From Ancylobacter koreensis (GTDB taxonomy: Bacteria; Pseudomonadota; Alphaproteobacteria; Rhizobiales; Xanthobacteraceae): DNA of 64,000 nucleotides. The position numbers were made by a program, and so were the translations under genes. The DNA lies in NCBI RefSeq assembly GCF_023016525.1, contig NZ_JALKCG010000003.1, positions 186,001 to 250,000 of the forward strand, given 5' to 3'. Below the pieces are notes generated by a model that made no database searches, was not told the origin of the DNA, and worked only from the letters and a program-made list of their open reading frames with translations. Shown in pieces: positions 1 to 64,000 of this stretch (the stretch's first letter is position 1; each line of letters begins with the position of its first letter).

Positions 1-1294
1 GCCGGCCCGCGCGCACCAGCCGGCCGGCGGCGGGTGCGACCAGCCTCGCCACCCGCCGGTGGACGAGAAGGTCGAGGCCGTTGCCGGCGGCGTTGATCTG
101 GAACGTGAGGTCGTAGTCACCTGCGGGCGCAAATGGTGTTCCCACCGACAGGACGCCGTAGCGGCGGGCCAGATCGTGGCTGAGTTCGCTCGTGTGGAGA
201 CCGTGGACAAGCGCGGCGCAGGGCGGTTCCCCGCTGGTCCGGCTGTCGGGTGCCTTGCCCGCGCCCGGCGACAGGGAGCCGATCAACCCGACCAGTCCCT
301 GTGCTTCACGTTCGGGATTGGCGATCTCGTCAAGCCGGACGGCGAGGTCTGCGAGGCTCGCGTCGCGCAGCCGCGCGGTGCCTGCGCGTGCGTCGTCCAC
401 CAGTTCACCCGCCTCGCGGTACACGAACGGCGCCAGCGGCTCATAGAGAGGGTATCCGGCGGAGAGCGCCTGCGCGCCGGCGCATAGCGCGGTGACGGCC
501 CGGTTGAGCGATTTCGCGACGCTGAACGGCTGTGCGTTGACCGGCAGGAAGGCGGCGTAGCTCTCGTCCAGCAGCGCGCGTTCCTCGCCCTCGCCCCATT
601 CGTGCAGCGTGTAGGGGACCGGCAGGTGCCGCAGCCCGGCCAGCACGTCCACCGTCGCCGCGCTGCGGTTGGTGAGGACGCGCAGATGGACGTCCAGCCC
701 ACGCCCCTGCAGGTCCGCCAGCCTGTCGCCGAACGCCGCGAGGTCGCGCAGGCCCACCGGGAAATGCGGATTGTCGCCGATGCCGAACCAGGCGATCTGG
801 AGCCGGCCGGAGGAGCGCAACCGCGCGCTCTTGGCAGCAAGACGCGCTTCCAGCCCGGCTGCGTCGAAACGGTCGAACGGGTCGTTCAGCACGTGCACGG
901 GCAGGTGCGGAGCGTAGAGGCGAGCGATCTCGCACATGGCCGGGGTTGAGCAGAGGACGAAATCGGCAAGGCGCGTCGCCGCCGCCAGCCAGGCCCGCAG
1001 ATGGGCGAAGCGGGGATCGTTCATCTGGCTGAAATAATCGTCGAACAGGTCGATGCCCACCCGCCGCCCACGCATGCGGGCCGCCTGCGCGAGCACCAGG
1101 GCGGCCGGGTCGTGGCATTTGCTCAGCAGGTAGACGTCGGCGTCCAGCCTGTCCGCATCAGCGAACCCCGCCACCGGCTGCAGCGCCAGTTCGACACCGA
1201 GGCGCTGCAACGGCTCCCGCAGCCGACCATAGCGGATGCGCGCGCCGGCGCGGCGCTCATACTCGGCATGCGGCGTGACGACGAGGATCTTCAC
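1..1294 (-). CDS. glycosyltransferase-like protein, C-terminus cut by window edge
   Basis: An uninterrupted minus-strand frame runs from a GTG at 1294 to the left edge (at least 431 codons). Its N-terminus MKILVVTPHAEYE is the first beta-strand of a GT-B/Rossmann glycosyltransferase. Further in, stretches such as GIDLFDDYF, ADFVLCSTPAM and QIAWFGIGDN fit a two-domain sugar-nucleotide-dependent transferase acting in the cytosol. The GTG overlaps the TGA of the upstream glycosyltransferase gene by four bases (GTGA), so the two are translationally coupled. The sugar donor and acceptor cannot be told from sequence. Fold-level assignment is fairly sure; exact family and true length are unknown because the end is missing. 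Confidence 0.7.
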   Translation of the reverse strand, partial: MKILVVTPHAEYERRAGARIRYGRLREPLQRLGVELALQPVAGFADADRLDADVYLLSKCHDPAALVLAQAARMRGRRVGIDLFDDYFSQMNDPRFAHLRAWLAAATRLADFVLCSTPAMCEIARLYAPHLPVHVLNDPFDRFDAAGLEARLAAKSARLRSSGRLQIAWFGIGDNPHFPVGLRDLAAFGDRLADLQGRGLDVHLRVLTNRSAATVDVLAGLRHLPVPYTLHEWGEGEERALLDESYAAFLPVNAQPFSVAKSLNRAVTALCAGAQALSAGYPLYEPLAPFVYREAGELVDDARAGTARLRDASLADLAVRLDEIANPEREAQGLVGLIGSLSPGAGKAPDSRTSGEPPCAALVHGLHTSELSHDLARRYGVLSVGTPFAPAGDYDLTFQINAAGNGLDLLVHRRVARLVAPAAGRLVRAGR

Positions 1295-3726
1295 GCGGCG
1301 ATCCTGCGCACGGTCATCGCCACCTGCGGAGCCGCTGACTGGAACGTAGGCGCCGGCAGCCGGCCGGCGGGGTCGGCAATCGTTGCCGTCAGTGCGGTCG
1401 TCGCCAGATGAAGGCGTCCGGCCGCAGCCGTCGCTTCCCAGAAGCGGGTCGCAAGAGCGCCGCCCTCGTCGCCGGGCTCGAAACCGCCATACGCCGCCCA
1501 GTCGCACCGTCGGGCCAGGAACATCGCCGTGGTGTTGGCCGGCACCGGCCAGGCCGTCGGCGGCAGCCCCGCCAGACTCTCCTGCAGATAGCGGTGCGAT
1601 GAGTTCGTCCGCAGCACAGCTTCCTGCGAGGTGTAACAGCCCGTGCCGAACAGGTGCATCGCCTCGCCGCCTGGCCCCGGAGCGGGCGCTATCAACGTGC
1701 ATGCGGCCGAGGCAATCTGCGTTGGCACAAGCATGCCGGCCAGACTGGCCAGCGTGCGGTGATCGTGCAGCAGGACCGGACTGCCAAGTACGAGCAGCAA
1801 CTCGCCCTCCGCTTGTGCGGCGGCCCTGTCGAGGCACGCTTCCAGCGATTCCCCGGCCCCGTACGCCGCCACGCGGCCGACTCCGGGGAAAGCGTTCCGC
1901 ACCTGCGGACCGACCGCAACGGCGACGGCCGCCTCGGCGACCACGTTGATGTCGGACCAGGTCACGTCAGCCTGGTTCGCCAGTGCCTCCAGCAGCCCTG
2001 CCGCGAGCGCGGGATCGTCCGGCATGCGCAGCAACGCCGACAGGCGCGGGGGCGCCTCTCTCCGGAGCAGGCCGATCGGCCGGGACAGCGCGACCGGAGC
2101 GATGAGGGTTTTCGGATCGCGAGGCCGCGACCCGGCGAGGCGCAACGCCGCCGGTGCCGAGCCTTCCGGCGCGCTGGCACCCGGCCCGGCGAAACGCGGA
2201 AAAGGCTGGTGGCGTCCCGGATAACGGGCTTCTCTCGGCAGGTCCGTGCCGGGCGGCGCAATCAGCCAGGCGGGCGTCGCGTCGGGACCGTGGCACAGCA
2301 CGAAGGGCGCGGGACCCGTGCCGCATTCCCGCGCGCCGAACACAGCGTGAAGCGTCGGCACCGAATCGGCGGCAAGGTGCAGCACGCGCGGCGTGCCGTT
2401 CTTGCGTTCGGCGTCAAGAAAAAGGGCGTCGCCCAACCAGGCCGCGCCGCTGCCCGCATGGCCGGCGCCGTCCCTCCCGGCCTCCTCACGGTCCTCGTCC
2501 GCCTCGACCGCGCGCGGGCGGATGCCGACGCCCGCCACGTCGGCGAGCCATGCGCGCAGGTCCCGCGAGAACAGCCGCTCCGCGCCGGTGGCGCCGGTGA
2601 GATCGACGTCGATCCAGTCGATCCGCGGGTGCAGCCCATCCGGGCCAAGGCCCGCCAGCAGCGAGGCGCCGGCGTGCCGGACGGCATCGAGCCCGGCGCG
2701 ACCGTCCCCGACAGCAAGGGCCTCGCCGTCATGCAGGCCGCCACGGCAGAGCGAGGGAAAGGGCAGCAGCGTGGATGCCCGTATCCGGCCCGACGGCGTC
2801 GTCAGCACGAGCAGGAGCGGCAGCAGGGGATTGGCCAGCCGTATGTCGAGGAAATCCGCGCCCGCGCCGGCAAGGAGGGTCGCGGATCGCTCGTGCCGGC
2901 CATCCGGCGCCCACTGCAGGGCGGTGACGGTGCCCTGCTCTCGGGGCATCTCGCCGGCGTCGAGCCGCAGTCGCAGCACGCGCGCACCGGCAAACCAGGC
3001 GTCAGCGATCCGGGGCGCGCCGGGCGAGGCAAAAGCCAGCGTCGCAGCCTCGTTCGGTTGCGGAGATCTGAAGGGCGTGTCTTCAGAAGGCCCGCACCAG
3101 TCGAACCGTGCGGCCTCGTCGTCGATCCGGTGGCACAGAGCGCCGGTGGGTTGTCCGCTCAGTTCCAGCAAAAGGTCGATCTGGCGGCGCAGCTCCCTGA
3201 CCGCCGGGTCATCCGGTCTCCCGCGCCCGAGATTTGCCGTACCGAGGACGAAATGGCTCATTCCGTCGTCGGCGGCATCAGCTCCGCCAGTACCCACGAC
3301 GTGCGGCCCGCTGGCGTCGAGGGCGATCTCCAGCAGCGCGGCGACATCGGCCGGCTCGCGCGGCAGCTTCCGTTCGGTTCCGATACCGCCCGGCTCGCCC
3401 CGCAGGATATGGTCGAGCAGCGGGTTCACGCCCGCGAGGCCGGCATGGAGCGCCAGATACTTCTTGCTGCTGAACCTCGGACCCGGATTGCGTCCCTCGC
3501 GCCAGCCATGAAGCAGGTAGTGCCGGGCCGGGTCCAGTGAGGCGGCCGCGACATCCGGGTATTTTGCGAGATACCAGTCGCCGTCGAACAGATCGCTCGC
3601 CCGAATCAGCGCGATGGCCCGCTCCTGTTCGCGACGCCTGGTCCTTTCGGACGAGCGCCCGCCCAGGCGCTGTGCGAGGAGCGAGAGAAACCGCGCCAAG
3701 GACTCCATGTGCTTCGATCGCGTCAT
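1291..3726 (-). CDS. large glycosyltransferase family 2-like protein
   Basis: About 811 residues. Near residues 40-105 lies the module often found at the front of large bacterial glycan-cluster glycosyltransferases (LFDGDWYLAKYPDVA, then HYLLHGWREGRNPGPRF and a second short copy around YLALHAGLAGVNPLLDHIL). The C-terminal quarter looks like a GT2 GT-A domain (AEGELLLVLGSPVLL, CDWAAYGGFEPGDEG) but with no clear DXD, so catalysis is uncertain. The start was set at the ATG of MTRSKHMES because the 29 residues before it are basic, low-complexity and unlike a protein start; the ATG six codons later is also possible. It is coupled to the downstream transferase by a GTGA overlap. Likely role: assembly of a surface glycan, substrate unknown. 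Confidence 0.72.
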   Translation of the reverse strand: MTRSKHMESLARFLSLLAQRLGGRSSERTRRREQERAIALIRASDLFDGDWYLAKYPDVAAASLDPARHYLLHGWREGRNPGPRFSSKKYLALHAGLAGVNPLLDHILRGEPGGIGTERKLPREPADVAALLEIALDASGPHVVGTGGADAADDGMSHFVLGTANLGRGRPDDPAVRELRRQIDLLLELSGQPTGALCHRIDDEAARFDWCGPSEDTPFRSPQPNEAATLAFASPGAPRIADAWFAGARVLRLRLDAGEMPREQGTVTALQWAPDGRHERSATLLAGAGADFLDIRLANPLLPLLLVLTTPSGRIRASTLLPFPSLCRGGLHDGEALAVGDGRAGLDAVRHAGASLLAGLGPDGLHPRIDWIDVDLTGATGAERLFSRDLRAWLADVAGVGIRPRAVEADEDREEAGRDGAGHAGSGAAWLGDALFLDAERKNGTPRVLHLAADSVPTLHAVFGARECGTGPAPFVLCHGPDATPAWLIAPPGTDLPREARYPGRHQPFPRFAGPGASAPEGSAPAALRLAGSRPRDPKTLIAPVALSRPIGLLRREAPPRLSALLRMPDDPALAAGLLEALANQADVTWSDINVVAEAAVAVAVGPQVRNAFPGVGRVAAYGAGESLEACLDRAAAQAEGELLLVLGSPVLLHDHRTLASLAGMLVPTQIASAACTLIAPAPGPGGEAMHLFGTGCYTSQEAVLRTNSSHRYLQESLAGLPPTAWPVPANTTAMFLARRCDWAAYGGFEPGDEGGALATRFWEATAAAGRLHLATTALTATIADPAGRLPAPTFQSAAPQVAMTVRRIAA

Positions 3727-3945
3727 CCTTGACCCACCGCACCGCCCCTTTTGCGACCTGCGCGCGAGTCTAGTCGGCCCCTGTCCCGCCGACCTGTTTC
3801 GGGCAGGCATCATCCCTTGATCGGGAGCGGGTATCGTTTAGCAATGTCTATACTCAGCGTATTATCTATTGTAAATACCGATCATTCGACCGAACGCCCG
3901 CAAAATCCAAATGATCGTTACCACAGGCGCGGATTGCGAAGTGAT

Positions 3946-4653
3946 ATGACTGATAAGTTGAAGGTATATATCGGGTATGACAGCCGAGAGGATGTTGCGT
4001 GGCAAGTCGCTCGCCATTCTCTTCTGCGGCACTCCGGCAACGATCTGGATGTGTTTCCAATCAAACAATCGACGTTACGAGAGATCGGGTTGTACAGCCG
4101 GGTGATCGATGCGGCGGCCGCAACGGAATTCTCGCTCACACGATTCCTCACGCCATACCTTGCCAGCCACGACGGATGGTCGCTGTTCTGCGATTGCGAT
4201 TTCCTGTTCACGGACGACATCCGCACCGTGCTCGACGGACTCGACCGGACGAAGGCCGTGCATGTCGTGCAGCATGACTATGTTCCCTCGCAGTCCGTAA
4301 AGATGGATGGCAAGGCGCAGGCCATCTATCCCCGGAAGAACTGGTCGTCTTTCATTCTGTTCAATGGCGCCCATCCGGCCGTCAGGGCGCTCACGCCGCA
4401 GGTCGTGAACACGCAGACCCCCGCCTTCCTGCATCGCCTGCAGTGGGTCGAGGATACGGATATCGGGGCCCTGCCGCTCACCTGGAACTTCCTCGAAGGC
4501 GAATACCCCAGGCCCGCGCAGACGCCGAAGGTCATCCACTACACCAATGGCGGACCCTGGTTCGAGAATTGGCAGCATGTCGACTATGCCGATCTCTGGC
4601 TGGCCGAACGGGCTCTCTACGAGGCCTCGCTCACGCGGGCGGCGGCTGGCTAG
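3946..4653 (+). CDS. glycosyltransferase, GT8-like (GT-A fold)
   Basis: A 235-residue protein beginning MTDKLKVYIGYDSRED. The first strand followed by VAWQVARHSLLRHS, the FCDCDFLF motif (candidate metal-binding D83 and D85, the DXD of GT-A enzymes) and the late KVIHYTNGGPWF segment resemble family 8 and related nucleotide-sugar transferases. The longer open frame upstream is low in coding character and sits in AT-rich DNA, so the ATG directly before the conserved strand is preferred although its ribosome binding site is weak. It is divergent from the two minus-strand glycosyltransferases, with about 220 bp of comparatively AT-rich sequence between that probably holds promoters for both. Donor and acceptor are not predictable. 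Confidence 0.75.
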   Translation: MTDKLKVYIGYDSREDVAWQVARHSLLRHSGNDLDVFPIKQSTLREIGLYSRVIDAAAATEFSLTRFLTPYLASHDGWSLFCDCDFLFTDDIRTVLDGLDRTKAVHVVQHDYVPSQSVKMDGKAQAIYPRKNWSSFILFNGAHPAVRALTPQVVNTQTPAFLHRLQWVEDTDIGALPLTWNFLEGEYPRPAQTPKVIHYTNGGPWFENWQHVDYADLWLAERALYEASLTRAAAG

Positions 4654-4677
4654 GCCCCTTCCGGTCGAGGGCGTCCC

Positions 4678-5277
4678 GTGAACCTGTTCGACATGATCCG
4701 GCGGAAAGACGCCAATCTGGTCGTCACTTCCGGCGTCGAGATGGCCAAGGGGCGGGTGGCAGGAGAACTCTGGCGCGGCGTGCATCTTGCCTCGGGCAAC
4801 GGCGTGCGCGTCGCCGGAGCCCGACGCTTCCATTCGCTGCGTGGCCAGCCTGACCATTGCGGCTGGCGCGTCTCGGTGCCGGAGGACCTGCAGTTCGAGA
4901 TCGGCTTGCGGAGCCGACGACCGGGGCGCTGCTGTCGAATTGGCGGCAGGGGCCGACACTGGGACCGGAACCGGTGCGCCTGCCCTGGCCGAGGCACGCC
5001 GCGCAAGCCTGCGACCTCATCATCACGGTGACAGGCGAAGGAACCGGCAAGGTCTTTCTCGCGGTTCATCGCGCGCTGTCGCGCGACGGGCTATACGCCG
5101 AGGGTAACGGCGGGTGCGCCGGGCACTGGCCGAGCGCTTCTCGATCCACGCGCATTTCTCACCAACACCAATTCTCAGGAATTGCTGGCCTTCGCGTGCG
5201 ATCGGCTCGGCTACGCCTCCTTCGACGTTGAATGGACGGCGAACAGCAAGGTTTTTCACTTCATCCTACGGGCCTGA
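4678..5277 (+). pseudogene. unrecognised protein broken by two compensating frameshifts
   Basis: Starting at a GTG 24 bases after the GT8-like gene, the frame reads MNLFDMIRRKDANLVV to about EDLQFEIGL (near 4905). Coding sense then continues one frame lower from about 4908 (EPTTGALLSNWRQGPTLG to LSRDGLYAEG, near 5100), and returns to the original frame from about 5104 (ALLDPRAFLTNTNSQELLAF to the TGA at 5275-5277). This is what one lost base near 4900-4908 and one gained base near the GGG run at 5101-5104 would give; undone, the product would be about 199 residues. No family was recognised. It may be a decaying gene, a sequencing error pair, or a gene with a scrambled middle. Its 3' end overlaps the convergent EEP gene by 17 bases. 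Confidence 0.5.
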
Positions 5278-5986
5278 CCATCCTCCCGGGCAAGGCGATA
5301 TCGGCGATGATCGGCAGGTGGTCCGAGGCGTGGCGGGCTTCGCGGTCCGTGAAGGTGTCGAGCAGCATGCCGGGCGCGCTGCAATAGATGCGGTCGAGCC
5401 GCAGGGTCGGCCGGCAGGCGGGAAAGCTCTTCAGGCTTGAGCGCTCCGGCAGCACGCGCGCCAGCGTTCGCCGCACCAGCCCGAAGGAGAACCAGTCGTT
5501 GAAGTCTCCCATCATTACGGTCGGCCCGCCGGCGCAGGCGCGCGCAAGGCCCGCGAGGGTGATCGCCTGCCGCCGCCGCTCCAGCGGCTCCAGCCCGAGA
5601 TGGGCGGCAACGAGGTGCAATTCGCCGGCCGGCGTAGCGATACGGGTCTCGATCGCCATGCGCGGCTCGCGCCTGCGCACGGAGAGGTCGTGCAGCACGA
5701 CGTCGCGGATCGGCCAGCGCGAGAACAGCACGTGGCCGTAATGGCCGTCCGGCACGGCGATAGTGCGCGCCTCGGCGAGATGGCCGATGCCCAGCCCCTC
5801 CAGCGGCGCGAGGCAGCCTACCCCGCGCCCGCGTGTGTCGATTTCCTGAAGCGCCAGAATGTCGGGCCGATGGCGCACGATGAGGGCGGCGATGCGCCCG
5901 AGGTCGAACGCCCCGTCCGGCCCGACCCCGCCATGGATGTTCCACGTCATCAGCCGCAGCCGCGCGGGCGGCGCGGCCTCGCTCAT
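5261..5986 (-). CDS. endonuclease/exonuclease/phosphatase (EEP) family hydrolase
   Basis: A 241-residue EEP-fold protein. All family landmarks are visible: WNIHGG with N16, LQEID with E48, GDFND with D161 and N163, LDRIY with D198 and SDHLP with D222 and H223. These bind the metal and position the water for phosphodiester hydrolysis. The start ATG overlaps the TGA of the upstream PLD-VTT gene (ATGA), so the pair is one transcription and translation unit. An EEP protein beside a PLD-family cardiolipin-synthase-like protein recalls ybhP-clsB in Escherichia coli, which suggests a lipid or phosphodiester role more than DNA repair. There is no signal peptide, so it is probably cytosolic or peripheral to the membrane. 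Confidence 0.85.
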   Translation of the reverse strand: MSEAAPPARLRLMTWNIHGGVGPDGAFDLGRIAALIVRHRPDILALQEIDTRGRGVGCLAPLEGLGIGHLAEARTIAVPDGHYGHVLFSRWPIRDVVLHDLSVRRREPRMAIETRIATPAGELHLVAAHLGLEPLERRRQAITLAGLARACAGGPTVMMGDFNDWFSFGLVRRTLARVLPERSSLKSFPACRPTLRLDRIYCSAPGMLLDTFTDREARHASDHLPIIADIALPGRMVRPVG

Positions 5987-8154
5987 GCCGGCCTCCGCAG
6001 GCGGGTGACGAGAAGCTGCAACCCTATCGAGCAGCCGATCCACAGCAGTACGAAGCCGATCAGCAGCGAGATGCGCAGCAGCGAGGGCTCGGCGACCAGC
6101 TCCATGATCTGGTGGCCCAGCGCGCTCAGCACGATCAGCCCCGGCAGCAGTCCGAGCGCCGTGCCGAGCACGAAGTCGAGAAGGCCGAGCCCGGCCGCCC
6201 CGGCGACGAGGTTGATGAAGGTGTAGGGCGCTGCCGGCACCATGCGCATGGTCGCCACCGTCAGCACGCCGCGCTCGGCCAGCCCGCGCCGGATGCGGTT
6301 GATGCGCGGTCCGATGAAGCGGCGGATCACCCCCGCGCCGAGTTGTCGGCCGATGAAGAAGGTGACGATGGCGCTTGCGAGGGCGCCGATGCCGGCGAGA
6401 AGCGCGCCGGTCCAGCCGCCATAGACCGCGACCGTGGCGACGATCAGCACGGAGACGGGAAAGACCACCAGCCCGCTCAGCACATAGATCGCCACCACCA
6501 CGGCGGCGCCCCACGGGCGATCCGCCATGCCGTCGAGCGCGCTAACGATGCGCTCGGGATCGGCGAAGGGCGAGTTGGCCCAGGCGATCACCAGCGCCGC
6601 CAGTACGCCGACGCCGATCAATATGGCGCTGATACGCCAGTTGCGGCCGGATTTCGCCGGTGAGCGGTCGTCATAGATCGGCTCCAGCGGATCGGCGAGC
6701 GCGTTGATCTGCGGCAGCGCCAGTTCGGCGGGCGGTACCGGCGGCAGGTCGGCAAGCTGCCGCCCCTCCTCGCCGGCTCTTGAAGCGGCGATCAGCCCGT
6801 CGCGCGCAACGATCTCCGCCACCGCCTCCGGAGCGAGGCCGACATGCTCGCCGACCAGCCTGTCGCGAATGGCGGCGATGGTTGAGTGCTCGCTGTCGTC
6901 GCGCGCCTCGATCACGAGGTCGCATTCGCTGTCGAAACCCATTGAACGGTTGCATATATTGGCCGAGCCGACGCGCAGCAGCCGGTCGTCGACGATCAGC
7001 ATCTTGGAATGGACGAACACCGAGGCCGGCTCTCCCGCCGCGTCCTCGCCCTCAACCGCCGGAAAGACGAGGCGGGCACGTTCCGACAGGCCTTCCTCGG
7101 CGAGACGGCTGCGCAGCCGGTCGCGCGGTACGCCCATCACCTGATATTCGATCCAGGAGCGGTAGGTCCTCGGCGTGACGATGAGCGCCTCAAGCTCCGG
7201 GCGCGCCTTCATCCGCTCGATGAGGCGCTCCGTGAAGCGCTCGCAGGTCACGAACTGGTTCTCGACATAGATGGTGCGCTCGGCAGCGTCGATCATGTCG
7301 AACAGCAGCGTCTCGACCTCGCGGGCGCTGCGCTCGCCGCCATAGTCGGGCAGCGTGCGGGCGATGCCGATATCGACATTGCGGAAATCGGGTTCCAGTT
7401 CCTTCGGCCAGCGGGTGCGGGCGCGCCGGGTCGGCGCCAGCCGCTCGGAGGCGGCGCGCTTCCAGCGCTCGCGGAACAATGCGCCGAGGGCGGAGGCCGC
7501 CTCGCCGTCGACCGCCATCTGTACGTCGTGGAATGGCTCGTAGGCGCCGCCCTGCGGGTCGATGCGCAGTGGATCGTCGGGCCGGTGCGCCGGCGTGTCC
7601 CAGCGCCGGCCGGTCAGGTCCAGCCCGCCGGAGAAAGCGAGCGAGTCGTCCATCACCACGATCTTCTGATGGTGCGAGGCGCCGAGCGGCAGGGCGTCGT
7701 CGAGGCAGAGCTCGATCTGCTTCGGGGTCGCCCAGAGGAAGGAGTAGATCGGCGCCAGCTCGCGCTCCAGCGCGAACATCACCGAATAGTCCCACAGCAG
7801 CAGACGGATACGCAGGCGAGGGTTGCGCTCGACAAGGGCGGAGAGGAAGGCCGCCAGCGTCTCCGGCAGCCCGTCATCGGCGGTGCCGCTCTCGCCCACC
7901 AGCTTCATGCGGCTGTCGAGGTCCCAGCCGGCGATATGGATGGTCTCGCGCGCCTGCAGCATCGCGGCGCGCAGGGCGCCGAAATACGCAGCACCGTCCA
8001 CCAGCACCCGCGCATGCTCAGCATTGGCGACGCGCCAGACATTGCGGCCCTGCTTCAGCACGGCACCTTCGCCGCGCTGGGGAGGCGGAGCCAAAGGCTC
8101 CGGGGCGGGCTGGACGGCGATCGCGCTTTCGAGAAGGTCGTGGTTCCGGGACAT
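5983..8154 (-). CDS. PLD-family phosphatidyltransferase/phospholipase fused to a VTT (DedA/TVP38-like) membrane domain
   Basis: A 723-residue fusion. Residues 30-480 carry two phospholipase D HKD motifs: SHHQKIVVMDD (H162, K164, D169) and VHSKMLIVDD (H382, K384, D389), each followed by the usual Gly/Ser-Asn context. After a linker, residues about 505-723 hold hydrophobic segments with the VTT pattern (FPVSVLIVATVAVYGG, GALLAGIGALASAIV, MRMVPAAPYTFINLVAGAAG). PLD enzymes of this kind make cardiolipin or hydrolyse or transfer phosphatidyl groups; VTT proteins are linked to lipid scrambling and envelope homeostasis. The fusion would tether a soluble PLD to the inner membrane. It is coupled to the EEP hydrolase. 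A possible EcfG-type promoter lies about 70-90 bases upstream. Activity as synthase rather than phospholipase is not decided. Confidence 0.87.
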   Translation of the reverse strand: MSRNHDLLESAIAVQPAPEPLAPPPQRGEGAVLKQGRNVWRVANAEHARVLVDGAAYFGALRAAMLQARETIHIAGWDLDSRMKLVGESGTADDGLPETLAAFLSALVERNPRLRIRLLLWDYSVMFALERELAPIYSFLWATPKQIELCLDDALPLGASHHQKIVVMDDSLAFSGGLDLTGRRWDTPAHRPDDPLRIDPQGGAYEPFHDVQMAVDGEAASALGALFRERWKRAASERLAPTRRARTRWPKELEPDFRNVDIGIARTLPDYGGERSAREVETLLFDMIDAAERTIYVENQFVTCERFTERLIERMKARPELEALIVTPRTYRSWIEYQVMGVPRDRLRSRLAEEGLSERARLVFPAVEGEDAAGEPASVFVHSKMLIVDDRLLRVGSANICNRSMGFDSECDLVIEARDDSEHSTIAAIRDRLVGEHVGLAPEAVAEIVARDGLIAASRAGEEGRQLADLPPVPPAELALPQINALADPLEPIYDDRSPAKSGRNWRISAILIGVGVLAALVIAWANSPFADPERIVSALDGMADRPWGAAVVVAIYVLSGLVVFPVSVLIVATVAVYGGWTGALLAGIGALASAIVTFFIGRQLGAGVIRRFIGPRINRIRRGLAERGVLTVATMRMVPAAPYTFINLVAGAAGLGLLDFVLGTALGLLPGLIVLSALGHQIMELVAEPSLLRISLLIGFVLLWIGCSIGLQLLVTRLRRPA

Positions 8155-8220
8155 CTATGGCGCTTCTCGTCTGGATTGGGTTGGTCTTGCTTGGTCTGTA
8201 TTCGCGTTCGTCACGGCGCT

Positions 8221-8246
8221 AACCCTTGGCCCGTGGCGCCGGTTCC
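8221..8246 (-). promoter_or_regulatory. possible EcfG (general stress sigma) promoter for the PLD-VTT gene
   Basis: On the minus strand GGAAC (8246-8242) is followed by 18 bases and GTT (8223-8221), that is GGAAC-N17-GGTT. The alphaproteobacterial EcfG consensus is GGAAC-N16/17-CGTT, so the -35 is perfect and the -10 has one mismatch. It lies about 67 bases before the ATG. Weaker than the matches before ku2 and the PfpI gene. Confidence 0.35.
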
Positions 8247-8257
8247 CCGGTGCCGGG

Positions 8258-8566
8258 TCAGCTCAGAAAGGCGGCGGCGAGCGCACCTGCGCCGATGATG
8301 CCCACCAGCAGCCCGACGATGGCGGTCATGAATGAGACGCCCGGCAAGCTCGTGCCGCGGTCGTCATAGGGCCGGCCCCGCTCGTCCGTTCCGCTTCCGG
8401 TGGTGCCCGGCTCCGCATCAGCGGCCCTTGGCGCCACGCCGGCAGGACGGGCACCGGCCGCCTCGTCATCCGTGCCGAGGGGCGCGGCGGCGGGGTCGGA
8501 AAATGGAACCTTGTCGCGGGTCTTGCCTGCGTCGATCTGCGCACGCAGGCGCTCGGCATCCGACAT
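8258..8566 (-). CDS. small membrane-anchored hypothetical protein
   Basis: A 102-residue protein with strong Shine-Dalgarno AAGGAGAGACCC before the ATG. The first 75 residues are polar, rich in Asp, Ala, Pro and Gly (MSDAERLRAQIDAGKTRDKV then DPAAAPLGTDDEA). The last 27 form one hydrophobic helix (FMTAIVGLLVGIIGAGALAAAF) ending two residues later, a C-tail anchor topology that leaves the N-terminus in the cytosol. Similar short proteins occur in Hyphomicrobiales but I know no function for them. It is divergent from ku1, with only 139 bp between, and both genes have EcfG-like motifs there, which suggests joint stress induction. Confidence 0.75.
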   Translation of the reverse strand: MSDAERLRAQIDAGKTRDKVPFSDPAAAPLGTDDEAAGARPAGVAPRAADAEPGTTGSGTDERGRPYDDRGTSLPGVSFMTAIVGLLVGIIGAGALAAAFLS

Positions 8567-8605
8567 GGGTCTCTCCTTGGGTATCGCCTCGGGCTGTCGG
8601 GAACC

Positions 8606-8630
8606 AACGCGGCGGAATGCCGGCGGTTCA
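8606..8630 (-). promoter_or_regulatory. EcfG-like promoter for the small membrane protein
   Basis: Minus strand reads TGAAC (8630-8626), 16 bases, then CGTT (8609-8606). This is the EcfG consensus GGAAC-N16-CGTT with one mismatch in the first -35 base. It would start transcription about 30 bases before the ATG at 8566. Confidence 0.45.
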
Positions 8631-8646
8631 ACCGTCCGGTAAAACG

Positions 8647-8672
8647 GGAACCGGGTGCCGCTCCGCCGGATT
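8647..8672 (+). promoter_or_regulatory. EcfG/RpoE2-like promoter for ku1
   Basis: Plus strand GGAAC at 8647-8651 is followed by 19 bases and TT at 8671-8672, matching the RpoE2-type description GGAAC-N18/19-TT, although the two bases before TT are GA rather than CG. The GTG of ku1 is 33 bases further on. Confidence 0.4.
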
Positions 8673-8705
8673 AAGGATGCAAACCACCGTCGAGGGGAAC
8701 GAGCC

Positions 8706-9518
8706 GTGGCGCCGCGCGGATTCTGGAAAGGCTATCTCAAGCTGTCGCTGGTCACGTGTCCGGTGGCGATGCTGCCGGCGATCAGCGGCGCCGAGAAGAT
8801 CCGCTTCCACACGCTCAACCGGGCGACCGGCAACCGTGTCGAGGGGATTTACGTCGACACTGAGACCGACAAGACAGTCGAGAGCGAGGATCAGGCGCGC
8901 GGCTATGAGCGCGAGCCCGGCAGCTATGTCGTTCTCGACGACGACGAGCTGCAGGCGGTGGCACTGGAGAGCAACCGCACCATCGACATCGACACCTTCG
9001 TCCCGGCCGACAGCGTCGGATGGATCTGGTACGACACGCCCCATTTCCTCCTGCCGGACGACCCGGTCGGCGAAGAAGCCTTCGCCGTCATCCGCGAGGC
9101 GATGGCGGCCACCGGTACGGTCGGCCTGTCGCGCGTCGTGCTGCACCGGCGCGAGCGCCCGGTGATGCTGGAGCCGCGCGGGCGCGGCATCGTTCTCTGG
9201 ACGCTGCACTATTCGGACGAGCTGCGCCGGCCCGAGGGCTATTTCGACGACATCGATGCCAAGGCCGATGCGGACCTCGTGACGCTGGTGGGCCGCCTGA
9301 TCGACCGGCGCACCCGCGACTGGGACACAGCCCTCGTGCACGATCCGCTGCAGGAAAACTTGAAGAAGCTCATCGCGTCGAAGAAGAAGCGCGGGCGCCC
9401 GAAGCGCAGCGCCTCCCGCGAGCCGGCCGCCGAGGCGCCGACCAACGTCGTCAACATCATGGACGCGCTGAAGAAGAGCCTCGCTGCCGAGACCAAGCGC
9501 GGCGGCCGCGCGAAATAG
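8706..9518 (+). CDS. ku: non-homologous end joining protein Ku (ku1)
   Basis: A 270-residue bacterial Ku. It starts at GTG 8706 with ribosome binding site GAGGGG; the conserved RGFWKGYLKLSLVTCPV opening follows at once, while the longer frame upstream is not conserved in type. Ku core landmarks include RFHTLNRATGNRV and the DIDTF-VPADSV region. The protein forms a ring on double-strand ends and recruits LigD. The C-terminus carries KKKRGRPKRS (core RGRPK at residues 229-233), which reads as an AT-hook, followed by VVNIMDALKKS, also present in ku2 as VVSLMDALRES. It is convergent with mgtC, 9 bases apart, and belongs with ku2 and ligD functionally. It is clearly diverged from ku2, so the two may heterodimerise or act at different times. 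Confidence 0.95.
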   Translation: MAPRGFWKGYLKLSLVTCPVAMLPAISGAEKIRFHTLNRATGNRVEGIYVDTETDKTVESEDQARGYEREPGSYVVLDDDELQAVALESNRTIDIDTFVPADSVGWIWYDTPHFLLPDDPVGEEAFAVIREAMAATGTVGLSRVVLHRRERPVMLEPRGRGIVLWTLHYSDELRRPEGYFDDIDAKADADLVTLVGRLIDRRTRDWDTALVHDPLQENLKKLIASKKKRGRPKRSASREPAAEAPTNVVNIMDALKKSLAAETKRGGRAK

Positions 9519-9527
9519 CCCCGCGCC

Positions 9528-10064
9528 TCAGCGGGGCGGCTCCTCGTCGGCATTGTCGGAAAGCGGCGCCGAGCGGCGCTCGGGCGGCGGCGCGACCCGT
9601 TCCAGCACCCGCTCAAGCGGCAGCATCAGTGCCAGCAGCACGAAGGTGGTCGCCAGCGCGAGGAAGACGAGGTGCCAGGAGGCGATGGCGCAGGCGACGC
9701 CGAGCGCCGCCGTCACCCACACCGTCGCGGCGGTCGTCAGGCCATGCACTTCGAGCTTGTGGCGGTCGCGCAGCACCACGCCGGCGCCGAGGAAGCCGAT
9801 GCCGGTCATCACGCCCTGCACGATGCCCTGCACGACGCGGCTTGTGGCGTCGGGATGGCCGTTGATGCCTTCGACCCGCATCGCGGAGAGCGAGACGAGC
9901 GCCGCGCCCAGCCCGACCAGCCCGAGCGTGCGCATGCCGGTCGGCTTGCCGCGCAGGTCGCGGTTGATGCCGATGATCATGCCGCATCCGGCCGCCGCCA
10001 GCAGGCGCAGCAGTGCCTCGATCTCGTCGGGGGTGAGCCACCAGTCCTGCGGGAGATTCTCCAT
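9528..10064 (-). CDS. MgtC/SapB family inner-membrane protein
   Basis: A 178-residue protein with four or five hydrophobic segments in the first 150 residues. The MgtC/SapB pattern is clear: AAAGCGMIIGINRDLRGKP, GMRTLGLVGLGAAL, GIVQGVMTGIGFLGAGVVLR and LTTAATVWVTAALGVACA. MgtC proteins are inner-membrane factors tied to low-magnesium survival and, in some species, ATP synthase or phosphate homeostasis. The short C-terminal tail is polar and Pro/Arg rich, without the ACT-like domain of Salmonella MgtC, so it is the short form. It starts 6 bases after ligD, so it is probably the last gene of ku2-ligD-mgtC. A link with end joining is positional only. Confidence 0.85.
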   Translation of the reverse strand: MENLPQDWWLTPDEIEALLRLLAAAGCGMIIGINRDLRGKPTGMRTLGLVGLGAALVSLSAMRVEGINGHPDATSRVVQGIVQGVMTGIGFLGAGVVLRDRHKLEVHGLTTAATVWVTAALGVACAIASWHLVFLALATTFVLLALMLPLERVLERVAPPPERRSAPLSDNADEEPPR

Positions 10065-10070
10065 GGCAGG

Positions 10071-12668
10071 TCAGCCTTTCCGACGCGCGGTTCGCCGGCG
10101 GCCGGCCGGCGCTTCCGGCAACGGCACGGCGGCAGCGCGGAAGTCCGCCCAGGGATCGGCGGCGAGGTTGGCGAGGCGTGCGGGCGCGTCGGCGAGGGTG
10201 AACTGCGCCGCGCCGGCGATCTCATCCAGCTCCTCCCACGCGATGGGCATGGAGATGCCCGCTCCGGCGCGGGCACGCGGGCAATAGGTGGCGACGGCGG
10301 TGGCGCCTCGCCCGTTGCGCAGATAGTCGATGAAGATGCGCCCGGTGCGTCGCGCCTTGGTGGCGACCGCGATGTAGCGGTCGGGCTCGTCGGCGGCCAT
10401 GTCCTCGGCGAGGCCCTTGGCGAAGGCCTTGGCCGCGTCCCAGCGCGCGGCGGGTTTCAACGGGACGACGACATGCAGTCCCTTGCCGCCCGAGGTCTTG
10501 AGGAAGGCCGGCAGGCCCTGCGCCTCCAGCCGCTCCCGCACGGCGCGGGCACCCGCCACCACCGCCGGCCAGCCGACGCCCTCGGCGGGATCGAGGTCGA
10601 AGATCAGCGTGTCGGGCCGCTCGATATCGGCCAGCGTCGCGCCCCAGGGGTGGATTTCGAGCGCCCCGGACTGCACCAGCGCGATCAGCCCGTCGAGGTC
10701 GTCGATGTGGAGGAGTTCCTCACCGTCCGTGTCGTTCGAGACCTTGATGGCCTTGTTCATCCCGCGCCACGAATGCTTCTGGAAGAAGCAGGCCTCCACG
10801 ATGCCGTCCGGGCAGCGCAGCAGGGCGAGCGGCCGGGCGACGACGAAGGGCGCGATGAAGCGCCAGACCTCGGCGTAATAGTCGGCCAGCCCCTGCTTGG
10901 TGATGCCGTCCTCGGGCCAGTAGATGCGGTCGGGGTGCGTCAGCTTCACCCGCGAGCGCGGCGCGGTCGCCATGTCACTGCCCTCCGGCCCGTTTTCGTC
11001 CCGTGTGACCTCGCGGACGATCTCGCGCGCCGGCTTGTCCTCGCGCAACCCGCGAAAGGCAGCGTGGCGCAGGTGCTGGTCGCCCGTCCAGCCGCGAAAT
11101 TCGACCTCGGCGACGAGTTCGGGCGCCACGAAGACGGCGCCGCGCCGCTCCTCCGCGCTCAACGTGCCGGCGAAAGGGCTGCGTTCGCGCCGCAGCGCAT
11201 CGAGCCGCTCATACAGCTCCCTGGCGACACGCTGCGAGAAGCCGGTGCCGACCCGGCCGACATGGCGCAGCCGGCGCTCCTCGTAAACGCCGAGCAGGAG
11301 CGAGCCGACGGCGCTGCGGTTGGCCGTCGAGGGCACATAGCCGCCGATGACGAATTCCTGTCGGAAGGCGCATTTCGACTTCACCCAGTCCCGCCCGCGC
11401 CCGGCGTGGTAGGGCGCGCCGGCACGCTTCGACACCAGCCCTTCGAGGCTGAGCCGGCAGGCATGGCGCAGCATGGTGGCGCCGTCGACGGTGAAATGCT
11501 CGCTGTAGCGCACGATTCCGGCGGCGTCCTTCAGCCGCGCTTCCAGAAGCTCCTTGCGTGCCAGCAACTTTTCGCCGGTGAGGTCGCGCCCGTCGAGATG
11601 GAGCAGATCGAAGGCATAGTAGGTGAAGCGGTCGGCGCGGTCCTCGGCGAGATCCTGCTGGAGCAGGCTGAAGTTGGAGATGCCGGCGCCGCTCTCCACC
11701 ACCAGTTCGCCGTCGATGAGCGCGTTCTCGAACGGCAGCGCCTCCAGCGCGCGCGCCAGATCGGTGCCGAAGCGCCCGGTCCAGTCGAGGCCGGAGCGCG
11801 TCAGAAGGCGCACGCGCCGCTTGCCCGTGGCGGCCTTGTCGATGCGGGCCTGCAGCCTGTAGCCGTCGAACTTGATCTCGTGAATCCAGTCTTTGCCGGC
11901 CGGCGCCTTCGCGACGAGGGTGGCGAGTTCCGGCTGGACGAAATCCGGCAGCGGCGCGCCGACGCCGATGACCGCCTTTCGCGAGGCCGCCTTGTGCGAG
12001 GCCCCTTTGGCGGACGACGGCTTGGCGGATGGATTGGCGGATGGTGCGGATGCGCGCCTCGCCGCCTTCTTCGGCGGGTCGGCGGCGGCCGCATGGGCCG
12101 GGGCGCCCTGCGTGATCTCGTCCAGCGTGCGCCCGGTCTTCACCGAATCCGGCGCGGCTTCCAGAATGTCGGGCGCGTCGTCGGGACGGGCCGCCTCGTC
12201 CTCGCCCTTGATCAGCAGCCAGTTGTCGGCCTTCTCGCCCTTGCGCGGCGCCATCCTCACCAGATGCCAGCGCCCGCTGAGCTTCGTTCCGTGCAGCTCG
12301 AAGTCCAGATGGCCCTTGCGATAGCCCTTCGCCGCGTCGCCGATGGGCGCCCAGCTTCCGGTGTCCCACAGCATGACGGTGCCGCCGCCATACTGACCCT
12401 TCGGAATGGTCCCCTCGAAGCTGCCATAGTCGAGCGGATGGTCCTCGACATGCACGGCGAGGCGCTTCTCGCCGGGCACCAGGCTGGGACCGCGCGTCAC
12501 CGCCCAGCTCTTGAGCACGCCATCCATCTCCAGCCGCAGGTCGTAATGCAGGCGCCGGGCGGCGTGCTTCTGGATGAGGTAGGCGTGGCCGGCCTGCGCC
12601 GTCTCACTGCCGGCGGGCTCGGCCGTCTTGGTGAAGTCGCGCTTGCGGCGATAGAGGTCGAGCGCCAT
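10071..12668 (-). CDS. ligD: ATP-dependent DNA ligase LigD (phosphoesterase-ligase-polymerase)
   Basis: An 865-residue multifunctional NHEJ ligase with three domains. Residues 1-160 are the 3'-phosphoesterase (HAARRLHYDLRLEMDG with H35, H41, D43; HVEDHPLDYGSFEGTIP). Residues 190-235 form a Lys/Ala/Ser-rich linker. From about 236 comes the ligase with the nucleotidyl lysine K266 in EIKFDGYR. The C-terminal third is the archaeal-primase-type polymerase (THPDRIYWPEDG, FFQKHSWRGM, TLIFDLDPAEG with the metal Asp pair, TSGGKGLHVVVPL). The enzyme trims 3' ends, fills gaps and seals breaks held by Ku. This order matches Pseudomonas LigD rather than the mycobacterial order. It starts 3 bases after ku2 and is followed by mgtC, so it likely shares the ku2 promoter. 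Confidence 0.97.
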   Translation of the reverse strand: MALDLYRRKRDFTKTAEPAGSETAQAGHAYLIQKHAARRLHYDLRLEMDGVLKSWAVTRGPSLVPGEKRLAVHVEDHPLDYGSFEGTIPKGQYGGGTVMLWDTGSWAPIGDAAKGYRKGHLDFELHGTKLSGRWHLVRMAPRKGEKADNWLLIKGEDEAARPDDAPDILEAAPDSVKTGRTLDEITQGAPAHAAAADPPKKAARRASAPSANPSAKPSSAKGASHKAASRKAVIGVGAPLPDFVQPELATLVAKAPAGKDWIHEIKFDGYRLQARIDKAATGKRRVRLLTRSGLDWTGRFGTDLARALEALPFENALIDGELVVESGAGISNFSLLQQDLAEDRADRFTYYAFDLLHLDGRDLTGEKLLARKELLEARLKDAAGIVRYSEHFTVDGATMLRHACRLSLEGLVSKRAGAPYHAGRGRDWVKSKCAFRQEFVIGGYVPSTANRSAVGSLLLGVYEERRLRHVGRVGTGFSQRVARELYERLDALRRERSPFAGTLSAEERRGAVFVAPELVAEVEFRGWTGDQHLRHAAFRGLREDKPAREIVREVTRDENGPEGSDMATAPRSRVKLTHPDRIYWPEDGITKQGLADYYAEVWRFIAPFVVARPLALLRCPDGIVEACFFQKHSWRGMNKAIKVSNDTDGEELLHIDDLDGLIALVQSGALEIHPWGATLADIERPDTLIFDLDPAEGVGWPAVVAGARAVRERLEAQGLPAFLKTSGGKGLHVVVPLKPAARWDAAKAFAKGLAEDMAADEPDRYIAVATKARRTGRIFIDYLRNGRGATAVATYCPRARAGAGISMPIAWEELDEIAGAAQFTLADAPARLANLAADPWADFRAAAVPLPEAPAGRRRTARRKG

Positions 12669-12671
12669 CGC

Positions 12672-13583
12672 TCAGCCCGCCTTGCGCGTCGGCGTGCGAC
12701 CGGCGGCGGCCGTCGCCGACGCCTTGCGGGCCGGGGACTTCCCGGAAGCGGCTTTCGTGGTCGGGGCTTTCTTCGCCGGGGCCTTCTTCGCGTCGGCCTT
12801 GCCAACCTTCCCGCCTATGCCGGCGCTTTCGCGGAGCGCGTCCATGAGGCTGACGACCTTGGCGGCCGGCTTCTTCGGCGCGCGGATCTTGCGGCCTTCC
12901 AGCTTGGCGCGCACCAGCTCGGCCAGCGCGTCGTCGTAGCGGTCCTCGAAGGCTTCGGGCCGGAAGTCGCCGGTCTTGGTCTTGATGATGTGCCGGGCGA
13001 GATCGAGCATCTCGCGCTCGATCTTCACCTCGCCAATCTCCTCGAAGGCCTCCGCCGCCGAACGCACCTCGTAGTCGTAATGCAGCGTGGTGGCGACGAG
13101 GCCTTCGTCATAGGCGCGGATCAGCAACGTGCGCGGCCGGCGGAACAGCACCGCTGTCGCGATAGCGACGACCTTTTTCGCGCGCAGGCCCTCGCGGATG
13201 ACCGCGAAACTCGCCTGCGAGGCGTCGGCGGCGGGATGCAGATAATAGGGCCGCTCGAAATAGAGGTCGTCGACCTTCCCGCAGGGCACGAAGTTCTCGA
13301 TGCTCAGCGTGCGGTCGCCCTGCGGCGTCACGGCGGCGACTTCTTCCGGCTCCAGCACGATGTATTCGTCGCTGGCGACCTCGTAGCCCTTCACCTGTTC
13401 GTCGCGCGGCACCTCGTCGCCGGTCTGCGGGTCGATGAAGCGGCGCGACAGCCGGTTGCCGGTGCGGCGGTTCACCATGTGCAGCGCCACGCGCTCCGAG
13501 GCACTGACGCCGGTGTAGAGCGCCACGGCGCTGACCAGTTCACCGAGCTTGAGATAGCCCTTCCACGTCGCCCGCGCGACCAT
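12672..13583 (-). CDS. ku: non-homologous end joining protein Ku (ku2)
   Basis: A 303-residue Ku starting at the ATG of MVARATWKGYLKLGELV, with Shine-Dalgarno GGAGG five bases before it; 25 upstream in-frame residues were dropped. Core motifs include LHMVNRRTGNRLSRRFID, YEVASDEYIVLEPEE and ENFVPCGKVDDLYFERPYYL. The C-terminus has VVSLMDALRES and then a roughly 45-residue Lys/Ala/Thr-rich tail with repeated KAPAKK and RKA units, a histone-like DNA-binding extension known from several bacterial Ku proteins. It heads ku2-ligD-mgtC (3-base and 6-base gaps). A perfect EcfG-type motif stands 40-64 bases upstream, suggesting induction by general stress. Ring-forming DNA-end binding is known for the family; division of labour with ku1 is inferred. 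Confidence 0.95.
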   Translation of the reverse strand: MVARATWKGYLKLGELVSAVALYTGVSASERVALHMVNRRTGNRLSRRFIDPQTGDEVPRDEQVKGYEVASDEYIVLEPEEVAAVTPQGDRTLSIENFVPCGKVDDLYFERPYYLHPAADASQASFAVIREGLRAKKVVAIATAVLFRRPRTLLIRAYDEGLVATTLHYDYEVRSAAEAFEEIGEVKIEREMLDLARHIIKTKTGDFRPEAFEDRYDDALAELVRAKLEGRKIRAPKKPAAKVVSLMDALRESAGIGGKVGKADAKKAPAKKAPTTKAASGKSPARKASATAAAGRTPTRKAG

Positions 13584-13622
13584 CCCCCACCTCCGCTGCC
13601 GGTATGCCGGCGCCATCGGTCT

Positions 13623-13647
13623 AACGCGCGTTGCCGCCCGGCGTTCC
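13623..13647 (-). promoter_or_regulatory. EcfG-type general-stress promoter for ku2-ligD-mgtC
   Basis: Minus strand GGAAC (13647-13643), 16 bases, CGTT (13626-13623): an exact match to GGAAC-N16/17-CGTT. The start of ku2 is 40 bases downstream of the -10, with a ribosome binding site between. NHEJ genes of Sinorhizobium are known RpoE2 targets, which fits. Confidence 0.65.
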
Positions 13648-13718
13648 AGCACCGGCATCGCCGACGACCGGCGGGCACGCTGGCGCCCGCCGGTCGCGTG
13701 CTTTCAGGTCGCTGGCCC

Positions 13719-14282
13719 TCAGGCGACCTTGCGCCGCTCGTGCCGCCCTTCGCCGATCTCCTCGACGATCTTGCCGACGAAGGCCTTCAGGTCGGCCGGC
13801 GAGCGCGAGGTGATGATGCCCTGATCGGCGGCGACATCGCGGTCGACCCATTTGCCGCCGGCATTGATCACATCGGTGCGGATCGAGGCGTAGGAGGTCA
13901 CGGTGCGCCCGCGCACCGCGTCTGCCTCCACCAGCAGCCACGGGCCGTGGCAGATGGCGGCGACGACCTTGCCGCCGTCGAGGAAAGCCCGGACGATCGC
14001 CATCGCGTCCTTGTCCGCGCGCAGCACGTCCGGGTTCATCTGCCCGCCGGGGATGACGAGCGCGTCGTAGTTCTCCGGGCGCACGGAGGCCAGGGCGGCG
14101 TCGGCCTCAAGCGTCTCGCCCCAGTTCTTGTCCTTCCAGCCGCGGATCGCCTTGCCGTCCGGGCTGGCCACCTCGACGCGGGCGCCGGCGGCACGCAGCT
14201 CCTTGAGCGGCACCATGAGTTCGGACTGCTCGAAGCCGTCGGCGGCGATGATGAGGACGCGAGCGTCAGTGATGGTCGGCAT
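13719..14282 (-). CDS. PfpI/DJ-1 family (type 1 glutamine amidotransferase-like) protein
   Basis: A 187-residue DJ-1/PfpI superfamily protein. The start ATG has GGAGAA upstream and precedes the first strand ARVLIIAADGFEQSEL, whose Glu is the usual partner of the nucleophile. The nucleophile elbow is VVAAICHGPWLL with Cys in A-x-C-H-G, and PGGQMNPDVLR is the conserved loop. Members act as proteases, chaperones or glyoxalase/deglycase-like enzymes under oxidative or carbonyl stress; which applies here cannot be seen. It is separated from ku2 by about 135 bp and has its own perfect EcfG-type promoter motif 75-99 bases upstream, in line with a stress role. Confidence 0.88.
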   Translation of the reverse strand: MPTITDARVLIIAADGFEQSELMVPLKELRAAGARVEVASPDGKAIRGWKDKNWGETLEADAALASVRPENYDALVIPGGQMNPDVLRADKDAMAIVRAFLDGGKVVAAICHGPWLLVEADAVRGRTVTSYASIRTDVINAGGKWVDRDVAADQGIITSRSPADLKAFVGKIVEEIGEGRHERRKVA

Positions 14283-14356
14283 GGGATTCTCCGTCTGTAC
14301 GTGCCCCCCGGAGCCGGCCGAGACTGAAGCCTCGCCCGCGCCCTGCCCCAGGAACG

Positions 14357-14381
14357 AACGCGCCGTTCCGGCCGATGTTCC
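14357..14381 (-). promoter_or_regulatory. EcfG-type general-stress promoter for the PfpI gene
   Basis: Minus strand GGAAC (14381-14377), 16 bases, CGTT (14360-14357) exactly fits GGAAC-N16/17-CGTT. The predicted leader to the ATG at 14282 is about 65-70 bases. The rest of the 14283-14641 gap shows no gene, hairpin or repeat I can support. Confidence 0.6.
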
Positions 14382-14641
14382 CGCTGCGCCCGACCGACGC
14401 TCCCTCCTCGCACGCGTGTGCGGCGGGCGCCGGGACGCGCCGCTCGGCCAATACTTCCGATCCGCACGCATGCGCGGCCGTTCGACGCCGAAAGACCTCA
14501 GGACGAGGCGTGCCCTAGAGTTAAGCCACGGTCGCCGATGCACTCGGCGAGGTCTTTTACCGGCGGACGGACGGCTTGGTGGCCGACTTCCACGGCGTCT
14601 TCACCGTCATCAACGACAACCGACTTCCAAGAGGTGCTGCC

Positions 14642-15430
14642 ATGACTGCCCATCGTCTGCGCGCTGCGGCGCTGCTCGCCTGCCTGTCCGCTTTCGCCAT
14701 GCCGGCGCACGCCGCCGACGCCGCGCCGGTCAAGAACATCGTGCTGGTGCACGGTGCCTGGGTCGACGCCTCCGGCTGGAAGCCGGTCTACGACATCCTG
14801 ATCCGCGACGGCTTCAACGTCTCGATGGTGCAGGAGCCCGAAACCTCCTTCGCGGACGACGTGACCGCCGCCAAGCGTGTCATCGACATGCAGGATGGTC
14901 CGACCCTGCTGGTCGGCCATTCCTATGGTGGCTCGATCATCACGCAGGCCGGCGTCGACCCGAAGGTCGCGGGCCTCGTCTATGTTGCCGCCCATGCGCC
15001 GGATGTCGGCGAGGACGAGGGCGAACTCGGCCGGAAGATGCCGAGCGTGCTGGCGAAGACCCCGGGAGCCGTCGAGGTGACGGCGGACGGCTTCACCTAT
15101 CTCAAGCCGGAGCTGTTCCCCAAGCTGTTCGCGCCGGACATGCCGTCGGCACAGGCCACCTTCGAGGCGCGCTCGCAGGTGCTGGCCGCCAAGGGCGTGT
15201 TCGGCACCCCCCTGACGGCGGCGGCATGGAAGACCAAGCCAAGCTGGGGCATCGTCGCCGGCGACGACCAGATCATCAATCCGGACCTCGAACGCTTCTA
15301 TTACGAGCGCGCCAAGGCGCCCTTCATCGTGGTGCCCGGCGCCAGCCACTCAGTTTACGAGACGCACCCCGAACAGGTCGCCGCCGTCATCGAGAGCGCC
15401 GCGCGCAGTCTCGGCTCCGCGTCCGAGTGA
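14642..15430 (+). CDS. secreted alpha/beta hydrolase
   Basis: A 262-residue protein with a signal peptide (MTAHRLRAAALLACLSAFAM, cleavage likely after AHA at residue 24), so it is exported to the periplasm. The hydrolase fold is evident: NIVLVHGAWVDASGWKPV (oxyanion HG), nucleophile elbow GHSYGG with S94, GIVAGDDQIINPD carrying the acid, and GASHSVYETHP with the catalytic His. The HGAW opening and overall order resemble the subgroup that includes many predicted esterases and salicylate-esterase-like enzymes. The start ATG has AAGAGGTG upstream. It stands alone between the PfpI gene (divergent) and cydC (convergent). Substrate unknown. Confidence 0.88.
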   Translation: MTAHRLRAAALLACLSAFAMPAHAADAAPVKNIVLVHGAWVDASGWKPVYDILIRDGFNVSMVQEPETSFADDVTAAKRVIDMQDGPTLLVGHSYGGSIITQAGVDPKVAGLVYVAAHAPDVGEDEGELGRKMPSVLAKTPGAVEVTADGFTYLKPELFPKLFAPDMPSAQATFEARSQVLAAKGVFGTPLTAAAWKTKPSWGIVAGDDQIINPDLERFYYERAKAPFIVVPGASHSVYETHPEQVAAVIESAARSLGSASE

Positions 15431-15446
15431 CGTTCCGTCCAAACGA

Positions 15447-15476
15447 CTGATGCCGCCCGGCATAGGGCGGCGTCAG
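15447..15476. terminator. hairpin terminator shared by hydrolase gene and cydC
   Basis: CTGATGCCGCCC (15447-15458), loop GGCATA, GGGCGGCGTCAG (15465-15476): a 12-bp stem with one G-T wobble, lying between two convergent genes and overlapping the cydC stop codon. There is no long T-run, so efficiency is uncertain. Confidence 0.5.
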
Positions 15477-17161
15477 CGCGCCCGCAGGCTTGCCAGCAGG
15501 CCGGCGAAGTCCGGTTCGCCGCGCGCCACCACCCGCTCAAGACGGCCGTCGCGCAGCACCGCGAGACGGTCGACGCCGGCGGCCTCGCGCTCCAGATGGG
15601 TGGCGAGGATCACCGTTCGCCCGGCCGCCCGCGCCCACAGGCGGCCCATCACCTCGTCCGCCGTCACCGCGTCGAGGCCCTCGGTCGGTTCGTCGAGCAG
15701 CCAGAGCGGCGCGTCGCTCAGCAGCAGACGCGCGAGGGCAAGGCGCCGGGCCTGCCCGCCCGACAGGCCGAGGCCGCCCTCGCCGAGCCTCGTCGCCAGA
15801 CCCTCCGGCAGCCGCGCTAAGAATTCGCCGAGCCCTGCGGCGGCGAGCGCGGCAAGCAGCTGGGCGTCATCGGCGTGCGGCGCGGCGATCCGCAGATTGT
15901 CGGCAAGGCTGTCCTGGAACAGCTCGGTGCGCTGGGTGAGCTGCGCCGCTGGCAGCGCCTCCAGCGCTCCCCCCGTGGCGGCGACCTCCCCCGCCAGCGC
16001 GGCGATAAGCGTCGACTTGCCCGCCCCGCTGGCGCCGACCAGCCCGATACGCTCGCCGGCCGCTACCGTCAGATCGAGGCCGCTCAGGGCCGGCCGCGCC
16101 GCGCCTTCCGGGCGCACCTCCGCCCCTTCGAGCCGCACCGCGAGGCCGGCCGGCGGCGGGTTCACCGCGATTCCCGGAACGGCCTCCGCAAGGCGCGGGG
16201 CGAGGCGGCGCGCGGCGATAAGCGCCCGCTCCAGCTCCACCGCTCCCCGCCGGAGCAGGCCGAACGGATCGAGCGCAGTCAGCACCACCAGCAGCACGAG
16301 GGCGGCGATGGCGGGTTCAACCGATCCCGCCTCGCTCAAGGCGGCAACCGCGAGGACGCCGAGCGCCAGCACCAGCCAGCCGAGGATCGCGAGGGCGGCG
16401 CCGGCGCGCGTCTCGATTCGGTTGAGCGCGTCATCGGCCTGCGCCAGCCGGGCCTCCGCCTGCATCAGCCGTTCACGCTGGGTGCCGAGCCGGCCAGCCA
16501 TCAGCAGTTCGGTTTGCCCGGCGACGAGATCGACCGCCCGGCTGCGCAGCACCTCCAGCGCATGCGCCCGTCTCCGGGCGAGGCGTCGTGCCGCCCGCGC
16601 GGTCCAGAGCGGGATGGCAAAGCCGCCGGTGAGGACGAGGAGCGCGAAGCCGAGGCCGAGCCGGATATCGACCAGAGCCAGCACGAAGGCGGCGCCCAGC
16701 GTCACGATCAGCGCCGCGCCGGCCGGCACGATGACGCGCAGATAGAGCGAGTCCAGCGCGTCGATGTCGAGGGTCAGCCGGAACAGCAGCGCCGTCGGCC
16801 GGCTGGCGAGCCGTCCGGCGGCCCCCGCCGCCGCCCAGCCGCGAAACAGCCGCTCGCGCAGCGCCGCCAGCACGGCGAGCGTGGCGTCGTGCGTCACCAC
16901 CCGCTCGGCATAGCGGGTCGCCGTGCGCGACAGGGCGAAGAAGCGGATGCCCGCCGAGGGTGCGAACAGGTCGAAGGCGAGCGCGCTGGCGGCGCTCGCG
17001 CCGGCAATGGCGGTCGCGGTGATGAACCAGCCGGCGAGGCCGAGCAGCGCGATGCCGGAGGCGAAGGCGAGCGCCGCCAGCACGATGCCGGACAGCAGCG
17101 CCCGCCGGCGGCCGGCGAAGAACAGGCGCATTATGGCGCGCAGCGCCGCAAGATCGCTCAC
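15473..17161 (-). CDS. cydC: thiol reductant ABC exporter subunit CydC
   Basis: A 562-residue half-transporter ABC protein. It starts at GTG 17161, which overlaps the cydD TGA (GTGA). Six membrane helices occupy about residues 12-320, and the ATPase follows with Walker A GASGAGKST, signature LSGGQ and Walker B LWLLDEP. CydDC is the heterodimeric inner-membrane exporter needed for assembly of cytochrome bd oxidase and c-type cytochromes; it is known to move cysteine/glutathione and has been linked to haem. Translational coupling to cydD and the missing cydAB in the neighbourhood are noted. The assignment as CydC rather than CydD rests on being the second, shorter subunit. Confidence 0.92.
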   Translation of the reverse strand: MSDLAALRAIMRLFFAGRRRALLSGIVLAALAFASGIALLGLAGWFITATAIAGASAASALAFDLFAPSAGIRFFALSRTATRYAERVVTHDATLAVLAALRERLFRGWAAAGAAGRLASRPTALLFRLTLDIDALDSLYLRVIVPAGAALIVTLGAAFVLALVDIRLGLGFALLVLTGGFAIPLWTARAARRLARRRAHALEVLRSRAVDLVAGQTELLMAGRLGTQRERLMQAEARLAQADDALNRIETRAGAALAILGWLVLALGVLAVAALSEAGSVEPAIAALVLLVVLTALDPFGLLRRGAVELERALIAARRLAPRLAEAVPGIAVNPPPAGLAVRLEGAEVRPEGAARPALSGLDLTVAAGERIGLVGASGAGKSTLIAALAGEVAATGGALEALPAAQLTQRTELFQDSLADNLRIAAPHADDAQLLAALAAAGLGEFLARLPEGLATRLGEGGLGLSGGQARRLALARLLLSDAPLWLLDEPTEGLDAVTADEVMGRLWARAAGRTVILATHLEREAAGVDRLAVLRDGRLERVVARGEPDFAGLLASLRAR

Positions 17162-18858
17162 GCTGCGCCCTCCCCGTCCAGCCGCACGATTCGGTCCATC
17201 CGCGCCGCCAGCGCCGGATCGTGGGTGGCGACGATGAGCGTGCGACCGCGCGCCAGCGACATCAGCGCGTCGCTCACTTCGTGCGCGGTCAGTGCGTCGA
17301 GATGGGCGGTCGGCTCGTCGGCCAGCAGCAGATCGGCGCCCTCCGCGAGCGCGAGGCGGGCGAGCGCGAGGCGCAGCGCCTCGCCGCCGGACATGCCGCG
17401 CCCCGCCTCGCCGACCGGTGCGGGCCCGCGCACCATGGCCACATGTTCCAGCCTGGCCGTGGCGAAAGCGCCTGCGAGCGCGGCGCCCCCGATTCCCGGC
17501 CGGCCAAGGCTGGCATTGCCCTTCAGCGTGCCGGCGAAGATGTGCGGCGACTGGCCGACATGGGCCATCCGCGCACGCAGCCGGCCGGCGCTGGCGGCGT
17601 CGAGCGCCTCGCCGCCGATCCGCACCGTGCCGGCGTCGGGAGCGGCGAGGCCGGCGATGAGCGCCAGCAGCGTCGACTTGCCCGCCCCGCTCGGCGCGAA
17701 GAGCGCGACATGCTCGCCCGGCGCCACATCGAGGCTGAAATCCTCGAACAAGGCCGCCGGCGCACCGGGATGGCGGAAGGCGACGCCCTCGAAAGCGATG
17801 GCCGGGGGACCCAGGCGCCGGATATCCGCCTCCGCCGGCGGGGTGTCGCCGCCGACGAGGGTCGCCCCGTCGCGCGCCAGCGCCCGCAGCGCCTCCAGAC
17901 CCGCGCGTCCGGCAGCGCGGTCGTGCCAGATGGCGGCGAGTTCGCGCAGCGGCTCGTAGAAGGCCGGCGCCAGTAGCAGGACGAACAGACCGTGCTCCAG
18001 CCCGAGCGGCACGCCCCAGCTTCCGAACGTCAGCGCGCCGAGAAGGTGCAGGCCGACATAGGCGGCGACCATGGCGACGCCGGCGGCGGCGAACAGTTCC
18101 AGCACGGCCGAGGACAGGAAGGCGATGCGCAGCACCTTCATGGTGCGGCGGCGCAGGTTCTCGGCATCCGTGCGCAGCCGCCGCGCCGTGTCGTCCACCG
18201 CCTTGTGCGCGCGGAGGGTGGCGAGGCCGCGCAGCCGGTCGAGCAGGAAGGCGTTCATGCCGCCGAGGGCGACGAGCTGTTCCTCGCTCGCCGCCTGCGC
18301 CCGCAGGCCGATCAGCGCCATGAAGAAAGGGATGAAAGGGGCGGTCAGCGCGAGTACCAGCGCGGCTGCCCAGGAGAACCACAGCACGACGGCAAACAGC
18401 ACCAGCGGCACCAGCGCGGCGCGTAGCCGCGCCGGGCCGAAGCGGGCGAGATAGGGCAGCACCGCCTCGGCCTGTTCCGCCAGCGTGCTGGCGGCACGGC
18501 CGGAGGGCGCGCGCGCGATATCGAGCGGCGAACCGTGCGCCAGCGTCCGGGCGGCCTCGTAGCGCAGGCGCGAGAGTTCCGATCGCGCGGCGCGAAAGGC
18601 AAGCCGGCCGGCACATGCCTCAAGCAGTGTCCGTCCGATGCCGAGCGCCGCGATGGCGAGGGCCGGCAGCAGCGCGGTGCTCGCGCTGCCGGAACCGGCG
18701 GCGATGTCGTCGGCGACGACACGGCTCAGAAGGGCCGCCTGCCCGATCCACAGCAGTGGCGCGACGGCATGGACCAGCCCGGCGCGGCGAAGGGTCCGCG
18801 CCGATGCGTCGGCCGCGTCGGCGGCGAAGTCGGTGCTCGCGGTCATATCGGCCGGCAT
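17158..18858 (-). CDS. cydD: thiol reductant ABC exporter subunit CydD
   Basis: About 566 residues from the ATG of MPADMTASTDFAAD; the longer frame (to 18945) adds 29 residues without a ribosome binding site and MTAS four codons later is also possible. The N-terminal half has six predicted helices (PLLWIGQAALLSRVVAD, LVLFAVVLWFSWAAALVLALTAPFI and others). The C-terminal ATPase has SGAGKST, MSGGE in place of LSGGQ, and LLLADEPTAHLD. With CydC it forms the exporter supporting cytochrome bd maturation. The frame is followed immediately by cydC with a four-base overlap. No cydAB oxidase genes are near, so they must be elsewhere in the genome if present. Confidence 0.92.
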   Translation of the reverse strand: MPADMTASTDFAADAADASARTLRRAGLVHAVAPLLWIGQAALLSRVVADDIAAGSGSASTALLPALAIAALGIGRTLLEACAGRLAFRAARSELSRLRYEAARTLAHGSPLDIARAPSGRAASTLAEQAEAVLPYLARFGPARLRAALVPLVLFAVVLWFSWAAALVLALTAPFIPFFMALIGLRAQAASEEQLVALGGMNAFLLDRLRGLATLRAHKAVDDTARRLRTDAENLRRRTMKVLRIAFLSSAVLELFAAAGVAMVAAYVGLHLLGALTFGSWGVPLGLEHGLFVLLLAPAFYEPLRELAAIWHDRAAGRAGLEALRALARDGATLVGGDTPPAEADIRRLGPPAIAFEGVAFRHPGAPAALFEDFSLDVAPGEHVALFAPSGAGKSTLLALIAGLAAPDAGTVRIGGEALDAASAGRLRARMAHVGQSPHIFAGTLKGNASLGRPGIGGAALAGAFATARLEHVAMVRGPAPVGEAGRGMSGGEALRLALARLALAEGADLLLADEPTAHLDALTAHEVSDALMSLARGRTLIVATHDPALAARMDRIVRLDGEGAA

Positions 18859-18969
18859 GTGCTGCGCCCTGTCCGGTTGCGGCCGGAACGTCAGGCCGGC
18901 GGAAGCGCAAGCTACGTCGCCGGACGAGGCTTCGAAACAGGACATGGCGTCCCGGTGCGTGCCGCCCGT

Positions 18970-19737
18970 TCAGCCGCCGCGGCCGGTCACGCCCGGCACG
19001 GTCCAGCCGGGAACCTGCCAGTTGGGCACGCTCCAGCCGGGAAGGCTCCAGCTCTGCGAAGGCGCGGGCGCCGGTGCGGATGCGGCAGGGGCCTGAGCCG
19101 TCGATGGTGGCGCGGGCTTCTTGCCCGGCTTGCCGGCCGCCGCGTTCGCCGCGACGAGCGCGGCACGGCGGGAGGCCATCCACGCGCCGGTCTCCTTCAG
19201 GATGAGCTGGCGCACGGCCGGGTGGGTCGGTAGCTGGGCGTGGCTGGTGAAGCGCGCGCCGGAGGCCCAGGCGCTGATATTGGTGGCCCCGCGCACCTGC
19301 GCGAATCCGGGGCCGGCGATGTTGATGCAGCGCGGCACGGCGCAGGCGGGAGGTGCCGGCGCGGCGTCCACGGTGATGACGAGCGGGGCGGGGTACCCGG
19401 CCCGCGCGAGGCTGCGGGAATAGCGCAGCGCGGTCTCGCCGCCCATGGAATGGCCGATGATGATGTCCGGCACCAGCCCTTGCGTCTTGGTCATCAGGTG
19501 CGAATCGGTTCGCGTGCGGAAGCCCTGCTCCTGCAGCGGGCGGGCGAGCGCGGACACGCCGATATAGTCATTCTCGATATAGACGCCGAGCCCGTCGAGC
19601 AGCAGCACCAGCGGCGGCTCGGGCGCCGGGGCCGGCTCTTCGGCGGTGGCGGAGTTCGGCGTGCCCGAGGGCGCCTGCGCCACCGCGGGTGCCATCCCCG
19701 CCAGCAGCAGGGCGATGGCGATCAGTTTGGTCTTCAA
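18970..19737 (-). CDS. secreted alpha/beta hydrolase-like protein with Trp/Pro repeat tail
   Basis: About 255 residues. The best start is a TTG giving the signal peptide MKTKLIAIALLLAGMAPAVAQA; the longer frame puts 24 basic residues in front of it. A lipase-like elbow IIIGHSMGGETALRYS gives nucleophile S97, and LVLLLDGLGVYIENDYIG and LVITVDAAPAPPA fit the rest of an alpha/beta core. The C-terminus, after an Ala/Pro-rich linker, is a short tandem of the form W-S-L/V-P-G/N (SWSLPGWSVPNWQVPGWTVP), four to five copies of a five-residue unit. Its purpose is unknown; aromatic/Pro repeats can bind carbohydrate or cell wall. It lies 110 bp downstream of the cydD start, in the same direction. Confidence 0.7.
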   Translation of the reverse strand: MKTKLIAIALLLAGMAPAVAQAPSGTPNSATAEEPAPAPEPPLVLLLDGLGVYIENDYIGVSALARPLQEQGFRTRTDSHLMTKTQGLVPDIIIGHSMGGETALRYSRSLARAGYPAPLVITVDAAPAPPACAVPRCINIAGPGFAQVRGATNISAWASGARFTSHAQLPTHPAVRQLILKETGAWMASRRAALVAANAAAGKPGKKPAPPSTAQAPAASAPAPAPSQSWSLPGWSVPNWQVPGWTVPGVTGRGG

Positions 19738-19855
19738 GGCGATAGCTCGTCCGGCAGAAGGTCGTCCCCTGCACAGGTCTATCGCAAGGCCCGGCGGGCC
19801 GCCAACCACATTTCCGGCGGGGAGAGCGGTATCCCCCTCCCCGCGTGCCGGCCGT

Positions 19856-20131
19856 TCAGGCGGCGTGGCTCCAGTGGCGCTCGTCGTTGCGGAGCTGGCA
19901 GGCGTCGGCCCAGGTCTCGAAGGCGACCCACGCCTTCTCGCGCTGTTCCGGCAGGCGTGCTGATTCCATCTGGGCGAGAAGCATCTCGGCGAAATGGCCG
20001 AGACGGTCGTGGCGGAGCGATCGGATGAGGTCGATGGCGCCGTCGAGCGAGGCGATCTCGATGTCCTCCTGTCCGATGCGGACGTGGATCGGCTGGCGCC
20101 GAAGCTCCCTGCTGCCGGTGGTGTTCATCAT
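19856..20131 (-). CDS. small hypothetical protein
   Basis: A 91-residue cytosolic protein starting MMNTTGSRELRRQPIHVRIG. The middle (IEIASLDGAIDLIRSLRHDRLGHFAEML) and the end (KAWVAFETWADAC) have the size and pattern of short rhizobial proteins such as DUF982, with a beta strand then helices, but the match is not certain enough to name. An upstream region of over 500 bp separates it from the divergent Cache-like gene. No transmembrane segment or signal peptide is seen. Confidence 0.6.
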   Translation of the reverse strand: MMNTTGSRELRRQPIHVRIGQEDIEIASLDGAIDLIRSLRHDRLGHFAEMLLAQMESARLPEQREKAWVAFETWADACQLRNDERHWSHAA

Positions 20132-20683
20132 CTCGTATCTCCCTGTGCTCGGCTCTTGTGTCGTGCCGCCGGGGGCGAGACCGTTCCCTCGTCGGTCGTG
20201 TCGTCTTGTTGCATGGCAATTTGGCGCAGCAATGACGCGGTCAAGGACGGACTACCGTAAAAGCCGCAAAGAGCCGCTTTTCATGGACACGTTCCGGTGA
20301 TGCTGAAGTCTTTCATGAAGAATATGGCGCATCGTACATGGAATGTGGCATGCCACCGTCCGTTCAATGTTTAGTCGAGCAAATAAACAAACCGGAAATG
20401 CTTAAGGGTGCACCGGTCGGGCGCTCAGACCCTGTGTCGCATCGAGCGACACTGTTCCGCAGCGGCTTTGGCGCCGTCACGTCGAATACTTACCTGAAAT
20501 CGCTTTCGTGCGCCCGACTTAAGCAATGTGAATACTAAAAACCTCACAAATATTTCGCGTTGGCGAGATGAATGCATTATTTTTGCTGCTGCGCAGCGTC
20601 GAATAGCTCTTGCGAGGTCGACGTTACACCATGCTAGGGTGGCAGCGGACGGCATAAAGACCGTCCGTGAGGAGGAAACACAA
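20132..20683. other. long AT-richer intergenic region
   Basis: About 550 bases with lower GC than the flanks lie between two divergent genes. The only open frames are short and without ribosome binding sites (for example 66 codons at 20338-20538). A sequence TTGCGA-16 bases-TGCTAG ending near 20637 could be a weak sigma-70 promoter for the gene at 20684. Nothing else could be supported. Confidence 0.3.
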
Positions 20684-21253
20684 ATGAACATCCGCCACAG
20701 GTTCAGCATGCTCGCCGCGGCCGCGAGCATCCTCGTCGCCGCTCCCGCCTTCGCGCAGGAAGAGGCCCCGCATGTGAAGCCGGCGACGGCCTATGTGCAG
20801 AAGAACATCCAGCCCTGGCTGAGCGACCCGCTGGTCATCGCCGCCATCATCGAGTCCAACAAGGCCCACAAACGCCTGATGCAGGAAGACATCGCCGCGC
20901 TCGACAAGGCGTGGGTGGCGAAGGATCCGGCAGTTGTCGATCCGGTCCGCAAGAACAAGCTGTCCGAATTCCTCATCGTGAAGCGGGACGCGTCTGGCGG
21001 CGTGATCACGGAAGCCTTCGTGATGGACAATCGCGGCCTCAATGTCGGCCAGACCGACGGCACGTCGGACCTGTGGCAGGCTGACGAGGCCAAGTGGCAG
21101 AAGACCTACGGTGTGGGTCCGGGCACGATCTTCGTCGACAAGGTCGAGGAAGAGGACGGCAAGAAGATCGCTCAGGTGAGCGTGACCATCTCCGACAAGG
21201 ATGTCGCCATCGGCGCCGTCACCTTCGGCATCGACGTCGACAAGCTGAAGTAG
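20684..21253 (+). CDS. secreted Cache/PDC-like single-domain protein
   Basis: A 189-residue protein with a strong ribosome binding site (GAGGAGG) and a signal peptide (MNIRHRFSMLAAAASILVAA, cleaved after AFA). The mature part fits a single Cache/PDC sensory fold: a long helix (VIAAIIESNKAHKRLMQEDI), then EFLIVKRDASGGVITEAFVMDNRGLNVGQT and strands with VDKVEEEDGKKIAQVSVTI and GAVTFGIDVDKL. In two-component sensors this domain sits outside the membrane; here it stands alone with no kinase, so it may be a free periplasmic ligand-binding protein. A good terminator follows, so it is monocistronic. The fold call is by pattern. Confidence 0.7.
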   Translation: MNIRHRFSMLAAAASILVAAPAFAQEEAPHVKPATAYVQKNIQPWLSDPLVIAAIIESNKAHKRLMQEDIAALDKAWVAKDPAVVDPVRKNKLSEFLIVKRDASGGVITEAFVMDNRGLNVGQTDGTSDLWQADEAKWQKTYGVGPGTIFVDKVEEEDGKKIAQVSVTISDKDVAIGAVTFGIDVDKLK

Positions 21254-21286
21254 ACCCGAGACCGGATGTCTCTCCCGGATATCGGC

Positions 21287-21313
21287 GGGCGGCGAAAGCC
21301 GCCCTTCTTTTTT
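21287..21313 (+). terminator. rho-independent terminator
   Basis: GGGCGGC (21287-21293), loop GAAA, GCCGCCC (21298-21304), then TTCTTTTTT. A GNRA-type tetraloop on a perfect 7-bp stem with a T-run, 34 bases after the stop of the Cache-like gene. Confidence 0.85.
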
Positions 21314-21402
21314 GCCGCCGTCCGGCCTGCCGCGCTCCCGGAATCGACCCCGGCGCCGCGTTGGGTTAAGTCTCCTGCGCCGGTGGAGATAAGGAGAGTG
21401 CC

Positions 21403-21732
21403 ATGTTCCTCGCCATGAACCGCTTCAAGGTCAGGCTCGGCTCGGAGGCGGATTTCGAGGCCGTCTGGCGCCAGCGCGACAGCTATCTCGCCCGCGTGCC
21501 CGGCTTCGTCTCGTTCGATCTGCTGCGGGGCGCCACGAAGGACGACCACACGCTCTACGCCTCGCATTCGGTCTGGAGCTCGCGCGCCGACTTCGAGGCC
21601 TGGACGCGCTCGGAGGAGTTCCGCAACGCCCATCGCAGCGCCGGCGCCAACAAGCCCCTCTATCTCGGCCATCCCGAACTGGAGCTGTTCGACAGCGTTC
21701 TCGCCCAGCAGGCGGGCGGCAAGGCGGCCTGA
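21403..21732 (+). CDS. antibiotic biosynthesis monooxygenase (ABM)-type protein
   Basis: A 109-residue ferredoxin-fold protein with ribosome binding site AAGGAGAG. It opens with FLAMNRFKVRLGSEADFEAVWRQRD, and the VPGFVSFDLLRG, YASHSVWSSRADFEAWTRSEEF segments are the classical ABM/IsdG pattern. Family members degrade haem or oxidise quinone-like substrates without a cofactor, or are of unknown role. The haem-oxygenase catalytic residues of IsdG are not obvious, so the function is left open. Cytosolic, single gene upstream of rimO. Confidence 0.8.
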   Translation: MFLAMNRFKVRLGSEADFEAVWRQRDSYLARVPGFVSFDLLRGATKDDHTLYASHSVWSSRADFEAWTRSEEFRNAHRSAGANKPLYLGHPELELFDSVLAQQAGGKAA

Positions 21733-21843
21733 CAGGGCTCACATGACGGCGAGGCGCGGCTGGCGCGCGCCGGACGCGGTTGACGGATCGGGGCGCGTGG
21801 CTTAACCGCTCGCGATCCAGAAAATCCGGGTGCCGCACCGATC

Positions 21844-23202
21844 ATGGCCGCTATCGCGTCGACCGACGCCTCTCCTTCCGCGCGCGGTGACGCGCCCCGC
21901 ATCTCCTTCGTCTCGCTCGGCTGCCCGAAGGCGCTGGTCGACAGCGAGCGCATCATCACCAGCCTGCGCTCGGAAGGCTACGAGCTGTCGCGCCACCACG
22001 AGGGCGCCGACCTCGTCATCGTCAACACCTGCGGCTTCCTCGACAGCGCCAAGGCCGAAAGCCTCGCCGCCATCGGCGACGCGCTGAAGGAGAACGGCAA
22101 GGTCATCGTCACCGGCTGCATGGGCGCCGAGCCCGAGCAGATCCGCGACGTGCATCCCGGCGTGCTCGCCGTCACCGGCCCGCAGCAATATGAGAGCGTG
22201 CTGGCGGCGGTGCATCAGGCGGTGCCACCGACGCACGATCCCTTCGTCGATCTGGTGCCGCCGCAGGGCATCAAGCTCACCCCGCGCCACTACGCGTATC
22301 TCAAGATTTCAGAGGGTTGCAACAATCGCTGCACCTTCTGCATCATCCCCAAGCTGCGCGGCGATCTGGTCAGTCGTCCCGCCGCCGACGTGCTGCGTGA
22401 GGCCGAGCGTCTGGTCGGCGCCGGGGTGAAGGAACTGCTCGTCATCTCGCAGGACACCTCGGCCTACGGGGTCGACGTGAAGTACGCGACGAGCCAGTGG
22501 AAAGACCGGGAGGTGCGCGCGCGCTTCCTCGACCTGGCGCGTGAGCTCGGTTCGCTCGGCGCTTGGGTGCGCATGCACTATGTCTACCCCTACCCTCACG
22601 TCGACGAGGTGATCGGGCTGATGTCGGATGGGGTGATCCTTCCCTATCTCGACATTCCCTTCCAGCATGCCTCGCCCAGCGTGCTCAAGCGCATGAAGCG
22701 GCCGGCGGCTCAGGAGAAGACCCTCGCCCGCATCCAGGCCTGGCGCGCCGCCTGCCCCGACCTCACCTTGCGCTCGACCTTCATCGTCGGCTTCCCCGGC
22801 GAGACGGAAGCCGAGTTCGAGGAACTCATCGACTTCCTCGACGAGGCCGAGCTCGACCGCGTGGGCTGTTTCAAATACGAGCCCGTCGCCGGTGCCCCGG
22901 CCAATGATCTCGGCGCGGCGATCCCCGAGGAGGTGAAGGAAGCCCGCTGGAAGCGCTTCATGGAGGTGCAGCAGCGCGTCTCCGCCCGACGCCTCAGGCG
23001 CAAGGTCGGCACCCGCCAGCAGGTCATCATCGATTCCGTGGGCCCGACCGTCGCTATCGGCCGTTCCAAGGCGGATGCGCCGGAAATCGACGGCCACGTC
23101 CACGTCGCCGCGCGGCGCCCGCTGCGCGTCGGCGAGATCGTCACGGTGAAGATCGAGCGCGCCGACGCCTACGACCTGCACGGCACGGCTGTCGGGTTCT
23201 GA
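21844..23202 (+). CDS. rimO: ribosomal protein S12 methylthiotransferase RimO
   Basis: A 452-residue radical SAM enzyme that methylthiolates the conserved aspartate of ribosomal protein S12. The order is: UPF0004 domain with cysteines C27, C63 and C92 for the second cluster; radical SAM core with CxxxCxxC at C159, C163 and C166 ([15 protein letters not shown]); and the C-terminal TRAM domain from about residue 385. The IISEG and RGDLVSRP contexts and the [17 protein letters not shown] stretch are RimO rather than MiaB features. Monocistronic here, followed by a cluster of palindromic repeats. Confidence 0.97.
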
Positions 23203-23250
23203 GCGCCTTCCTTCGTCCGAGTAACGATCCCGGAACGGCCGACAGGCCGT

Positions 23251-23390
23251 ATCCCGGCTCTTCGCCCTGCGGGCTGCGGCCGGGATGAAGGGCTGGAATA
23301 GAGCATCGTCATAGCCTGGCCTGACCCGGCCATCCACGTCTTCACTCGCGACCGAAAGTCGTGGATCCCCGGGTCAAGCCCGGGGATGAC
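23251..23390. repeat. cluster of three palindromic intergenic elements
   Basis: Between convergent rimO and the M20 peptidase gene lie ATCCCGGC...GCCGGGAT (23251-23258 with 23279-23286) around an inner GCCC-TGC-GGGC, then ATCCACG...CGTGGAT (23332-23338 with 23360-23366), then ATCCCCGGG-TCAAG-CCCGGGGAT (23365-23373 with 23379-23387). The last, GTGGATCCCCGGGTCAAGCCCGGGGATGAC, is of a type widely repeated in alphaproteobacterial genomes. They may also act as terminators. Confidence 0.7.
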
Positions 23391-23427
23391 GGGCGAAATG
23401 CGGATACCGATGATGCCGCAATGCGCC

Positions 23428-24645
23428 CTACACCTTCAGCAGATCGCGCAGCGAGGCTTCGATTACCTGCGTCGCCGCCTTCAGGTCGCTGACGCGCACA
23501 TGCTCATCCGCTGCGTGGGCGTTGGCTTCGAGGATGGAGCGCGGCCCGGCGCCGTAGAGCACTGTCGGCACACCGGCCGCCGTGTAGTGGCGCGCGTCGG
23601 TGTAAAGCGGCACGGCGGTCGCCGGCGGCGTCTCGCCCAGCACCTCGGCCGCGTGCTTCTGGATCGTCTCGACCAGCTTCTCCGTGCCCGGCAGGGTGCG
23701 CAGCGGCTCGGCGAGGATGATGCGGCGGCACTCGATCTCGATGCCCGGCCGGCCGGCGACGGCGGCCTCGACCAGCGCGTTCAGCTCCTTCTCGACGCTC
23801 GCTCCGTCCTCCTCCGGCGTCAGCCGGCGGTCGACGCGCAGCGTGATGCGGTCGGGCACCACATTGGTGTTGATGCCGCCCGAGATGAGGCCGACCGTGA
23901 TCTTGGGCGAACCGATACCGGGCGTCGCGCTGGTGATGCCGTAGAGCCGCTGGCGCTCGGCATAGATGGCGGTGAGGATGACGGTCGCGGCCTCCAGCGC
24001 GTCGGCGCCGGTCTCCGGCAGCGCGGCATGCGCCTGCTTGCCCCGCACCACGATCTCAAGGTGCAGCGCGCCATTGTGTGAGACGACGATGGCATAGGAG
24101 AAGCCGGCCGAGACGGCGAGGTCGGGCTTGGAGATGCCGTGCTCCAGCAGCCATTTCGGGCCGACGAAGCCGCCGGCTTCCTCGTCATAGGTGAAATGCA
24201 GCTCGACCGTCCCATCGAGCCCTTCCGGCCGCTCCTTCAGCCCCAGCAGGGCGAAGGTGTAGGTGGCGAAGTCTGATTTCGAGACGGCGGCACCGCGCCC
24301 GTAGATCGCCCCGCTCTTCTCCTCTGCGCCATAGGGGTCGAAGGTCCAGCCTTCGCCCGGCGGCACCACGTCGCCATGGGCGTTGAGCGCGATCACCGGC
24401 CCCTTGCCGCTGCCGAAGCTCTCGCGCACCACGAGGTTGACCACCGACTTCATGCCGTTCGCCTTCACGAAGGGCTCGGGCACTACATGGCGCTCGACGG
24501 TGAAGCCGAGTTCCTCCAGCAGCCGGCCGGCCACTTCCGCGTGCGGCGCGCAGTCGCCGGGCGGGTTGTCGCTCGGCACGCGCACCAGCTCTTTCAGGAA
24601 ATCGACCTCGCGGGCCAGCGCCTGCGTCTCGTCGGGGTTGCTCAC
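23428..24645 (-). CDS. M20 family metallopeptidase/deacylase
   Basis: A 405-residue M20 (ArgE/DapE/ACY1/CPG2-type) zinc enzyme. The metal motifs are present: LNAHGDVVPPGEGW, then YDEEAGGFVGP with the catalytic Glu pair, and the late ANAHAADEHVRV His. The middle (HLEIVVRGKQAHAALPETGAD) is the dimerisation domain. It overlaps the upstream amidohydrolase gene by four bases (ATGA) and is last in a six-gene unit with a BMP-type ABC importer, so its substrate is probably a small N-acyl or carbamoyl compound delivered by that importer. The exact substrate cannot be named. Confidence 0.88.
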   Translation of the reverse strand: MSNPDETQALAREVDFLKELVRVPSDNPPGDCAPHAEVAGRLLEELGFTVERHVVPEPFVKANGMKSVVNLVVRESFGSGKGPVIALNAHGDVVPPGEGWTFDPYGAEEKSGAIYGRGAAVSKSDFATYTFALLGLKERPEGLDGTVELHFTYDEEAGGFVGPKWLLEHGISKPDLAVSAGFSYAIVVSHNGALHLEIVVRGKQAHAALPETGADALEAATVILTAIYAERQRLYGITSATPGIGSPKITVGLISGGINTNVVPDRITLRVDRRLTPEEDGASVEKELNALVEAAVAGRPGIEIECRRIILAEPLRTLPGTEKLVETIQKHAAEVLGETPPATAVPLYTDARHYTAAGVPTVLYGAGPRSILEANAHAADEHVRVSDLKAATQVIEASLRDLLKV

Positions 24646-25922
24646 GTCTGTGCTCCGTTTGGGCCGCCGTCGAGTTGCGGGAGCTGGAAGCGTTCGATGA
24701 AACGGATCAGGGCGGCGGCTGCCAGCCCCATATCCTCGGGCGAGGTGTATTCCGCCGGGTTATGGCTGATGCCGCCGCGGCAGCGTACGAACAGCATACC
24801 GACCGGGCACAGCTTCGACATCGCCTGCCCATCGTGCCCGGCACCGGAGGCGAGCGAGGGAGTGCGATGGCCGAGGTCGGCGGCGGCGTTGCGCAGGCGC
24901 AGCTGCAGGTCGCGATAGCACGGCACCGTCGCCACCTCGTGGAAGGCGGAAATGACGACGCCCAGCCCGCGCCGGTCGGCGATGCGGTGCGCCTCGCGCT
25001 CGAAGCGGGTCAGCGCCTCGCGCCGCGAATCATCGGAGCCGGACCGCAGGTCGACGGTGAAGACGACGCGCGAGGGGATGACGTTCACCGAGCCGGGCTC
25101 GACGTGCATGCGCCCGACGGTCGCCACCATGCCGTGGCGGTCGGCGCGCGCGATGCGCTCCACCTCCAGCGCCATCTCGGCGGCGCCGGGCAGCGCGTCG
25201 TGTCGCATGCGCATAGGCACGGTGCCGGCATGGCCCGCTTCGCCCGTCACGGTCACCGAGAGGCGGGAGGCGCCGGCAATGGCGGTGACGACGCCGAGCG
25301 GCTCGCCCTCGGCTTCCAGTACCGGCCCCTGCTCGATATGCGCCTCAACATAGGCGATGACCTTGGAGGGATCGTAGGCGGCGGAAGGAATGTCGTCGGG
25401 GTTCTTGCCATAGGCCAGGAGCGCCTCGCGCAGGCTCACCCCGTCGCCATCGACGCCGGCGAGGCTGGCCGGCGGAAAGATGCCGGCGGCGGCTGCAGAC
25501 GAGGACAGCGTGGTCGGAAAGCGCGTGCCTTCCTCATCGCCGAAGGCCAGCACGTCGATGCCGTAGGAGGGGGCGAGCCCCGCGCGGGCGATCTCCGCGA
25601 CCGCGAGAATGCCGAGGATGACGCCCATGGCGCCATCATACTTGCCGGCGTTGACCACCGTGTCGATATGCGAGCCGATCAGCAGGCGGGGAGCATCGGG
25701 TCCGGCCGGGTGCCAGCCGCCGCGCACCGTGCCGAGCGCGTCCTCATCAACGACGAGCCCGGCCTCGCTCATCCAGCGGGCGACGAGATCGGCGGCGCGC
25801 CGGTGCTCGGGCGTCAGGAAAAGGCGGGTGAGATTGTCCGGGCTGGCGGAGATCGCGCCGAGTTCTTCGATCATCGCGGCGGCGCGGCTGCCAAGCGCGG
25901 CGATGTCCACGGGTATTCTCAT
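24642..25922 (-). CDS. Zn-dependent hydrolase of the allantoate amidohydrolase / N-carbamoyl-L-amino acid hydrolase family
   Basis: A 426-residue AllC/HyuC-type member of M20C. The start is the ATG of MRIPVDIAALGSRA; 31 upstream residues were discarded. Motifs: LLIGSHIDTVVNAGKYDGAMGV (metal His and Asp), AFGDEEGTRFPTTLSSS (Glu pair), EAHIEQGPVLEAEGEPLGVV (metal-binding), and GAGHDGQAMSKLCPVGMLFV. Members hydrolyse allantoate, ureidoglycolate or carbamoyl amino acids in purine or pyrimidine breakdown. Together with the BMP transporter upstream this suggests purine-ring or ureide use. Cytosolic. Coupled to the M20 peptidase by an ATGA overlap. The next gene upstream is the binding protein gene, 147 bases away. 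Confidence 0.87.
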   Translation of the reverse strand: MRIPVDIAALGSRAAAMIEELGAISASPDNLTRLFLTPEHRRAADLVARWMSEAGLVVDEDALGTVRGGWHPAGPDAPRLLIGSHIDTVVNAGKYDGAMGVILGILAVAEIARAGLAPSYGIDVLAFGDEEGTRFPTTLSSSAAAAGIFPPASLAGVDGDGVSLREALLAYGKNPDDIPSAAYDPSKVIAYVEAHIEQGPVLEAEGEPLGVVTAIAGASRLSVTVTGEAGHAGTVPMRMRHDALPGAAEMALEVERIARADRHGMVATVGRMHVEPGSVNVIPSRVVFTVDLRSGSDDSRREALTRFEREAHRIADRRGLGVVISAFHEVATVPCYRDLQLRLRNAAADLGHRTPSLASGAGHDGQAMSKLCPVGMLFVRCRGGISHNPAEYTSPEDMGLAAAALIRFIERFQLPQLDGGPNGAQT

Positions 25923-26069
25923 GTCGTCGACGCTGCGCCTCTCGCCCGGCGGCGGGCATCGTCGCTGCCGCCATCCGCCTGTGACGGCAATCGCATATGG
26001 CGGGGCCTTTGGCAACGAGGGCGGCGCGGCCGGAGCGGCGCCACCCTCCGATTCAGGGAACCGCCGGGC

Positions 26070-27152
26070 CTACTGGCCGGGCACCTTGTCGTCGATGCCC
26101 TTCACGTACCAGTTCATCGAAAGGATATCCTTGTCCGGCAGGGCCTCGCCTTCCTTCACCACCATCTCGCCCTTCTGGTTGTAGATCGGGCCCTTGAAGG
26201 GGTTGAGCGTGCCGGCGGTGATGGCGGCCTGCGTCTCCTCGGCCAGCTTCTTCACGTCGTCGGGCATGTTGGTGTAGGGCGCCATGACGACCTCGCCGTC
26301 CTTCATGCCGGCCCAGGTGTCGGTGGAGGTCCAGGTGCCGTCCAGCGCCTGCTTGACGCGCTTGATGTAGTACGGCGCCCAGTTGTCGACGATGGAGGTG
26401 AGCTGCGCCTTCGGGCCGAAGGAGATCATGTCGGAGGCCTGGCCGAAGGCCTTGGCGCCACCGGCCTCCGCGGCCTGCATGGCGGCGGGGCTGTCGGTGT
26501 GCTGGGAGATCACGTCGGCGCCCTGGTCGATCAGCGCCTTGGCGGCGTCGGCTTCCTTGGCCGGGTCGAACCACGAATTCACCCAGACGATCTTGATCTT
26601 CATGTCGGGGTTGATCGACTGCGCGCCGAGCATCAGCGAGTTGATGCCGGAGATGACTTCCGGGATCGGGAAGGAGGCGATGTAGCCGACCGTGCCGGTC
26701 TTCGACATCTTGGCGGCGATCTGGCCGAGGACGTAGCGGCCCTCATGGAACTTGGCGTTGTAGGTCGCCATGTTCTTGTCGCGCTTGTAGCCGGTGGCGT
26801 GCTCGAAGAACACCTTGGGGTGGCGCTTGGCCACCTTCAGCGTCGGCTCCATGTAGCCGAAGGACGTGGTGAAGATGATCTTGTTGCCGGCGCGGGCGAG
26901 CTGTTCGATCACGCGCTCGGCGTCCGGGCCCTCGGGCACGTTCTCGACATAGGTGGTCTCCACCTTGTCGCCAAGTTCCTTCTCCACCGCCTTGCGGCCC
27001 TGATCGTGCTGGTAGGTCCAGCCGAAATCCCCGACGGGGCCGATATAGACCCAGGCGGCCTTCAGCTTCTCCGCCGCCTTCGCCTCCGGCAGTCCGCCCA
27101 TGAGGGCGAAGCCCGTGGCGGCGGCGACCGCCATGGAGAGAATCTTGCGCAT
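26070..27152 (-). CDS. BMP-family ABC transporter substrate-binding protein
   Basis: A 360-residue periplasmic binding protein of the BMP/PnrA-like family. The start ATG lies within MRKILSMAVAAATGFALM, a signal peptide cleaved after AKA; 21 upstream residues were removed. The BMP pattern is visible in AAWVYIGPVGDFGWTYQHDQGRK, KIIFTTSFGYMEPTLKVA, HPKVFFEHATGYKRDKNM and GYIASFPIPEVISGINSLMLGAQ. Relatives bind purine nucleosides (PnrA), riboflavin or other bases. It is transcribed with two permeases and an ATPase upstream and two amidohydrolases downstream, so its cargo is probably a purine, nucleoside or ureide. Confidence 0.92.
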   Translation of the reverse strand: MRKILSMAVAAATGFALMGGLPEAKAAEKLKAAWVYIGPVGDFGWTYQHDQGRKAVEKELGDKVETTYVENVPEGPDAERVIEQLARAGNKIIFTTSFGYMEPTLKVAKRHPKVFFEHATGYKRDKNMATYNAKFHEGRYVLGQIAAKMSKTGTVGYIASFPIPEVISGINSLMLGAQSINPDMKIKIVWVNSWFDPAKEADAAKALIDQGADVISQHTDSPAAMQAAEAGGAKAFGQASDMISFGPKAQLTSIVDNWAPYYIKRVKQALDGTWTSTDTWAGMKDGEVVMAPYTNMPDDVKKLAEETQAAITAGTLNPFKGPIYNQKGEMVVKEGEALPDKDILSMNWYVKGIDDKVPGQ

Positions 27153-27248
27153 GAACGTCTCCGCTCCAACAGACGCGGCCTCGATTGTCACCGGCGACGC
27201 GTGGCCGCATCGCACGCCGGGAGGCCGCCCGAGCGGCCGGTAGATCCG

Positions 27249-28172
27249 TCAGCGGTCGGGCACGAAGGGCACGCCCAGCGAGGCGGGCGCGCCCTGCCCG
27301 TGCTTCAGCGCCGAGATGACGACCAGTGCCCCGATCGTCGCGAGATAAGGCAGCGACGAGAGGAACTGCGAGGGTATGCCGAGGCCGAAGCCCTGAACGT
27401 GGAGCTGCAAGATCGATACCGCGCCGAACAGATAGGCGCCGGCCAGCAGCCAGAGCGGGCGCCAGGCGGAGAACACCACAAGGGCCAGCGCGATCCAGCC
27501 GCGCCCGGCGGTCATGTCGCTGGCCCAGAACGGGGTATAGGCGAGGGAGAGATGCGCGCCCGCCAGCCCTGCGCAGGCGCCGCCGAACATTATCGCCAGC
27601 GTGCGGATCTTCCGCACGGGATGGCCGAGCGCGTGGGCGGCGGCATGGTTCTCGCCGACCGCCCGCAGCACGAGGCCGACGCGGGTGCGCGCCAGCCCGT
27701 AGGTGACGGCGATCAGCAGCAGCACGGAGGCGTAGACGAAGGCGTCCTGCCCGAACACCGCCTCGCCGATGATCGGCAGGCCGGTGAGCACCGGCAGGTG
27801 CAGCGCGGGCGCGGCGTCGATGCGGGTGCCGACGAAGGAGGAGCCGATCAGCCCCGCGACGCCGAGGCCGAGAATCGTGGTGGCAAGACCCGAGGCGACC
27901 TGGTTGGCGGCGAGCCACACCGCCAGTCCGGCGAAGACGAGCGAGACAACGACGCCGGCCAGAACGGCGGCGAGCGTGCCGAGCAGCAGGCTGCCGGAGG
28001 AATAGGCCGTGGCATAGCCGACCGCCGCGCCGACGATCATCATGCCCTCGACGCCGAGATTGAGCGTGCCGGCGCGCTCGGCCACCAGTTCGCCGAGCGA
28101 GGCGAGCAGCAGCGTCGTCGCCGCCGCCACCACGCTGGCGAGCACCGCCCCGATGATCGCGGCATCAAGCAT
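27249..28172 (-). CDS. ABC transporter permease (BMP/nucleoside type), second subunit
   Basis: A 307-residue membrane protein with about eight to ten helices, starting at the ATG with GGAGGGA upstream. It overlaps the preceding permease gene by 8 bases. The LGELVAERAGTLNLGVEGMMIVGAAVGY segment and NQVASGLATTILGLGVAGLIG are characteristic of BPD_transp_2 permeases such as YufQ/NupC-like partners of BMP proteins. With the other permease it forms the channel in the inner membrane. Confidence 0.9.
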   Translation of the reverse strand: MLDAAIIGAVLASVVAAATTLLLASLGELVAERAGTLNLGVEGMMIVGAAVGYATAYSSGSLLLGTLAAVLAGVVVSLVFAGLAVWLAANQVASGLATTILGLGVAGLIGSSFVGTRIDAAPALHLPVLTGLPIIGEAVFGQDAFVYASVLLLIAVTYGLARTRVGLVLRAVGENHAAAHALGHPVRKIRTLAIMFGGACAGLAGAHLSLAYTPFWASDMTAGRGWIALALVVFSAWRPLWLLAGAYLFGAVSILQLHVQGFGLGIPSQFLSSLPYLATIGALVVISALKHGQGAPASLGVPFVPDR

Positions 28173-29241
28173 GGCTCGTTCCCTCCACCCGGCGGATGCG
28201 GTAGCGCACCAGCACGTCGGCCGCGAGAATGGCAATCAGCAGCGTGCCCTGGAACACGCGGGTGACGTCGAAGGGCATGCGCATGCTGATCTGCGCCGCC
28301 TCGCCGCCGATATAGGTCAGCGCCAGCACGAGACTTGCTACCAAGATGCCGACCGGGTGCAGACGGCCGAGCATCGCGGCGATGATGGCGGTGAAGCCGT
28401 AGCCCGGCGAGATGGTCGGCTGCATCTGACCGATGGGGCCGGCCACCTCGATGATGCCCGCGAGGCCGGCGAGCGCGCCGGAGACGGCGAACACGCCATA
28501 GGTCACGCGCCTCTCGTCGAAGCCGGCGAAGGCCGCCGCGCGCGGCGCCGAGCCGCCGATCTCGATGGAGAAGCCGACCAGCGTGCGCCCGAGCACGAAG
28601 GTCGCCGCGGCCGCGGCCACCAGCGCGACGATGATGCCGCCATGCAGCCGCCCTTCCTCGAACAGCAGCGGCATCAGCGCCACGTCGTCGAAGGTCACGC
28701 TCTGGGGAAAGTTGAAGCCGGCCGGGTCGCGCCAAGGCCCGCGCACGAGATAGTCGAGCCCGAGCTGGGCGACATAGACCAGCATCAGGCTGGTCAGGAT
28801 TTCGCTGGAGCCGAAGCGCACGCGCAGGAAGGCGGGGATAAGCCCCCACAGCGCGCCGCCGACGGCGCCCAGCACCAGCATGGCGGGCATCACCCAGGGG
28901 CCGGCGTCGGTGCCGTGCGTTGCCAGCGCCAGCCAGGAGCCGAGCACGGCGCCGGCCACATACTGCCCCTCGGCGCCGATGTTCCAGCGGTTGGCGCGGT
29001 AGCAGAAGGCGAGGCCGATGCCGATCAGCAGCAGCGGGCAGGCCTTCACCACCAGCTCCTGCAGGGTCCAGGGATCGCCGAGCGGCTCGATGAAATAGAT
29101 GGTGAAGGCGCGCACCGGGTCCTGACCCAGCGCGATGAACATGATGGCACCGACCACCAGCGTCACCAGCAGAGCGACGACGGGCGCTGCCGCGAGTCGC
29201 AGGGTGGAGACGTTCTCCTGCCGCTCCAGCTTAAGAGGCAT
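28165..29241 (-). CDS. ABC transporter permease (BMP/nucleoside type), first subunit
   Basis: A 358-residue BPD_transp_2 permease. The start is the ATG of MPLKLERQENVSTLRL with GGGGAGGG upstream; 17 earlier residues were dropped. The helices include APVVALLVTLVVGAIMFIAL, ACPLLLIGIGLAFCYRANRWNIGAEGQYVAGAVLG (family signature NIGAEGQ), and MQPTISPGYGFTAIIAAMLGRL. It overlaps the ATPase gene by 11 bases and the next permease by 8, so the four transport genes are translated together. Confidence 0.9.
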   Translation of the reverse strand: MPLKLERQENVSTLRLAAAPVVALLVTLVVGAIMFIALGQDPVRAFTIYFIEPLGDPWTLQELVVKACPLLLIGIGLAFCYRANRWNIGAEGQYVAGAVLGSWLALATHGTDAGPWVMPAMLVLGAVGGALWGLIPAFLRVRFGSSEILTSLMLVYVAQLGLDYLVRGPWRDPAGFNFPQSVTFDDVALMPLLFEEGRLHGGIIVALVAAAAATFVLGRTLVGFSIEIGGSAPRAAAFAGFDERRVTYGVFAVSGALAGLAGIIEVAGPIGQMQPTISPGYGFTAIIAAMLGRLHPVGILVASLVLALTYIGGEAAQISMRMPFDVTRVFQGTLLIAILAADVLVRYRIRRVEGTSHA

Positions 29242-30829
29242 CGGCGCCCTCCCCGGCAGGCGTCTGCGCCGCCCCGTCACGACCCACGTCATGCGCCCCG
29301 TGCGCGCCGCCCATGGCGAGGCCGATCGCCTCGCGCGAGGTCTCGGCCACCGGCACCGGCGCCGTCAGGTGCCCTTCGCTCATGACGGCGATGCGGTCGG
29401 CAAATTCCAGGAGTTCGTCGAGGTCCTGGCTGATCACCAGCACGGCGCAGCCTTCGGCCGCCTTCTCGCGCAGCGTGGTGCGGATGAAGGCTGCCGCAGC
29501 GGCGTCCACGCCCCAGGTCGGCTGGTCGACGACCAGCAGCACGGGCTTGCGCAGCACCTCGCGGCCGATGACGAATTTCTGCAGGTTGCCGCCCGAGAGG
29601 CGCCGCGCCTTCGGGTCGCGGCCGCCGAAGCGCACGTCGAAACCCTTAACGATGCGCTGGAAATAATCCTTCACCGCGCCGCGCCGGATCACGCCATAGC
29701 TGACGATGCCGGCATCGCCATGGGTGGTCAGCAGCACGTTGTCGGAAAGGGGCAGGTCGGGCGCGGCGGCGTGGCCGAGCCGCTCTTCCGGTACGAAGCC
29801 GGCACGCAGCGCGCGGCGCTCGGTCGGGCCGAGGGCGCCGGCCGGCACCTTGTCGATGACGATGCTTTCGGGGTCCTCGGCGAGCTTCTCGCCGGACAGC
29901 ACCTCGAACAGTGTCGTCTGGCCGTTGCCGGCGACGCCCGCGATGCCGACGATCTCGCCGGCACGGATTTCGAGGTCGATCTCGTGCAGCGCCGAGCCCC
30001 GGCTGCCGTCGCCCGCCACGTCGAGCTTGCGCACCAGCAGGCGCGGCTCGCCGATCTCGTGGGTGACGAGGCGCGGCGTACGCGGCACGTCGGCGCCGAC
30101 CATCAGCCGGGCGAGGCCGGCGGAGGATTCCTGCTTGGGGTCAACCTCGGCGATGAACTTGCCGCCGCGCAGCACGGTGGCGCGGTGGCAGAGCCGGCGC
30201 ACCTCGTCGAGCTTGTGGCTGATGAACAGCACCGCCCGCCCCTCGCCGGTCAAAAGGTCGACGGTGCGGAACAGGTTCTCCGATTCGTCCGGCGTCAGGA
30301 CGGAGGTCGGCTCGTCCAGGATCAGCACACGCGGATCGCCCAGCAGGCAGCGCACGATCTCGACGCGCTGGCGCTCGCCGACCGAGAGTTCGCCCACCCG
30401 CCGCCAGGGCTCGACCGCGAGACCGTAGCGGTGCACGCACTCCTCGATGCGTGCGGCGAGCGCCGGCAGCGGCTCGTGGCCGGGCAGGCCGAGCGCGACG
30501 TTCTCCACCACGGTCAGCGCGTCGAACAGGGCGAAATGCTGGAACACCACGCCGACGCCGCGGGCGCGCGAACTGGCCGGATCGGGGAAGAAGGCGGGTG
30601 CCCCGTCATAGAGCAGCTCGCCCGAATCGGGTTGAAGTAACCCGCACATCATCTTGACGAGGGTGGATTTTCCCGCACCGTTCTCGCCAAGCAGCGCGTG
30701 CGTTTCGCCGGCCCGGATGGCGAGGCTCACATGGTCGTTGGCGACCAGCGCGCCGAACCGCTTGGTGAGGCCGACGGCCTCGAGAATCGATGCCGGAAGG
30801 TCTGTCGCCGCGTCCACGCCCACCGTCAT
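29231..30829 (-). CDS. ABC transporter ATP-binding protein, tandem nucleotide-binding domains
   Basis: A 532-residue ATPase with two nucleotide-binding domains, as in ribose (RbsA) and BMP-type (YufO) importers. Domain 1: GENGAGKST, the signature segment LSVGERQRVEI and LILDEPTSVLTP. Domain 2: the degenerate GVAGNGQTTLF Walker A, LSGGNLQK and LVVDQPTWGVD where Gln replaces the catalytic Glu of Walker B, typical of the inactive second site. The start was moved to MTVGVDAATD, 14 codons inside the longer frame. It is the first gene of the six-gene unit; upstream is 217 bp holding an inverted repeat that follows qor. Confidence 0.93.
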   Translation of the reverse strand: MTVGVDAATDLPASILEAVGLTKRFGALVANDHVSLAIRAGETHALLGENGAGKSTLVKMMCGLLQPDSGELLYDGAPAFFPDPASSRARGVGVVFQHFALFDALTVVENVALGLPGHEPLPALAARIEECVHRYGLAVEPWRRVGELSVGERQRVEIVRCLLGDPRVLILDEPTSVLTPDESENLFRTVDLLTGEGRAVLFISHKLDEVRRLCHRATVLRGGKFIAEVDPKQESSAGLARLMVGADVPRTPRLVTHEIGEPRLLVRKLDVAGDGSRGSALHEIDLEIRAGEIVGIAGVAGNGQTTLFEVLSGEKLAEDPESIVIDKVPAGALGPTERRALRAGFVPEERLGHAAAPDLPLSDNVLLTTHGDAGIVSYGVIRRGAVKDYFQRIVKGFDVRFGGRDPKARRLSGGNLQKFVIGREVLRKPVLLVVDQPTWGVDAAAAAFIRTTLREKAAEGCAVLVISQDLDELLEFADRIAVMSEGHLTAPVPVAETSREAIGLAMGGAHGAHDVGRDGAAQTPAGEGADAS

Positions 30830-31001
30830 GAGCCTACCCGCGCGGGCGCCGAACAGCGTCGGCGCAGGCAAGTGGGTGACGCGTGTGGCAGGATCCAGGC
30901 GGCGTTTCGCGGGTCATTCACACTTCGAAAGCGACGGTGGGAATACCGTCAGCATGGCATGCCGGTTGAGTGGAGCAAGCCTAAAGTCTGGTCCGTCCGG
31001 T

Positions 31002-31032
31002 CCGGATTCTGACGCGAATTGCGCCAGAATCC
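31002..31032 (-). terminator. inverted repeat downstream of the quinone oxidoreductase gene
   Basis: CGGATTCTG (31002-31010) and CAGAATCCG (31024-31032) pair across a 13-base loop, 14 bases after the oxidoreductase stop on the minus strand. No T-run follows, so it could be a terminator of weak type or an operator for the ABC operon whose start lies 170 bases further on. Confidence 0.35.
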
Positions 31033-31046
31033 GAAAGGTCCACCGT

Positions 31047-32024
31047 TCAGGGCAGCAGCACGGTGGAGCCGGTGGTGCGGCGCCCTTCGAGGTCGCGATG
31101 CGCCTCGGCGGCATCGGCCAGCCGGTAGCGCTGGTTGACCGGAATGCGCACGACGCCCGAACCCACCACGTCGAACAGGTCGGCGGCGTTTTCCATCAGG
31201 GCCTCGCGCGTTGCCACATGCGTGTAGAGCGTCGGGCGCGTGGCGTAGAGCGAGCCGCGCTGCGAGAGGGCCAGCAGGCTGAAGTTCTGGATCGCGCCGG
31301 AGGCGTTGCCGAAGCTCACGAACAGGCCGCGCGGCTTGATGGCGTCGAGCGAGGCGGGATAGGTCGCCTGCCCCACGCCGTCATAGACCACATCGCACAG
31401 AGCCCCGTCGGTGATGTCGCGCACACGCTCGACGAAATTCTCGTCATTGTAGTTGATGACGTAGGCGGCGCCGTTGGCGCGGGCGAGCTCGGTCTTCTCG
31501 GGCGAGCCGGCGGTGCCGATGACGGTGGCGCCCAGATGCGAGGCCCACTGGCACAGGATCAGCCCGACGCCGCCGGCGGCGGCATGCACGAGGATCGTGT
31601 CGCCAGCCTTCACCTTGTAGGTCTGGCGCAGCAGGTAGCGGGCCGTCATGCCCTTGAGCATCATCGCCGCGGCCGCCTCGTCGCGGATGCTGTCGGGCAG
31701 CTTCAGGAGCTGCCCCGCCGGAATCAGCCGCTCGGTGGCATAGGCGCCGAGCGAGGAGCCATAGGCCACGCGGTCGCCCGGCTTGAACTCGCTCACCCCT
31801 TCTCCGACCGCGACGACGACGCCCGCCGCCTCGTTGCCGGGAATCAGCGGCAGCCCCTGCGGCGCCGGGTAGAGGCCGGTGCGGAAATAGGTGTCGAGGA
31901 AGTTCAGGCCGATCGCCGTGTGGCGCAGCCGCACCTCGCCGGGGCCGGGCGCGCCTACCTCGATCTCCTCGTAGCGCAGAACTTCCGGACCGCCGATCTC
32001 GTGGATACGAATCGCCGAGGCCAT
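31047..32024 (-). CDS. quinone oxidoreductase, zeta-crystallin type (MDR superfamily)
   Basis: A 325-residue NADPH:quinone oxidoreductase. The GroES-like N-terminus (IRIHEIGGPEVLRYEEIEVG, IGLNFLDTYFRTGLYP, GNEAAGVVVAVGEGV) lacks the catalytic-zinc Cys, as in QorA. The cofactor domain has VHAAAGGVGLILCQWASHLGATVIGTAGS, where the AAGGVG loop binds NADPH, and INYNDENFVERVRDITDG. It reduces quinones by one electron in the cytosol. It is transcribed with pcs upstream (22-base gap). A shadow in another frame was ignored. Confidence 0.92.
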   Translation of the reverse strand: MASAIRIHEIGGPEVLRYEEIEVGAPGPGEVRLRHTAIGLNFLDTYFRTGLYPAPQGLPLIPGNEAAGVVVAVGEGVSEFKPGDRVAYGSSLGAYATERLIPAGQLLKLPDSIRDEAAAAMMLKGMTARYLLRQTYKVKAGDTILVHAAAGGVGLILCQWASHLGATVIGTAGSPEKTELARANGAAYVINYNDENFVERVRDITDGALCDVVYDGVGQATYPASLDAIKPRGLFVSFGNASGAIQNFSLLALSQRGSLYATRPTLYTHVATREALMENAADLFDVVGSGVVRIPVNQRYRLADAAEAHRDLEGRRTTGSTVLLP

Positions 32025-32046
32025 GATGCAACTCTCCTGGCTGTTC

Positions 32047-32781
32047 TCAGTCCTGCGCGCCGCCGGCCCGCCGCGACGGGAAGAGGCCGAACACGCTGAA
32101 ATAGGCCGCGCTCAAACACAGGCCGACCGTGACCCAGAGGTCCGGCTTCATGTCGTCCAGCACCGCCACGATCGCCAACACCGCCCACACCGCCAACAGC
32201 GCAATCGTGAGAAAACGCAGCCGAACCACCCGGAACGGGTGCACGAACTTGATCGGCAGGAAGGTGCCCACCGACAGCAGCACCACCACGGCGAAAATCA
32301 CCCACGGATTGAGCGGCAGCAGGAAGAAGTAGAACACCACGATGTTCCACACCGCCGGAAAACCCTGGAAATACAGGTCCTCGGTCTTCATCGAGGTGTC
32401 GGCGAAATAGAGCGCGCTCGTCACAAGAATGGCGACACTGGCGGGCACGGCCATCCAGAACGGCATCATGCCGCTGGAGGCGACCGCGAAGGCGGGCACG
32501 AGGCAATAGGTGAGGTAGTCGACGACGAGATCGAGCTGCTCGCCCGACCAGCGCGGCAGCACCTCGCCCACCCGCGCGCGGCGCGCCATGCTGCCGTCGA
32601 TGCCGTCGACGAACAGCGCGGCGCCAAGCCAGGCGAACATGATGGCCCAGTGGCCTTCGACCGCCGCCATCAGCGCCATCAGGCCGCAGACGGCACCGGA
32701 CGCCGTGAATACGTGGACGGCGAAAGCGAGCGTGCGCCGGCTGGCCGGACGCTCGCTGAGCGACTTGGATGTGATCGCCAC
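32047..32781 (-). CDS. pcs: phosphatidylcholine synthase Pcs (CDP-diacylglycerol-choline O-phosphatidyltransferase)
   Basis: A 244-residue integral membrane CDP-alcohol phosphatidyltransferase. The start is a GTG with GGGGAGGAGACCC upstream, shortening the longest frame by 30 residues to the usual Pcs length. The catalytic segment near residue 58 (LFVDGIDGSMARRARVGEVLPRWSGEQLDLVVDYLTYCLVPAF) contains the DG-AR-G-D-D motif and the Pcs-specific VLPxWSG and DYxTY residues. About eight hydrophobic helices are seen. Pcs makes phosphatidylcholine directly from choline, the pathway found in rhizobia and relatives with host contact. It sits before qor, 22 bases apart, and is divergent from the UbiH-type gene. 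Confidence 0.92.
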   Translation of the reverse strand: MAITSKSLSERPASRRTLAFAVHVFTASGAVCGLMALMAAVEGHWAIMFAWLGAALFVDGIDGSMARRARVGEVLPRWSGEQLDLVVDYLTYCLVPAFAVASSGMMPFWMAVPASVAILVTSALYFADTSMKTEDLYFQGFPAVWNIVVFYFFLLPLNPWVIFAVVVLLSVGTFLPIKFVHPFRVVRLRFLTIALLAVWAVLAIVAVLDDMKPDLWVTVGLCLSAAYFSVFGLFPSRRAGGAQD

Positions 32782-32948
32782 CGGGTCTCCTCCCCCGACT
32801 GCCGGACCGGGCCGGTCGCCGCCTGCTTCTTCTACGTTACGCATATAGCATTTGCCCGCATTGATCTGCATTGTCAGATCAGGCTGTCCTGCTTATCCCA
32901 CACTCGCGGGCGGGCCGACAGTCCCGCCGATGCCGTATGGAGGCCCGG

Positions 32949-34181
32949 ATGCCCTCGAACCTCCCCCCGCACCCCTCGCCCGAACGGGCCGCGTCCGGTG
33001 TCGCCGTCATCGGAGGCGGTGCCAGCGGCCTGTTCGCCGCGCTCGCCCTTGCCTCCGGCGGGCTCCCGGTCACGCTGATCGCCCCGCCGCGTGCGCCCGA
33101 TCCCCGCACCACGGCGCTGATGGACGGGTCGGTGCGGGCGCTCGACGCGCTCGGCCTGTGGGAGCGGCTGCGCGCCCATGCCGCGCCGCTGCGGGTCATG
33201 CGACTGATCGACGACACCGGCAGGCTGCTGCGCGCGCCCGAGGTCGAGTTCCGCTCCGGCGAGTTGGGGCTGGAGGGCTTCGCGTGGAATCTGGAGAACG
33301 AGGTCCTGCTCGCCGCTCTGGACGACGCCATTGCCGAAGCGCCGGGAATCGAGCGCCGGAATGCAACCGTCCGGCAGGTCGTGGACGGACCTCAGGTGGC
33401 ACGGATCGAGCTCGACCACGGCACCTCCCTGGAGACGTCGCTGGTCGCTGCCGCCGATGGGCGCAACTCGCCGAGCCGGCACGCGGCCGGCATCGGCATG
33501 CGCGTGCGCGAATACCCGCAGGTCGCCGTCACCGCGACGCTGGCGCACAGCCGGCCGCATGGCGATGTCTCGACCGAGTTCCACACCCGCACCGGCCCCT
33601 TCACGCTCGTGCCGCTGCCGGGCGATCGCTCCAGCGTCGTCTGCGTCGTCTCGCCTGCCGAGGCCGAGCAACTCGGTACGCTTGCCCCGGAAGCCTTCGC
33701 GCGCGCCATGGAGCGCAAGGCACATTCCATCCTCGGCCGCATGAGCCTCGTCTCGCCGCGCGGCAGCTTCCCGCTCAGCCAGCGCACCGCCGAGCATTTC
33801 GCGCGCGGACGCATCGCGCTCATCGGCGAGGCGGCGCACATCATCCCGCCGATCGGCGCGCAGGGGCTCAATCTCGGCATACGCGATGCGGCGACGCTGG
33901 CGGAGCTGGCGAGCGACGCCGCGCGGGCCGGCGCCGACATTGGCGGGGCGGGCGTGACCGACGCCTATGAGCGCCGCCGCCGCGCGGATGTGGCGAGCCG
34001 GGGCTTCGCAGTCGACCTGTTCAACCGCTCTCTGCTCTCCGACCTGCTGCCAGTGGCGGGCTTGCGCGGCTTCGGCATCTGGATGCTCGGCCAATTTCCC
34101 GGCCTGCGCCGTACCGTGATGCGAGAGGGTGTCGGCCCCACGCGCGACGTGCCGCGCCTGCTCGCCGGTACGCCACTGTAG
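32949..34181 (+). CDS. UbiH/UbiF-family FAD-dependent hydroxylase
   Basis: A 410-residue flavoprotein monooxygenase. The start is the ATG with GGAG ten bases before it, 26 codons into the longest frame. Motifs: dinucleotide-binding VAVIGGGASGLFAALALASGG, the DG motif LVAAADGRNSPSRHAAG, and GRIALIGEAAHIIPPIGAQGLNLGIRDAATLAEL. This subgroup hydroxylates the ubiquinone ring at one of several positions, but the position (C1, C5 or C6) cannot be chosen from sequence here. Likely membrane-associated at the inner face. It is divergent from pcs (168 bp between starts) and 3 bases from the stop of the convergent AEC gene. Confidence 0.9.
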   Translation: MPSNLPPHPSPERAASGVAVIGGGASGLFAALALASGGLPVTLIAPPRAPDPRTTALMDGSVRALDALGLWERLRAHAAPLRVMRLIDDTGRLLRAPEVEFRSGELGLEGFAWNLENEVLLAALDDAIAEAPGIERRNATVRQVVDGPQVARIELDHGTSLETSLVAAADGRNSPSRHAAGIGMRVREYPQVAVTATLAHSRPHGDVSTEFHTRTGPFTLVPLPGDRSSVVCVVSPAEAEQLGTLAPEAFARAMERKAHSILGRMSLVSPRGSFPLSQRTAEHFARGRIALIGEAAHIIPPIGAQGLNLGIRDAATLAELASDAARAGADIGGAGVTDAYERRRRADVASRGFAVDLFNRSLLSDLLPVAGLRGFGIWMLGQFPGLRRTVMREGVGPTRDVPRLLAGTPL

Positions 34182-34184
34182 CGG

Positions 34185-35147
34185 TCAGTGTAGCAGGCCG
34201 TGCGGCAGCATGTCGTGCTGCACGGCGTAGAGCATGGCGGTGACGGTGGCGACCGAGACCACCGTGCCGATCAGCACGCCTCCCGAGGCGCCGGCGACGT
34301 AGGTGTCGTACTGCTTGGCCATGATGAAGGCGTTCAGCGCCGGCGGCAGGCTCGCCATGAGCACGGCTGTGGCGATCCAGACGGGATCGAAGCCGCCGAC
34401 CGTCGTCAGCACGAGCCAGACCAGCGCCGGGTGGATCACCAGCTTGATAAGCAGCAGCCACGGCACCTCGCCCTGCATGCGCCCCATCGGCCGCAGCGCC
34501 ACCGAGACGCCGAGCGTGAAGAGGGCGCACGGCGCGGCGGCATTGCGCAGGAATTCCAGCGTCTTCTCGACCGCCACCGGTGGGTGGAACTCGAAATAGG
34601 CCGCCGCCACGCCGAGGAACGTGGCGACGTTGAACGGGTGCGTCATCACGCGGCGTACCACCAGCAGCAGCGTCTGGCTGAAGCGGTGGTTGTCGCGGCC
34701 GGACACCGCCATCAGGACGGGCACGATGGTGAAGAAGAACAGGCTGTCGAAGACGAAGATCAGCGCAGTCGGCACCGAGGCGCCCGCTCCCAGCGCACCG
34801 AGGGTGAGGCCGGGGCCCATATAGCCAACGTTCGAATAGGAGCCGACGATGGCGGCGATGGAGGCTTCAGGCAGGTTGCCCCGGCGCAGCCACAGCCCGA
34901 CCAGCAGCGACAGCGTGAAGCACAGCGCGGTGGTCGCGGTCGTCGCGGCGATGAAGGTGCCGTTGGTCAGCTCGTGGAACGGGGTGCGCGCCACCAGCGA
35001 GAAGAACAGCGGCGGCAGCGCGACGTAGATGATGAAGAAGCTCAGCCAGGCGAGACCGCTTTCCGGGATGCGCGCGAGCCGGCCGCAGGCCAGCCCGAGG
35101 AAGATCACACCGAAGAAGGGGAGAGCGAGCGCGAGAACCTCGGACAT
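34185..35147 (-). CDS. AEC (auxin efflux carrier) family transporter
   Basis: A 320-residue inner-membrane protein with ten predicted helices. The opening (LPFFGVIFLGLACGRLARIPESGLAWLSFFIIYVALPPLFFSLVA) and the GSYSNVGYMGPGLTLGALG segment with Asn-Gly in a broken helix are typical of bacterial AEC/BART proteins. Bacterial homologues move malonate, malate or other carboxylates, so this is not an auxin assignment. Single gene between the UbiH-type gene and hspQ. Confidence 0.85.
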   Translation of the reverse strand: MSEVLALALPFFGVIFLGLACGRLARIPESGLAWLSFFIIYVALPPLFFSLVARTPFHELTNGTFIAATTATTALCFTLSLLVGLWLRRGNLPEASIAAIVGSYSNVGYMGPGLTLGALGAGASVPTALIFVFDSLFFFTIVPVLMAVSGRDNHRFSQTLLLVVRRVMTHPFNVATFLGVAAAYFEFHPPVAVEKTLEFLRNAAAPCALFTLGVSVALRPMGRMQGEVPWLLLIKLVIHPALVWLVLTTVGGFDPVWIATAVLMASLPPALNAFIMAKQYDTYVAGASGGVLIGTVVSVATVTAMLYAVQHDMLPHGLLH

Positions 35148-35323
35148 ATCAGCGAACTATCGGCTCGCCGCACGCCGGTCAATCGGGCTTTAAGGCGGTG
35201 CCTCGGGGCTTCCCGGCACGCGGGCCGAGGCACGTACATTGCATCGGAAAAGTTGAATCGGGCAAGTTGACACGGCGCGGCGCGGGCCGTTACGGGTCGC
35301 CCTTCAGGCAGGCGTGCGGATTC

Positions 35324-35656
35324 ATGATGAAAGAGCGGAACGCGAAATATCGCATCGGGCAGATCGTCCGCCACCGCTATTACCCGTTCCGCGGCGTGGT
35401 CTTCGACGTCGATCCTGAGTTCTCCAACACGGACGAATGGTGGGAATCGATCCCGGAGAATATCCGGCCGACCAAGGACCAGCCCTTCTACCACCTGCTG
35501 GCCGAGAACGCGGAGACGGAATACGTCGCCTACGTCTCCGAGCAGAATCTCGAACCGGACAATTCGGGCGAGCCGGTACGCCATCCGCAGGTCGAGGAGA
35601 TGCTCTCCGCCGACGGCGACGGCGGCTGGCGGGTGCGCAGCGAGCGGCTGCAATAA
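35324..35656 (+). CDS. hspQ: heat shock protein HspQ
   Basis: A 110-residue YccV/HspQ protein starting at MMKERNAKYRIGQIV (two adjacent ATGs; the earlier frame is not protein-like). The family signature VRHRYYPFRGVVFDVDPEFSNTDEWW is intact, and YHLLAENAETEYVAYVSEQNL follows. HspQ binds hemimethylated DNA and is a specificity factor for the Lon protease in Escherichia coli. Cytosolic. It stands alone between the AEC gene (divergent) and an IalB-family gene (convergent), with a hairpin between. Confidence 0.93.
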   Translation: MMKERNAKYRIGQIVRHRYYPFRGVVFDVDPEFSNTDEWWESIPENIRPTKDQPFYHLLAENAETEYVAYVSEQNLEPDNSGEPVRHPQVEEMLSADGDGGWRVRSERLQ

Positions 35657-35688
35657 TCCTGACGCCTTTCCCTCCGGTACAAACGAAA

Positions 35689-35710
35689 ACGCCCGGCTCT
35701 CGCCGGGCGT
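35689..35710. terminator. bidirectional hairpin terminator
   Basis: ACGCCCGGC (35689-35697), loop TCTC, GCCGGGCGT (35702-35710). Four A residues before the left arm give a T-run for the minus-strand IalB-family gene; it also closes hspQ. Perfect 9-bp stem. Confidence 0.75.
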
Positions 35711-35734
35711 TCGCGTATCGGGCTCAGGCCGCGC

Positions 35735-36487
35735 TCACTGGGCGGGCTGGGCGTTCTTCAGCTTCTCGGCGCCGAGCTTCTCCAGACCCGCCTTGGTCTG
35801 CTGCTCGCGCGCCGCCGCCTCGCTCTTGAGCTGCTCCTGGCGGGCCTTGACCTGGTCCTGGATCTTCTTGATCTGCTCGTCGAACACCTTGGGATCGGTC
35901 GGGGCGCCGTCATAGACCTTGGCGAAGTCGCCGAGGCCGATCGGGTAGCTGACGATGCGGCCGACCGCGTTGGCCACCTGCAGCGTGAGGCCGGGGGCCT
36001 TCTTCATCCGGTCGATGAAGGCCTGGTCGACCTGCAGGTCGCCGCGGCAGACGCGCTCGTCGCACATCACGAAGGTGCCGAGGATCGGCTGCTCGTTGGC
36101 GAGCGCGACGCGGAAGCCGTTGCGCAGCAGCAGGCCGGTCGGGAAGGCGACGGTGAAGGCCTTCTTGGGGTCGTCCTTCACCTCGAACACGCCGAAGCGC
36201 ACGAGGAACTGCCCGGTATCGGTGATGATGGACTGCTCCATCTCACAGATTTCCTTGTTGATGGTCGGGTCCTGCCGGCACTGCTTCACCCACGGAATCG
36301 GGATCGCCGGAATCTGCTGGGACTGCTGCGCGCCGGCCGGAGCCTGCTGCGGCTGCTGCTGGGCATTGGCCGCAGGCTTGGCGGCCGGCTTGGCCGGCTG
36401 CGACTGCGCAAGCACGGCGCCGCCGGAAAGGGCGAGCGCGAGGGCCGCACCGGCGAGGCTGCGCGCGAGAGTGAAGCGTTTGGTCAT
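35735..36487 (-). CDS. invasion-associated locus B (IalB) family protein
   Basis: A 250-residue exported protein. The start has AGGAACTCGAT-ATG, and the signal peptide (MTKRFTLARSLAGAALALAL) is cleaved near VLAQ. A Gln/Pro/Ala-rich spacer leads to the IalB domain: WVKQCRQDPTINKEICEME with the paired Cys, SIITDTGQFLVRFGVFEV, then MCDERVCRGDLQVDQAFIDRMKKA with two more Cys likely forming a second disulfide. The C-terminus is a Lys/Gln/Glu-rich coiled coil. In Bartonella the founder affects erythrocyte invasion; most Hyphomicrobiales carry several copies of unknown role. Confidence 0.85.
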   Translation of the reverse strand: MTKRFTLARSLAGAALALALSGGAVLAQSQPAKPAAKPAANAQQQPQQAPAGAQQSQQIPAIPIPWVKQCRQDPTINKEICEMEQSIITDTGQFLVRFGVFEVKDDPKKAFTVAFPTGLLLRNGFRVALANEQPILGTFVMCDERVCRGDLQVDQAFIDRMKKAPGLTLQVANAVGRIVSYPIGLGDFAKVYDGAPTDPKVFDEQIKKIQDQVKARQEQLKSEAAAREQQTKAGLEKLGAEKLKNAQPAQ

Positions 36488-36675
36488 ATCGAGTTCCTGT
36501 CGTGCGAACCGCAACGTGAGCGAAGGCAGCAGACGCCTCGGCGCCATCGGAGATCGAGGGGCTGTCTCCCGTTCAAATGAGGCGAGACAGTGACCCCACG
36601 GAATTTCGGTGTCCTGTTCATGCTAGAACTCTGCCGCGAGTACCAGCCGAATCTTCGACGATGGGAGCCGAAAGC

Positions 36676-38538
36676 GTGACCGATATCACCCGGCGTGGCC
36701 TCGGGCGCAATGTCTTAATTGCTGCGGGCTCAATGGCAATCGGATACCTGCCGCTGCGTCCGGCCCGGGCTCAATCCGGTTCCGGCGGTGCGGAGCCCAC
36801 CGCAGCGTCTCCGGGCGCCCCGGCGCACGGCATCGCCATGCATGGAGCGCCGCAGTATCCGGCCGGGTTCGCCCATTACCGCAGCGTGAATCCGGACGCG
36901 CCGAAGGGCGGAAGGCTGACGCAGGCGGCGGTCGGCGGCTTCGACAGCCTCAATCCCTTCATCGTGCGCGGCACAGCGCCGCCCTTCATCCGCTGGAACC
37001 TCGTCGAAAGCCTGATGGCGCGCAGTCCCGACGAGGCCTTCACCTGCTACGGCCTGCTGGCGCAGACGGTGGAAACCGACGATGCGCGCTCCTATGTCGC
37101 GTTCAATCTCGACCCCCGCGCCCGCTTCGCCGACGGCGTGCCGGTGACCGCCGAGGACGTGCTGTTCTCCTTCGAACTGCTGCGCAGCCGGGGCCGGCCG
37201 AACCACCGCTCCTATTACGGCAAGGTCGCCAAGGCGGAGGTCACAGGGCCGCTGTCGATCCGATTCACCTTCGGCGTGGTGGACCGTGAACTGCCGCTGA
37301 TCCTCGCGCTCATGCCGGTTCTGGCGAAGCATGCGGTGAACCCGGAGACTTTCGAGCAGACCAGCTTCACCGCGCCGCTCGGCAGCGGACCCTATGCGGT
37401 CGCCGAGGTGAAGCCGGGCGAAAGCGTCATCCTGAACCGGCGCGCCGACTACTGGGGCGCGGCGCTGCCGGTCAATCGCGGCAACTACAATTTCGACAGC
37501 CTGCGCTACGACTTCTACCGCGACGTGAATTCGCAGTTCGAGGCGTTCAAGCGCGGGCTCTCGGACATACGCTTCGAGACCGATCCCGGCCGCTGGAAGA
37601 CCGGCTACGACATCCCGGCCGTGCGCGACGGGCGCATCGTGACCGAACAGATCGCCACCGGCACGCCCAAGCCCTATTCGGCGCTGATCTTCAACATGCG
37701 CCGCCCGCTCTTCGCGGATGTGCGGGTGCGGCAGGCGATGGTCGAGTTGTTCGATTTCGAGTGGGCGAACGAGAATCTCTATTTCGGTCTCTACCGCCGC
37801 AATGGCAGCTTCTACGACGATTCCGAGCTCTCCAGCCTCGGCCGCCCGGCCGATGCACGCGAGCGCGCCCTGCTTTCCGGATTCCCCGACGCGGTGCTGC
37901 CGCAAGTGATGGACGGCACATGGCGTGTGCCCGTCGCGGACGGGTCGGGACGCGACCGCGAGCGGCTGCGCCGGGCGCTCGACCTGTTCGGCGAGGCCGG
38001 CTGGCAACTCAAGGGCGGCGCGCTCGTCTCAAAGGCGGGTGGCGAGCGTTTCGCGCCGGAACTGATCGTCGGCACCAAGGACCAGGAGCGCCTTGCCCTC
38101 GCCTACCAGAACATGCTGCGCCGCGCCGGTGTGACGCTGAACATCCGCCTCGTCGACAATGTGCAGTTCGAGGCGCGCAAGCAGACCTACGACTACGACA
38201 TGGTGCCCTATATCTGGGACCAGTCGCTCTCGCCCGGCAACGAGCAGGCCTTCTATTTCGGTTCGGCCGCCGCCGACACGCCGGGCACCCGCAACTTCAT
38301 GGGGCTGAAGAGCCCGGCGGCGGACGCGATGATCGAGGCGCTGCTGGCCGCCCGCGAGCGGGGAGATTTCGTCTCCGCCGTGCGCGCGCTCGACCGCGTG
38401 CTGATCTCGGCGCGCTTCTCGCTGCCGCTGTTCTACACGCCCGGCCAATGGGTGGCGCGCTGGCGGAAGGTGGAGCGGCCGCAGACGCTCGCGCTTCAGG
38501 GCACGCTCGCCGAAAGCTGGTGGCAGGGGCCGGGCTGA
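36676..38538 (+). CDS. family 5 extracellular solute-binding protein (oligopeptide type, YejA-like)
   Basis: A 620-residue ABC binding protein. The preferred start is GTG 36676, eight bases after GGGAG; the ATG at 36661 lacks a ribosome binding site. The N-terminus DITRRGLGRNVLIAAGSMAIGYLP resembles a Tat signal (RRGLG). The SBP_bac_5 signature NYNFDSLRYDFYRDV and ADGVPVTAEDVLFSFELLR, plus the YejA-like opening HGIAMHGAPQYPAGFAHYRSVNPDAPKGGRL, place it with YejA rather than OppA. No yejBEF permease or ATPase genes are nearby, so partners are elsewhere. A small secreted protein follows. Confidence 0.9.
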   Translation: MTDITRRGLGRNVLIAAGSMAIGYLPLRPARAQSGSGGAEPTAASPGAPAHGIAMHGAPQYPAGFAHYRSVNPDAPKGGRLTQAAVGGFDSLNPFIVRGTAPPFIRWNLVESLMARSPDEAFTCYGLLAQTVETDDARSYVAFNLDPRARFADGVPVTAEDVLFSFELLRSRGRPNHRSYYGKVAKAEVTGPLSIRFTFGVVDRELPLILALMPVLAKHAVNPETFEQTSFTAPLGSGPYAVAEVKPGESVILNRRADYWGAALPVNRGNYNFDSLRYDFYRDVNSQFEAFKRGLSDIRFETDPGRWKTGYDIPAVRDGRIVTEQIATGTPKPYSALIFNMRRPLFADVRVRQAMVELFDFEWANENLYFGLYRRNGSFYDDSELSSLGRPADARERALLSGFPDAVLPQVMDGTWRVPVADGSGRDRERLRRALDLFGEAGWQLKGGALVSKAGGERFAPELIVGTKDQERLALAYQNMLRRAGVTLNIRLVDNVQFEARKQTYDYDMVPYIWDQSLSPGNEQAFYFGSAAADTPGTRNFMGLKSPAADAMIEALLAARERGDFVSAVRALDRVLISARFSLPLFYTPGQWVARWRKVERPQTLALQGTLAESWWQGPG

Positions 38539-38687
38539 GGAGGCCGGCCAGGCCTTCTATGCGGCCGAATTCCGCGCCGCCATCCGCACGAAGCTCTGGA
38601 CAGAACCGTCGGAAAACGGTCCTTAGAGGAGGACGCAGACCGGCTACAGCCGGTGGGCGTCGCAAGTGGATGTGCTGGAGCTGGACC

Positions 38688-38999
38688 ATGCGTAACGTCG
38701 CCGTCGCCCTCGCCGCAATCCTGCTCGCGGGCGTGATCCCCGCCGCAGCGCAGCAGCCGATCACCGTCCGGCCCAGCCAGAAGATCAGCGGCGGCGGGCT
38801 GGAGATCAGCATCCCGCCGGTCAACAACCCGAACTATCTCGACTACGGCCCGCTGCCGGACAAGCCGGGCTCCGACCACAGCATGGACTATGTGAACCAG
38901 GCCGGCGGCAACTACATGGACTTCAGCGGTCCCGGCTCGGACGTCGACGCCGACGTCATGCCGGACAATGACGGCGCCTACGGCACCCCGCTGGAGTGA
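38688..38999 (+). CDS. small secreted hypothetical protein
   Basis: A 103-residue protein with a signal peptide (MRNVAVALAAILLAGVIPAAAQ). The mature part has no Cys, is Gly/Asp/Pro/Asn rich and ends in an acidic stretch (SDVDADVMPDNDGAYGTPLE). It contains PITVRPSQKISGGGLEISIPP, an extended pattern with no recognised domain. A loose CTGGAG precedes the ATG. Likely periplasmic or surface-exposed; the end lies 24 bases before the convergent mfd stop. Confidence 0.65.
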   Translation: MRNVAVALAAILLAGVIPAAAQQPITVRPSQKISGGGLEISIPPVNNPNYLDYGPLPDKPGSDHSMDYVNQAGGNYMDFSGPGSDVDADVMPDNDGAYGTPLE

Positions 39000-39023
39000 G
39001 AGAGCAGCCTTTTCTGCCGTCCC

Positions 39024-42000
39024 TCAGGCCGCCTTCGCGCCCTGCTCGGCGATCTTCGCCAGTTCCTTGAGGATGCCGGCGCTGCCCTTGAGCCGCGCCG
39101 TCGCGTCCGGCCAGTCTTCCGAGAACACCACCTTGCCGTCCGGACGCATCTTCGCCACCACATGCGGCTTGCCGACATAGGCGATGAAGCCGGCCGGGTT
39201 GGGGAAGCGTCCGTCGCGGAAGGTGAGCACCATGCCGCGCGGGCCGGCATCCACCTTCTCGACATTGGCCCGCCGGCACAGCGCCTTGATCGACACCAGA
39301 CGGAGCAACTGCTCGACCTCCTCGGGCAGCGAACCGAAGCGGTCGACCAGCTCGGCGCCGATGGCCTCGATCTCCGCGTCGGTTTCGAGGTCCGCGAGGC
39401 GGCGGTAGAGGGTGAGCCGCACATGAAGGTCCGCCACATAGTCCTCGGGAATCAGCACCGGCGTGCCGATGGAGATCGTCGGCGACCATTTGTCCGCGAC
39501 GGGCGCGGTGATGCCGGCCTTGAGGTTGGCGATCGCCTCCTCCAGCATCTCCTGGTAGAGCTCGTAGCCGACCTCCTTGATATGGCCGGACTGTTCGTCG
39601 CCGAGTAGGTTGCCGGCGCCGCGGATATCGAGGTCGTGGCTGGCGAGCTGGAAGCCGGCTCCCAGCGTGTCCAGCGACTGCAGCACCTTGAGGCGGCGCT
39701 CGGCCTGCGCTGTCACCGTCTTCTGCGCCGGCAGGGTGAAGATCGCGTAGGCACGGGTCTTCGAGCGGCCGACGCGCCCGCGCAGCTGGTAGAGCTGGGC
39801 GAGACCGAACATGTCGGCGCGGTGCACGATCAGCGTGTTGGCGGTGGGGATGTCGAGGCCGGATTCGACGATGGTGGTCGACAGCAGCACGTCGAACTGC
39901 CCGTCATAGAAGGCCGACATGATGTCTTCGAGCTGCGTCGCTGCCATCTGGCCGTGCGCCACCGCCACCTTCACCTCTGGCACGTTCTTGTCGAGGAAGT
40001 CCTTCACCTCGGCGAGATCCTCGATACGCGGCACCACATAGAAGCTCTGACCGCCGCGATAGCGCTCGCGCAGCAGCGCCTCGCGCACGATCAGCGGGTC
40101 GAAGGGCGTCACGAAGCTGCGCACGGCAAGGCGGTCGACGGGCGGCGAGGCGATGATGGAGAGCTCGCGCACCCCGGTCATGGCGAGCTGGAGCGTGCGC
40201 GGGATGGGCGTGGCGGTGAGCGTCAGCACATGCACCTCGGCGCGCAGCTGCTTCATGCGCTCCTTGTGGCCGACGCCGAAATGCTGCTCCTCGTCGATGA
40301 TGACCAGGCCGAGATCCTTGAAGGAGATCGCCTTGCCGAGCAGCGCATGGGTGCCGACCACAATGTCGACCGTGCCATCTGCCAGGCCCTTCTTGGTCTC
40401 CGACAGCTCCTTGCCGGTAACGAGGCGCGAAGCCTGCCGCACCACGACGGGCAGTCCCTTGAAACGTTCGGTGAAGGTCTTGAAGTGCTGGCGCGCCAGC
40501 AGCGTGGTGGGGACTACGACGGCGACCTGCTTGCCGCTCAGGGCGACGGCGAAGGCGGCGCGCAGGGCCACCTCGGTCTTGCCGAAGCCGACATCGCCGC
40601 ACACCAGCCGGTCCATCGGATGACCGGAGCCGAGATCGTCGAACACCGATTCGATGGCCGCTTCCTGATCCTCGGTCTCTTCATAGGGGAAACGCGCGCG
40701 GAACTCGTCATAGATGCCGGCCGCCGGGACGAGGCGCGGCGCCTCGTGGAGCTGGCGCTGCGCGGCGATCTTGATCAGTTCGGCCGCCATCTCACGGATG
40801 CGGCTCTTCATGCGCGCCTTGCGCGCCTGCCAGCCGCCGCCGCCCAGCCGGTCGAGCTGCGCCTCGGTGTCCTCCGAGCCGTAGCGCGACAGCAGTTCGA
40901 GGTTCTCCACCGGCAGGAACAGCTTGGAGCCTTCCGCATAGTGGATTTCGAGGCAGTCGTGCGGCGCGCCCATCGCCTCGATGGTCTTCAGCCCGATGAA
41001 GCGGCCGATGCCGTGGTCGACATGCACCACGAGATCGCCCGCGGTCAGCGAAGTCAGCTCGGCGATCACGTCCTGCGGACGGCGCGCCTTGCGCTTGGGC
41101 CGCACGAGGCGGTCGCCGAGAATGTCCTGCTCGCCGATGACGACGAGCGAATCCGTCTCGAAGCCGGTCTCGATGCCCAATACGGCAAGGGCGATGGTGC
41201 CCTTGGGCAGCGCTTCCGCCGCGTCGCGCGAGCCGACCGTCTGCGTGCCCTTGAGCCCGTGGTCGGCGAGCACCGTCGACAGGCGGTCGCGGGAACCGTC
41301 CGACCACGCTGCGAGTATGGTGCGCTTGGTTTTGGCGAGGTCGCGCAGATACTCCGCCGCCACGTCGAAAAGCGGCGCCTCCGGGTCCGCCCGCTCGGGC
41401 GCGAAGGAGCGCGCGGGGCGCCCGCCGAGATCGAGCACATCCTTCGATTCGGGTAGCGCGAAGCCGGTCACGGCGATGATGCGCGCGGCCTTTTCATTGG
41501 CTTCCCATTCGCCAGCGGTCAGATACAGCGCCTCGGGCGGCAGCGGCTTGTAGGGCGCGCCGCCGCCATGCTCCATGCCGTGCTTGCGGGCGTCGTAATA
41601 GTCGGCGATCTGGTCCAGTCGCGAGGTCGCCGCCTCGTTGCCCTGCGCCTCCATGACGATGGGCGCGTCGGGCGCGTAGTCGAACAGCGTGTCGAGCCCG
41701 TCATGGAACAGCGGCAGCCAGTGCTCCATGCCCGGATAGCGCCGCCCCTCGCTCACCGCCTCATAGAGCAGGTCGCCGCGCTGGGCGGCACCGAAGGCGG
41801 CGACATAGGCCATGCGGAAGCGGCGCATCGATTCCGTGGTGAGCTGTAATTCGCTCATCGGCACCAGATCGAGCGAGCGCATCTGCATGGCGGTGCGCTG
41901 TGTCTCGGGATCGAAGGCGCGGATCGATTCCAGCGTGTCGCCGAAGAAGTCGAGCCGCACCGGCGCCGGCAGCCCCGGCGGGTAAAGATCGACGATGCCG

Positions 42001-42554
42001 CCGCGCACCGCGTATTCGCCGGTGTCGCGCACCGTGGAGGTGCGCTGGAAGCCGTTGATCTCCGCCCAACCTACGACTTCGTCGAGCGAGAGCGCATTGC
42101 CGGGCGCGGCCGAGAAGGACTGCGAGGCGACGAGCCCGCGCTTCGCCACCCGCTGGAGCGCCGCATTCACCGTGGTGAGCACGATGGAGCCCGCCTCGCG
42201 TCCCTTCACGCGGGCGAGGCGGGCCAGCGTCGTCATGCGCCGCGCGATGATGGTGGCGTTCGGCGAGGCGCGGTCATAGGGCAGGCAGTCCCACGCCGGG
42301 AAGGGCAGCACCTCGACGCCGGGCGCGAAGAAGGCGAGCGCGCGCTCCAGCTCCGCCATGCGCTCGGTGTCGCGGCAGATCACGATCAGCGTGGGCCAGG
42401 GCGCGTCTTCCTGCGCAGCGAAGGCGCGGGCGAGGTCGGCGACCACGAGGCCCTCCATGCCGGAGGGCACGTTGGCGAGGGTGAGCGGACGGCCGGGCGC
42501 AAGTCGGGTGGTGAGGCTCGAAAATGCGGTCTTCATATCTCGGGCGATTTTCAT
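39024..42554 (-). CDS. mfd: transcription-repair coupling factor Mfd
   Basis: A 1176-residue SF2 translocase that removes RNA polymerase stalled at lesions and recruits UvrA. The N-terminal UvrB-like region, the RNA polymerase-interacting domain (about 500-560, DLVVHVDHGIGRF), and the helicase motor from about 620 are all present: GDVGFGKTEVALRAAFAV, IIDEEQHFGV, LTATPIPRTLQLAMTG, then VGRSKTRAYA and the C-terminal D7 domain. The ATG overlaps the sdhE TGA (ATGA). A second ATG six codons later is created by a 13-base direct repeat (42532-42544 and 42550-42562), so either start could be used. Confidence 0.97.
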   Translation of the reverse strand: MKIARDMKTAFSSLTTRLAPGRPLTLANVPSGMEGLVVADLARAFAAQEDAPWPTLIVICRDTERMAELERALAFFAPGVEVLPFPAWDCLPYDRASPNATIIARRMTTLARLARVKGREAGSIVLTTVNAALQRVAKRGLVASQSFSAAPGNALSLDEVVGWAEINGFQRTSTVRDTGEYAVRGGIVDLYPPGLPAPVRLDFFGDTLESIRAFDPETQRTAMQMRSLDLVPMSELQLTTESMRRFRMAYVAAFGAAQRGDLLYEAVSEGRRYPGMEHWLPLFHDGLDTLFDYAPDAPIVMEAQGNEAATSRLDQIADYYDARKHGMEHGGGAPYKPLPPEALYLTAGEWEANEKAARIIAVTGFALPESKDVLDLGGRPARSFAPERADPEAPLFDVAAEYLRDLAKTKRTILAAWSDGSRDRLSTVLADHGLKGTQTVGSRDAAEALPKGTIALAVLGIETGFETDSLVVIGEQDILGDRLVRPKRKARRPQDVIAELTSLTAGDLVVHVDHGIGRFIGLKTIEAMGAPHDCLEIHYAEGSKLFLPVENLELLSRYGSEDTEAQLDRLGGGGWQARKARMKSRIREMAAELIKIAAQRQLHEAPRLVPAAGIYDEFRARFPYEETEDQEAAIESVFDDLGSGHPMDRLVCGDVGFGKTEVALRAAFAVALSGKQVAVVVPTTLLARQHFKTFTERFKGLPVVVRQASRLVTGKELSETKKGLADGTVDIVVGTHALLGKAISFKDLGLVIIDEEQHFGVGHKERMKQLRAEVHVLTLTATPIPRTLQLAMTGVRELSIIASPPVDRLAVRSFVTPFDPLIVREALLRERYRGGQSFYVVPRIEDLAEVKDFLDKNVPEVKVAVAHGQMAATQLEDIMSAFYDGQFDVLLSTTIVESGLDIPTANTLIVHRADMFGLAQLYQLRGRVGRSKTRAYAIFTLPAQKTVTAQAERRLKVLQSLDTLGAGFQLASHDLDIRGAGNLLGDEQSGHIKEVGYELYQEMLEEAIANLKAGITAPVADKWSPTISIGTPVLIPEDYVADLHVRLTLYRRLADLETDAEIEAIGAELVDRFGSLPEEVEQLLRLVSIKALCRRANVEKVDAGPRGMVLTFRDGRFPNPAGFIAYVGKPHVVAKMRPDGKVVFSEDWPDATARLKGSAGILKELAKIAEQGAKAA

Positions 42555-42562
42555 ATCTCGGG
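42532..42562. repeat. 13-base direct repeat with an 18-base period at the sdhE-mfd junction
   Basis: TTCATATCTCGGG occurs at 42532-42544 and 42550-42562. On the coding strand each copy carries an ATGA-like start, so the duplication doubled the possible mfd start site and extended the product by six residues. Confidence 0.75.
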
Positions 42563-42847
42563 AACGCCCTCGCCCGACAGGTGGAACTGCCGGAAGCGGT
42601 GGAAGATGGGCGTGTCGAACGCCGGCGCCGGCGTGCCGGAATTGATCCAGCCGAACAGGTCGGGGTCCTCGACCTCGATCAGCAGCTCGAAATCGGCGAC
42701 GTCCTCCTCGCTCAGATCGGCGATATGGGCATCGGCGAAACGGCCCATCAGCAGGTCCATTTCGCGGGTGCCGCGATGCCAGGCGCGGTAGAGGATGCGG
42801 CGGCGGCGGGCGTCGAGTCCGGCGCTCGAACGGGTGGTTCCGGTCAT
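42551..42847 (-). CDS. sdhE: FAD assembly factor SdhE (succinate dehydrogenase assembly factor)
   Basis: A 98-residue SdhE/YgfY protein with AGGAACCAC before the ATG of MTGTTRSSAG; the longer frame of 114 residues was rejected. The family signature RGTREMD (RGxxE) with nearby RILYRAWHRG is intact, along with EVEDPDLFGWI near the C-terminus. SdhE helps load FAD on the flavoprotein subunit of succinate dehydrogenase in the cytosol. Coupling to mfd by an ATGA overlap is a known alphaproteobacterial arrangement and has no obvious functional reason. Confidence 0.93.
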   Translation of the reverse strand: MTGTTRSSAGLDARRRRILYRAWHRGTREMDLLMGRFADAHIADLSEEDVADFELLIEVEDPDLFGWINSGTPAPAFDTPIFHRFRQFHLSGEGVPEI

Positions 42848-42987
42848 GTGGTTCCTGTGCCCCGGCGGCTTAAGGCCATGGAAGGCGGTGGCCATCGAAG
42901 GCGGTGTATCTAGCGCGCCCGGCGCCCGCTGTCAGGTAGGCATTGGGCGGGGACGTGGCGGGGAAACGTCTTTGCCGAGTAGATTAC

Positions 42988-43094
42988 GCTGGGTCCTGGA
43001 TCGGCGCTGCACTCTGTGCAGCTTGTCCGGGAAACAGAGGCGACGTGTCCCGGACAAGCGACGCCGGAGGCGGAGCGCCGATCCGGGACCCAGC
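42988..43094. repeat. 107-bp nested palindromic element upstream of recG
   Basis: Outer arms GCTGGGTCCTGGATCGGCGCT (42988-43008) and its complement at 43074-43094 (one mismatch), enclosing a small hairpin GCAC-TCT-GTGC (43009-43019), then inner arms GCTTGTCCGGGAAACA (43021-43036) and TGTCCCGGACAAGC (43046-43059). The whole could fold as a three-way structure. Similar Gly/Cyt-rich elements of this kind recur in the window and in relatives. It lies in a 361-base gap (42848-43208) that holds no gene. Confidence 0.75.
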
Positions 43095-43208
43095 AAAGAC
43101 TTCCCGGCCGAATTCCCCCGTCCGATCGATGCCCGACCGGCTCCCTCCCCCGCTGCCGCCGCCCGCCGCATTGCGCCGCGCCGCGCCTTCGTCCACCTTC
43201 CGCCCATC

Positions 43209-45290
43209 ATGCGGCCCGATATCCTCAATCCATACTTCGCGGCGATCACCGGCCTGTCGGGCATCGGCCCGAAGCTGGCAAAGCCGTTCGGACGGCTGCT
43301 CGGCCGCGAAGGCGAGCCCCGCCTGCTCGATCTGCTCATGCACCTGCCCGCCTCGACCATCGACCGGCGGGCGCGTCCCACCCTCGCGGAGGTCGTGCCC
43401 GACACGGTGGTGACGCTGGAGCTCGTCGTCGACCGCCACGTGCCGACCCCGCGCGGCTCGCGGGCACCTTACCGCGTCTACGCGCATGACGAGACCGGCG
43501 ACATCGTGCTCGCCTTCTTCAAGGCGGACCGGAGCTGGATGGAACGCCTGCTCCCCGTCGGCGAGACGCGCTGGGTCTCCGGCACCGTCACGCTCTATGA
43601 CGGCATGCATCAGATGACCCATCCCGACCGCGTGGTGGACGCGGCGGGACTCGCGAAGCTGCCGCCCATCGAGCCGGTCTATCCGCTGGTGGAAGGCCTC
43701 GGACAGGGCCATGTGCGCCGCGCCGTCGAGGCGGCGCTGAATGAGACGCCAGAACTGCCGGAATGGCAGGCCGCGCCGCCCGGCATCGGATTCCACGCCG
43801 CGCTGCGCCTTGTTCATCAGCCGCGCGAGACTCTGGACGCCAGCCCGCTCGGCCCGGCCTGGAAGCGCCTTGCCTATGACGAACTGCTCGCCGGTCAGCT
43901 CGCCCTCGCGCTGCTGCGGGCGCAGACGGTGAAGGAGGCGGGCCGGCCGAGCCTCGGCACCGGTGCCCTCTCGGAGCGCATCGTGCGCGCCCTGCCCTTT
44001 TCCCTCACTGGCTCGCAGACGCAGGCGCTGGAGGCGATCCGCGCCGATCTCGCCTCCAAGGACCGCATGTTGCGGCTGCTGCAGGGCGATGTCGGCTCCG
44101 GCAAGACAGTGGTGGCGCTGCTGGCGGCGGCGACCGTCGTCGAGGCCGGCCGGCAGGCCGCGCTGATGGCGCCGACCGAAATCCTCGCACGCCAGCATCT
44201 CAAGACCATCGAGCCGCTGGCGCAGGCGGCGGGGCTGCGCGTCGCGCTGCTCACCGGCCGCGAGAAGGGCCGCGCCCGTGCCGACATCCTCGCGGGCCTT
44301 GCCGCCGGCGTGGTGGATCTGGTCATCGGCACCCATGCGCTTTTCCAGGAGGGCGTCGTCTTTCACGATCTCGCCCTCGCCGTGGTCGACGAGCAGCACC
44401 GCTTCGGCGTGCACCAGCGCCTCGCGCTGGCCTCAAAGGGCGAGGCGGTCGATGTGCTGGTGATGACCGCGACGCCGATCCCGCGCACGCTCGTGCTGAC
44501 CTATTTCGGCGATATGGAGTCGAGTGAGCTGCGCGAGAAGCCGGCCGGCCGCAAGCCGATCGACACGCGCGCCGTGCCCTCCGATCGTGTCGACGAGGTG
44601 GTCGCCAGCCTCGGCCGGGCGCTGGCGGAGGGGCGGCGCGCCTACTGGATCTGCCCGCTGGTCGAGGAATCGGAGAATTCCGACCTTCAGGCCGCACAGG
44701 CCCGCTTCGAGGACCTGCGCCACTGGTTCGGCGACAGGGTCGGCCTCGTGCACGGCAAGATGAAGGGCGCCGAGAAGGACGCCGCCATGGCCGCCTTCGC
44801 GGCGGGCGAGACGCAGCTCCTCGTCGCCACCACCGTGGTCGAGGTCGGCGTCGACGTGCCGGAAGCCAGCATCATCGTCATCGAGCATGCCGAGCGCTTC
44901 GGGCTGTCGCAGTTGCACCAGCTGCGCGGGCGCGTCGGGCGCGGCGATGCCGCCTCGACCTGCCTGCTGCTCTACCGCCGTCCGCTGGGCGAGATCGCCC
45001 GCCAGCGGATCGAGGCGTTGCGCGCCTCGGAGGACGGCTTCTTCCTCGCGGAGGAAGATCTGCGCCTGCGCGGCGAGGGCGACGTGCTCGGCACGCGGCA
45101 GAGCGGCTTCCCCGGCTTCAAGCTCGCGCGGCTCGACGTTCACGGCGATCTTCTCACCCGCGCACGCGCCGAGGCGACAGCAATAGTTAGGAACGATTCC
45201 GATCTTCTCGGCGCACATGGCGCGGCGCTGCGTCTGCTCCTACATATTTTCGAGCGCGACGTGGCGGTGAAGCTCCTCAAGGCGGGCTGA
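43209..45290 (+). CDS. recG: ATP-dependent DNA helicase RecG
   Basis: A 693-residue fork-rescue helicase starting MRPDILNPYFAAITGLSGIGPKLAKPFG; the longer open frame covers the palindrome and was rejected. Wedge/OB-fold region about residues 60-160 (RAPYRVYAHDETGDIVLAFFK). Helicase motifs: GDVGSGKTVVALLAAA, PTEILARQH, VVDEQHRFGV, ATPIPRTLVL, VGVDVPEASIIVIE and QLHQLRGRVGRG. C-terminal RecG domain with LRLRGEGDVLGTRQSG. RecG reverses stalled forks and processes D-loops. It is followed 53 bp later by a DUF454 gene. Confidence 0.97.
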   Translation: MRPDILNPYFAAITGLSGIGPKLAKPFGRLLGREGEPRLLDLLMHLPASTIDRRARPTLAEVVPDTVVTLELVVDRHVPTPRGSRAPYRVYAHDETGDIVLAFFKADRSWMERLLPVGETRWVSGTVTLYDGMHQMTHPDRVVDAAGLAKLPPIEPVYPLVEGLGQGHVRRAVEAALNETPELPEWQAAPPGIGFHAALRLVHQPRETLDASPLGPAWKRLAYDELLAGQLALALLRAQTVKEAGRPSLGTGALSERIVRALPFSLTGSQTQALEAIRADLASKDRMLRLLQGDVGSGKTVVALLAAATVVEAGRQAALMAPTEILARQHLKTIEPLAQAAGLRVALLTGREKGRARADILAGLAAGVVDLVIGTHALFQEGVVFHDLALAVVDEQHRFGVHQRLALASKGEAVDVLVMTATPIPRTLVLTYFGDMESSELREKPAGRKPIDTRAVPSDRVDEVVASLGRALAEGRRAYWICPLVEESENSDLQAAQARFEDLRHWFGDRVGLVHGKMKGAEKDAAMAAFAAGETQLLVATTVVEVGVDVPEASIIVIEHAERFGLSQLHQLRGRVGRGDAASTCLLLYRRPLGEIARQRIEALRASEDGFFLAEEDLRLRGEGDVLGTRQSGFPGFKLARLDVHGDLLTRARAEATAIVRNDSDLLGAHGAALRLLLHIFERDVAVKLLKAG

Positions 45291-45343
45291 ATACTGTCAT
45301 GTTCCGCGTTGAAGAACTTGCACAGCTGACGATGGGAAGCCCG

Positions 45344-45739
45344 ATGAACGAGCGGCGGCCGCGTCTATATTCCCTTACGGCACCCGGCCGGTGGGCGATG
45401 TTTGCGCTCGGCTGGGTCTGCGTCGTGCTCGGTATTATCGGCATCGTTACCCCGGTCATGCCCGGGACCGTGTTCCTCATTCTCGCCGCGTGGCTGTTCG
45501 CCCGCTCCTCTCCCCGTTTCGAGAACTGGCTGCTCACGCATCCGCGCCTCGGCCCCTCCGTTGTCGCCTGGAGGGCCAATGGCACGGTGCCACGCTGGGT
45601 GCCTTATGTGGCGTCCGGCAGCATGGGGGGCAGCTTCGTGCTGCTGGTCTTCGTCGGGCTGCCGGTGGCGGTGCTGGCGATCATCGGCGCGATCTTCGTG
45701 GCGGTCAGCGTCTATCTCTTCACGAGGCCGGTGACGTGA
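45344..45739 (+). CDS. DUF454 (YbaN) family membrane protein
   Basis: A 131-residue protein starting at MNERRPRLYS with GGGAAG upstream; 15 earlier residues were dropped. It has two hydrophobic regions (ALGWVCVVLGIIGIVTPVMPGTVFLILAAWLFA and GGSFVLLVFVGLPVAVLAIIGAIFVAVSVYLFT) and the DUF454 signature PVMPGTVFLILAAWLFARSSPRFENWL. Function unknown for the family. Its TGA shares one base with the mobA start (TGATG), so the two are coupled. Confidence 0.88.
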   Translation: MNERRPRLYSLTAPGRWAMFALGWVCVVLGIIGIVTPVMPGTVFLILAAWLFARSSPRFENWLLTHPRLGPSVVAWRANGTVPRWVPYVASGSMGGSFVLLVFVGLPVAVLAIIGAIFVAVSVYLFTRPVT

Positions 45740-46359
45740 TGGACGCGGCTGACAAGCCTGTCGGGCTTATCCTCGCCGGCGGCCTGTCGCGGCGCATGGG
45801 CGGAGGAGACAAGGCACTGCGCCCGCTGGCCGGCGAGAGCATCCTCGCCCGCGTCGTGCGCCGCCTGCGCCCACAGGTCAGGACGCTGCTTCTGAACGCC
45901 AACGGGCCGGCGGAACGCTTCGGCCTCAATCTACCCGTGGTGCCGGACGAGATGCCCGACACGCCCGGCCCGCTCGCCGGCATTCTCGCAGGGCTCGATC
46001 ATGCGGCGCGGGAGATGCCGGGCGAGCCCTTCCTGCTCACCGTGCCAGCCGACTGCCCCTTCCTCCCCGCCGACCTTGCCGCCCGGCTGGCCGATGCCGC
46101 GACAGACGCAGGCGCGGCCTATGCGACGTCCGGCGCGCGCGCGCATCCCGTCGCCGGCATCTGGCGTGTCGCGGCACGCCACGATCTGCGGGCCCTGCTG
46201 GTCGACGAAGGCGAGCGCCGCGTCGGGCGCTGGCTGGCGCGCGCCGGCGCCGTGCCCGTCGAATGGCCGGCCGAGCCCTTCGATCCGTTCTTCAACGTCA
46301 ACACGCCGGAAGACCTCGCAGCGGCCGAGCGGCTGGCGGCGGCCTATCCCGCGCTCTGA
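45739..46359 (+). CDS. mobA: molybdenum cofactor guanylyltransferase MobA
   Basis: A 206-residue nucleotidyltransferase that adds GMP to molybdopterin, forming the dinucleotide cofactor of the DMSO-reductase class. Motifs: GLILAGGLSRRMGGGDKAL (NTP-binding G-rich loop with GG-x-RRMG-x-DK), PDTPGPLAGILAGLD, LTVPADCPFLPADL with the metal Asp, and VNTPEDL near the C-terminus. Coupled to the DUF454 gene by TGATG. The end overlaps the convergent mobB end by 16 bases. Cytosolic. Confidence 0.95.
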   Translation: MDAADKPVGLILAGGLSRRMGGGDKALRPLAGESILARVVRRLRPQVRTLLLNANGPAERFGLNLPVVPDEMPDTPGPLAGILAGLDHAAREMPGEPFLLTVPADCPFLPADLAARLADAATDAGAAYATSGARAHPVAGIWRVAARHDLRALLVDEGERRVGRWLARAGAVPVEWPAEPFDPFFNVNTPEDLAAAERLAAAYPAL

Positions 46360-46883
46360 CCGGCATCCGCCCGCCAGCCCATGCCGTCGACGGGCGCGGC
46401 GTGCTGGTCGACGAAATCGGCCACCGCCTCGATGTCGTCGAGATCGATCACCGGCAGCGGGCAGTCGTGCAGGCCGCCATCGCTGGCGACGCCGACGATA
46501 TGGGGATCGTCGGGGTAGAGAAGCGGCTTGCCGACCTCGGCTCGGTGGATTTCGAGCTTGGGATGGTGGTCGCGCTTGTAGCCCTCGACCAGAACGAGAT
46601 CGACCGGCGCCAGATGCGCCACCAGCTCCGGCAGATTCGGCTCCGGCGCGCCGCGCAATTCGTGCATCAGCGCCCAGCGATTGGCGGAGGCCACCAGCAC
46701 CTCGCTGGCGCCGACCATGCGATGGGTGTGCGAATCCTTGCCCGGCTTGTCGACGTCGAATTCGTGATGGGCGTGCTTGATCGTCGAGACACGATGCCCA
46801 CGGGCCACCAGCACCGGGATGAGCCGCGCCAGCAACGTGGTCTTGCCCGATCCGCTCCAGCCGGCAAAGCCGATCAGTCGCAT
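46344..46883 (-). CDS. mobB: molybdopterin-guanine dinucleotide biosynthesis protein MobB
   Basis: A 179-residue P-loop GTPase of the MobB family. It starts MRLIGFAGWSGSGKTTLLARLIP, the Walker A, with GGGGAG upstream; 25 residues of longer frame were dropped. Further features: STIKHAHHEFDVDKPGKDSHTHRMVGASEVLVAS and LVLVEGYKRDHHPKLEIHR. It accompanies MobA in cofactor maturation and stores GTP. It is transcribed convergently with mobA rather than with it, so the two have separate promoters. The mobB/mobA overlap of 16 bp is compact but ordinary. Confidence 0.93.
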   Translation of the reverse strand: MRLIGFAGWSGSGKTTLLARLIPVLVARGHRVSTIKHAHHEFDVDKPGKDSHTHRMVGASEVLVASANRWALMHELRGAPEPNLPELVAHLAPVDLVLVEGYKRDHHPKLEIHRAEVGKPLLYPDDPHIVGVASDGGLHDCPLPVIDLDDIEAVADFVDQHAAPVDGMGWRADAGQSAG

Positions 46884-47024
46884 AGGCGCGTCTCCCCGTT
46901 TCTTCGTTGCGCCAGAGTTCGGGCGTCCGCGCCGCTGCGTCAAGCGGGCCGCCGCCATGGGCCGATTGCGCTTTCCGCTTGCCGGCCATGCAGGCGCGGC
47001 CTACTCCGGCGCGGGAGTTTTGTG

Positions 47025-47261
47025 ATGGATCAGGCGAACGGGCCGCTGCGGCTGGACCTCAAGGGGCTGAAATGTCCCCTGCCCGCGCTGCACACGCGCC
47101 GGGCGCTGGAGCGCGCCGCGCCGGGCACGGTGATCCTCGTCGAGTGCACCGACCCGATGGCGGTGATCGACATTCCCCATCTGGTCGGCCAGACGGGCAA
47201 CGTCCTTGAGGAACAGACGTCGCAAGGCGGCGTGCTCGGCTTCCGCATCCGCCGGGCTTGA
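47025..47261 (+). CDS. TusA-like sulfur carrier/sulfurtransferase
   Basis: A 78-residue IscS-partner type protein: RLDLKGLKCPLPALHTRRAL with active C17 in CPxP, TVILVECTDPMAVIDIPHL and a closing strand VLGFRI. TusA/SirA/YeeD-family proteins carry persulfide for tRNA thiolation or for molybdenum-cofactor sulfuration, and placement next to mobAB suggests the latter, but this is positional. Start at ATG with GGGAG upstream. Three bases later begins the convergent DUF2218 stop. Confidence 0.88.
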   Translation: MDQANGPLRLDLKGLKCPLPALHTRRALERAAPGTVILVECTDPMAVIDIPHLVGQTGNVLEEQTSQGGVLGFRIRRA

Positions 47262-47264
47262 AGG

Positions 47265-47555
47265 TCAGGCATCTTGCCAGTCGAAGGCCAGCGGCGCTTC
47301 GCGAAAGGCGAAGCGGTCGAGATGGCGGGCCACTACGCCCTTCATCCGCTCCAGCGTCTCCGCGTCCCCGGCCTCTATGCGCACAATGAGCGCTTCCGCC
47401 TCTGCGTCCATGGTGGCCAGCGCGCCCTCGGGCAGCTTCACCTCGCCATGCGCGGGGTCGAAGCTCACGTCCAGCTTGTGCGCCCAATGCTTGCAGAGCT
47501 GCTGCAGATAGCGGCTGGCGTGTTGGGTGGGGACATGGGCCTGCGTGCTCGCCAT
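47265..47555 (-). CDS. DUF2218 family protein
   Basis: A 96-residue protein with GAGGAAAGACTC before the ATG. The DUF2218 pattern is clear in HVPTQHASRYLQQLCKHWAHKLDVSF and in GEVKLPEGALATMDAEAEALIVRIEA, with a late HLDRFAFREAPLAFDW. Members are often near iron/siderophore genes, but none is seen here. No signal or membrane segment. The longer open frame to 47771 overlaps the next hydrolase and was rejected. Confidence 0.9.
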   Translation of the reverse strand: MASTQAHVPTQHASRYLQQLCKHWAHKLDVSFDPAHGEVKLPEGALATMDAEAEALIVRIEAGDAETLERMKGVVARHLDRFAFREAPLAFDWQDA

Positions 47556-47665
47556 GAGTCTTTCCTCTTTTCCGATGCCCCGACCGGGCGATGGACGAAT
47601 CATGCGGCGCCCGGCCTTATGGAGTCGCGCCTCGATGGGAGACGCGTATCCCAATGGAGGAGCCC

Positions 47666-48307
47666 ATGAGGCTGCCGCGCCTTCTGCTTGCCGCCCTGCT
47701 GGGCGCGTTGTGCCTCGCGGGCGCGGCGCAGGCGCAGACCTCGCCGCGTCCGCCATGGGCCGCCCCGCCAATCACGGCCAAGCCCGGCAAGCCGCTGCCC
47801 TCGCGCGCCGACACACATGTGTACCTGCTTCGCGGCCTGTTCGGGGTGTTCTCGCAGGGAATCGACGCGCTTGCCGCCGAGCTGGTGCAACTCGGCTACA
47901 CCGCCGAGGTGCATGGCTGGGACGAGGCGCAAACGGTAATCGACCAGATCGTCCGGCGCTTCGCGGACGGGCATGACGGGCCGGTGGTGGTGATCGGCCA
48001 TTCGCTGGGTGCCAATGCCACCATCGCGGTGGCGAGCGCCGTGGCGCCGCAGAACATCCCGGTCGACCTCGCCGTGACCTTCGACGCCACCGACCCCGGC
48101 CTCGTGCCGGAGAATGTCGCCATCCTGATCAACTTCTGGGCCAATGACGGCTTCGGCAAGCCGGTCTCGGCCGGGCCGGGCTATACGGGCCAGCTTGAGA
48201 ATTTCGACCTCTCGGGCGAGCCGGGCATCGACCACACCAGCATCGATACGCGCGAGCGCTTCCACCAGTTCGTCATCACCACGCTGGAGGGCATGACCGG
48301 CCATTAA
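47666..48307 (+). CDS. secreted lipase-like alpha/beta hydrolase
   Basis: A 213-residue protein starting MRLPRLLLAALLGALCLAGA with GGAGGAGC upstream; the signal peptide ends near AQAQ. After a Pro-rich spacer come THVYLLRGLFGVFSQGIDAL (a leading strand with oxyanion loop) and the nucleophile elbow VVVIGHSLGANATIAVA, S113. AVTFDATDPGL and INFWANDGFGKPV follow, with DHTSIDTRERFHQF near the end supplying a candidate His. It is a shorter relative in style to the exported hydrolase at 18970-19737. Its 3' end overlaps the convergent methyltransferase by 4 bases. Confidence 0.75.
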   Translation: MRLPRLLLAALLGALCLAGAAQAQTSPRPPWAAPPITAKPGKPLPSRADTHVYLLRGLFGVFSQGIDALAAELVQLGYTAEVHGWDEAQTVIDQIVRRFADGHDGPVVVIGHSLGANATIAVASAVAPQNIPVDLAVTFDATDPGLVPENVAILINFWANDGFGKPVSAGPGYTGQLENFDLSGEPGIDHTSIDTRERFHQFVITTLEGMTGH

Positions 48308-49146
48308 CGCCGGCGGCCCGCCGCATCCCGACCCGGCAGCAGTGCCTTCAGTCGCCTCGTGAAGCCCGCATTCTCGATTCTGGCGAGCCGCGCGGTGGCG
48401 AAGGCGAGTTCCTGCCCGGTCGCCTCCAGCCGAGTCTCGGCGTCGGCCCGCGCGGCACGCACCGCCGCCAGTTCTTCCTCGGCACGGGCCAGCCGCGATT
48501 CCAGCTCGGCGGCGCGGCGGCCGTCCCAAGTGGCGCTCGAACGCGCTTCCAGCGCGTCCGGCGCCTCGATGTCATAGACGTTGAGCGCCGGCACGAGACG
48601 AGCCATCCGATCCTTCCGGCGCAGCGGCTCGGTGGAGGCCCGGCGGAACACCGCCACGAAGTCCGCCCACCCCGTCGGCCCCGGCTTACCGATGAAGCTC
48701 TCCACCACCTCGACGGAAATCCCGCTACGGCGGCTCCACAGGGCGAGCGCGTGGCCGGCATCGGGATAGAAGCGCCAGCAGTCCACGGGATAGCGATGGA
48801 AGTGATGGTTGCTTGGCGCGTTCACGTAGAGAAAGCCGCCGGGCTTCAGAATCCGCGCCAGCTCCACGAAGGTTTGCCAGAAGCAGGCATCGTGCTCGAA
48901 GGCGGAGCTTGTGACGATCACGTCGGCACTGGCATCGGCCAGCGGAAGCGGCCGGGCCGGATCGACGACGAGATCGACGCCCGCGCCCGGCGCCATGTCG
49001 AGGCCGAGATAATTCGCCCCCGGCGGGCAGTGGTCGCGCAGCGTGCCGTTGACGTTCTGGCTGCCGAGTTCGACGACCTGTCGGAACTCCGGCCGCCAAT
49101 AGAGGTCAAAGAACAGCCGGCCGTGCTCATAGGCCGTGTCGTGCAT
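48304..49146 (-). CDS. class I SAM-dependent methyltransferase with C-terminal coiled coil
   Basis: A 280-residue protein. The methyltransferase core (VVELGSQNVNGTLRDH for the SAM-binding loop, YLGLDMAPGAGVDLVVDP, DVIVTSSAFEHDACFWQT, ILKPGGFLYVNAPSNHHFHRYPVDCWRFYPDA) occupies residues 20-180. Beyond about residue 200 a heptad-like helix rich in Ala, Glu, Arg and Leu runs to the basic C-terminus. Proteins of this arrangement often sit in polysaccharide or lipopolysaccharide loci; substrate here unknown. It is the minus-strand neighbour of tRNA-Lys (divergent) and its end overlaps a hydrolase gene by 4 bases. Confidence 0.82.
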   Translation of the reverse strand: MHDTAYEHGRLFFDLYWRPEFRQVVELGSQNVNGTLRDHCPPGANYLGLDMAPGAGVDLVVDPARPLPLADASADVIVTSSAFEHDACFWQTFVELARILKPGGFLYVNAPSNHHFHRYPVDCWRFYPDAGHALALWSRRSGISVEVVESFIGKPGPTGWADFVAVFRRASTEPLRRKDRMARLVPALNVYDIEAPDALEARSSATWDGRRAAELESRLARAEEELAAVRAARADAETRLEATGQELAFATARLARIENAGFTRRLKALLPGRDAAGRRR

Positions 49147-49313
49147 GGGGAGCTCCGCTCTCGCTGCGAGGGTCGATGGATGGCCGGCGAACGAAGGATT
49201 AGCCGGTTTTCCGCCGTCACCGGAAGCATAAAACCCTTCCCGCTTCGCAGGCGGGAGGAGCCCTCCGGCGGCTTGCCATCGGCGCGCGAAACCCTTAAGC
49301 CCCGTCCCCGTGG

Positions 49314-49389
49314 GAGCCCGTAGCTCAGCCGGTAGAGCACGTGACTTTTAATCATGGGGTCTTGGGTTCGAATCCCAACGGGCTCACCA
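49314..49389 (+). tRNA. tRNA-Lys (anticodon TTT)
   Basis: A 76-nt cloverleaf: acceptor GAGCCCG pairs with CGGGCTC, D-stem GCTC with GAGC, anticodon stem CGTGA with TCATG (one G-T pair), loop CTTTTAA with anticodon TTT, T-arm TTGGG-TTCGAAT-CCCAA and encoded 3' ACCA. Reads lysine AAA/AAG. Confidence 0.97.
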
Positions 49390-49419
49390 CCTGTCCGATC
49401 CGTTTCCCCGACGCGGCGG

Positions 49420-49824
49420 TCACTTGTAGGAGGCGACCTCGATGAGGTTGCCGTCGGGGTCGCGCACGTAGACGGACAGTATGTCGCCCTGTGCACCCGG
49501 CTTGACCACCGGGCCGAGCTCGATCTCCAGCCCGCATTGGCGGAAATGGTCGGCGACCTCCTCTGGTCCGATATCGGTGAGGAAGCAGAGGTCGTCGCTG
49601 CCCGGCTGGGGGGACAAGCCGGTGAACCAGACGTCGGGCGACATGGAAATCGGCCGCAGATTGATCTTGTTGCGGCCGAACATCATGCTCGTGCGGATCG
49701 GGCCACCCTGCTTCTGCACGTTGTCCACGCGCGTCATGCCCAGCACGCGCGCGTACCATTCTGCCGCCACTTCGACATCGCGGACATTGAGGACGAGGTG
49801 ATCGAACGCGTTGACTTTCAACAT
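49420..49824 (-). CDS. VOC (glyoxalase/bleomycin resistance-type) family protein
   Basis: A 134-residue vicinal oxygen chelate protein. The start is MLKVNAFDHLVLNVRDVE; 43 residues of longer frame were dropped. Two beta-alpha-beta-beta-beta modules: HLVLNVRDVEVAAEWYARVLGMT and later LSVYVRDPDGNLIEVASYK. Metal-ligand candidates are the first His (H9) and the Glu near the end (E129). Members are dioxygenases, glyoxalases or resistance proteins; this one could be any. Downstream of tRNA-Lys on the opposite strand. Confidence 0.85.
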   Translation of the reverse strand: MLKVNAFDHLVLNVRDVEVAAEWYARVLGMTRVDNVQKQGGPIRTSMMFGRNKINLRPISMSPDVWFTGLSPQPGSDDLCFLTDIGPEEVADHFRQCGLEIELGPVVKPGAQGDILSVYVRDPDGNLIEVASYK

Positions 49825-50242
49825 GGCGGGACTCTGTCTCTGGGCCTTTGCCTGTCCGGGGATCGTCCGGGCCGAACTGAGCGCCCGTCCCATGCATCCA
49901 CAACGAAAGTCGTAACCCGTTTGGGTGCAGCCCGTCGATAGCCGCGATGCCATGATTGCAGCGCCAAAGGAATTCCAGCCTGAGGCGATCCTTCCTTAAC
50001 CCCGGCGTCGGCTGCGAAGCGAATCGCGAATTGCCGGCGCCGGGGTCTTTTCGGTCGCTTCTTCCGCCGCCGCGCCTTAGCACTCTGGCGGCGAATTATT
50101 GCAAACCTGCAAGAACGCCCTGTCGATCATACCGCTTCCGATGCGTGGGAACGGCGACTAGCTTGCGTGCAACCCATCCGGCGGGCGGGCCCAGCGGACC
50201 TCGCGAAAACCTTGCCCCGCATATCTTGCAGGAGTTGCCCCC
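49825..50242. other. 418-bp intergenic region with no supported gene
   Basis: Between the divergent VOC and wrbA genes. No open frame with a ribosome binding site, no clear hairpin or repeat. It must hold the promoter of wrbA; AT-rich patches around 50090-50105 are the likeliest place. Confidence 0.4.
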
Positions 50243-50842
50243 ATGGCCAAAGTCCTCGTTCTCTACCATTCCGCCTACGGCCACATCGAAGCCCTCGCCA
50301 ATGCCGTCGCAGAAGGTGCCCGCGAAGCCGGCGCGGCCGTCGACGTCAAGCGCGTTCCCGAGACGGTGCCGGAGGAGGTCGCCCGCGCCAATCACTTCAA
50401 GCTCGACCAGGCCGCTCCCGTCGCCACCGTCGACGATCTGAAAGACTATGACGCGATCATCTTCGGCGCCGGCACCCGCTTCGGCACGGTCGCCTCGCAG
50501 ATGCGCAGCTTCATCGACCAGACCGGCGGCCTGTGGTTCACCGGCGCGCTCGTCGGCAAGGTCGGCTCGGTGTTCACCTCGTCGGCCACCCAGCACGGCG
50601 GGCAGGAATCGACCATTCTCGGCTTCATCCCCACCCTGCTGCATCACGGCATGGTCGTCGTCGGCCTGCCCTATGCCTTTCAGGGCCAGACGGGCGTCGA
50701 CGAGATCAAGGGCGGCTCGCCCTACGGCGCCTCGACCATCACCGACGGCGACGGCTCGCGCCAGCCTTCCAAGGTCGAACTGGACGGCGCCCGTTTCCAA
50801 GGCAAGCACGTGGCGACCATCGCCGGCAAGCTCCACGGCTGA
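50243..50842 (+). CDS. wrbA: NAD(P)H:quinone oxidoreductase WrbA
   Basis: A 199-residue flavodoxin-like quinone reductase (two-electron reduction, protects against redox cycling). Motifs: [28 protein letters not shown] (FMN phosphate loop), [31 protein letters not shown], and the WrbA insert region [40 protein letters not shown]. The ATG has CAGGAG ten bases upstream. Single gene, ending at a strong palindromic terminator. Confidence 0.96.
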
Positions 50843-50856
50843 CGGCCACCTTCTGA

Positions 50857-50891
50857 CGCATCCCGGACGGGCTTCATCCGTCCGGGATGCG
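50857..50891. terminator. 14-bp perfect palindromic terminator
   Basis: CGCATCCCGGACGG (50857-50870), loop GCTTCAT, CCGTCCGGGATGCG (50878-50891), between the convergent wrbA and tgt genes. It resembles the repeats at 53149-53178, so it may be a repeat element reused as a terminator. No T-run. Confidence 0.7.
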
Positions 50892-50896
50892 CTCTC

Positions 50897-52039
50897 TCAC
50901 GACCGCGCCGAAATATCCCCGCGCGCCCAGCCTTCCTTCACCTGCGCCTTGTGGTCCTCGAAGCGCCCCTCCGCGATGGCGGCGCGGATGCCGGCGGTCA
51001 GGCTCTGGTAATAGGCGAGATTCACCCAGGTCAGCAGCATCGAGCCCAGCATCTCGTCGCAGCGCACGAGGTGGTGGAGGTAGGCGCGCGAATAGTCACG
51101 CGCGGCCGGGCAGTCGCTCTCCTCGTCCAGCGGGCGCGGGTCTTCGGCGTGGCGGGCGTTCTTCAGGTTGATCTTGCCGAAGCGGGTGAACGCCGTGGCG
51201 TGCCGACCCGCCCGCGTCGGCATCACGCAGTCGAACATGTCGACGCCACGTGCCACGCTTTCGATGATGTCGTCCGGCGTGCCGACGCCCATCAGGTAGC
51301 GCGGCTTGTCCTGAGGCAGGATCGGATTCACCGTCTCCAGCATCGACAGCATCACCGCCTGCGGCTCGCCGACCGCCAGCCCGCCGATGGAATAGCCGGG
51401 AAAGCCGATATCGACGAGGCCGCGTGCTGATTCCTCGCGAAGCTCCGGGTCGTCGCCGCCCTGAACGATGCCGAACAGCGCGCGGCCTTTCGGCTGGAGC
51501 TCGAACGCCTTCTTGGAACGCTCGGCCCAGCGCAGCGACAGGCGCAGGGCGCGGGCGATCTCCTCCTTTGAGGCGGGCAGGCGCACGCACTCGTCGAGCT
51601 GCATCTGGATGTCCGAGCCGAGCAGGCCCTGGATTTCCACCGAGCGCTCCGGGGTCAGCTCGTAATAGGACCCGTCGATGTGCGAGCGGAAGGTGACGCC
51701 CTTCTCGCTCATCTTGCGCAGCGCGGCCAGCGACATGACCTGAAAGCCACCGGAATCGGTGAGGATCGGGTGCGGCCAACGCGCGAATTCGTGCAACCCG
51801 CCGAGTTTGGCTACCCGCTCCGCGCCTGGGCGCAGCATCAGGTGATAGGTGTTGCCGAGAATGATGTCGGCGCCGAGCTCACGGACCTGGTCCGGATACA
51901 TGCCCTTCACCGTGCCGGCGGTGCCGACCGGCATGAAGGCCGGTGTTCGGATGTTGCCGCGCGGCGTGACGACTTCGCCGAGGCGCGCAGCCCCGTCGGT
52001 GGCTTTCAGGCGGTAGCGGAATTCAGCGGTGTCGTTCAT
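50897..52039 (-). CDS. tgt: queuine tRNA-ribosyltransferase Tgt
   Basis: A 380-residue TIM-barrel enzyme exchanging guanine 34 for preQ1 in tRNAs of GUN anticodons. The start ATG overlaps the queA TGA (ATGA). Motifs: [41 protein letters not shown] with the catalytic-pocket Asp, [17 protein letters not shown], and [15 protein letters not shown] with the nucleophilic Asp. The zinc Cys/His set was not resolved by eye. It works right after QueA in queuosine synthesis, and their coupling makes that sense. Confidence 0.97.
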
Positions 52040-53124
52040 GCGGCGGCTTTTGGCAGCAAAAGGCAGGCGTCGCCATAGGAATAGAAGCGGTAGCCGTTCG
52101 CGATCGCGTGCGCATAGGCGCGCTTCTGCGGCTCGTGGCCGATGAAGGCCGCTACCAGCATCACCAGCGTCGAACGCGGCAGGTGGAAATTGGTGAGCAT
52201 GCCGTCGATGAAGCGGAAGCGGGTGCCCGGCGTGATGAAGATGTCCGTGTCGCCGCGCCAGGCCTCCAGCCGTCCGTCCTCGCTCGCCGCGCTCTCGATC
52301 AGGCGCGTTGCCGTGGTGCCGATGGTGACGACCCGTCCGCCCCGCGCCCTCACCGCGCTCAGTGCAGCGGCGGTCTCGGCGGAGACCTCGCCCCATTCCG
52401 AATGCATGCGGTGATCGCGCGTATCGTCCGCTTTCACCGGCAGGAAAGTGCCCGCCCCGACATGCAGCGTGACGCGATGGGTCTCGATGCCGCGCGCGGC
52501 GAGGCGCGCGATGAGCGCCGGCGTGAAATGCAGCCCGGCGGTCGGCGCGGCGACCGAGCCCTCATGGGCGGCGAACATGGTCTGGTAGTCCGCGCGGTCC
52601 TGCGCATCCTCCGCCCGCTTGGCGGCGATGTAGGGCGGCAGCGGCACATGACCGATGGCAGCGATGGCGGCGTCGAGCCCGGCGCCCGAGGCGTCGAAGC
52701 GCAGCGTGACCTCGCCGCCCTCGCCCTTGCCCTCGACAGTGGCAGTAAGGTTGCCGGCCGCCGGGTCGGTACCGGCGAATTCCACCGTGTCGCCGAGCGC
52801 GAGGCGCTTGCCGGGACGGGCGAAGGCAAGCCACAGGTCGGGGCCGACGCGCTTGTGCAGCATCGCCTCCACCCGCACGCCCTCGCCCTGCGAGGTGGCG
52901 CGCCGGCGCATGCCGTCGAGCCGGGCGGGCACGACGCGGGTGTCGTTCACCACCAGGGCGTCGCCGGGCGCGAGAATATCCGGCAGGTTGCGCACATGGG
53001 CGTCGGTCAGCTCCTGCGCGGTGCCGGGGCGCACGACGAGCATGCGGGCGGCATCGCGCGGAGAAACCGGCCGAAGCGCGATGCGCTGGGGCGGCAGCTC
53101 GAAATCGAAAAGGTCAACACGCAT
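52036..53124 (-). CDS. queA: S-adenosylmethionine:tRNA ribosyltransferase-isomerase QueA
   Basis: A 362-residue enzyme that makes epoxyqueuosine on the tRNA. The start is [29 protein letters not shown]; the 15-residue longer frame was dropped. Signatures: [52 protein letters not shown] and a C-terminal [19 protein letters not shown]. The queA-tgt pair overlaps by four bases. Just upstream lies a short palindrome before the cyclophilin genes; all run on the minus strand from coaD. Confidence 0.97.
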
Positions 53125-53148
53125 GGAAACGCCGGCCCGGAAATAGCG

Positions 53149-53178
53149 ATCCCGGATGCGCGATTGCACATCCGGGAT
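53149..53178. repeat. palindromic element between cyclophilin and queA genes
   Basis: ATCCCGGATG (53149-53158) and CATCCGGGAT (53169-53178), loop of 10 bases. Its arms resemble those at 23251-23286 and 50857-50891, suggesting one family of repeats. It could attenuate read-through from the cyclophilin gene into queA. Confidence 0.6.
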
Positions 53179-53203
53179 GACGCGTCATCGACGGTAGGGT
53201 CGA

Positions 53204-53665
53204 TCAGGCGGCGGAGACGCTCGCCTTGACGATCTTGTCGGGGTTCGACACCGGCTCGCCGCGCTTGATCTTGTCGACGTTCTCCATGCCTTCCACGACC
53301 TCGCCCCACACGGTGTACTGGCCGTCGAGGAAGGAGGCGTCGCCGAAGCAGATGAAGAACTGGCTGTCGCCCGAGTCCGGGTGCTGGGCGCGCGCCATGG
53401 AGGCGGTGCCGCGCACGTGCCGGCCCTTGTTGAACTCGGCCTTCAGCTTCTTGCCGGAGCCGCCGGTGCCGTTGCCGAACTGGCCATCGCCGGTCTGGGC
53501 CATGAAGCCCTCGATCACGCGGTGGAACGGTACGTTGTTGTAGAAGCCTTCCGTCGCCAGCTCGGCGATGCGGGCGACATGGTTCGGCGCCAGATCCGGG
53601 CGGAAGCGGATCTTGACCGGGCCCTGGGTCGTCTCGAGCAGCAGGAAGTTGACGGTGTCGGACAT
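53204..53665 (-). CDS. cytosolic peptidyl-prolyl cis-trans isomerase (cyclophilin)
   Basis: A 153-residue cyclophilin without signal peptide. The start is MSDTVNFLLLETTQGPV with AAGGAG eight bases before; the ATG five codons earlier lies within that ribosome binding site. The core FYNNVPFHRVIEGFMAQTGDGQFGNGTGG with the catalytic Arg (FHRV) and the SQFFICFG segment with Phe are intact. It assists folding of cytosolic proteins. The next gene upstream is a secreted paralogue 45 bp away. Confidence 0.93.
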   Translation of the reverse strand: MSDTVNFLLLETTQGPVKIRFRPDLAPNHVARIAELATEGFYNNVPFHRVIEGFMAQTGDGQFGNGTGGSGKKLKAEFNKGRHVRGTASMARAQHPDSGDSQFFICFGDASFLDGQYTVWGEVVEGMENVDKIKRGEPVSNPDKIVKASVSAA

Positions 53666-53710
53666 GGTGGTCTCCTTCAAAAACTCACAAATGGGCCTGG
53701 CGGATGCCGG

Positions 53711-54268
53711 TCACTTCGCGTCGGAAGCGACCTTCATCGAGATGATCTTGTCCGGGTTCTGCACCGGCTCGCCGCGCTTGATCTTGTCGACGTTCTCCAT
53801 GCCGGAGACGACCTGACCGATGACCGTGTACTGGCCGTTCAGGAAGTCGGCATTGCCGAAGGTGATGAAGAACTGCGAATTGGCGCTGTTGGGCGCCGAG
53901 GCGCGGGCCATGCCGACCGTGCCGCGCTTGAACGGCACGTTGGAGAACTCGGCGGGAAGGTTCGGGTAGCGCGAGCCGCCGGTGCCGTTGCCGTACTGGC
54001 CGTCGCCGGTCTGCGCCATGAAGCCCTCGATGACGCGATGGAACGGCACGTTGTCGTAATAGCCCTCGCGCGCTAGCGTCTTGATGCGCTCGGCATGCTG
54101 CGGGGCGAGGTCGTTGCGCAGCACGAAGATCACCGGGCCCTTGGTGGTCTGCATGATGATGGTGTTCTGCGGATCGACATTCGGCGGCAGCTTGGGCGCG
54201 GTCTGCGCGGCGGCGGGCAGCACCAGCGCGCCAAGGACAGCGAAGGCGGCGATCAGGGATCGGATCAT
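53711..54268 (-). CDS. periplasmic peptidyl-prolyl cis-trans isomerase (cyclophilin)
   Basis: A 185-residue cyclophilin with a signal peptide (MIRSLIAAFAVLGALVLPAAA). The mature domain shows YYDNVPFHRVIEGFMAQTGDGQYGNGTGG, FFITFGNADF and the closing VVSGMENVDKIKRGEPVQNPDK shared almost word for word with the cytosolic neighbour. The two thus arose by tandem duplication with a signal sequence gained or lost. Function: folding or outer-envelope protein maturation. Confidence 0.93.
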   Translation of the reverse strand: MIRSLIAAFAVLGALVLPAAAQTAPKLPPNVDPQNTIIMQTTKGPVIFVLRNDLAPQHAERIKTLAREGYYDNVPFHRVIEGFMAQTGDGQYGNGTGGSRYPNLPAEFSNVPFKRGTVGMARASAPNSANSQFFITFGNADFLNGQYTVIGQVVSGMENVDKIKRGEPVQNPDKIISMKVASDAK

Positions 54269-54310
54269 CGAATGGGACTCCGTTGAGCGATGGCGGGCCG
54301 CTGCCCGCTT

Positions 54311-54820
54311 CTAGCCGTTATGCCCGAACCGGCCGCGCAGGCGGGCCAGTACGGCGGGCGGGACGAAGGCGGACACGTCGCCACCCATGGCGGCGATCTG
54401 CCTGACCAGAGTGGCGGTGATGGGGCGGGCGATGGGCGAGGCCGGCAGGAAAACCGTCTGCACGCGGGGTTTCAGCACCGCGTTCATGCCAGCCATCTGC
54501 ATCTCGTAGTCGAGATCCGTGCCGTCGCGCAGGCCGCGGATGAGAAGGCTCGCGCCCTGCGCTTCGGCGGCGTCGACTACGAGCGTGTCAAAGGTCACGC
54601 AGTCCAGCGCGGCGCCCTCCTCGCGGGCGATCGGCTCGAACACCTCGCGCAGCATCTCCAGCCGCTCGGCAGCCGGGAACAACGGCGTCTTTCCGGGATG
54701 GATGCCGACCCCGACCACGAGCCGATCAACCAGCCGCGCGGCGGCGCGCGCCACCTCGACATGACCGTTGGTCGGCGGATCGAACGAGCCGGGATAGAAG
54801 GCGGTGCGCGTGGCGCTCAT
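54311..54820 (-). CDS. coaD: phosphopantetheine adenylyltransferase CoaD
   Basis: A 169-residue nucleotidyltransferase of coenzyme A synthesis. Motifs: [20 protein letters not shown] (TxGH), [33 protein letters not shown] (substrate-binding arginine) and a closing TATLVRQIA. It begins the run coaD, two cyclophilins, queA, tgt. Start ATG at 54820. Confidence 0.96.
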
Positions 54821-54894
54821 GCAGTGCCTCTCGATGCGCCGCCAGCGTTAGCGGCCTCCCGCCGCCGACGCAAGCGGGACCGGCGCCCCGGTCC

Positions 54895-55476
54895 CTAGCG
54901 TTCCGCCCGGTCGATCCACTTCGTCACCTGCGGCGCACGGTAGTCGCGCAGCCGCGCGAGCAACGCTTCGGGCTCCTCACCCACCAGCAGCATGTCGCGA
55001 TGCGCCTCGCGCATGAAACCTTCCTCGACCGCATGGTCGATGAAGCGCAGCAGCGGCCGGTAAAAGCCGGCGACGTCGAGCACGGCGCAAGGCTTCTCGT
55101 GGCTGCCGAGTTGCGCCCAGGTCCACACCTCGAACAGTTCCTCCAGCGTGCCGATGCCGCCGGGCAGCGCGACGAAGGCATCGGCGAGGCTCGCCATCAG
55201 CGCCTTGCGCTCATGCATGGAGCCGACCACGCGCAGGTCCGACAGGCCGAGATGGGCGACTTCCTTGTCGACGAGGCGCTGCGGGATGACGCCGATCACC
55301 TCGCCGCCCGCCGCCAGCGCGGCATCGGCCAACGCGCCCATCAGCCCGACGGAAGCCCCGCCATAAACGAGGCCGATGCCTTCGCGGGCCAGCAGCCGGC
55401 CGAAATCGAGCGCGGCCTGCCGGTATTCCGGCCGCCGGCCGGCATTCGAGCCAAGAAAGACGCAGATACGGCGCAT
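54895..55476 (-). CDS. LOG family protein (cytokinin riboside 5'-monophosphate phosphoribohydrolase-like)
   Basis: A 193-residue Rossmann-like protein with the LOG signature PGGIGTLEE (residues 105-113) and the leading [40 protein letters not shown]. The start is [10 protein letters not shown] with GAGAGG upstream; 38 basic residues of longer frame were dropped. Members remove ribose phosphate from nucleotides; in bacteria they may produce cytokinins or recycle purines. Single gene, 74 bases from coaD and 85 from gyrA. Confidence 0.9.
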
Positions 55477-55503
55477 GGTTCGCCTCTCGAAACGGGTGAC
55501 ATG

Positions 55504-55527
55504 AAAACGGCGCCGTCTCCGGCGCCG
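55504..55527 (-). terminator. rho-independent terminator after gyrA
   Basis: Minus strand CGGCGCC (55527-55521), loop GGAGAC, GGCGCCG (55514-55508), then TTTT (55507-55504). Perfect 7-bp stem, 35 bases after the gyrA stop. Confidence 0.8.
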
Positions 55528-55561
55528 CTCATTCTTTCGGGCAAAAGGCGCGGTCGGCGGA

Positions 55562-58366
<2,805 letters not shown>

Positions 58367-58657
58367 TGTGTAGCCGATTCCGGCTGAGGGCGCCAGTTTC
58401 GCGACGTTTTCGGTCGCGCAAAAAGCGTAGCAATACCAATATTTTACAGCCGAGTTTCCACAGGCGTCGCGGAACGTGGCGGAAGCATGGCGCCAAGGAC
58501 GGCAAAGCCTGCCGGCGGATGCCCGAATCCTGGGCGCGGAGATGCCTGCCGAAGAGTTCCGCCGACCGCTTGGCAGGGCCGGCGCTGCGCGGTCTTATAG
58601 GACAGGCGGCCCCTTCGGCCGCAGCGGGACGCGCCCGACGCGCGACGGGGCTGGAAC

Positions 58658-59284
58658 GTGCTGGACTATGTGTTTTCCGCCGTGGTGACGATGGCGGTCG
58701 TCATCGACCCGATCGGCCTCGCGCCGCTCTTTCTCGCCGTGACGACGGACCTTACCGGCCCGGAGCGCCGGCTGGTTGCCATCCGTTCGGCCTGCATCGC
58801 GCTCGCCATCCTGGTGGCGTTCGGCCTTGTCGGCGCGCCGCTGCTGGCCGCGCTGGGCATCACCCTGCCCGCCTTCCGCATCGCCGGCGGGCTGCTGCTG
58901 TTCACCATTTCCTTCGAGATGGTGTTCGGTCGCCGCACGGAGCGCAAGTTCGACGCCTCCGAGGTCGCCCAGCGCGAGAAGCTGCTGCGCACGCTCGCCG
59001 TGTTCCCGCTCGCCATCCCGCTGATGGCGGGGCCGGGCGCGATCACCGCCATGCTGCTGCTGGCCGGCGAGGCGCATGGCGATCCGGCGCGGCTGGCTCT
59101 GCTGTTCCTCATCACCGTGCTGGTGATCGCGAGCTGCCTCGCCGTCTTCCTGCTGGCCGAGCGCACCGACAAGCTGCTCGGCGTCACCGGCAACGTCATC
59201 CTCTCGCGCCTGCTAGGCATCGTGCTGGCCGCGCTGGCGGTGCAGTTCGTCATTGACGGGATCAGGGCCTCGTTTCTGGCGTGA
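58658..59284 (+). CDS. MarC family integral membrane protein
   Basis: A 208-residue protein with six hydrophobic segments, starting at GTG 58658. MarC/UPF0056 landmarks: VVIDPIGLAPLFLAVTTDLTG and FRIAGGLLLFTISFEMVFGRR, then MAGPGAITAMLLLAGEA. Function of the family is unknown despite the historical multiple antibiotic resistance name. Divergent from gyrA with a 291-bp gap that contains the promoters of both and no other gene. Confidence 0.88.
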   Translation: MLDYVFSAVVTMAVVIDPIGLAPLFLAVTTDLTGPERRLVAIRSACIALAILVAFGLVGAPLLAALGITLPAFRIAGGLLLFTISFEMVFGRRTERKFDASEVAQREKLLRTLAVFPLAIPLMAGPGAITAMLLLAGEAHGDPARLALLFLITVLVIASCLAVFLLAERTDKLLGVTGNVILSRLLGIVLAALAVQFVIDGIRASFLA

Positions 59285-59402
59285 CGGACATCGCCGCGGC
59301 AGTCGCTTTCCCTTGATCCCCGCAATATCGACGGATTCTGCCGCCCTCGAATGCCGGCGAGGACCCGCCGGCCACGTTTCTGCCCTGTCCGCCTTTAGCC
59401 GC

Positions 59403-59801
59403 TCAGCCGCCGAACACGACCTGGTTCATGATCCGGCCGGGCCAGAGGGTGAACAGCCCGGCCAGTACCAAGCCGCCATAGAACAGGCCAGTCATGCCCT
59501 TGGCGTGCAGTGCCGCCTCGTGGCGATGGGCATGCCACAGCGCCATGGGCAGCGCCCAGAGCACGAAGAGCGAGAGCAAATGGATGGGGCCGAACGGACC
59601 GATCCATCGCATTTCGTGGATCCAGAACGAAGAGAGTGCGACGGTCAGCATCAGCGCTGCCCAGCTCCAGCCGACTGCGCGGTGCGGCAGCGTGCCCTTG
59701 GGTGCGGCGAGCTGGACCGCGCCGAGCGCGAGCGCGGCCAGCGCGCTGAAGGCATGGATGCGGATCGCCAGCGAAGCGTCGAGCAGGGGAGCGAGGCTCA
59801 T
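59403..59801 (-). CDS. DUF2306 family membrane protein
   Basis: A 132-residue four-helix membrane protein starting MSLAPLLDASLAIRIHAFSA; the 26-residue longer frame was dropped. RIHAFSALAALALGAVQL, KGTLPHRAVGWSWAALML and IGPFGPIHLLSLFVLWAL are features of DUF2306, including the conserved His of HRAVGW. Function unknown. Located between marC and ssb; 305 bases to the ssb stop, which hold a tandem repeat and otherwise nothing. Confidence 0.78.
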   Translation of the reverse strand: MSLAPLLDASLAIRIHAFSALAALALGAVQLAAPKGTLPHRAVGWSWAALMLTVALSSFWIHEMRWIGPFGPIHLLSLFVLWALPMALWHAHRHEAALHAKGMTGLFYGGLVLAGLFTLWPGRIMNQVVFGG

Positions 59802-60074
59802 GCGATTTCTCTCGCCTCCCGCCGGCCCATTCGGCCTGTCGCGCCCATGGTCATCTCTGGCAGGCCCGATGCCGGGCAAAATCCGGCCTCGGCGTCACTA
59901 GCTTGTCGACTGAGCGATAGGGGGTAAATCGCCCGCCCGCGAAGCATCCAGCCACAGGATGCCGGACGGCGGAAGCGCTCCGGAATGCCCCCGTTCCACC
60001 GCATGTCTGCCGACATGCTGCGCCGCTCGACGTGCCGCTCGCCTGCCAGCGCCTCAACCGTCGCTCCGCAGTCG

Positions 60075-60112
60075 AACGTATCTTGGCTCAGAAAACGTAT
60101 CTTGGCTCAGAA
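60075..60112. repeat. perfect 19-bp tandem duplication covering the ssb stop codon
   Basis: AACGTATCTTGGCTCAGAA occurs at 60075-60093 and again at 60094-60112 with no gap. The second copy includes the ssb TGA (60107-60109). The copy further from the gene carries a second, unused stop-like context. A fresh duplication of this size is expected from replication slippage. Confidence 0.9.
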
Positions 60113-60679
60113 CGGGATTTCGTCGTCGAGATCGCCGCCACCGCCGAACTTGCCGCCGCCACTGCCGCCGCTGCCGCCCGCGCCGCTCACCGGGGCGGGC
60201 TTGCGCTCGCCGCCGAAGGAGCGGCCGCCGGACCCGCTACCACTGCCACCGCCGAAGCCCGAACCGCCCGAGCCAAAATCGCCGCCCGAGGCGTAGTCGT
60301 CACCGCCGCCGCCTTCGGAGCCGCCGCCGCGGCTGTCGAGAATGGTCAGCTCGCCACGGAACGGGCGCAGCACTACCTCGGTGAAATAGCGCTCACCGCC
60401 ATTCTGGTCGGTCGCCTTGCGGGTCTCGAGCTGGCCTTCGATATAGACCTTGGTGCCCTTGCGCAGATACTGCTCGGCGACGCGCAGCAGGTTCTCGTTG
60501 AAGATCACCACGCTGTGCCACTCGGTGCGCTCCTTGCGCTCGCCGGAGGCCTTGTCGCGCCAGGTCTCGGAGGTGGCGATGCGCAGGTTGCACACGCGTC
60601 CGCCGTTCTGGAAGGTCCGCACCTCGGGGTCGCGGCCGAGATTGCCGATAATGATCACCTTGTTGACGCTGCCCGCCAT
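60107..60679 (-). CDS. ssb: single-stranded DNA-binding protein SSB
   Basis: A 190-residue SSB with GGAGGACAAT-ATG start; 15 earlier residues were dropped. The OB domain ([57 protein letters not shown]) spans residues 5-110. A Gly/Ser-rich disordered linker of about 70 residues leads to the acidic tip DDEIPF that recruits repair proteins. It protects single strands in replication, recombination and repair. Divergent from uvrA with an SOS box between, so it is probably LexA-controlled. Confidence 0.97.
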
Positions 60680-60821
60680 ATTGTCCTCCGTTAAGGGACG
60701 CCCGCGGCGGCGCGCGCGCGTCATTCAGGCCGCCATACTAGCTTACGCGTCCCCGCCATGCGCGCCCGCTCGCCCGCCTGTCCACATCTAGGCCGAAAAC
60801 GGGGTGCCGCCATGTCAGATC

Positions 60822-60836
60822 GTTCTTGTTATGTTC
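60822..60836. promoter_or_regulatory. LexA (SOS) box between ssb and uvrA
   Basis: GTTC (60822-60825), seven bases, GTTC (60833-60836). This is the alphaproteobacterial LexA motif GTTC-N7-GTTC, located between two classic SOS genes and able to serve both. Upstream AT-rich DNA to about 60910 likely holds the promoters. Confidence 0.8.
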
Positions 60837-60939
60837 CTAACATTGTGTCTAGTTTGATGCAAGACAATGAGTCCCTCGTTGCAGTGGCGGAGACCAGCAC
60901 TATGTTAACGCTGTGAATGCCGCAGGGAGTGTTCCCGTC

Positions 60940-61104
60940 ATGACCGATCCGCGTAACCGCCGGCGCGCCCGCGCCACTGCCATTGCCCTCAACGCCGAGG
61001 ACGCGCGCCAGGCGATGATCCGCCGCGCGCTGCTCGCCGTAACCGGCGGGATGATCGCGGCGACCGCCGTCGCGGCGCTGGCGATGAAGGCCGCCGGCCT
61101 CTGA
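60940..61104 (+). CDS. small membrane hypothetical protein
   Basis: A 54-residue protein ([24 protein letters not shown] then one hydrophobic helix, [19 protein letters not shown]). Basic N-terminus and a single helix suggest a bitopic inner-membrane protein. GGGAG stands ten bases before the ATG. It is not annotated by similarity to anything known to me. Its position between the SOS box and uvrA suggests shared transcription with uvrA. Confidence 0.5.
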
Positions 61105-61171
61105 GTTTCGTCGGGACGGGCGGCCGCCCCCGCGATATGTTTCTGGCACAGCCCGTCAAGATGAGACCGGA

Positions 61172-64000
61172 ATGAAGGACCGCGTGGATCCCCCGCGCCG
61201 CGACGCCCGTTCGATTACGATACGCGGCGCGCGCGAGCACAATCTCAAGAATGTCGATCTGGAAATCCCGCGCGACAGCCTTGTCGTGTTCACGGGACTT
61301 TCGGGCTCAGGCAAATCCTCGCTGGCCTTCGACACGATCTATGCCGAGGGCCAGCGCCGCTATGTCGAGAGCCTCTCGGCTTATGCACGCCAGTTCCTGG
61401 AGATGATGCAGAAGCCGGACGTCGACCAGATCGACGGCCTGTCGCCGGCCATCTCCATCGAGCAGAAGACCACCTCGAAGAACCCGCGCTCCACCGTCGG
61501 CACCGTCACCGAGATCTACGACTACATGCGCCTGCTCTGGGCGCGCGTCGGCATCCCCTATTCGCCCGCGACCGGCCTTCCCATCGAGAGCCAGACGGTC
61601 AGCCAGATGGTCGACCGCGTGCTGGCGCTGCCGGAGAAGTCGCGGCTCTTCCTGCTGGCTCCGGTTGTTCGCGGTCGCAAGGGCGAGTACCGCAAGGAAC
61701 TCGCCGAGTTCCAGAAGAAGGGCTTCCAGCGCGTCAAGGTCGACGGCGAATTCCACGAGATCGCCGAGGCCCCCGCGCTCGACAAGAAGTTCAAGCACGA
61801 CATCGACGTGGTGGTGGACCGCCTCGTGGTGCGCCCGGACATCGCCAGCCGTCTCGCGGATAGTTTCGAGACGGCGCTCGGCCTTGCCGACGGCATCGCG
61901 GTGATCGAGTTCGCCGACGAGAAGGACGAGGGCGGCGAGCCGCGCCGCATCGTCTTCTCGGAGAAGTTCGCCTGCCCGGTCTCCGGCTTCACCATTCCCG
62001 AGATCGAGCCGCGGCTGTTCTCCTTCAACAACCCGTTCGGCGCCTGCCCGACCTGCGACGGCCTCGGCCACGAGAGCAAGATCGACCCGGACCTCGTGGT
62101 GCCGGACAAGTCGCGCACCCTCAAACAGGGCGCCATCGCGCCGTGGGCGAAGTCCACCTCGCCCTATTACGGCCAGACGCTGGACGCCATCGCCCGCCAT
62201 TACGGCGTCAAGCTCACCGTGCCCTGGTCGGGCCTGCCGGAGAAGGTGCAGGACGTCATCCTGCACGGCTCGAAGGCCGAGACCATCCGTTTCGTCTATG
62301 ACGACGGCATGCGCGCCTATGAGACGGTGAAGACTTTCGAGGGCATCGTCACCAATCTGGAGCGCCGCTGGCGTGAGACGGAAAGTGACTGGGCGCGCGA
62401 GGAGATCGGCAAGTATTTCTCCGCCGTGCCCTGCGCGGCCTGCCACGGCTATCGGCTGAAGCCCGAAGCGCTGGCGGTGAAGATCGCCGGCAGCCATATC
62501 GGCCAGGCCGCGCAGCTTTCCGTGCGCGCCGCGCTGGACTGGTTCGGCGCCCTGCCCGGCCAGCTCAGCGACAAGCAGAACGAGATCGCGGTACGCATCC
62601 TCAAGGAAATCCGCGACCGCCTCGCCTTCCTGCTCGATGTCGGGCTCGACTATCTCACGCTGGCGCGCTCCTCCGGCACGCTGTCGGGCGGCGAGAGCCA
62701 GCGCATCCGCCTCGCCTCGCAGATCGGTTCCGGCCTGACCGGCGTCCTTTACGTGCTGGACGAGCCGTCCATCGGCCTGCACCAGCGTGACAATGAGCGC
62801 CTGCTCGGCACGCTGCGGCGCCTGCGTGACCTCGGCAACACGGTGATCGTGGTCGAGCACGACGAGGACGCCATCCTCGCCGCCGACTATGTCGTCGATG
62901 TCGGCCCCGGTGCGGGCGTGCATGGCGGGCGCATCGTCGCGCAGGGCACGCCACGCGAGATCCTTGCCAACCCGAACTCGCTTACCGGGAAGTACCTCAC
63001 CGGCGAACTCACCGTGCCGGTGCCCAAGCGCCGCAAGCCGGACCGCAAGCGGCTGCTGCGGGTGGTCAATGCGCGGGCCAACAACCTCAAGAACGTCACG
63101 GCGGAGATCCCGCTCGGCCTGTTCACCGCCGTCACCGGCGTCTCGGGCGGCGGCAAGTCGACGCTTCTGGTCGACACGCTCTACCGCGCCGTGGCGCGCC
63201 GGCTCAATGGCGCTTCCGATCCCCCGCTGGCCCATGACGGGCTGGAGGGGCTGGAGCACCTCGACAAGGTGATCGACATCGACCAGTCGCCGATCGGGCG
63301 CACGCCGCGATCGAACCCCGCGACCTATACCGGCGCCTTCACGCCGATCCGCGAATGGTTCTCCGGCCTGCCGGAGGCCAAGGCGCGCGGCTACGGCCCG
63401 GGGCGCTTCTCGTTCAACGTGAAGGGTGGGCGCTGCGAGGCGTGCCAGGGCGACGGCGTCATCAAGATCGAGATGCACTTCCTCCCGGACGTCTACGTCA
63501 CCTGCGACGTCTGCAAGGGCAAGCGCTACAACCGCGAGACGCTGGAAGTCACCTTCAAGGGCAAGTCCATCGCCGACGTGCTCGACATGACGGTCGAGGA
63601 AGGCGCCGAGTTCTTCAAGGCGGTGCCGGCGGTGCGCGAGAAGCTGGAGACGCTCTCGCGCGTCGGGCTCGACTACATCAAGGTCGGCCAGCAGGCCAAC
63701 ACGCTGTCGGGCGGCGAGGCGCAGCGCGTGAAGCTCTCCAAGGAGCTTTCCCGCCGCGCCACCGGGCGCACGCTGTACATTCTCGACGAGCCGACGACGG
63801 GGCTGCACTTCGCCGATGTCGCCAAGCTGCTCGAAGTGCTCCACGAACTGGTCGAGCAGGGCAACACGGTGGTGGTGATCGAGCACAATCTCGAGGTCAT
63901 CAAGACCGCCGACTGGGTGATCGACCTCGGCCCCGAGGGCGGCGACGGCGGCGGCGAAATCGTCGCGGCCGGCCCGCCGGAAGTCATCGCAAAAGCCGCC
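61172..64000 (+). CDS. uvrA: excinuclease ABC subunit A UvrA, C-terminus cut by window edge
   Basis: A UvrA frame of 943 codons runs to the edge with no stop. It is a double ATPase that finds bulky lesions with UvrB. Visible: first Walker [33 protein letters not shown], second Walker [32 protein letters not shown]. The C-terminal zinc finger is complete (CEACQGDG...CDVCKG). In the first zinc motif [10 protein letters not shown] has Ser in place of the second Cys (CxxS), while CPTCDG supplies the other pair. Divergent from ssb and downstream of an SOS box. Confidence 0.97.

Follow-up and report, generated by a model that had tools for sequence, protein, structure and literature searches.

The end-joining genes of Ancylobacter koreensis very probably form a stress-inducible repair system driven by the sigma factor EcfG, with neighbouring genes on separate EcfG promoters. 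The window, a stretch of 64,000 nucleotides, contains a predicted ku2-ligD-mgtC operon, a convergent ku1, and genes for a DJ-1/PfpI-family protein, a small membrane protein and a PLD-VTT membrane protein (Table 1). The motif, its positions, its conservation and the presence of EcfG, NepR and PhyR in the genome are direct observations. The initial annotation had proposed that EcfG controls the end-joining genes as well as their neighbours, a view strongly supported by the genome-wide enrichment, the occurrence of the motif at phyR, nepR and ecfG, its conservation and the published dependence of ku in two genera; the accompanying ideas of an island and of lipid remodelling proved weaker. Such a repair kit would probably be made mainly in starved, dried or otherwise stressed cells.

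Table 1. Genes and promoter-like sites of the end-joining locus (window positions).
Feature	Position	Strand	Details
PLD-VTT membrane protein, 723 aa	5983..8154	-	PLDc, PLDc_2 and VTT domains
EcfG-like promoter of PLD-VTT	8221..8246	-	GGAAC-N17-GGTT, 66 bp to start
Small membrane protein, 102 aa	8258..8566	-	relatives aligned
EcfG-like promoter of small membrane protein	8606..8630	-	TGAAC-N16-CGTT, 39 bp to start
EcfG-like promoter of ku1	8647..8672	+	GGAAC-N17-GATT; genome pattern match G000:C13:194647-194672
ku1, 270 aa	8706..9518	+	GTG start; Pfam Ku 3.8e-42
mgtC-family membrane protein	9528..10064	-	Pfam MgtC 1.1e-30
ligD, 865 aa, phosphoesterase-ligase-polymerase	10071..12668	-	LigD_N, DNA ligase and LigD Prim-Pol domains
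ku2, 303 aa	12672..13583	-	first gene of ku2-ligD-mgtC; Pfam Ku 5.6e-39
Putative EcfG promoter of ku2-ligD-mgtC	13623..13647	-	GGAAC-N16-CGTT, perfect, 39 bp to start
pfpI, DJ-1/PfpI family, 187 aa	13719..14282	-	Pfam DJ-1_PfpI 8.3e-52
Putative EcfG promoter of pfpI	14357..14381	-	GGAAC-N16-CGTT, perfect, 74 bp to start

Both Ku products possess the Ku core domain and exceed the NCBIfam Ku_bact cut-off of 150 bits (271 bits for ku1, 263 bits for ku2), and LigD (TIGR02776, 664 bits against a cut-off of 373) combines all three NHEJ domains, namely phosphoesterase, ligase and polymerase. Gaps of 3 bp between ku2 and ligD and of 6 bp between ligD and mgtC connect the predicted operon, and mgtC belongs to the cluster only as its last gene. 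The pfpI product reaches 182 bits against the TIGR01382 cut-off of 139. The small membrane protein consists of an N-terminal conserved segment around DKVPxxDPAAAPLGTDDEAAG and a C-terminal hydrophobic stretch (by eye), and a profile search against Pfam and NCBIfam gave no hit. The PLD-VTT protein does not qualify as a cardiolipin synthase by profile score, as it reaches 38.5 bits with the corresponding models, far under the curated cut-off of 290, which leaves the proposed membrane-lipid remodelling weak.

The five motif sites of the initial annotation are all present. The site before ku1 keeps its position; its form, previously given as GGAAC-N19-TT, is read here over identical bases as GGAAC-N17-GATT, because close relatives keep GGAAC-N16-GATT at that place. 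The N19-TT spacing was dropped in favour of N16/17-(G/A)ATT in view of these relatives and of the AATT form in Sphingomonas melonis. In the window, 14 sites match at least 8/9 with AAC kept; five lie in intergenic DNA no more than 100 bp ahead of a called gene, and four of these five had been named before. A hydrolase gene was set aside as a negative control, since only one relative (L035) was scorable, at 6/9, and an 8/9 string (14351-14376, + strand) facing this gene from more than 200 bp overlaps the pfpI site.

Two perfect sites within 100 bp of neighbouring starts had been considered more than chance suggests, a claim that simulations of the window alone do not bear out: two perfect sites are seen, the mean of 100 order-1 Markov simulations is 0.67, and 15 of the 100 reach two. 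With one mismatch allowed, the counts (16 for N16, 12 for N17) are also close to the averages of shuffled sequence (11.3 and 10.7, respectively). As the window data alone allow for chance, genome-wide and comparative tests were run. The genome scan suggested by the initial annotation yielded 64 perfect GGAAC-N16/17-CGTT sites, compared to 16 for the reversed motif, and 47 of the 64 lie in intergenic DNA no further than 250 bp ahead of a called gene, compared to three of the 16 (Fisher p = 9e-5). The GGTT and GATT forms of the -10 box are also enriched across the genome (52 vs 12 reversed), with five of the 11 GATT sites examined standing upstream of a gene, less often than perfect sites do.

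EcfG, NepR and PhyR are all encoded in the genome, EcfG as a single close copy with the next best match 37% identical. The phyR gene and nepR-ecfG are divergent, each preceded by a perfect site. Proteins encoded downstream of a set of 50 perfect sites include trehalose-phosphatase, peroxiredoxin, three PRC-barrel proteins, a sigma-70-family protein, a mechanosensitive channel and a CsbD-like protein, the last below its cut-off.

The ku2 site is conserved at 8/9 or better in 27/29 relatives, 18 of them with a perfect match; Ancylobacter mangrovi (L042/L083) lacks it, and L039/L087 have a poor one only. Upstream of ligD and mgtC no conserved site was found, the best matches being at most 7/9 in 11/11 and in 6/6 close relatives scanned, respectively. 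Lying inside the operon and lacking conserved sites, these two genes serve as internal negatives for the EcfG reading. In a class-wide draw of Alphaproteobacteria, 34 of 58 ku places have a site of at least 8/9 (10 perfect), and in the remaining 24 no site of this level lies up to 400 bp away; other Proteobacteria give 3/30 at this level, none of them perfect (Fisher p = 9e-6). Related genomes are not independent samples in such counts. A control with 200 permuted motifs on the class-draw ku genes, which ignores kinship, gave a mean of 4.0, and one motif reached 17/58 at 8/9. A gammaproteobacterial ligD (L054) has GGAAC-N15-CGTT upstream, indicating that such strings arise also where EcfG is unexpected. 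Detection of NepR was discarded as a predictor of ku sites: among 45 class-draw genomes with ku, grouped by hand and with the window's own left out, sites are present in 19/27 with and 8/18 without a Pfam NepR hit, a difference that is not significant (p = 0.12), and the Pfam model of 35 residues misses genomes having perfect sites.

Among the neighbours, pfpI has a site of at least 8/9 in 26/30 orthologues (own included), 20 of them perfect, compared to 5.6% at this level and 1.7% perfect in 180 background windows. The small membrane protein gene has one in 16/24 (4 perfect), compared to 6.9% and 0.7% in 144 background windows. These sequence comparisons suggest that pfpI is among the core general-stress genes in Hyphomicrobiales. 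The small membrane protein represents a family that has no match in Pfam or NCBIfam and often carries an EcfG-like site upstream of its gene. In the open-licence literature searched, neither pfpI nor this family is reported to be under EcfG, and a query for PfpI with PhyR returned only unrelated papers among the matches listed. For PLD-VTT, the site reaches at least 8/9 in 12/29, several at implausible distances, which makes a weak case for an EcfG gene beyond the genus.

The initial annotation had regarded these genes as one stress island. EcfG control of the units is strongly supported, but not their unity as a block, since each unit has a separate putative promoter and the genes do not stay together. 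The full gene order is present in A. polymorphus DSM 2457 (L035), and A. aquaticus DSM 101 (L036) shows it except that pfpI is not next to ku2. In L034 the block of PLD-VTT, small membrane protein and ku1 genes is inverted and begins ~4 kb past mgtC; pfpI lies within 1.5 kb of ku2 in 7/29 relatives, and was not found beside ku2 in L036-L041. Outside the genus, the pfpI, small membrane protein and PLD-VTT genes are mostly away from ku. The term island is therefore apt only in part, for separately promoted units stacked together in one genus.

Dupuy, Sauviac and Bruand reportedly described in 2019 a stress-inducible NHEJ in Sinorhizobium meliloti, with ku and ligD under RpoE2, an EcfG-type sigma factor. 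A pSymB locus of this species has two ku genes and GGAAC-N17-GGTT 35 bp upstream; a ku gene on pSymA has no site. However, the pSymB ku genes are in tandem, whereas here ku1 and ku2-ligD-mgtC are convergent with separate promoters and adjoin pfpI, the small membrane protein gene and PLD-VTT. A search of the open-licence literature for EcfG with NHEJ found no paper, and one for EcfG with ligD a single paper. In S. melonis Fr1, ku changes by log2 -3.2 in an ecfG mutant, is among the 50 most EcfG-dependent genes, and has a putative promoter GGAAC-N16-AATT 30 bp upstream, which resembles the ku1 form here; the main text of that paper does not contain the terms 'ligD' and 'pfpI' (PMC6599016). The general stress response regulon of Sphingopyxis granuli TFA includes ku-ligD, with a consensus of GGAAC-N16-CGTT and a flexible -10 box in 14 different versions; that strain differs in having two EcfG paralogues, and the available text describes no comparable cluster (PMC7083833). 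Heat induces three of four ku and one of three ligD genes in Mesorhizobium loti, alongside an rpoE2 homologue, a likeness for which the available text does not state sigma dependence (PMC3989490).

Chance matches in GC-rich DNA would agree with the window counts, which fall inside the simulation and shuffle range, but are extremely improbable in view of the fourfold excess over the reversed motif across the genome, the placement upstream of genes and the conservation before orthologues. Such sites might also be used by a different ECF sigma factor that recognises an AAC-type -35 box, as the genome has three further, weaker ECF-like matches (30-37% identity) and ECF sigma promoters have been described as sharing an AAC core (PMC7083833). 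Nevertheless, the identical perfect motif precedes phyR and nepR-ecfG, the published EcfG consensus is the same (PMC7083833), and ku sites, although frequent in Alphaproteobacteria, are rarely seen in other Proteobacteria, all of which makes this reading highly improbable.

Two further alternatives concern the weaker sites. The dyad CGGTTCA-N-GGAACC between ku1 and the small membrane protein gene could be a transcription factor operator instead of back-to-back promoters, being an inverted repeat with GGAACC (ku1) and TGAAC (small membrane protein) both kept in 7/7 sequences compared. This is very unlikely, as the spacing between half-sites differs (6-8, 16 and 18 bp), each half has a -10-like box at promoter distance, and the upstream GGAAC of ku1 is kept in five close relatives without the small membrane protein gene there. 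Alternatively, the true EcfG genes might be ku2-ligD-mgtC and pfpI only, which here alone have perfect sites, with ku1, the small membrane protein gene and PLD-VTT on other promoters; the poor conservation of the PLD-VTT site beyond the genus and the less frequent upstream placement of GATT sites would fit. We consider this unlikely, given the same invariance of GGAACC and TGAAC, the 9/9 or GGTT form kept before PLD-VTT in 6/6 close relatives and the EcfG dependence of the S. melonis ku promoter despite its AATT -10 box (PMC6599016); moreover, a scan of 8000-14700 found no sigma-70-like promoter, a weak test at such G+C.

In the preferred reading of EcfG-driven end joining, stress would lead to phosphorylation of PhyR, which captures NepR and thereby releases EcfG. 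RNA polymerase with EcfG would then transcribe five units, each by its own promoter: ku2-ligD-mgtC, ku1 from the far side toward this operon, the small membrane protein gene, PLD-VTT and pfpI. Promoter strength may be graded, with perfect sites for ku2 and pfpI and a weaker -10 or -35 box for the others. The outcome would be a two-Ku end-joining system in resting or stressed cells, where homologous templates are scarce. We infer EcfG binding, induction, cooperation of Ku1 and Ku2, and the benefit from what is established about the PhyR-NepR-EcfG switch and about NHEJ.

Stress-controlled end joining is already known in Sinorhizobium, Sphingomonas and Sphingopyxis, and the present cluster would be a further case. 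Taken with the conservation data, stress-switched end joining looks widespread in the class Alphaproteobacteria, turning scattered reports into a class-wide pattern. It is quite possible, if somewhat short of probable, that end joining is a default general-stress function in this class, with a recurring and also plasmid-borne two-Ku module of convergent ku1 and ku2-ligD, in which separate EcfG promoters of unequal strength serve the two ku genes, so that the stress level sets the Ku1:Ku2 ratio and the joining capacity; pfpI and the membrane-anchored DPAAAPLGTDDEAAG protein without family model would be core partners in Hyphomicrobiales. Such a pattern predicts template-free joining of broken ends in stressed or resting alphaproteobacteria, and bears on stress mutation, uptake of foreign DNA, desiccation survival and the timing of repair by joining. 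Two testable general-stress candidates also emerge, namely pfpI and the family of the small membrane protein. Plasmids of Sinorhizobium fredii and Aminobacter carry convergent ku1 and ligD-ku2, both ku genes being preceded by a perfect site.

Upstream of genes in the stretch from pfpI, a DJ-1/PfpI family gene, to the PLD-VTT gene pld (see the table), the initial annotation had placed five sites resembling the promoter consensus of the general-stress sigma factor EcfG (GGAAC-N16/17-CGTT, nine fixed bases), and all five are present where it located them. The sites are perfect for ku2 and pfpI, carry GATT at ku1 and GGTT at pld, and begin with TGAAC at smp, which encodes a small membrane protein. 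This graded site quality suggests that promoter output may be graded along with it. The only other window site with at least eight of nine bases (8/9) within 100 bp upstream of a called gene is GGAAC-N17-CGGT at 54879-54904, 58 bp 5' of a minus-strand gene called at 54311-54820. The convergent coding ends of ku1 and mgtC are separated by 9 bp (window 9518-9528), and their transcripts may overlap at the 3' ends. The nearest ligD loci in the named collection belong to nine Ancylobacter species (72-77% protein identity) and one member of Xanthobacteraceae (74%), marking the genome as Ancylobacter-like.

Genes of the end-joining region and its neighbours in the window
Feature	Coordinates	Strand	Remarks
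pfpI	13719-14282	-	
ku2-ligD-mgtC	13583-9528	-	intergene gaps of 3 and 6 bp
ku1	8706-9518	+	GTG start; convergent with mgtC
smp	8566-8258	-	102-aa membrane protein, without Pfam or NCBIfam match
PLD-VTT protein (pld)	8154-5983	-	

The window by itself is insufficient to support the original argument that two perfect sites exceed chance: against a mean of 0.67, at least two occurred in 15 of 100 order-1 simulations, and one-mismatch counts were close to the shuffle means. At the scale of the whole genome, 64 perfect motifs were found, compared to 16 for the reversed motif. Using gene starts from a simple codon-usage gene caller, 47 of the 64 (45 of the 62 outside the window, plus both window sites) are intergenic and within 250 bp 5' of a gene on the right strand, against 3 of 16 reversed motifs (Fisher p = 9e-5). 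Perfect sites also cluster, with eight pairs at most 800 bp apart versus 0.8 expected; the ku2/pfpI pair is one of these eight and thus unexceptional by itself. The GGTT and GATT forms of the -10 element together number 52, against 12 reversed; among 30 of the 52 examined after removal of duplicate rows, 10/19 GGTT and 5/11 GATT sites are intergenic and upstream, fractions falling between those of perfect sites and the reversed control. One GGAAC-N16-GGTT site (G000:C11:873277-873303) is readable on both strands with a 2-bp offset, with called genes on either side.

The genome encodes the corresponding switch. Its one NepR gene is directly followed by the EcfG gene (L031:1641-2192; best PDB relative 5uxx, 1e-55), and PhyR is encoded divergently, each transcript being preceded by a perfect site. 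The remaining ECF-like proteins found share at most 37% identity with EcfG; the gene of one of them, 37% identical, lies near three perfect sites (G000:C11:632184-636310). Pfam was run on the proteins that follow 50 of the 62 perfect sites outside the window, five of these 50 sites being 253-287 bp from the called start. Among them are PhyR, NepR, a peroxiredoxin, a trehalose-phosphatase, a mechanosensitive channel, three PRC-barrel proteins, a sigma-70-family protein similar in length to RpoH, a CsbD-like protein that scores under its cut-off and many small family-less proteins. This set resembles the general stress regulon in the available text of PMC6599016.

Among the end-joining loci of 11 close relatives (L032-L042), those of L032, L033 and A. 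polymorphus DSM 2457 (L035) show the complete order pfpI/ku2-ligD-mgtC/ku1/smp/pld, and pfpI does not adjoin ku2 in A. aquaticus DSM 101 (L036) and L040. The pld-smp-ku1 block of L034 is inverted and begins ~4 kb past mgtC, and smp and pld are missing from the ku1-ligD-ku2 loci of L037-L039, L041 (Hansschlegelia) and L042. The ku2 site is perfect in seven of the 11 loci and 8/9 in three, and none was found upstream of ku2 in A. mangrovi (L042). In the relatives' whole genomes, 27 of 29 ku2 loci have a site of at least 8/9 (18 perfect), several of these genomes being identical to named ones and two loci (L100, L101) recurring in a ku-place set. The pfpI site is perfect in all five loci where pfpI is adjacent, and the PLD-VTT site is perfect or 8/9 (GGTT) in 6/6. 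As an internal negative control, regions upstream of ligD (11/11 loci) and mgtC (6/6 scanned) reach at most 7/9; the hydrolase gene, scorable in one locus only, reaches 6/9.

The association extends across the class. A draw of 289 alphaproteobacterial genomes contains 58 ku places, the window's own genome not counted. All were scanned over 400 bp upstream, and 34 have a site of at least 8/9 (10 perfect), leaving 24 without; 200 permuted motifs gave means of 4.0 (maximum 17) and 0.2 (maximum 2) at the same places. These counts score a ku that is second in an operon as a miss, and related genomes are non-independent samples. In other Proteobacteria, 3 of 30 ku places have an 8/9 site (Fisher p = 9e-6 against 34/58) and none a perfect one, two fragments of one genome being excluded from the 32 found. 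A convenience sample from the order Hyphomicrobiales, 29 ku places covering part of the matches, yielded 21 sites of at least 8/9 (10 perfect), and eight additional alphaproteobacterial places yielded four, none perfect. Pfam-detected NepR showed no significant relation to ku sites. Some misses (L156, L212, L213, L058, L059) retain GGAAC with AATT or GATT at N16. According to the available text of PMC6599016, ku of Sphingomonas melonis, with GGAAC-N16-AATT 30 bp upstream, is among the 50 most EcfG-dependent genes (log2 -3.2 in the ecfG mutant), which supports reading the ku1 site as GGAAC-N17-GATT. Moreover, ku-ligD belongs to the general-stress regulon of Sphingopyxis granuli in the accessible part of PMC7083833. 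In Aquisalinus luteolus (L061), a perfect site lies 8 bp 5' of the aligned start of an MgtC-family gene (3012-3494). GGAAC-N15-CGTT also occurs 47 bp upstream of ligD (at 10001) in the gammaproteobacterium Modicisalibacter luteus (L054), where EcfG is not expected; this site could be due either to chance or to transfer from an alphaproteobacterium.

Five plasmid loci were hand-picked from 60 listed matches. Sinorhizobium fredii pSfreNXT3c and Aminobacter pANY103b carry convergent ku1 and ligD-ku2, each ku having a perfect site upstream. The tandem ku genes of S. meliloti pSymB have GGAAC-N17-GGTT at 35 bp, and no site was found upstream of a ku on pSymA. On Rhizobium etli p42e, the tandem ku genes are preceded by the GGTT form and a separate ligD by a perfect site. 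These sites agree with the RpoE2-dependent end-joining system that Dupuy et al. (2019) reportedly described in S. meliloti. On pANY103b (L362), GGAAC-N16-CATT lies 43 bp upstream of a catalase gene (9510-10798) that diverges from ku2-ligD, thus a further stress gene placed next to end-joining genes.

Beyond the genus, pfpI and smp mostly retain their sites. Among the best-scoring 30 of 46 pfpI places in the order, own genome included, 26 have at least 8/9 and 20 are perfect, most sites lying 30-75 bp upstream of the aligned start, over a background of 5.6% and 1.7% in 180 windows of the same loci. Across 199 genomes, smp was found at 24 places in 23 of them; all 24 were scored, and 16 have at least 8/9 and four are perfect, over 6.9% and 0.7% in 144 windows. 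PLD-VTT orthologues have such sites in 12/29, several at odd distances. An N-terminal segment around DKVPxxDPAAAPLGTDDEAAG is common to the smp relatives, most of which also have, by eye, a C-terminal hydrophobic stretch; seven members gave a single Pfam match, in one member (E = 0.006).

Within 1.5-kb flanks, pfpI adjoins ku2 in 7/29 ku2 loci, all of the genus, and ku/ligD in 4/30 pfpI loci, two of the genus and two of another family in the order; pld and smp lie beside ku in the genus only, and in another family (L295) smp adjoins a ligD-like gene. Since these genes mostly lie away from ku outside the genus, the cluster is for the most part a stacking, at the level of the genus, of genes with promoters of their own. 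Altogether, the motif observation behind the proposed general-stress island is real and EcfG is very probably the correct cause, whereas "island" overstates the unity of the genes. Stress-controlled end joining here is a well-supported further case of an already known type of system, to which the analysis adds a generalisation across the class and two genes that are candidates for the core stress response.

We propose that EcfG would bind these sites and induce the genes, that Ku1 and Ku2 might cooperate, and that the benefit of induced end joining would fall in resting cells. In the ku1-smp interval, CGGTTCA and GGAACC are unchanged in 7/7 sequences (window 8566-8706, L032-L036, L040). The divergent -35 boxes of the two genes are 6-8 bp apart in five and 16 and 18 bp apart in two, the larger spacing corresponding to about one extra helical turn; shared or competing polymerase binding at the two promoters is possible.
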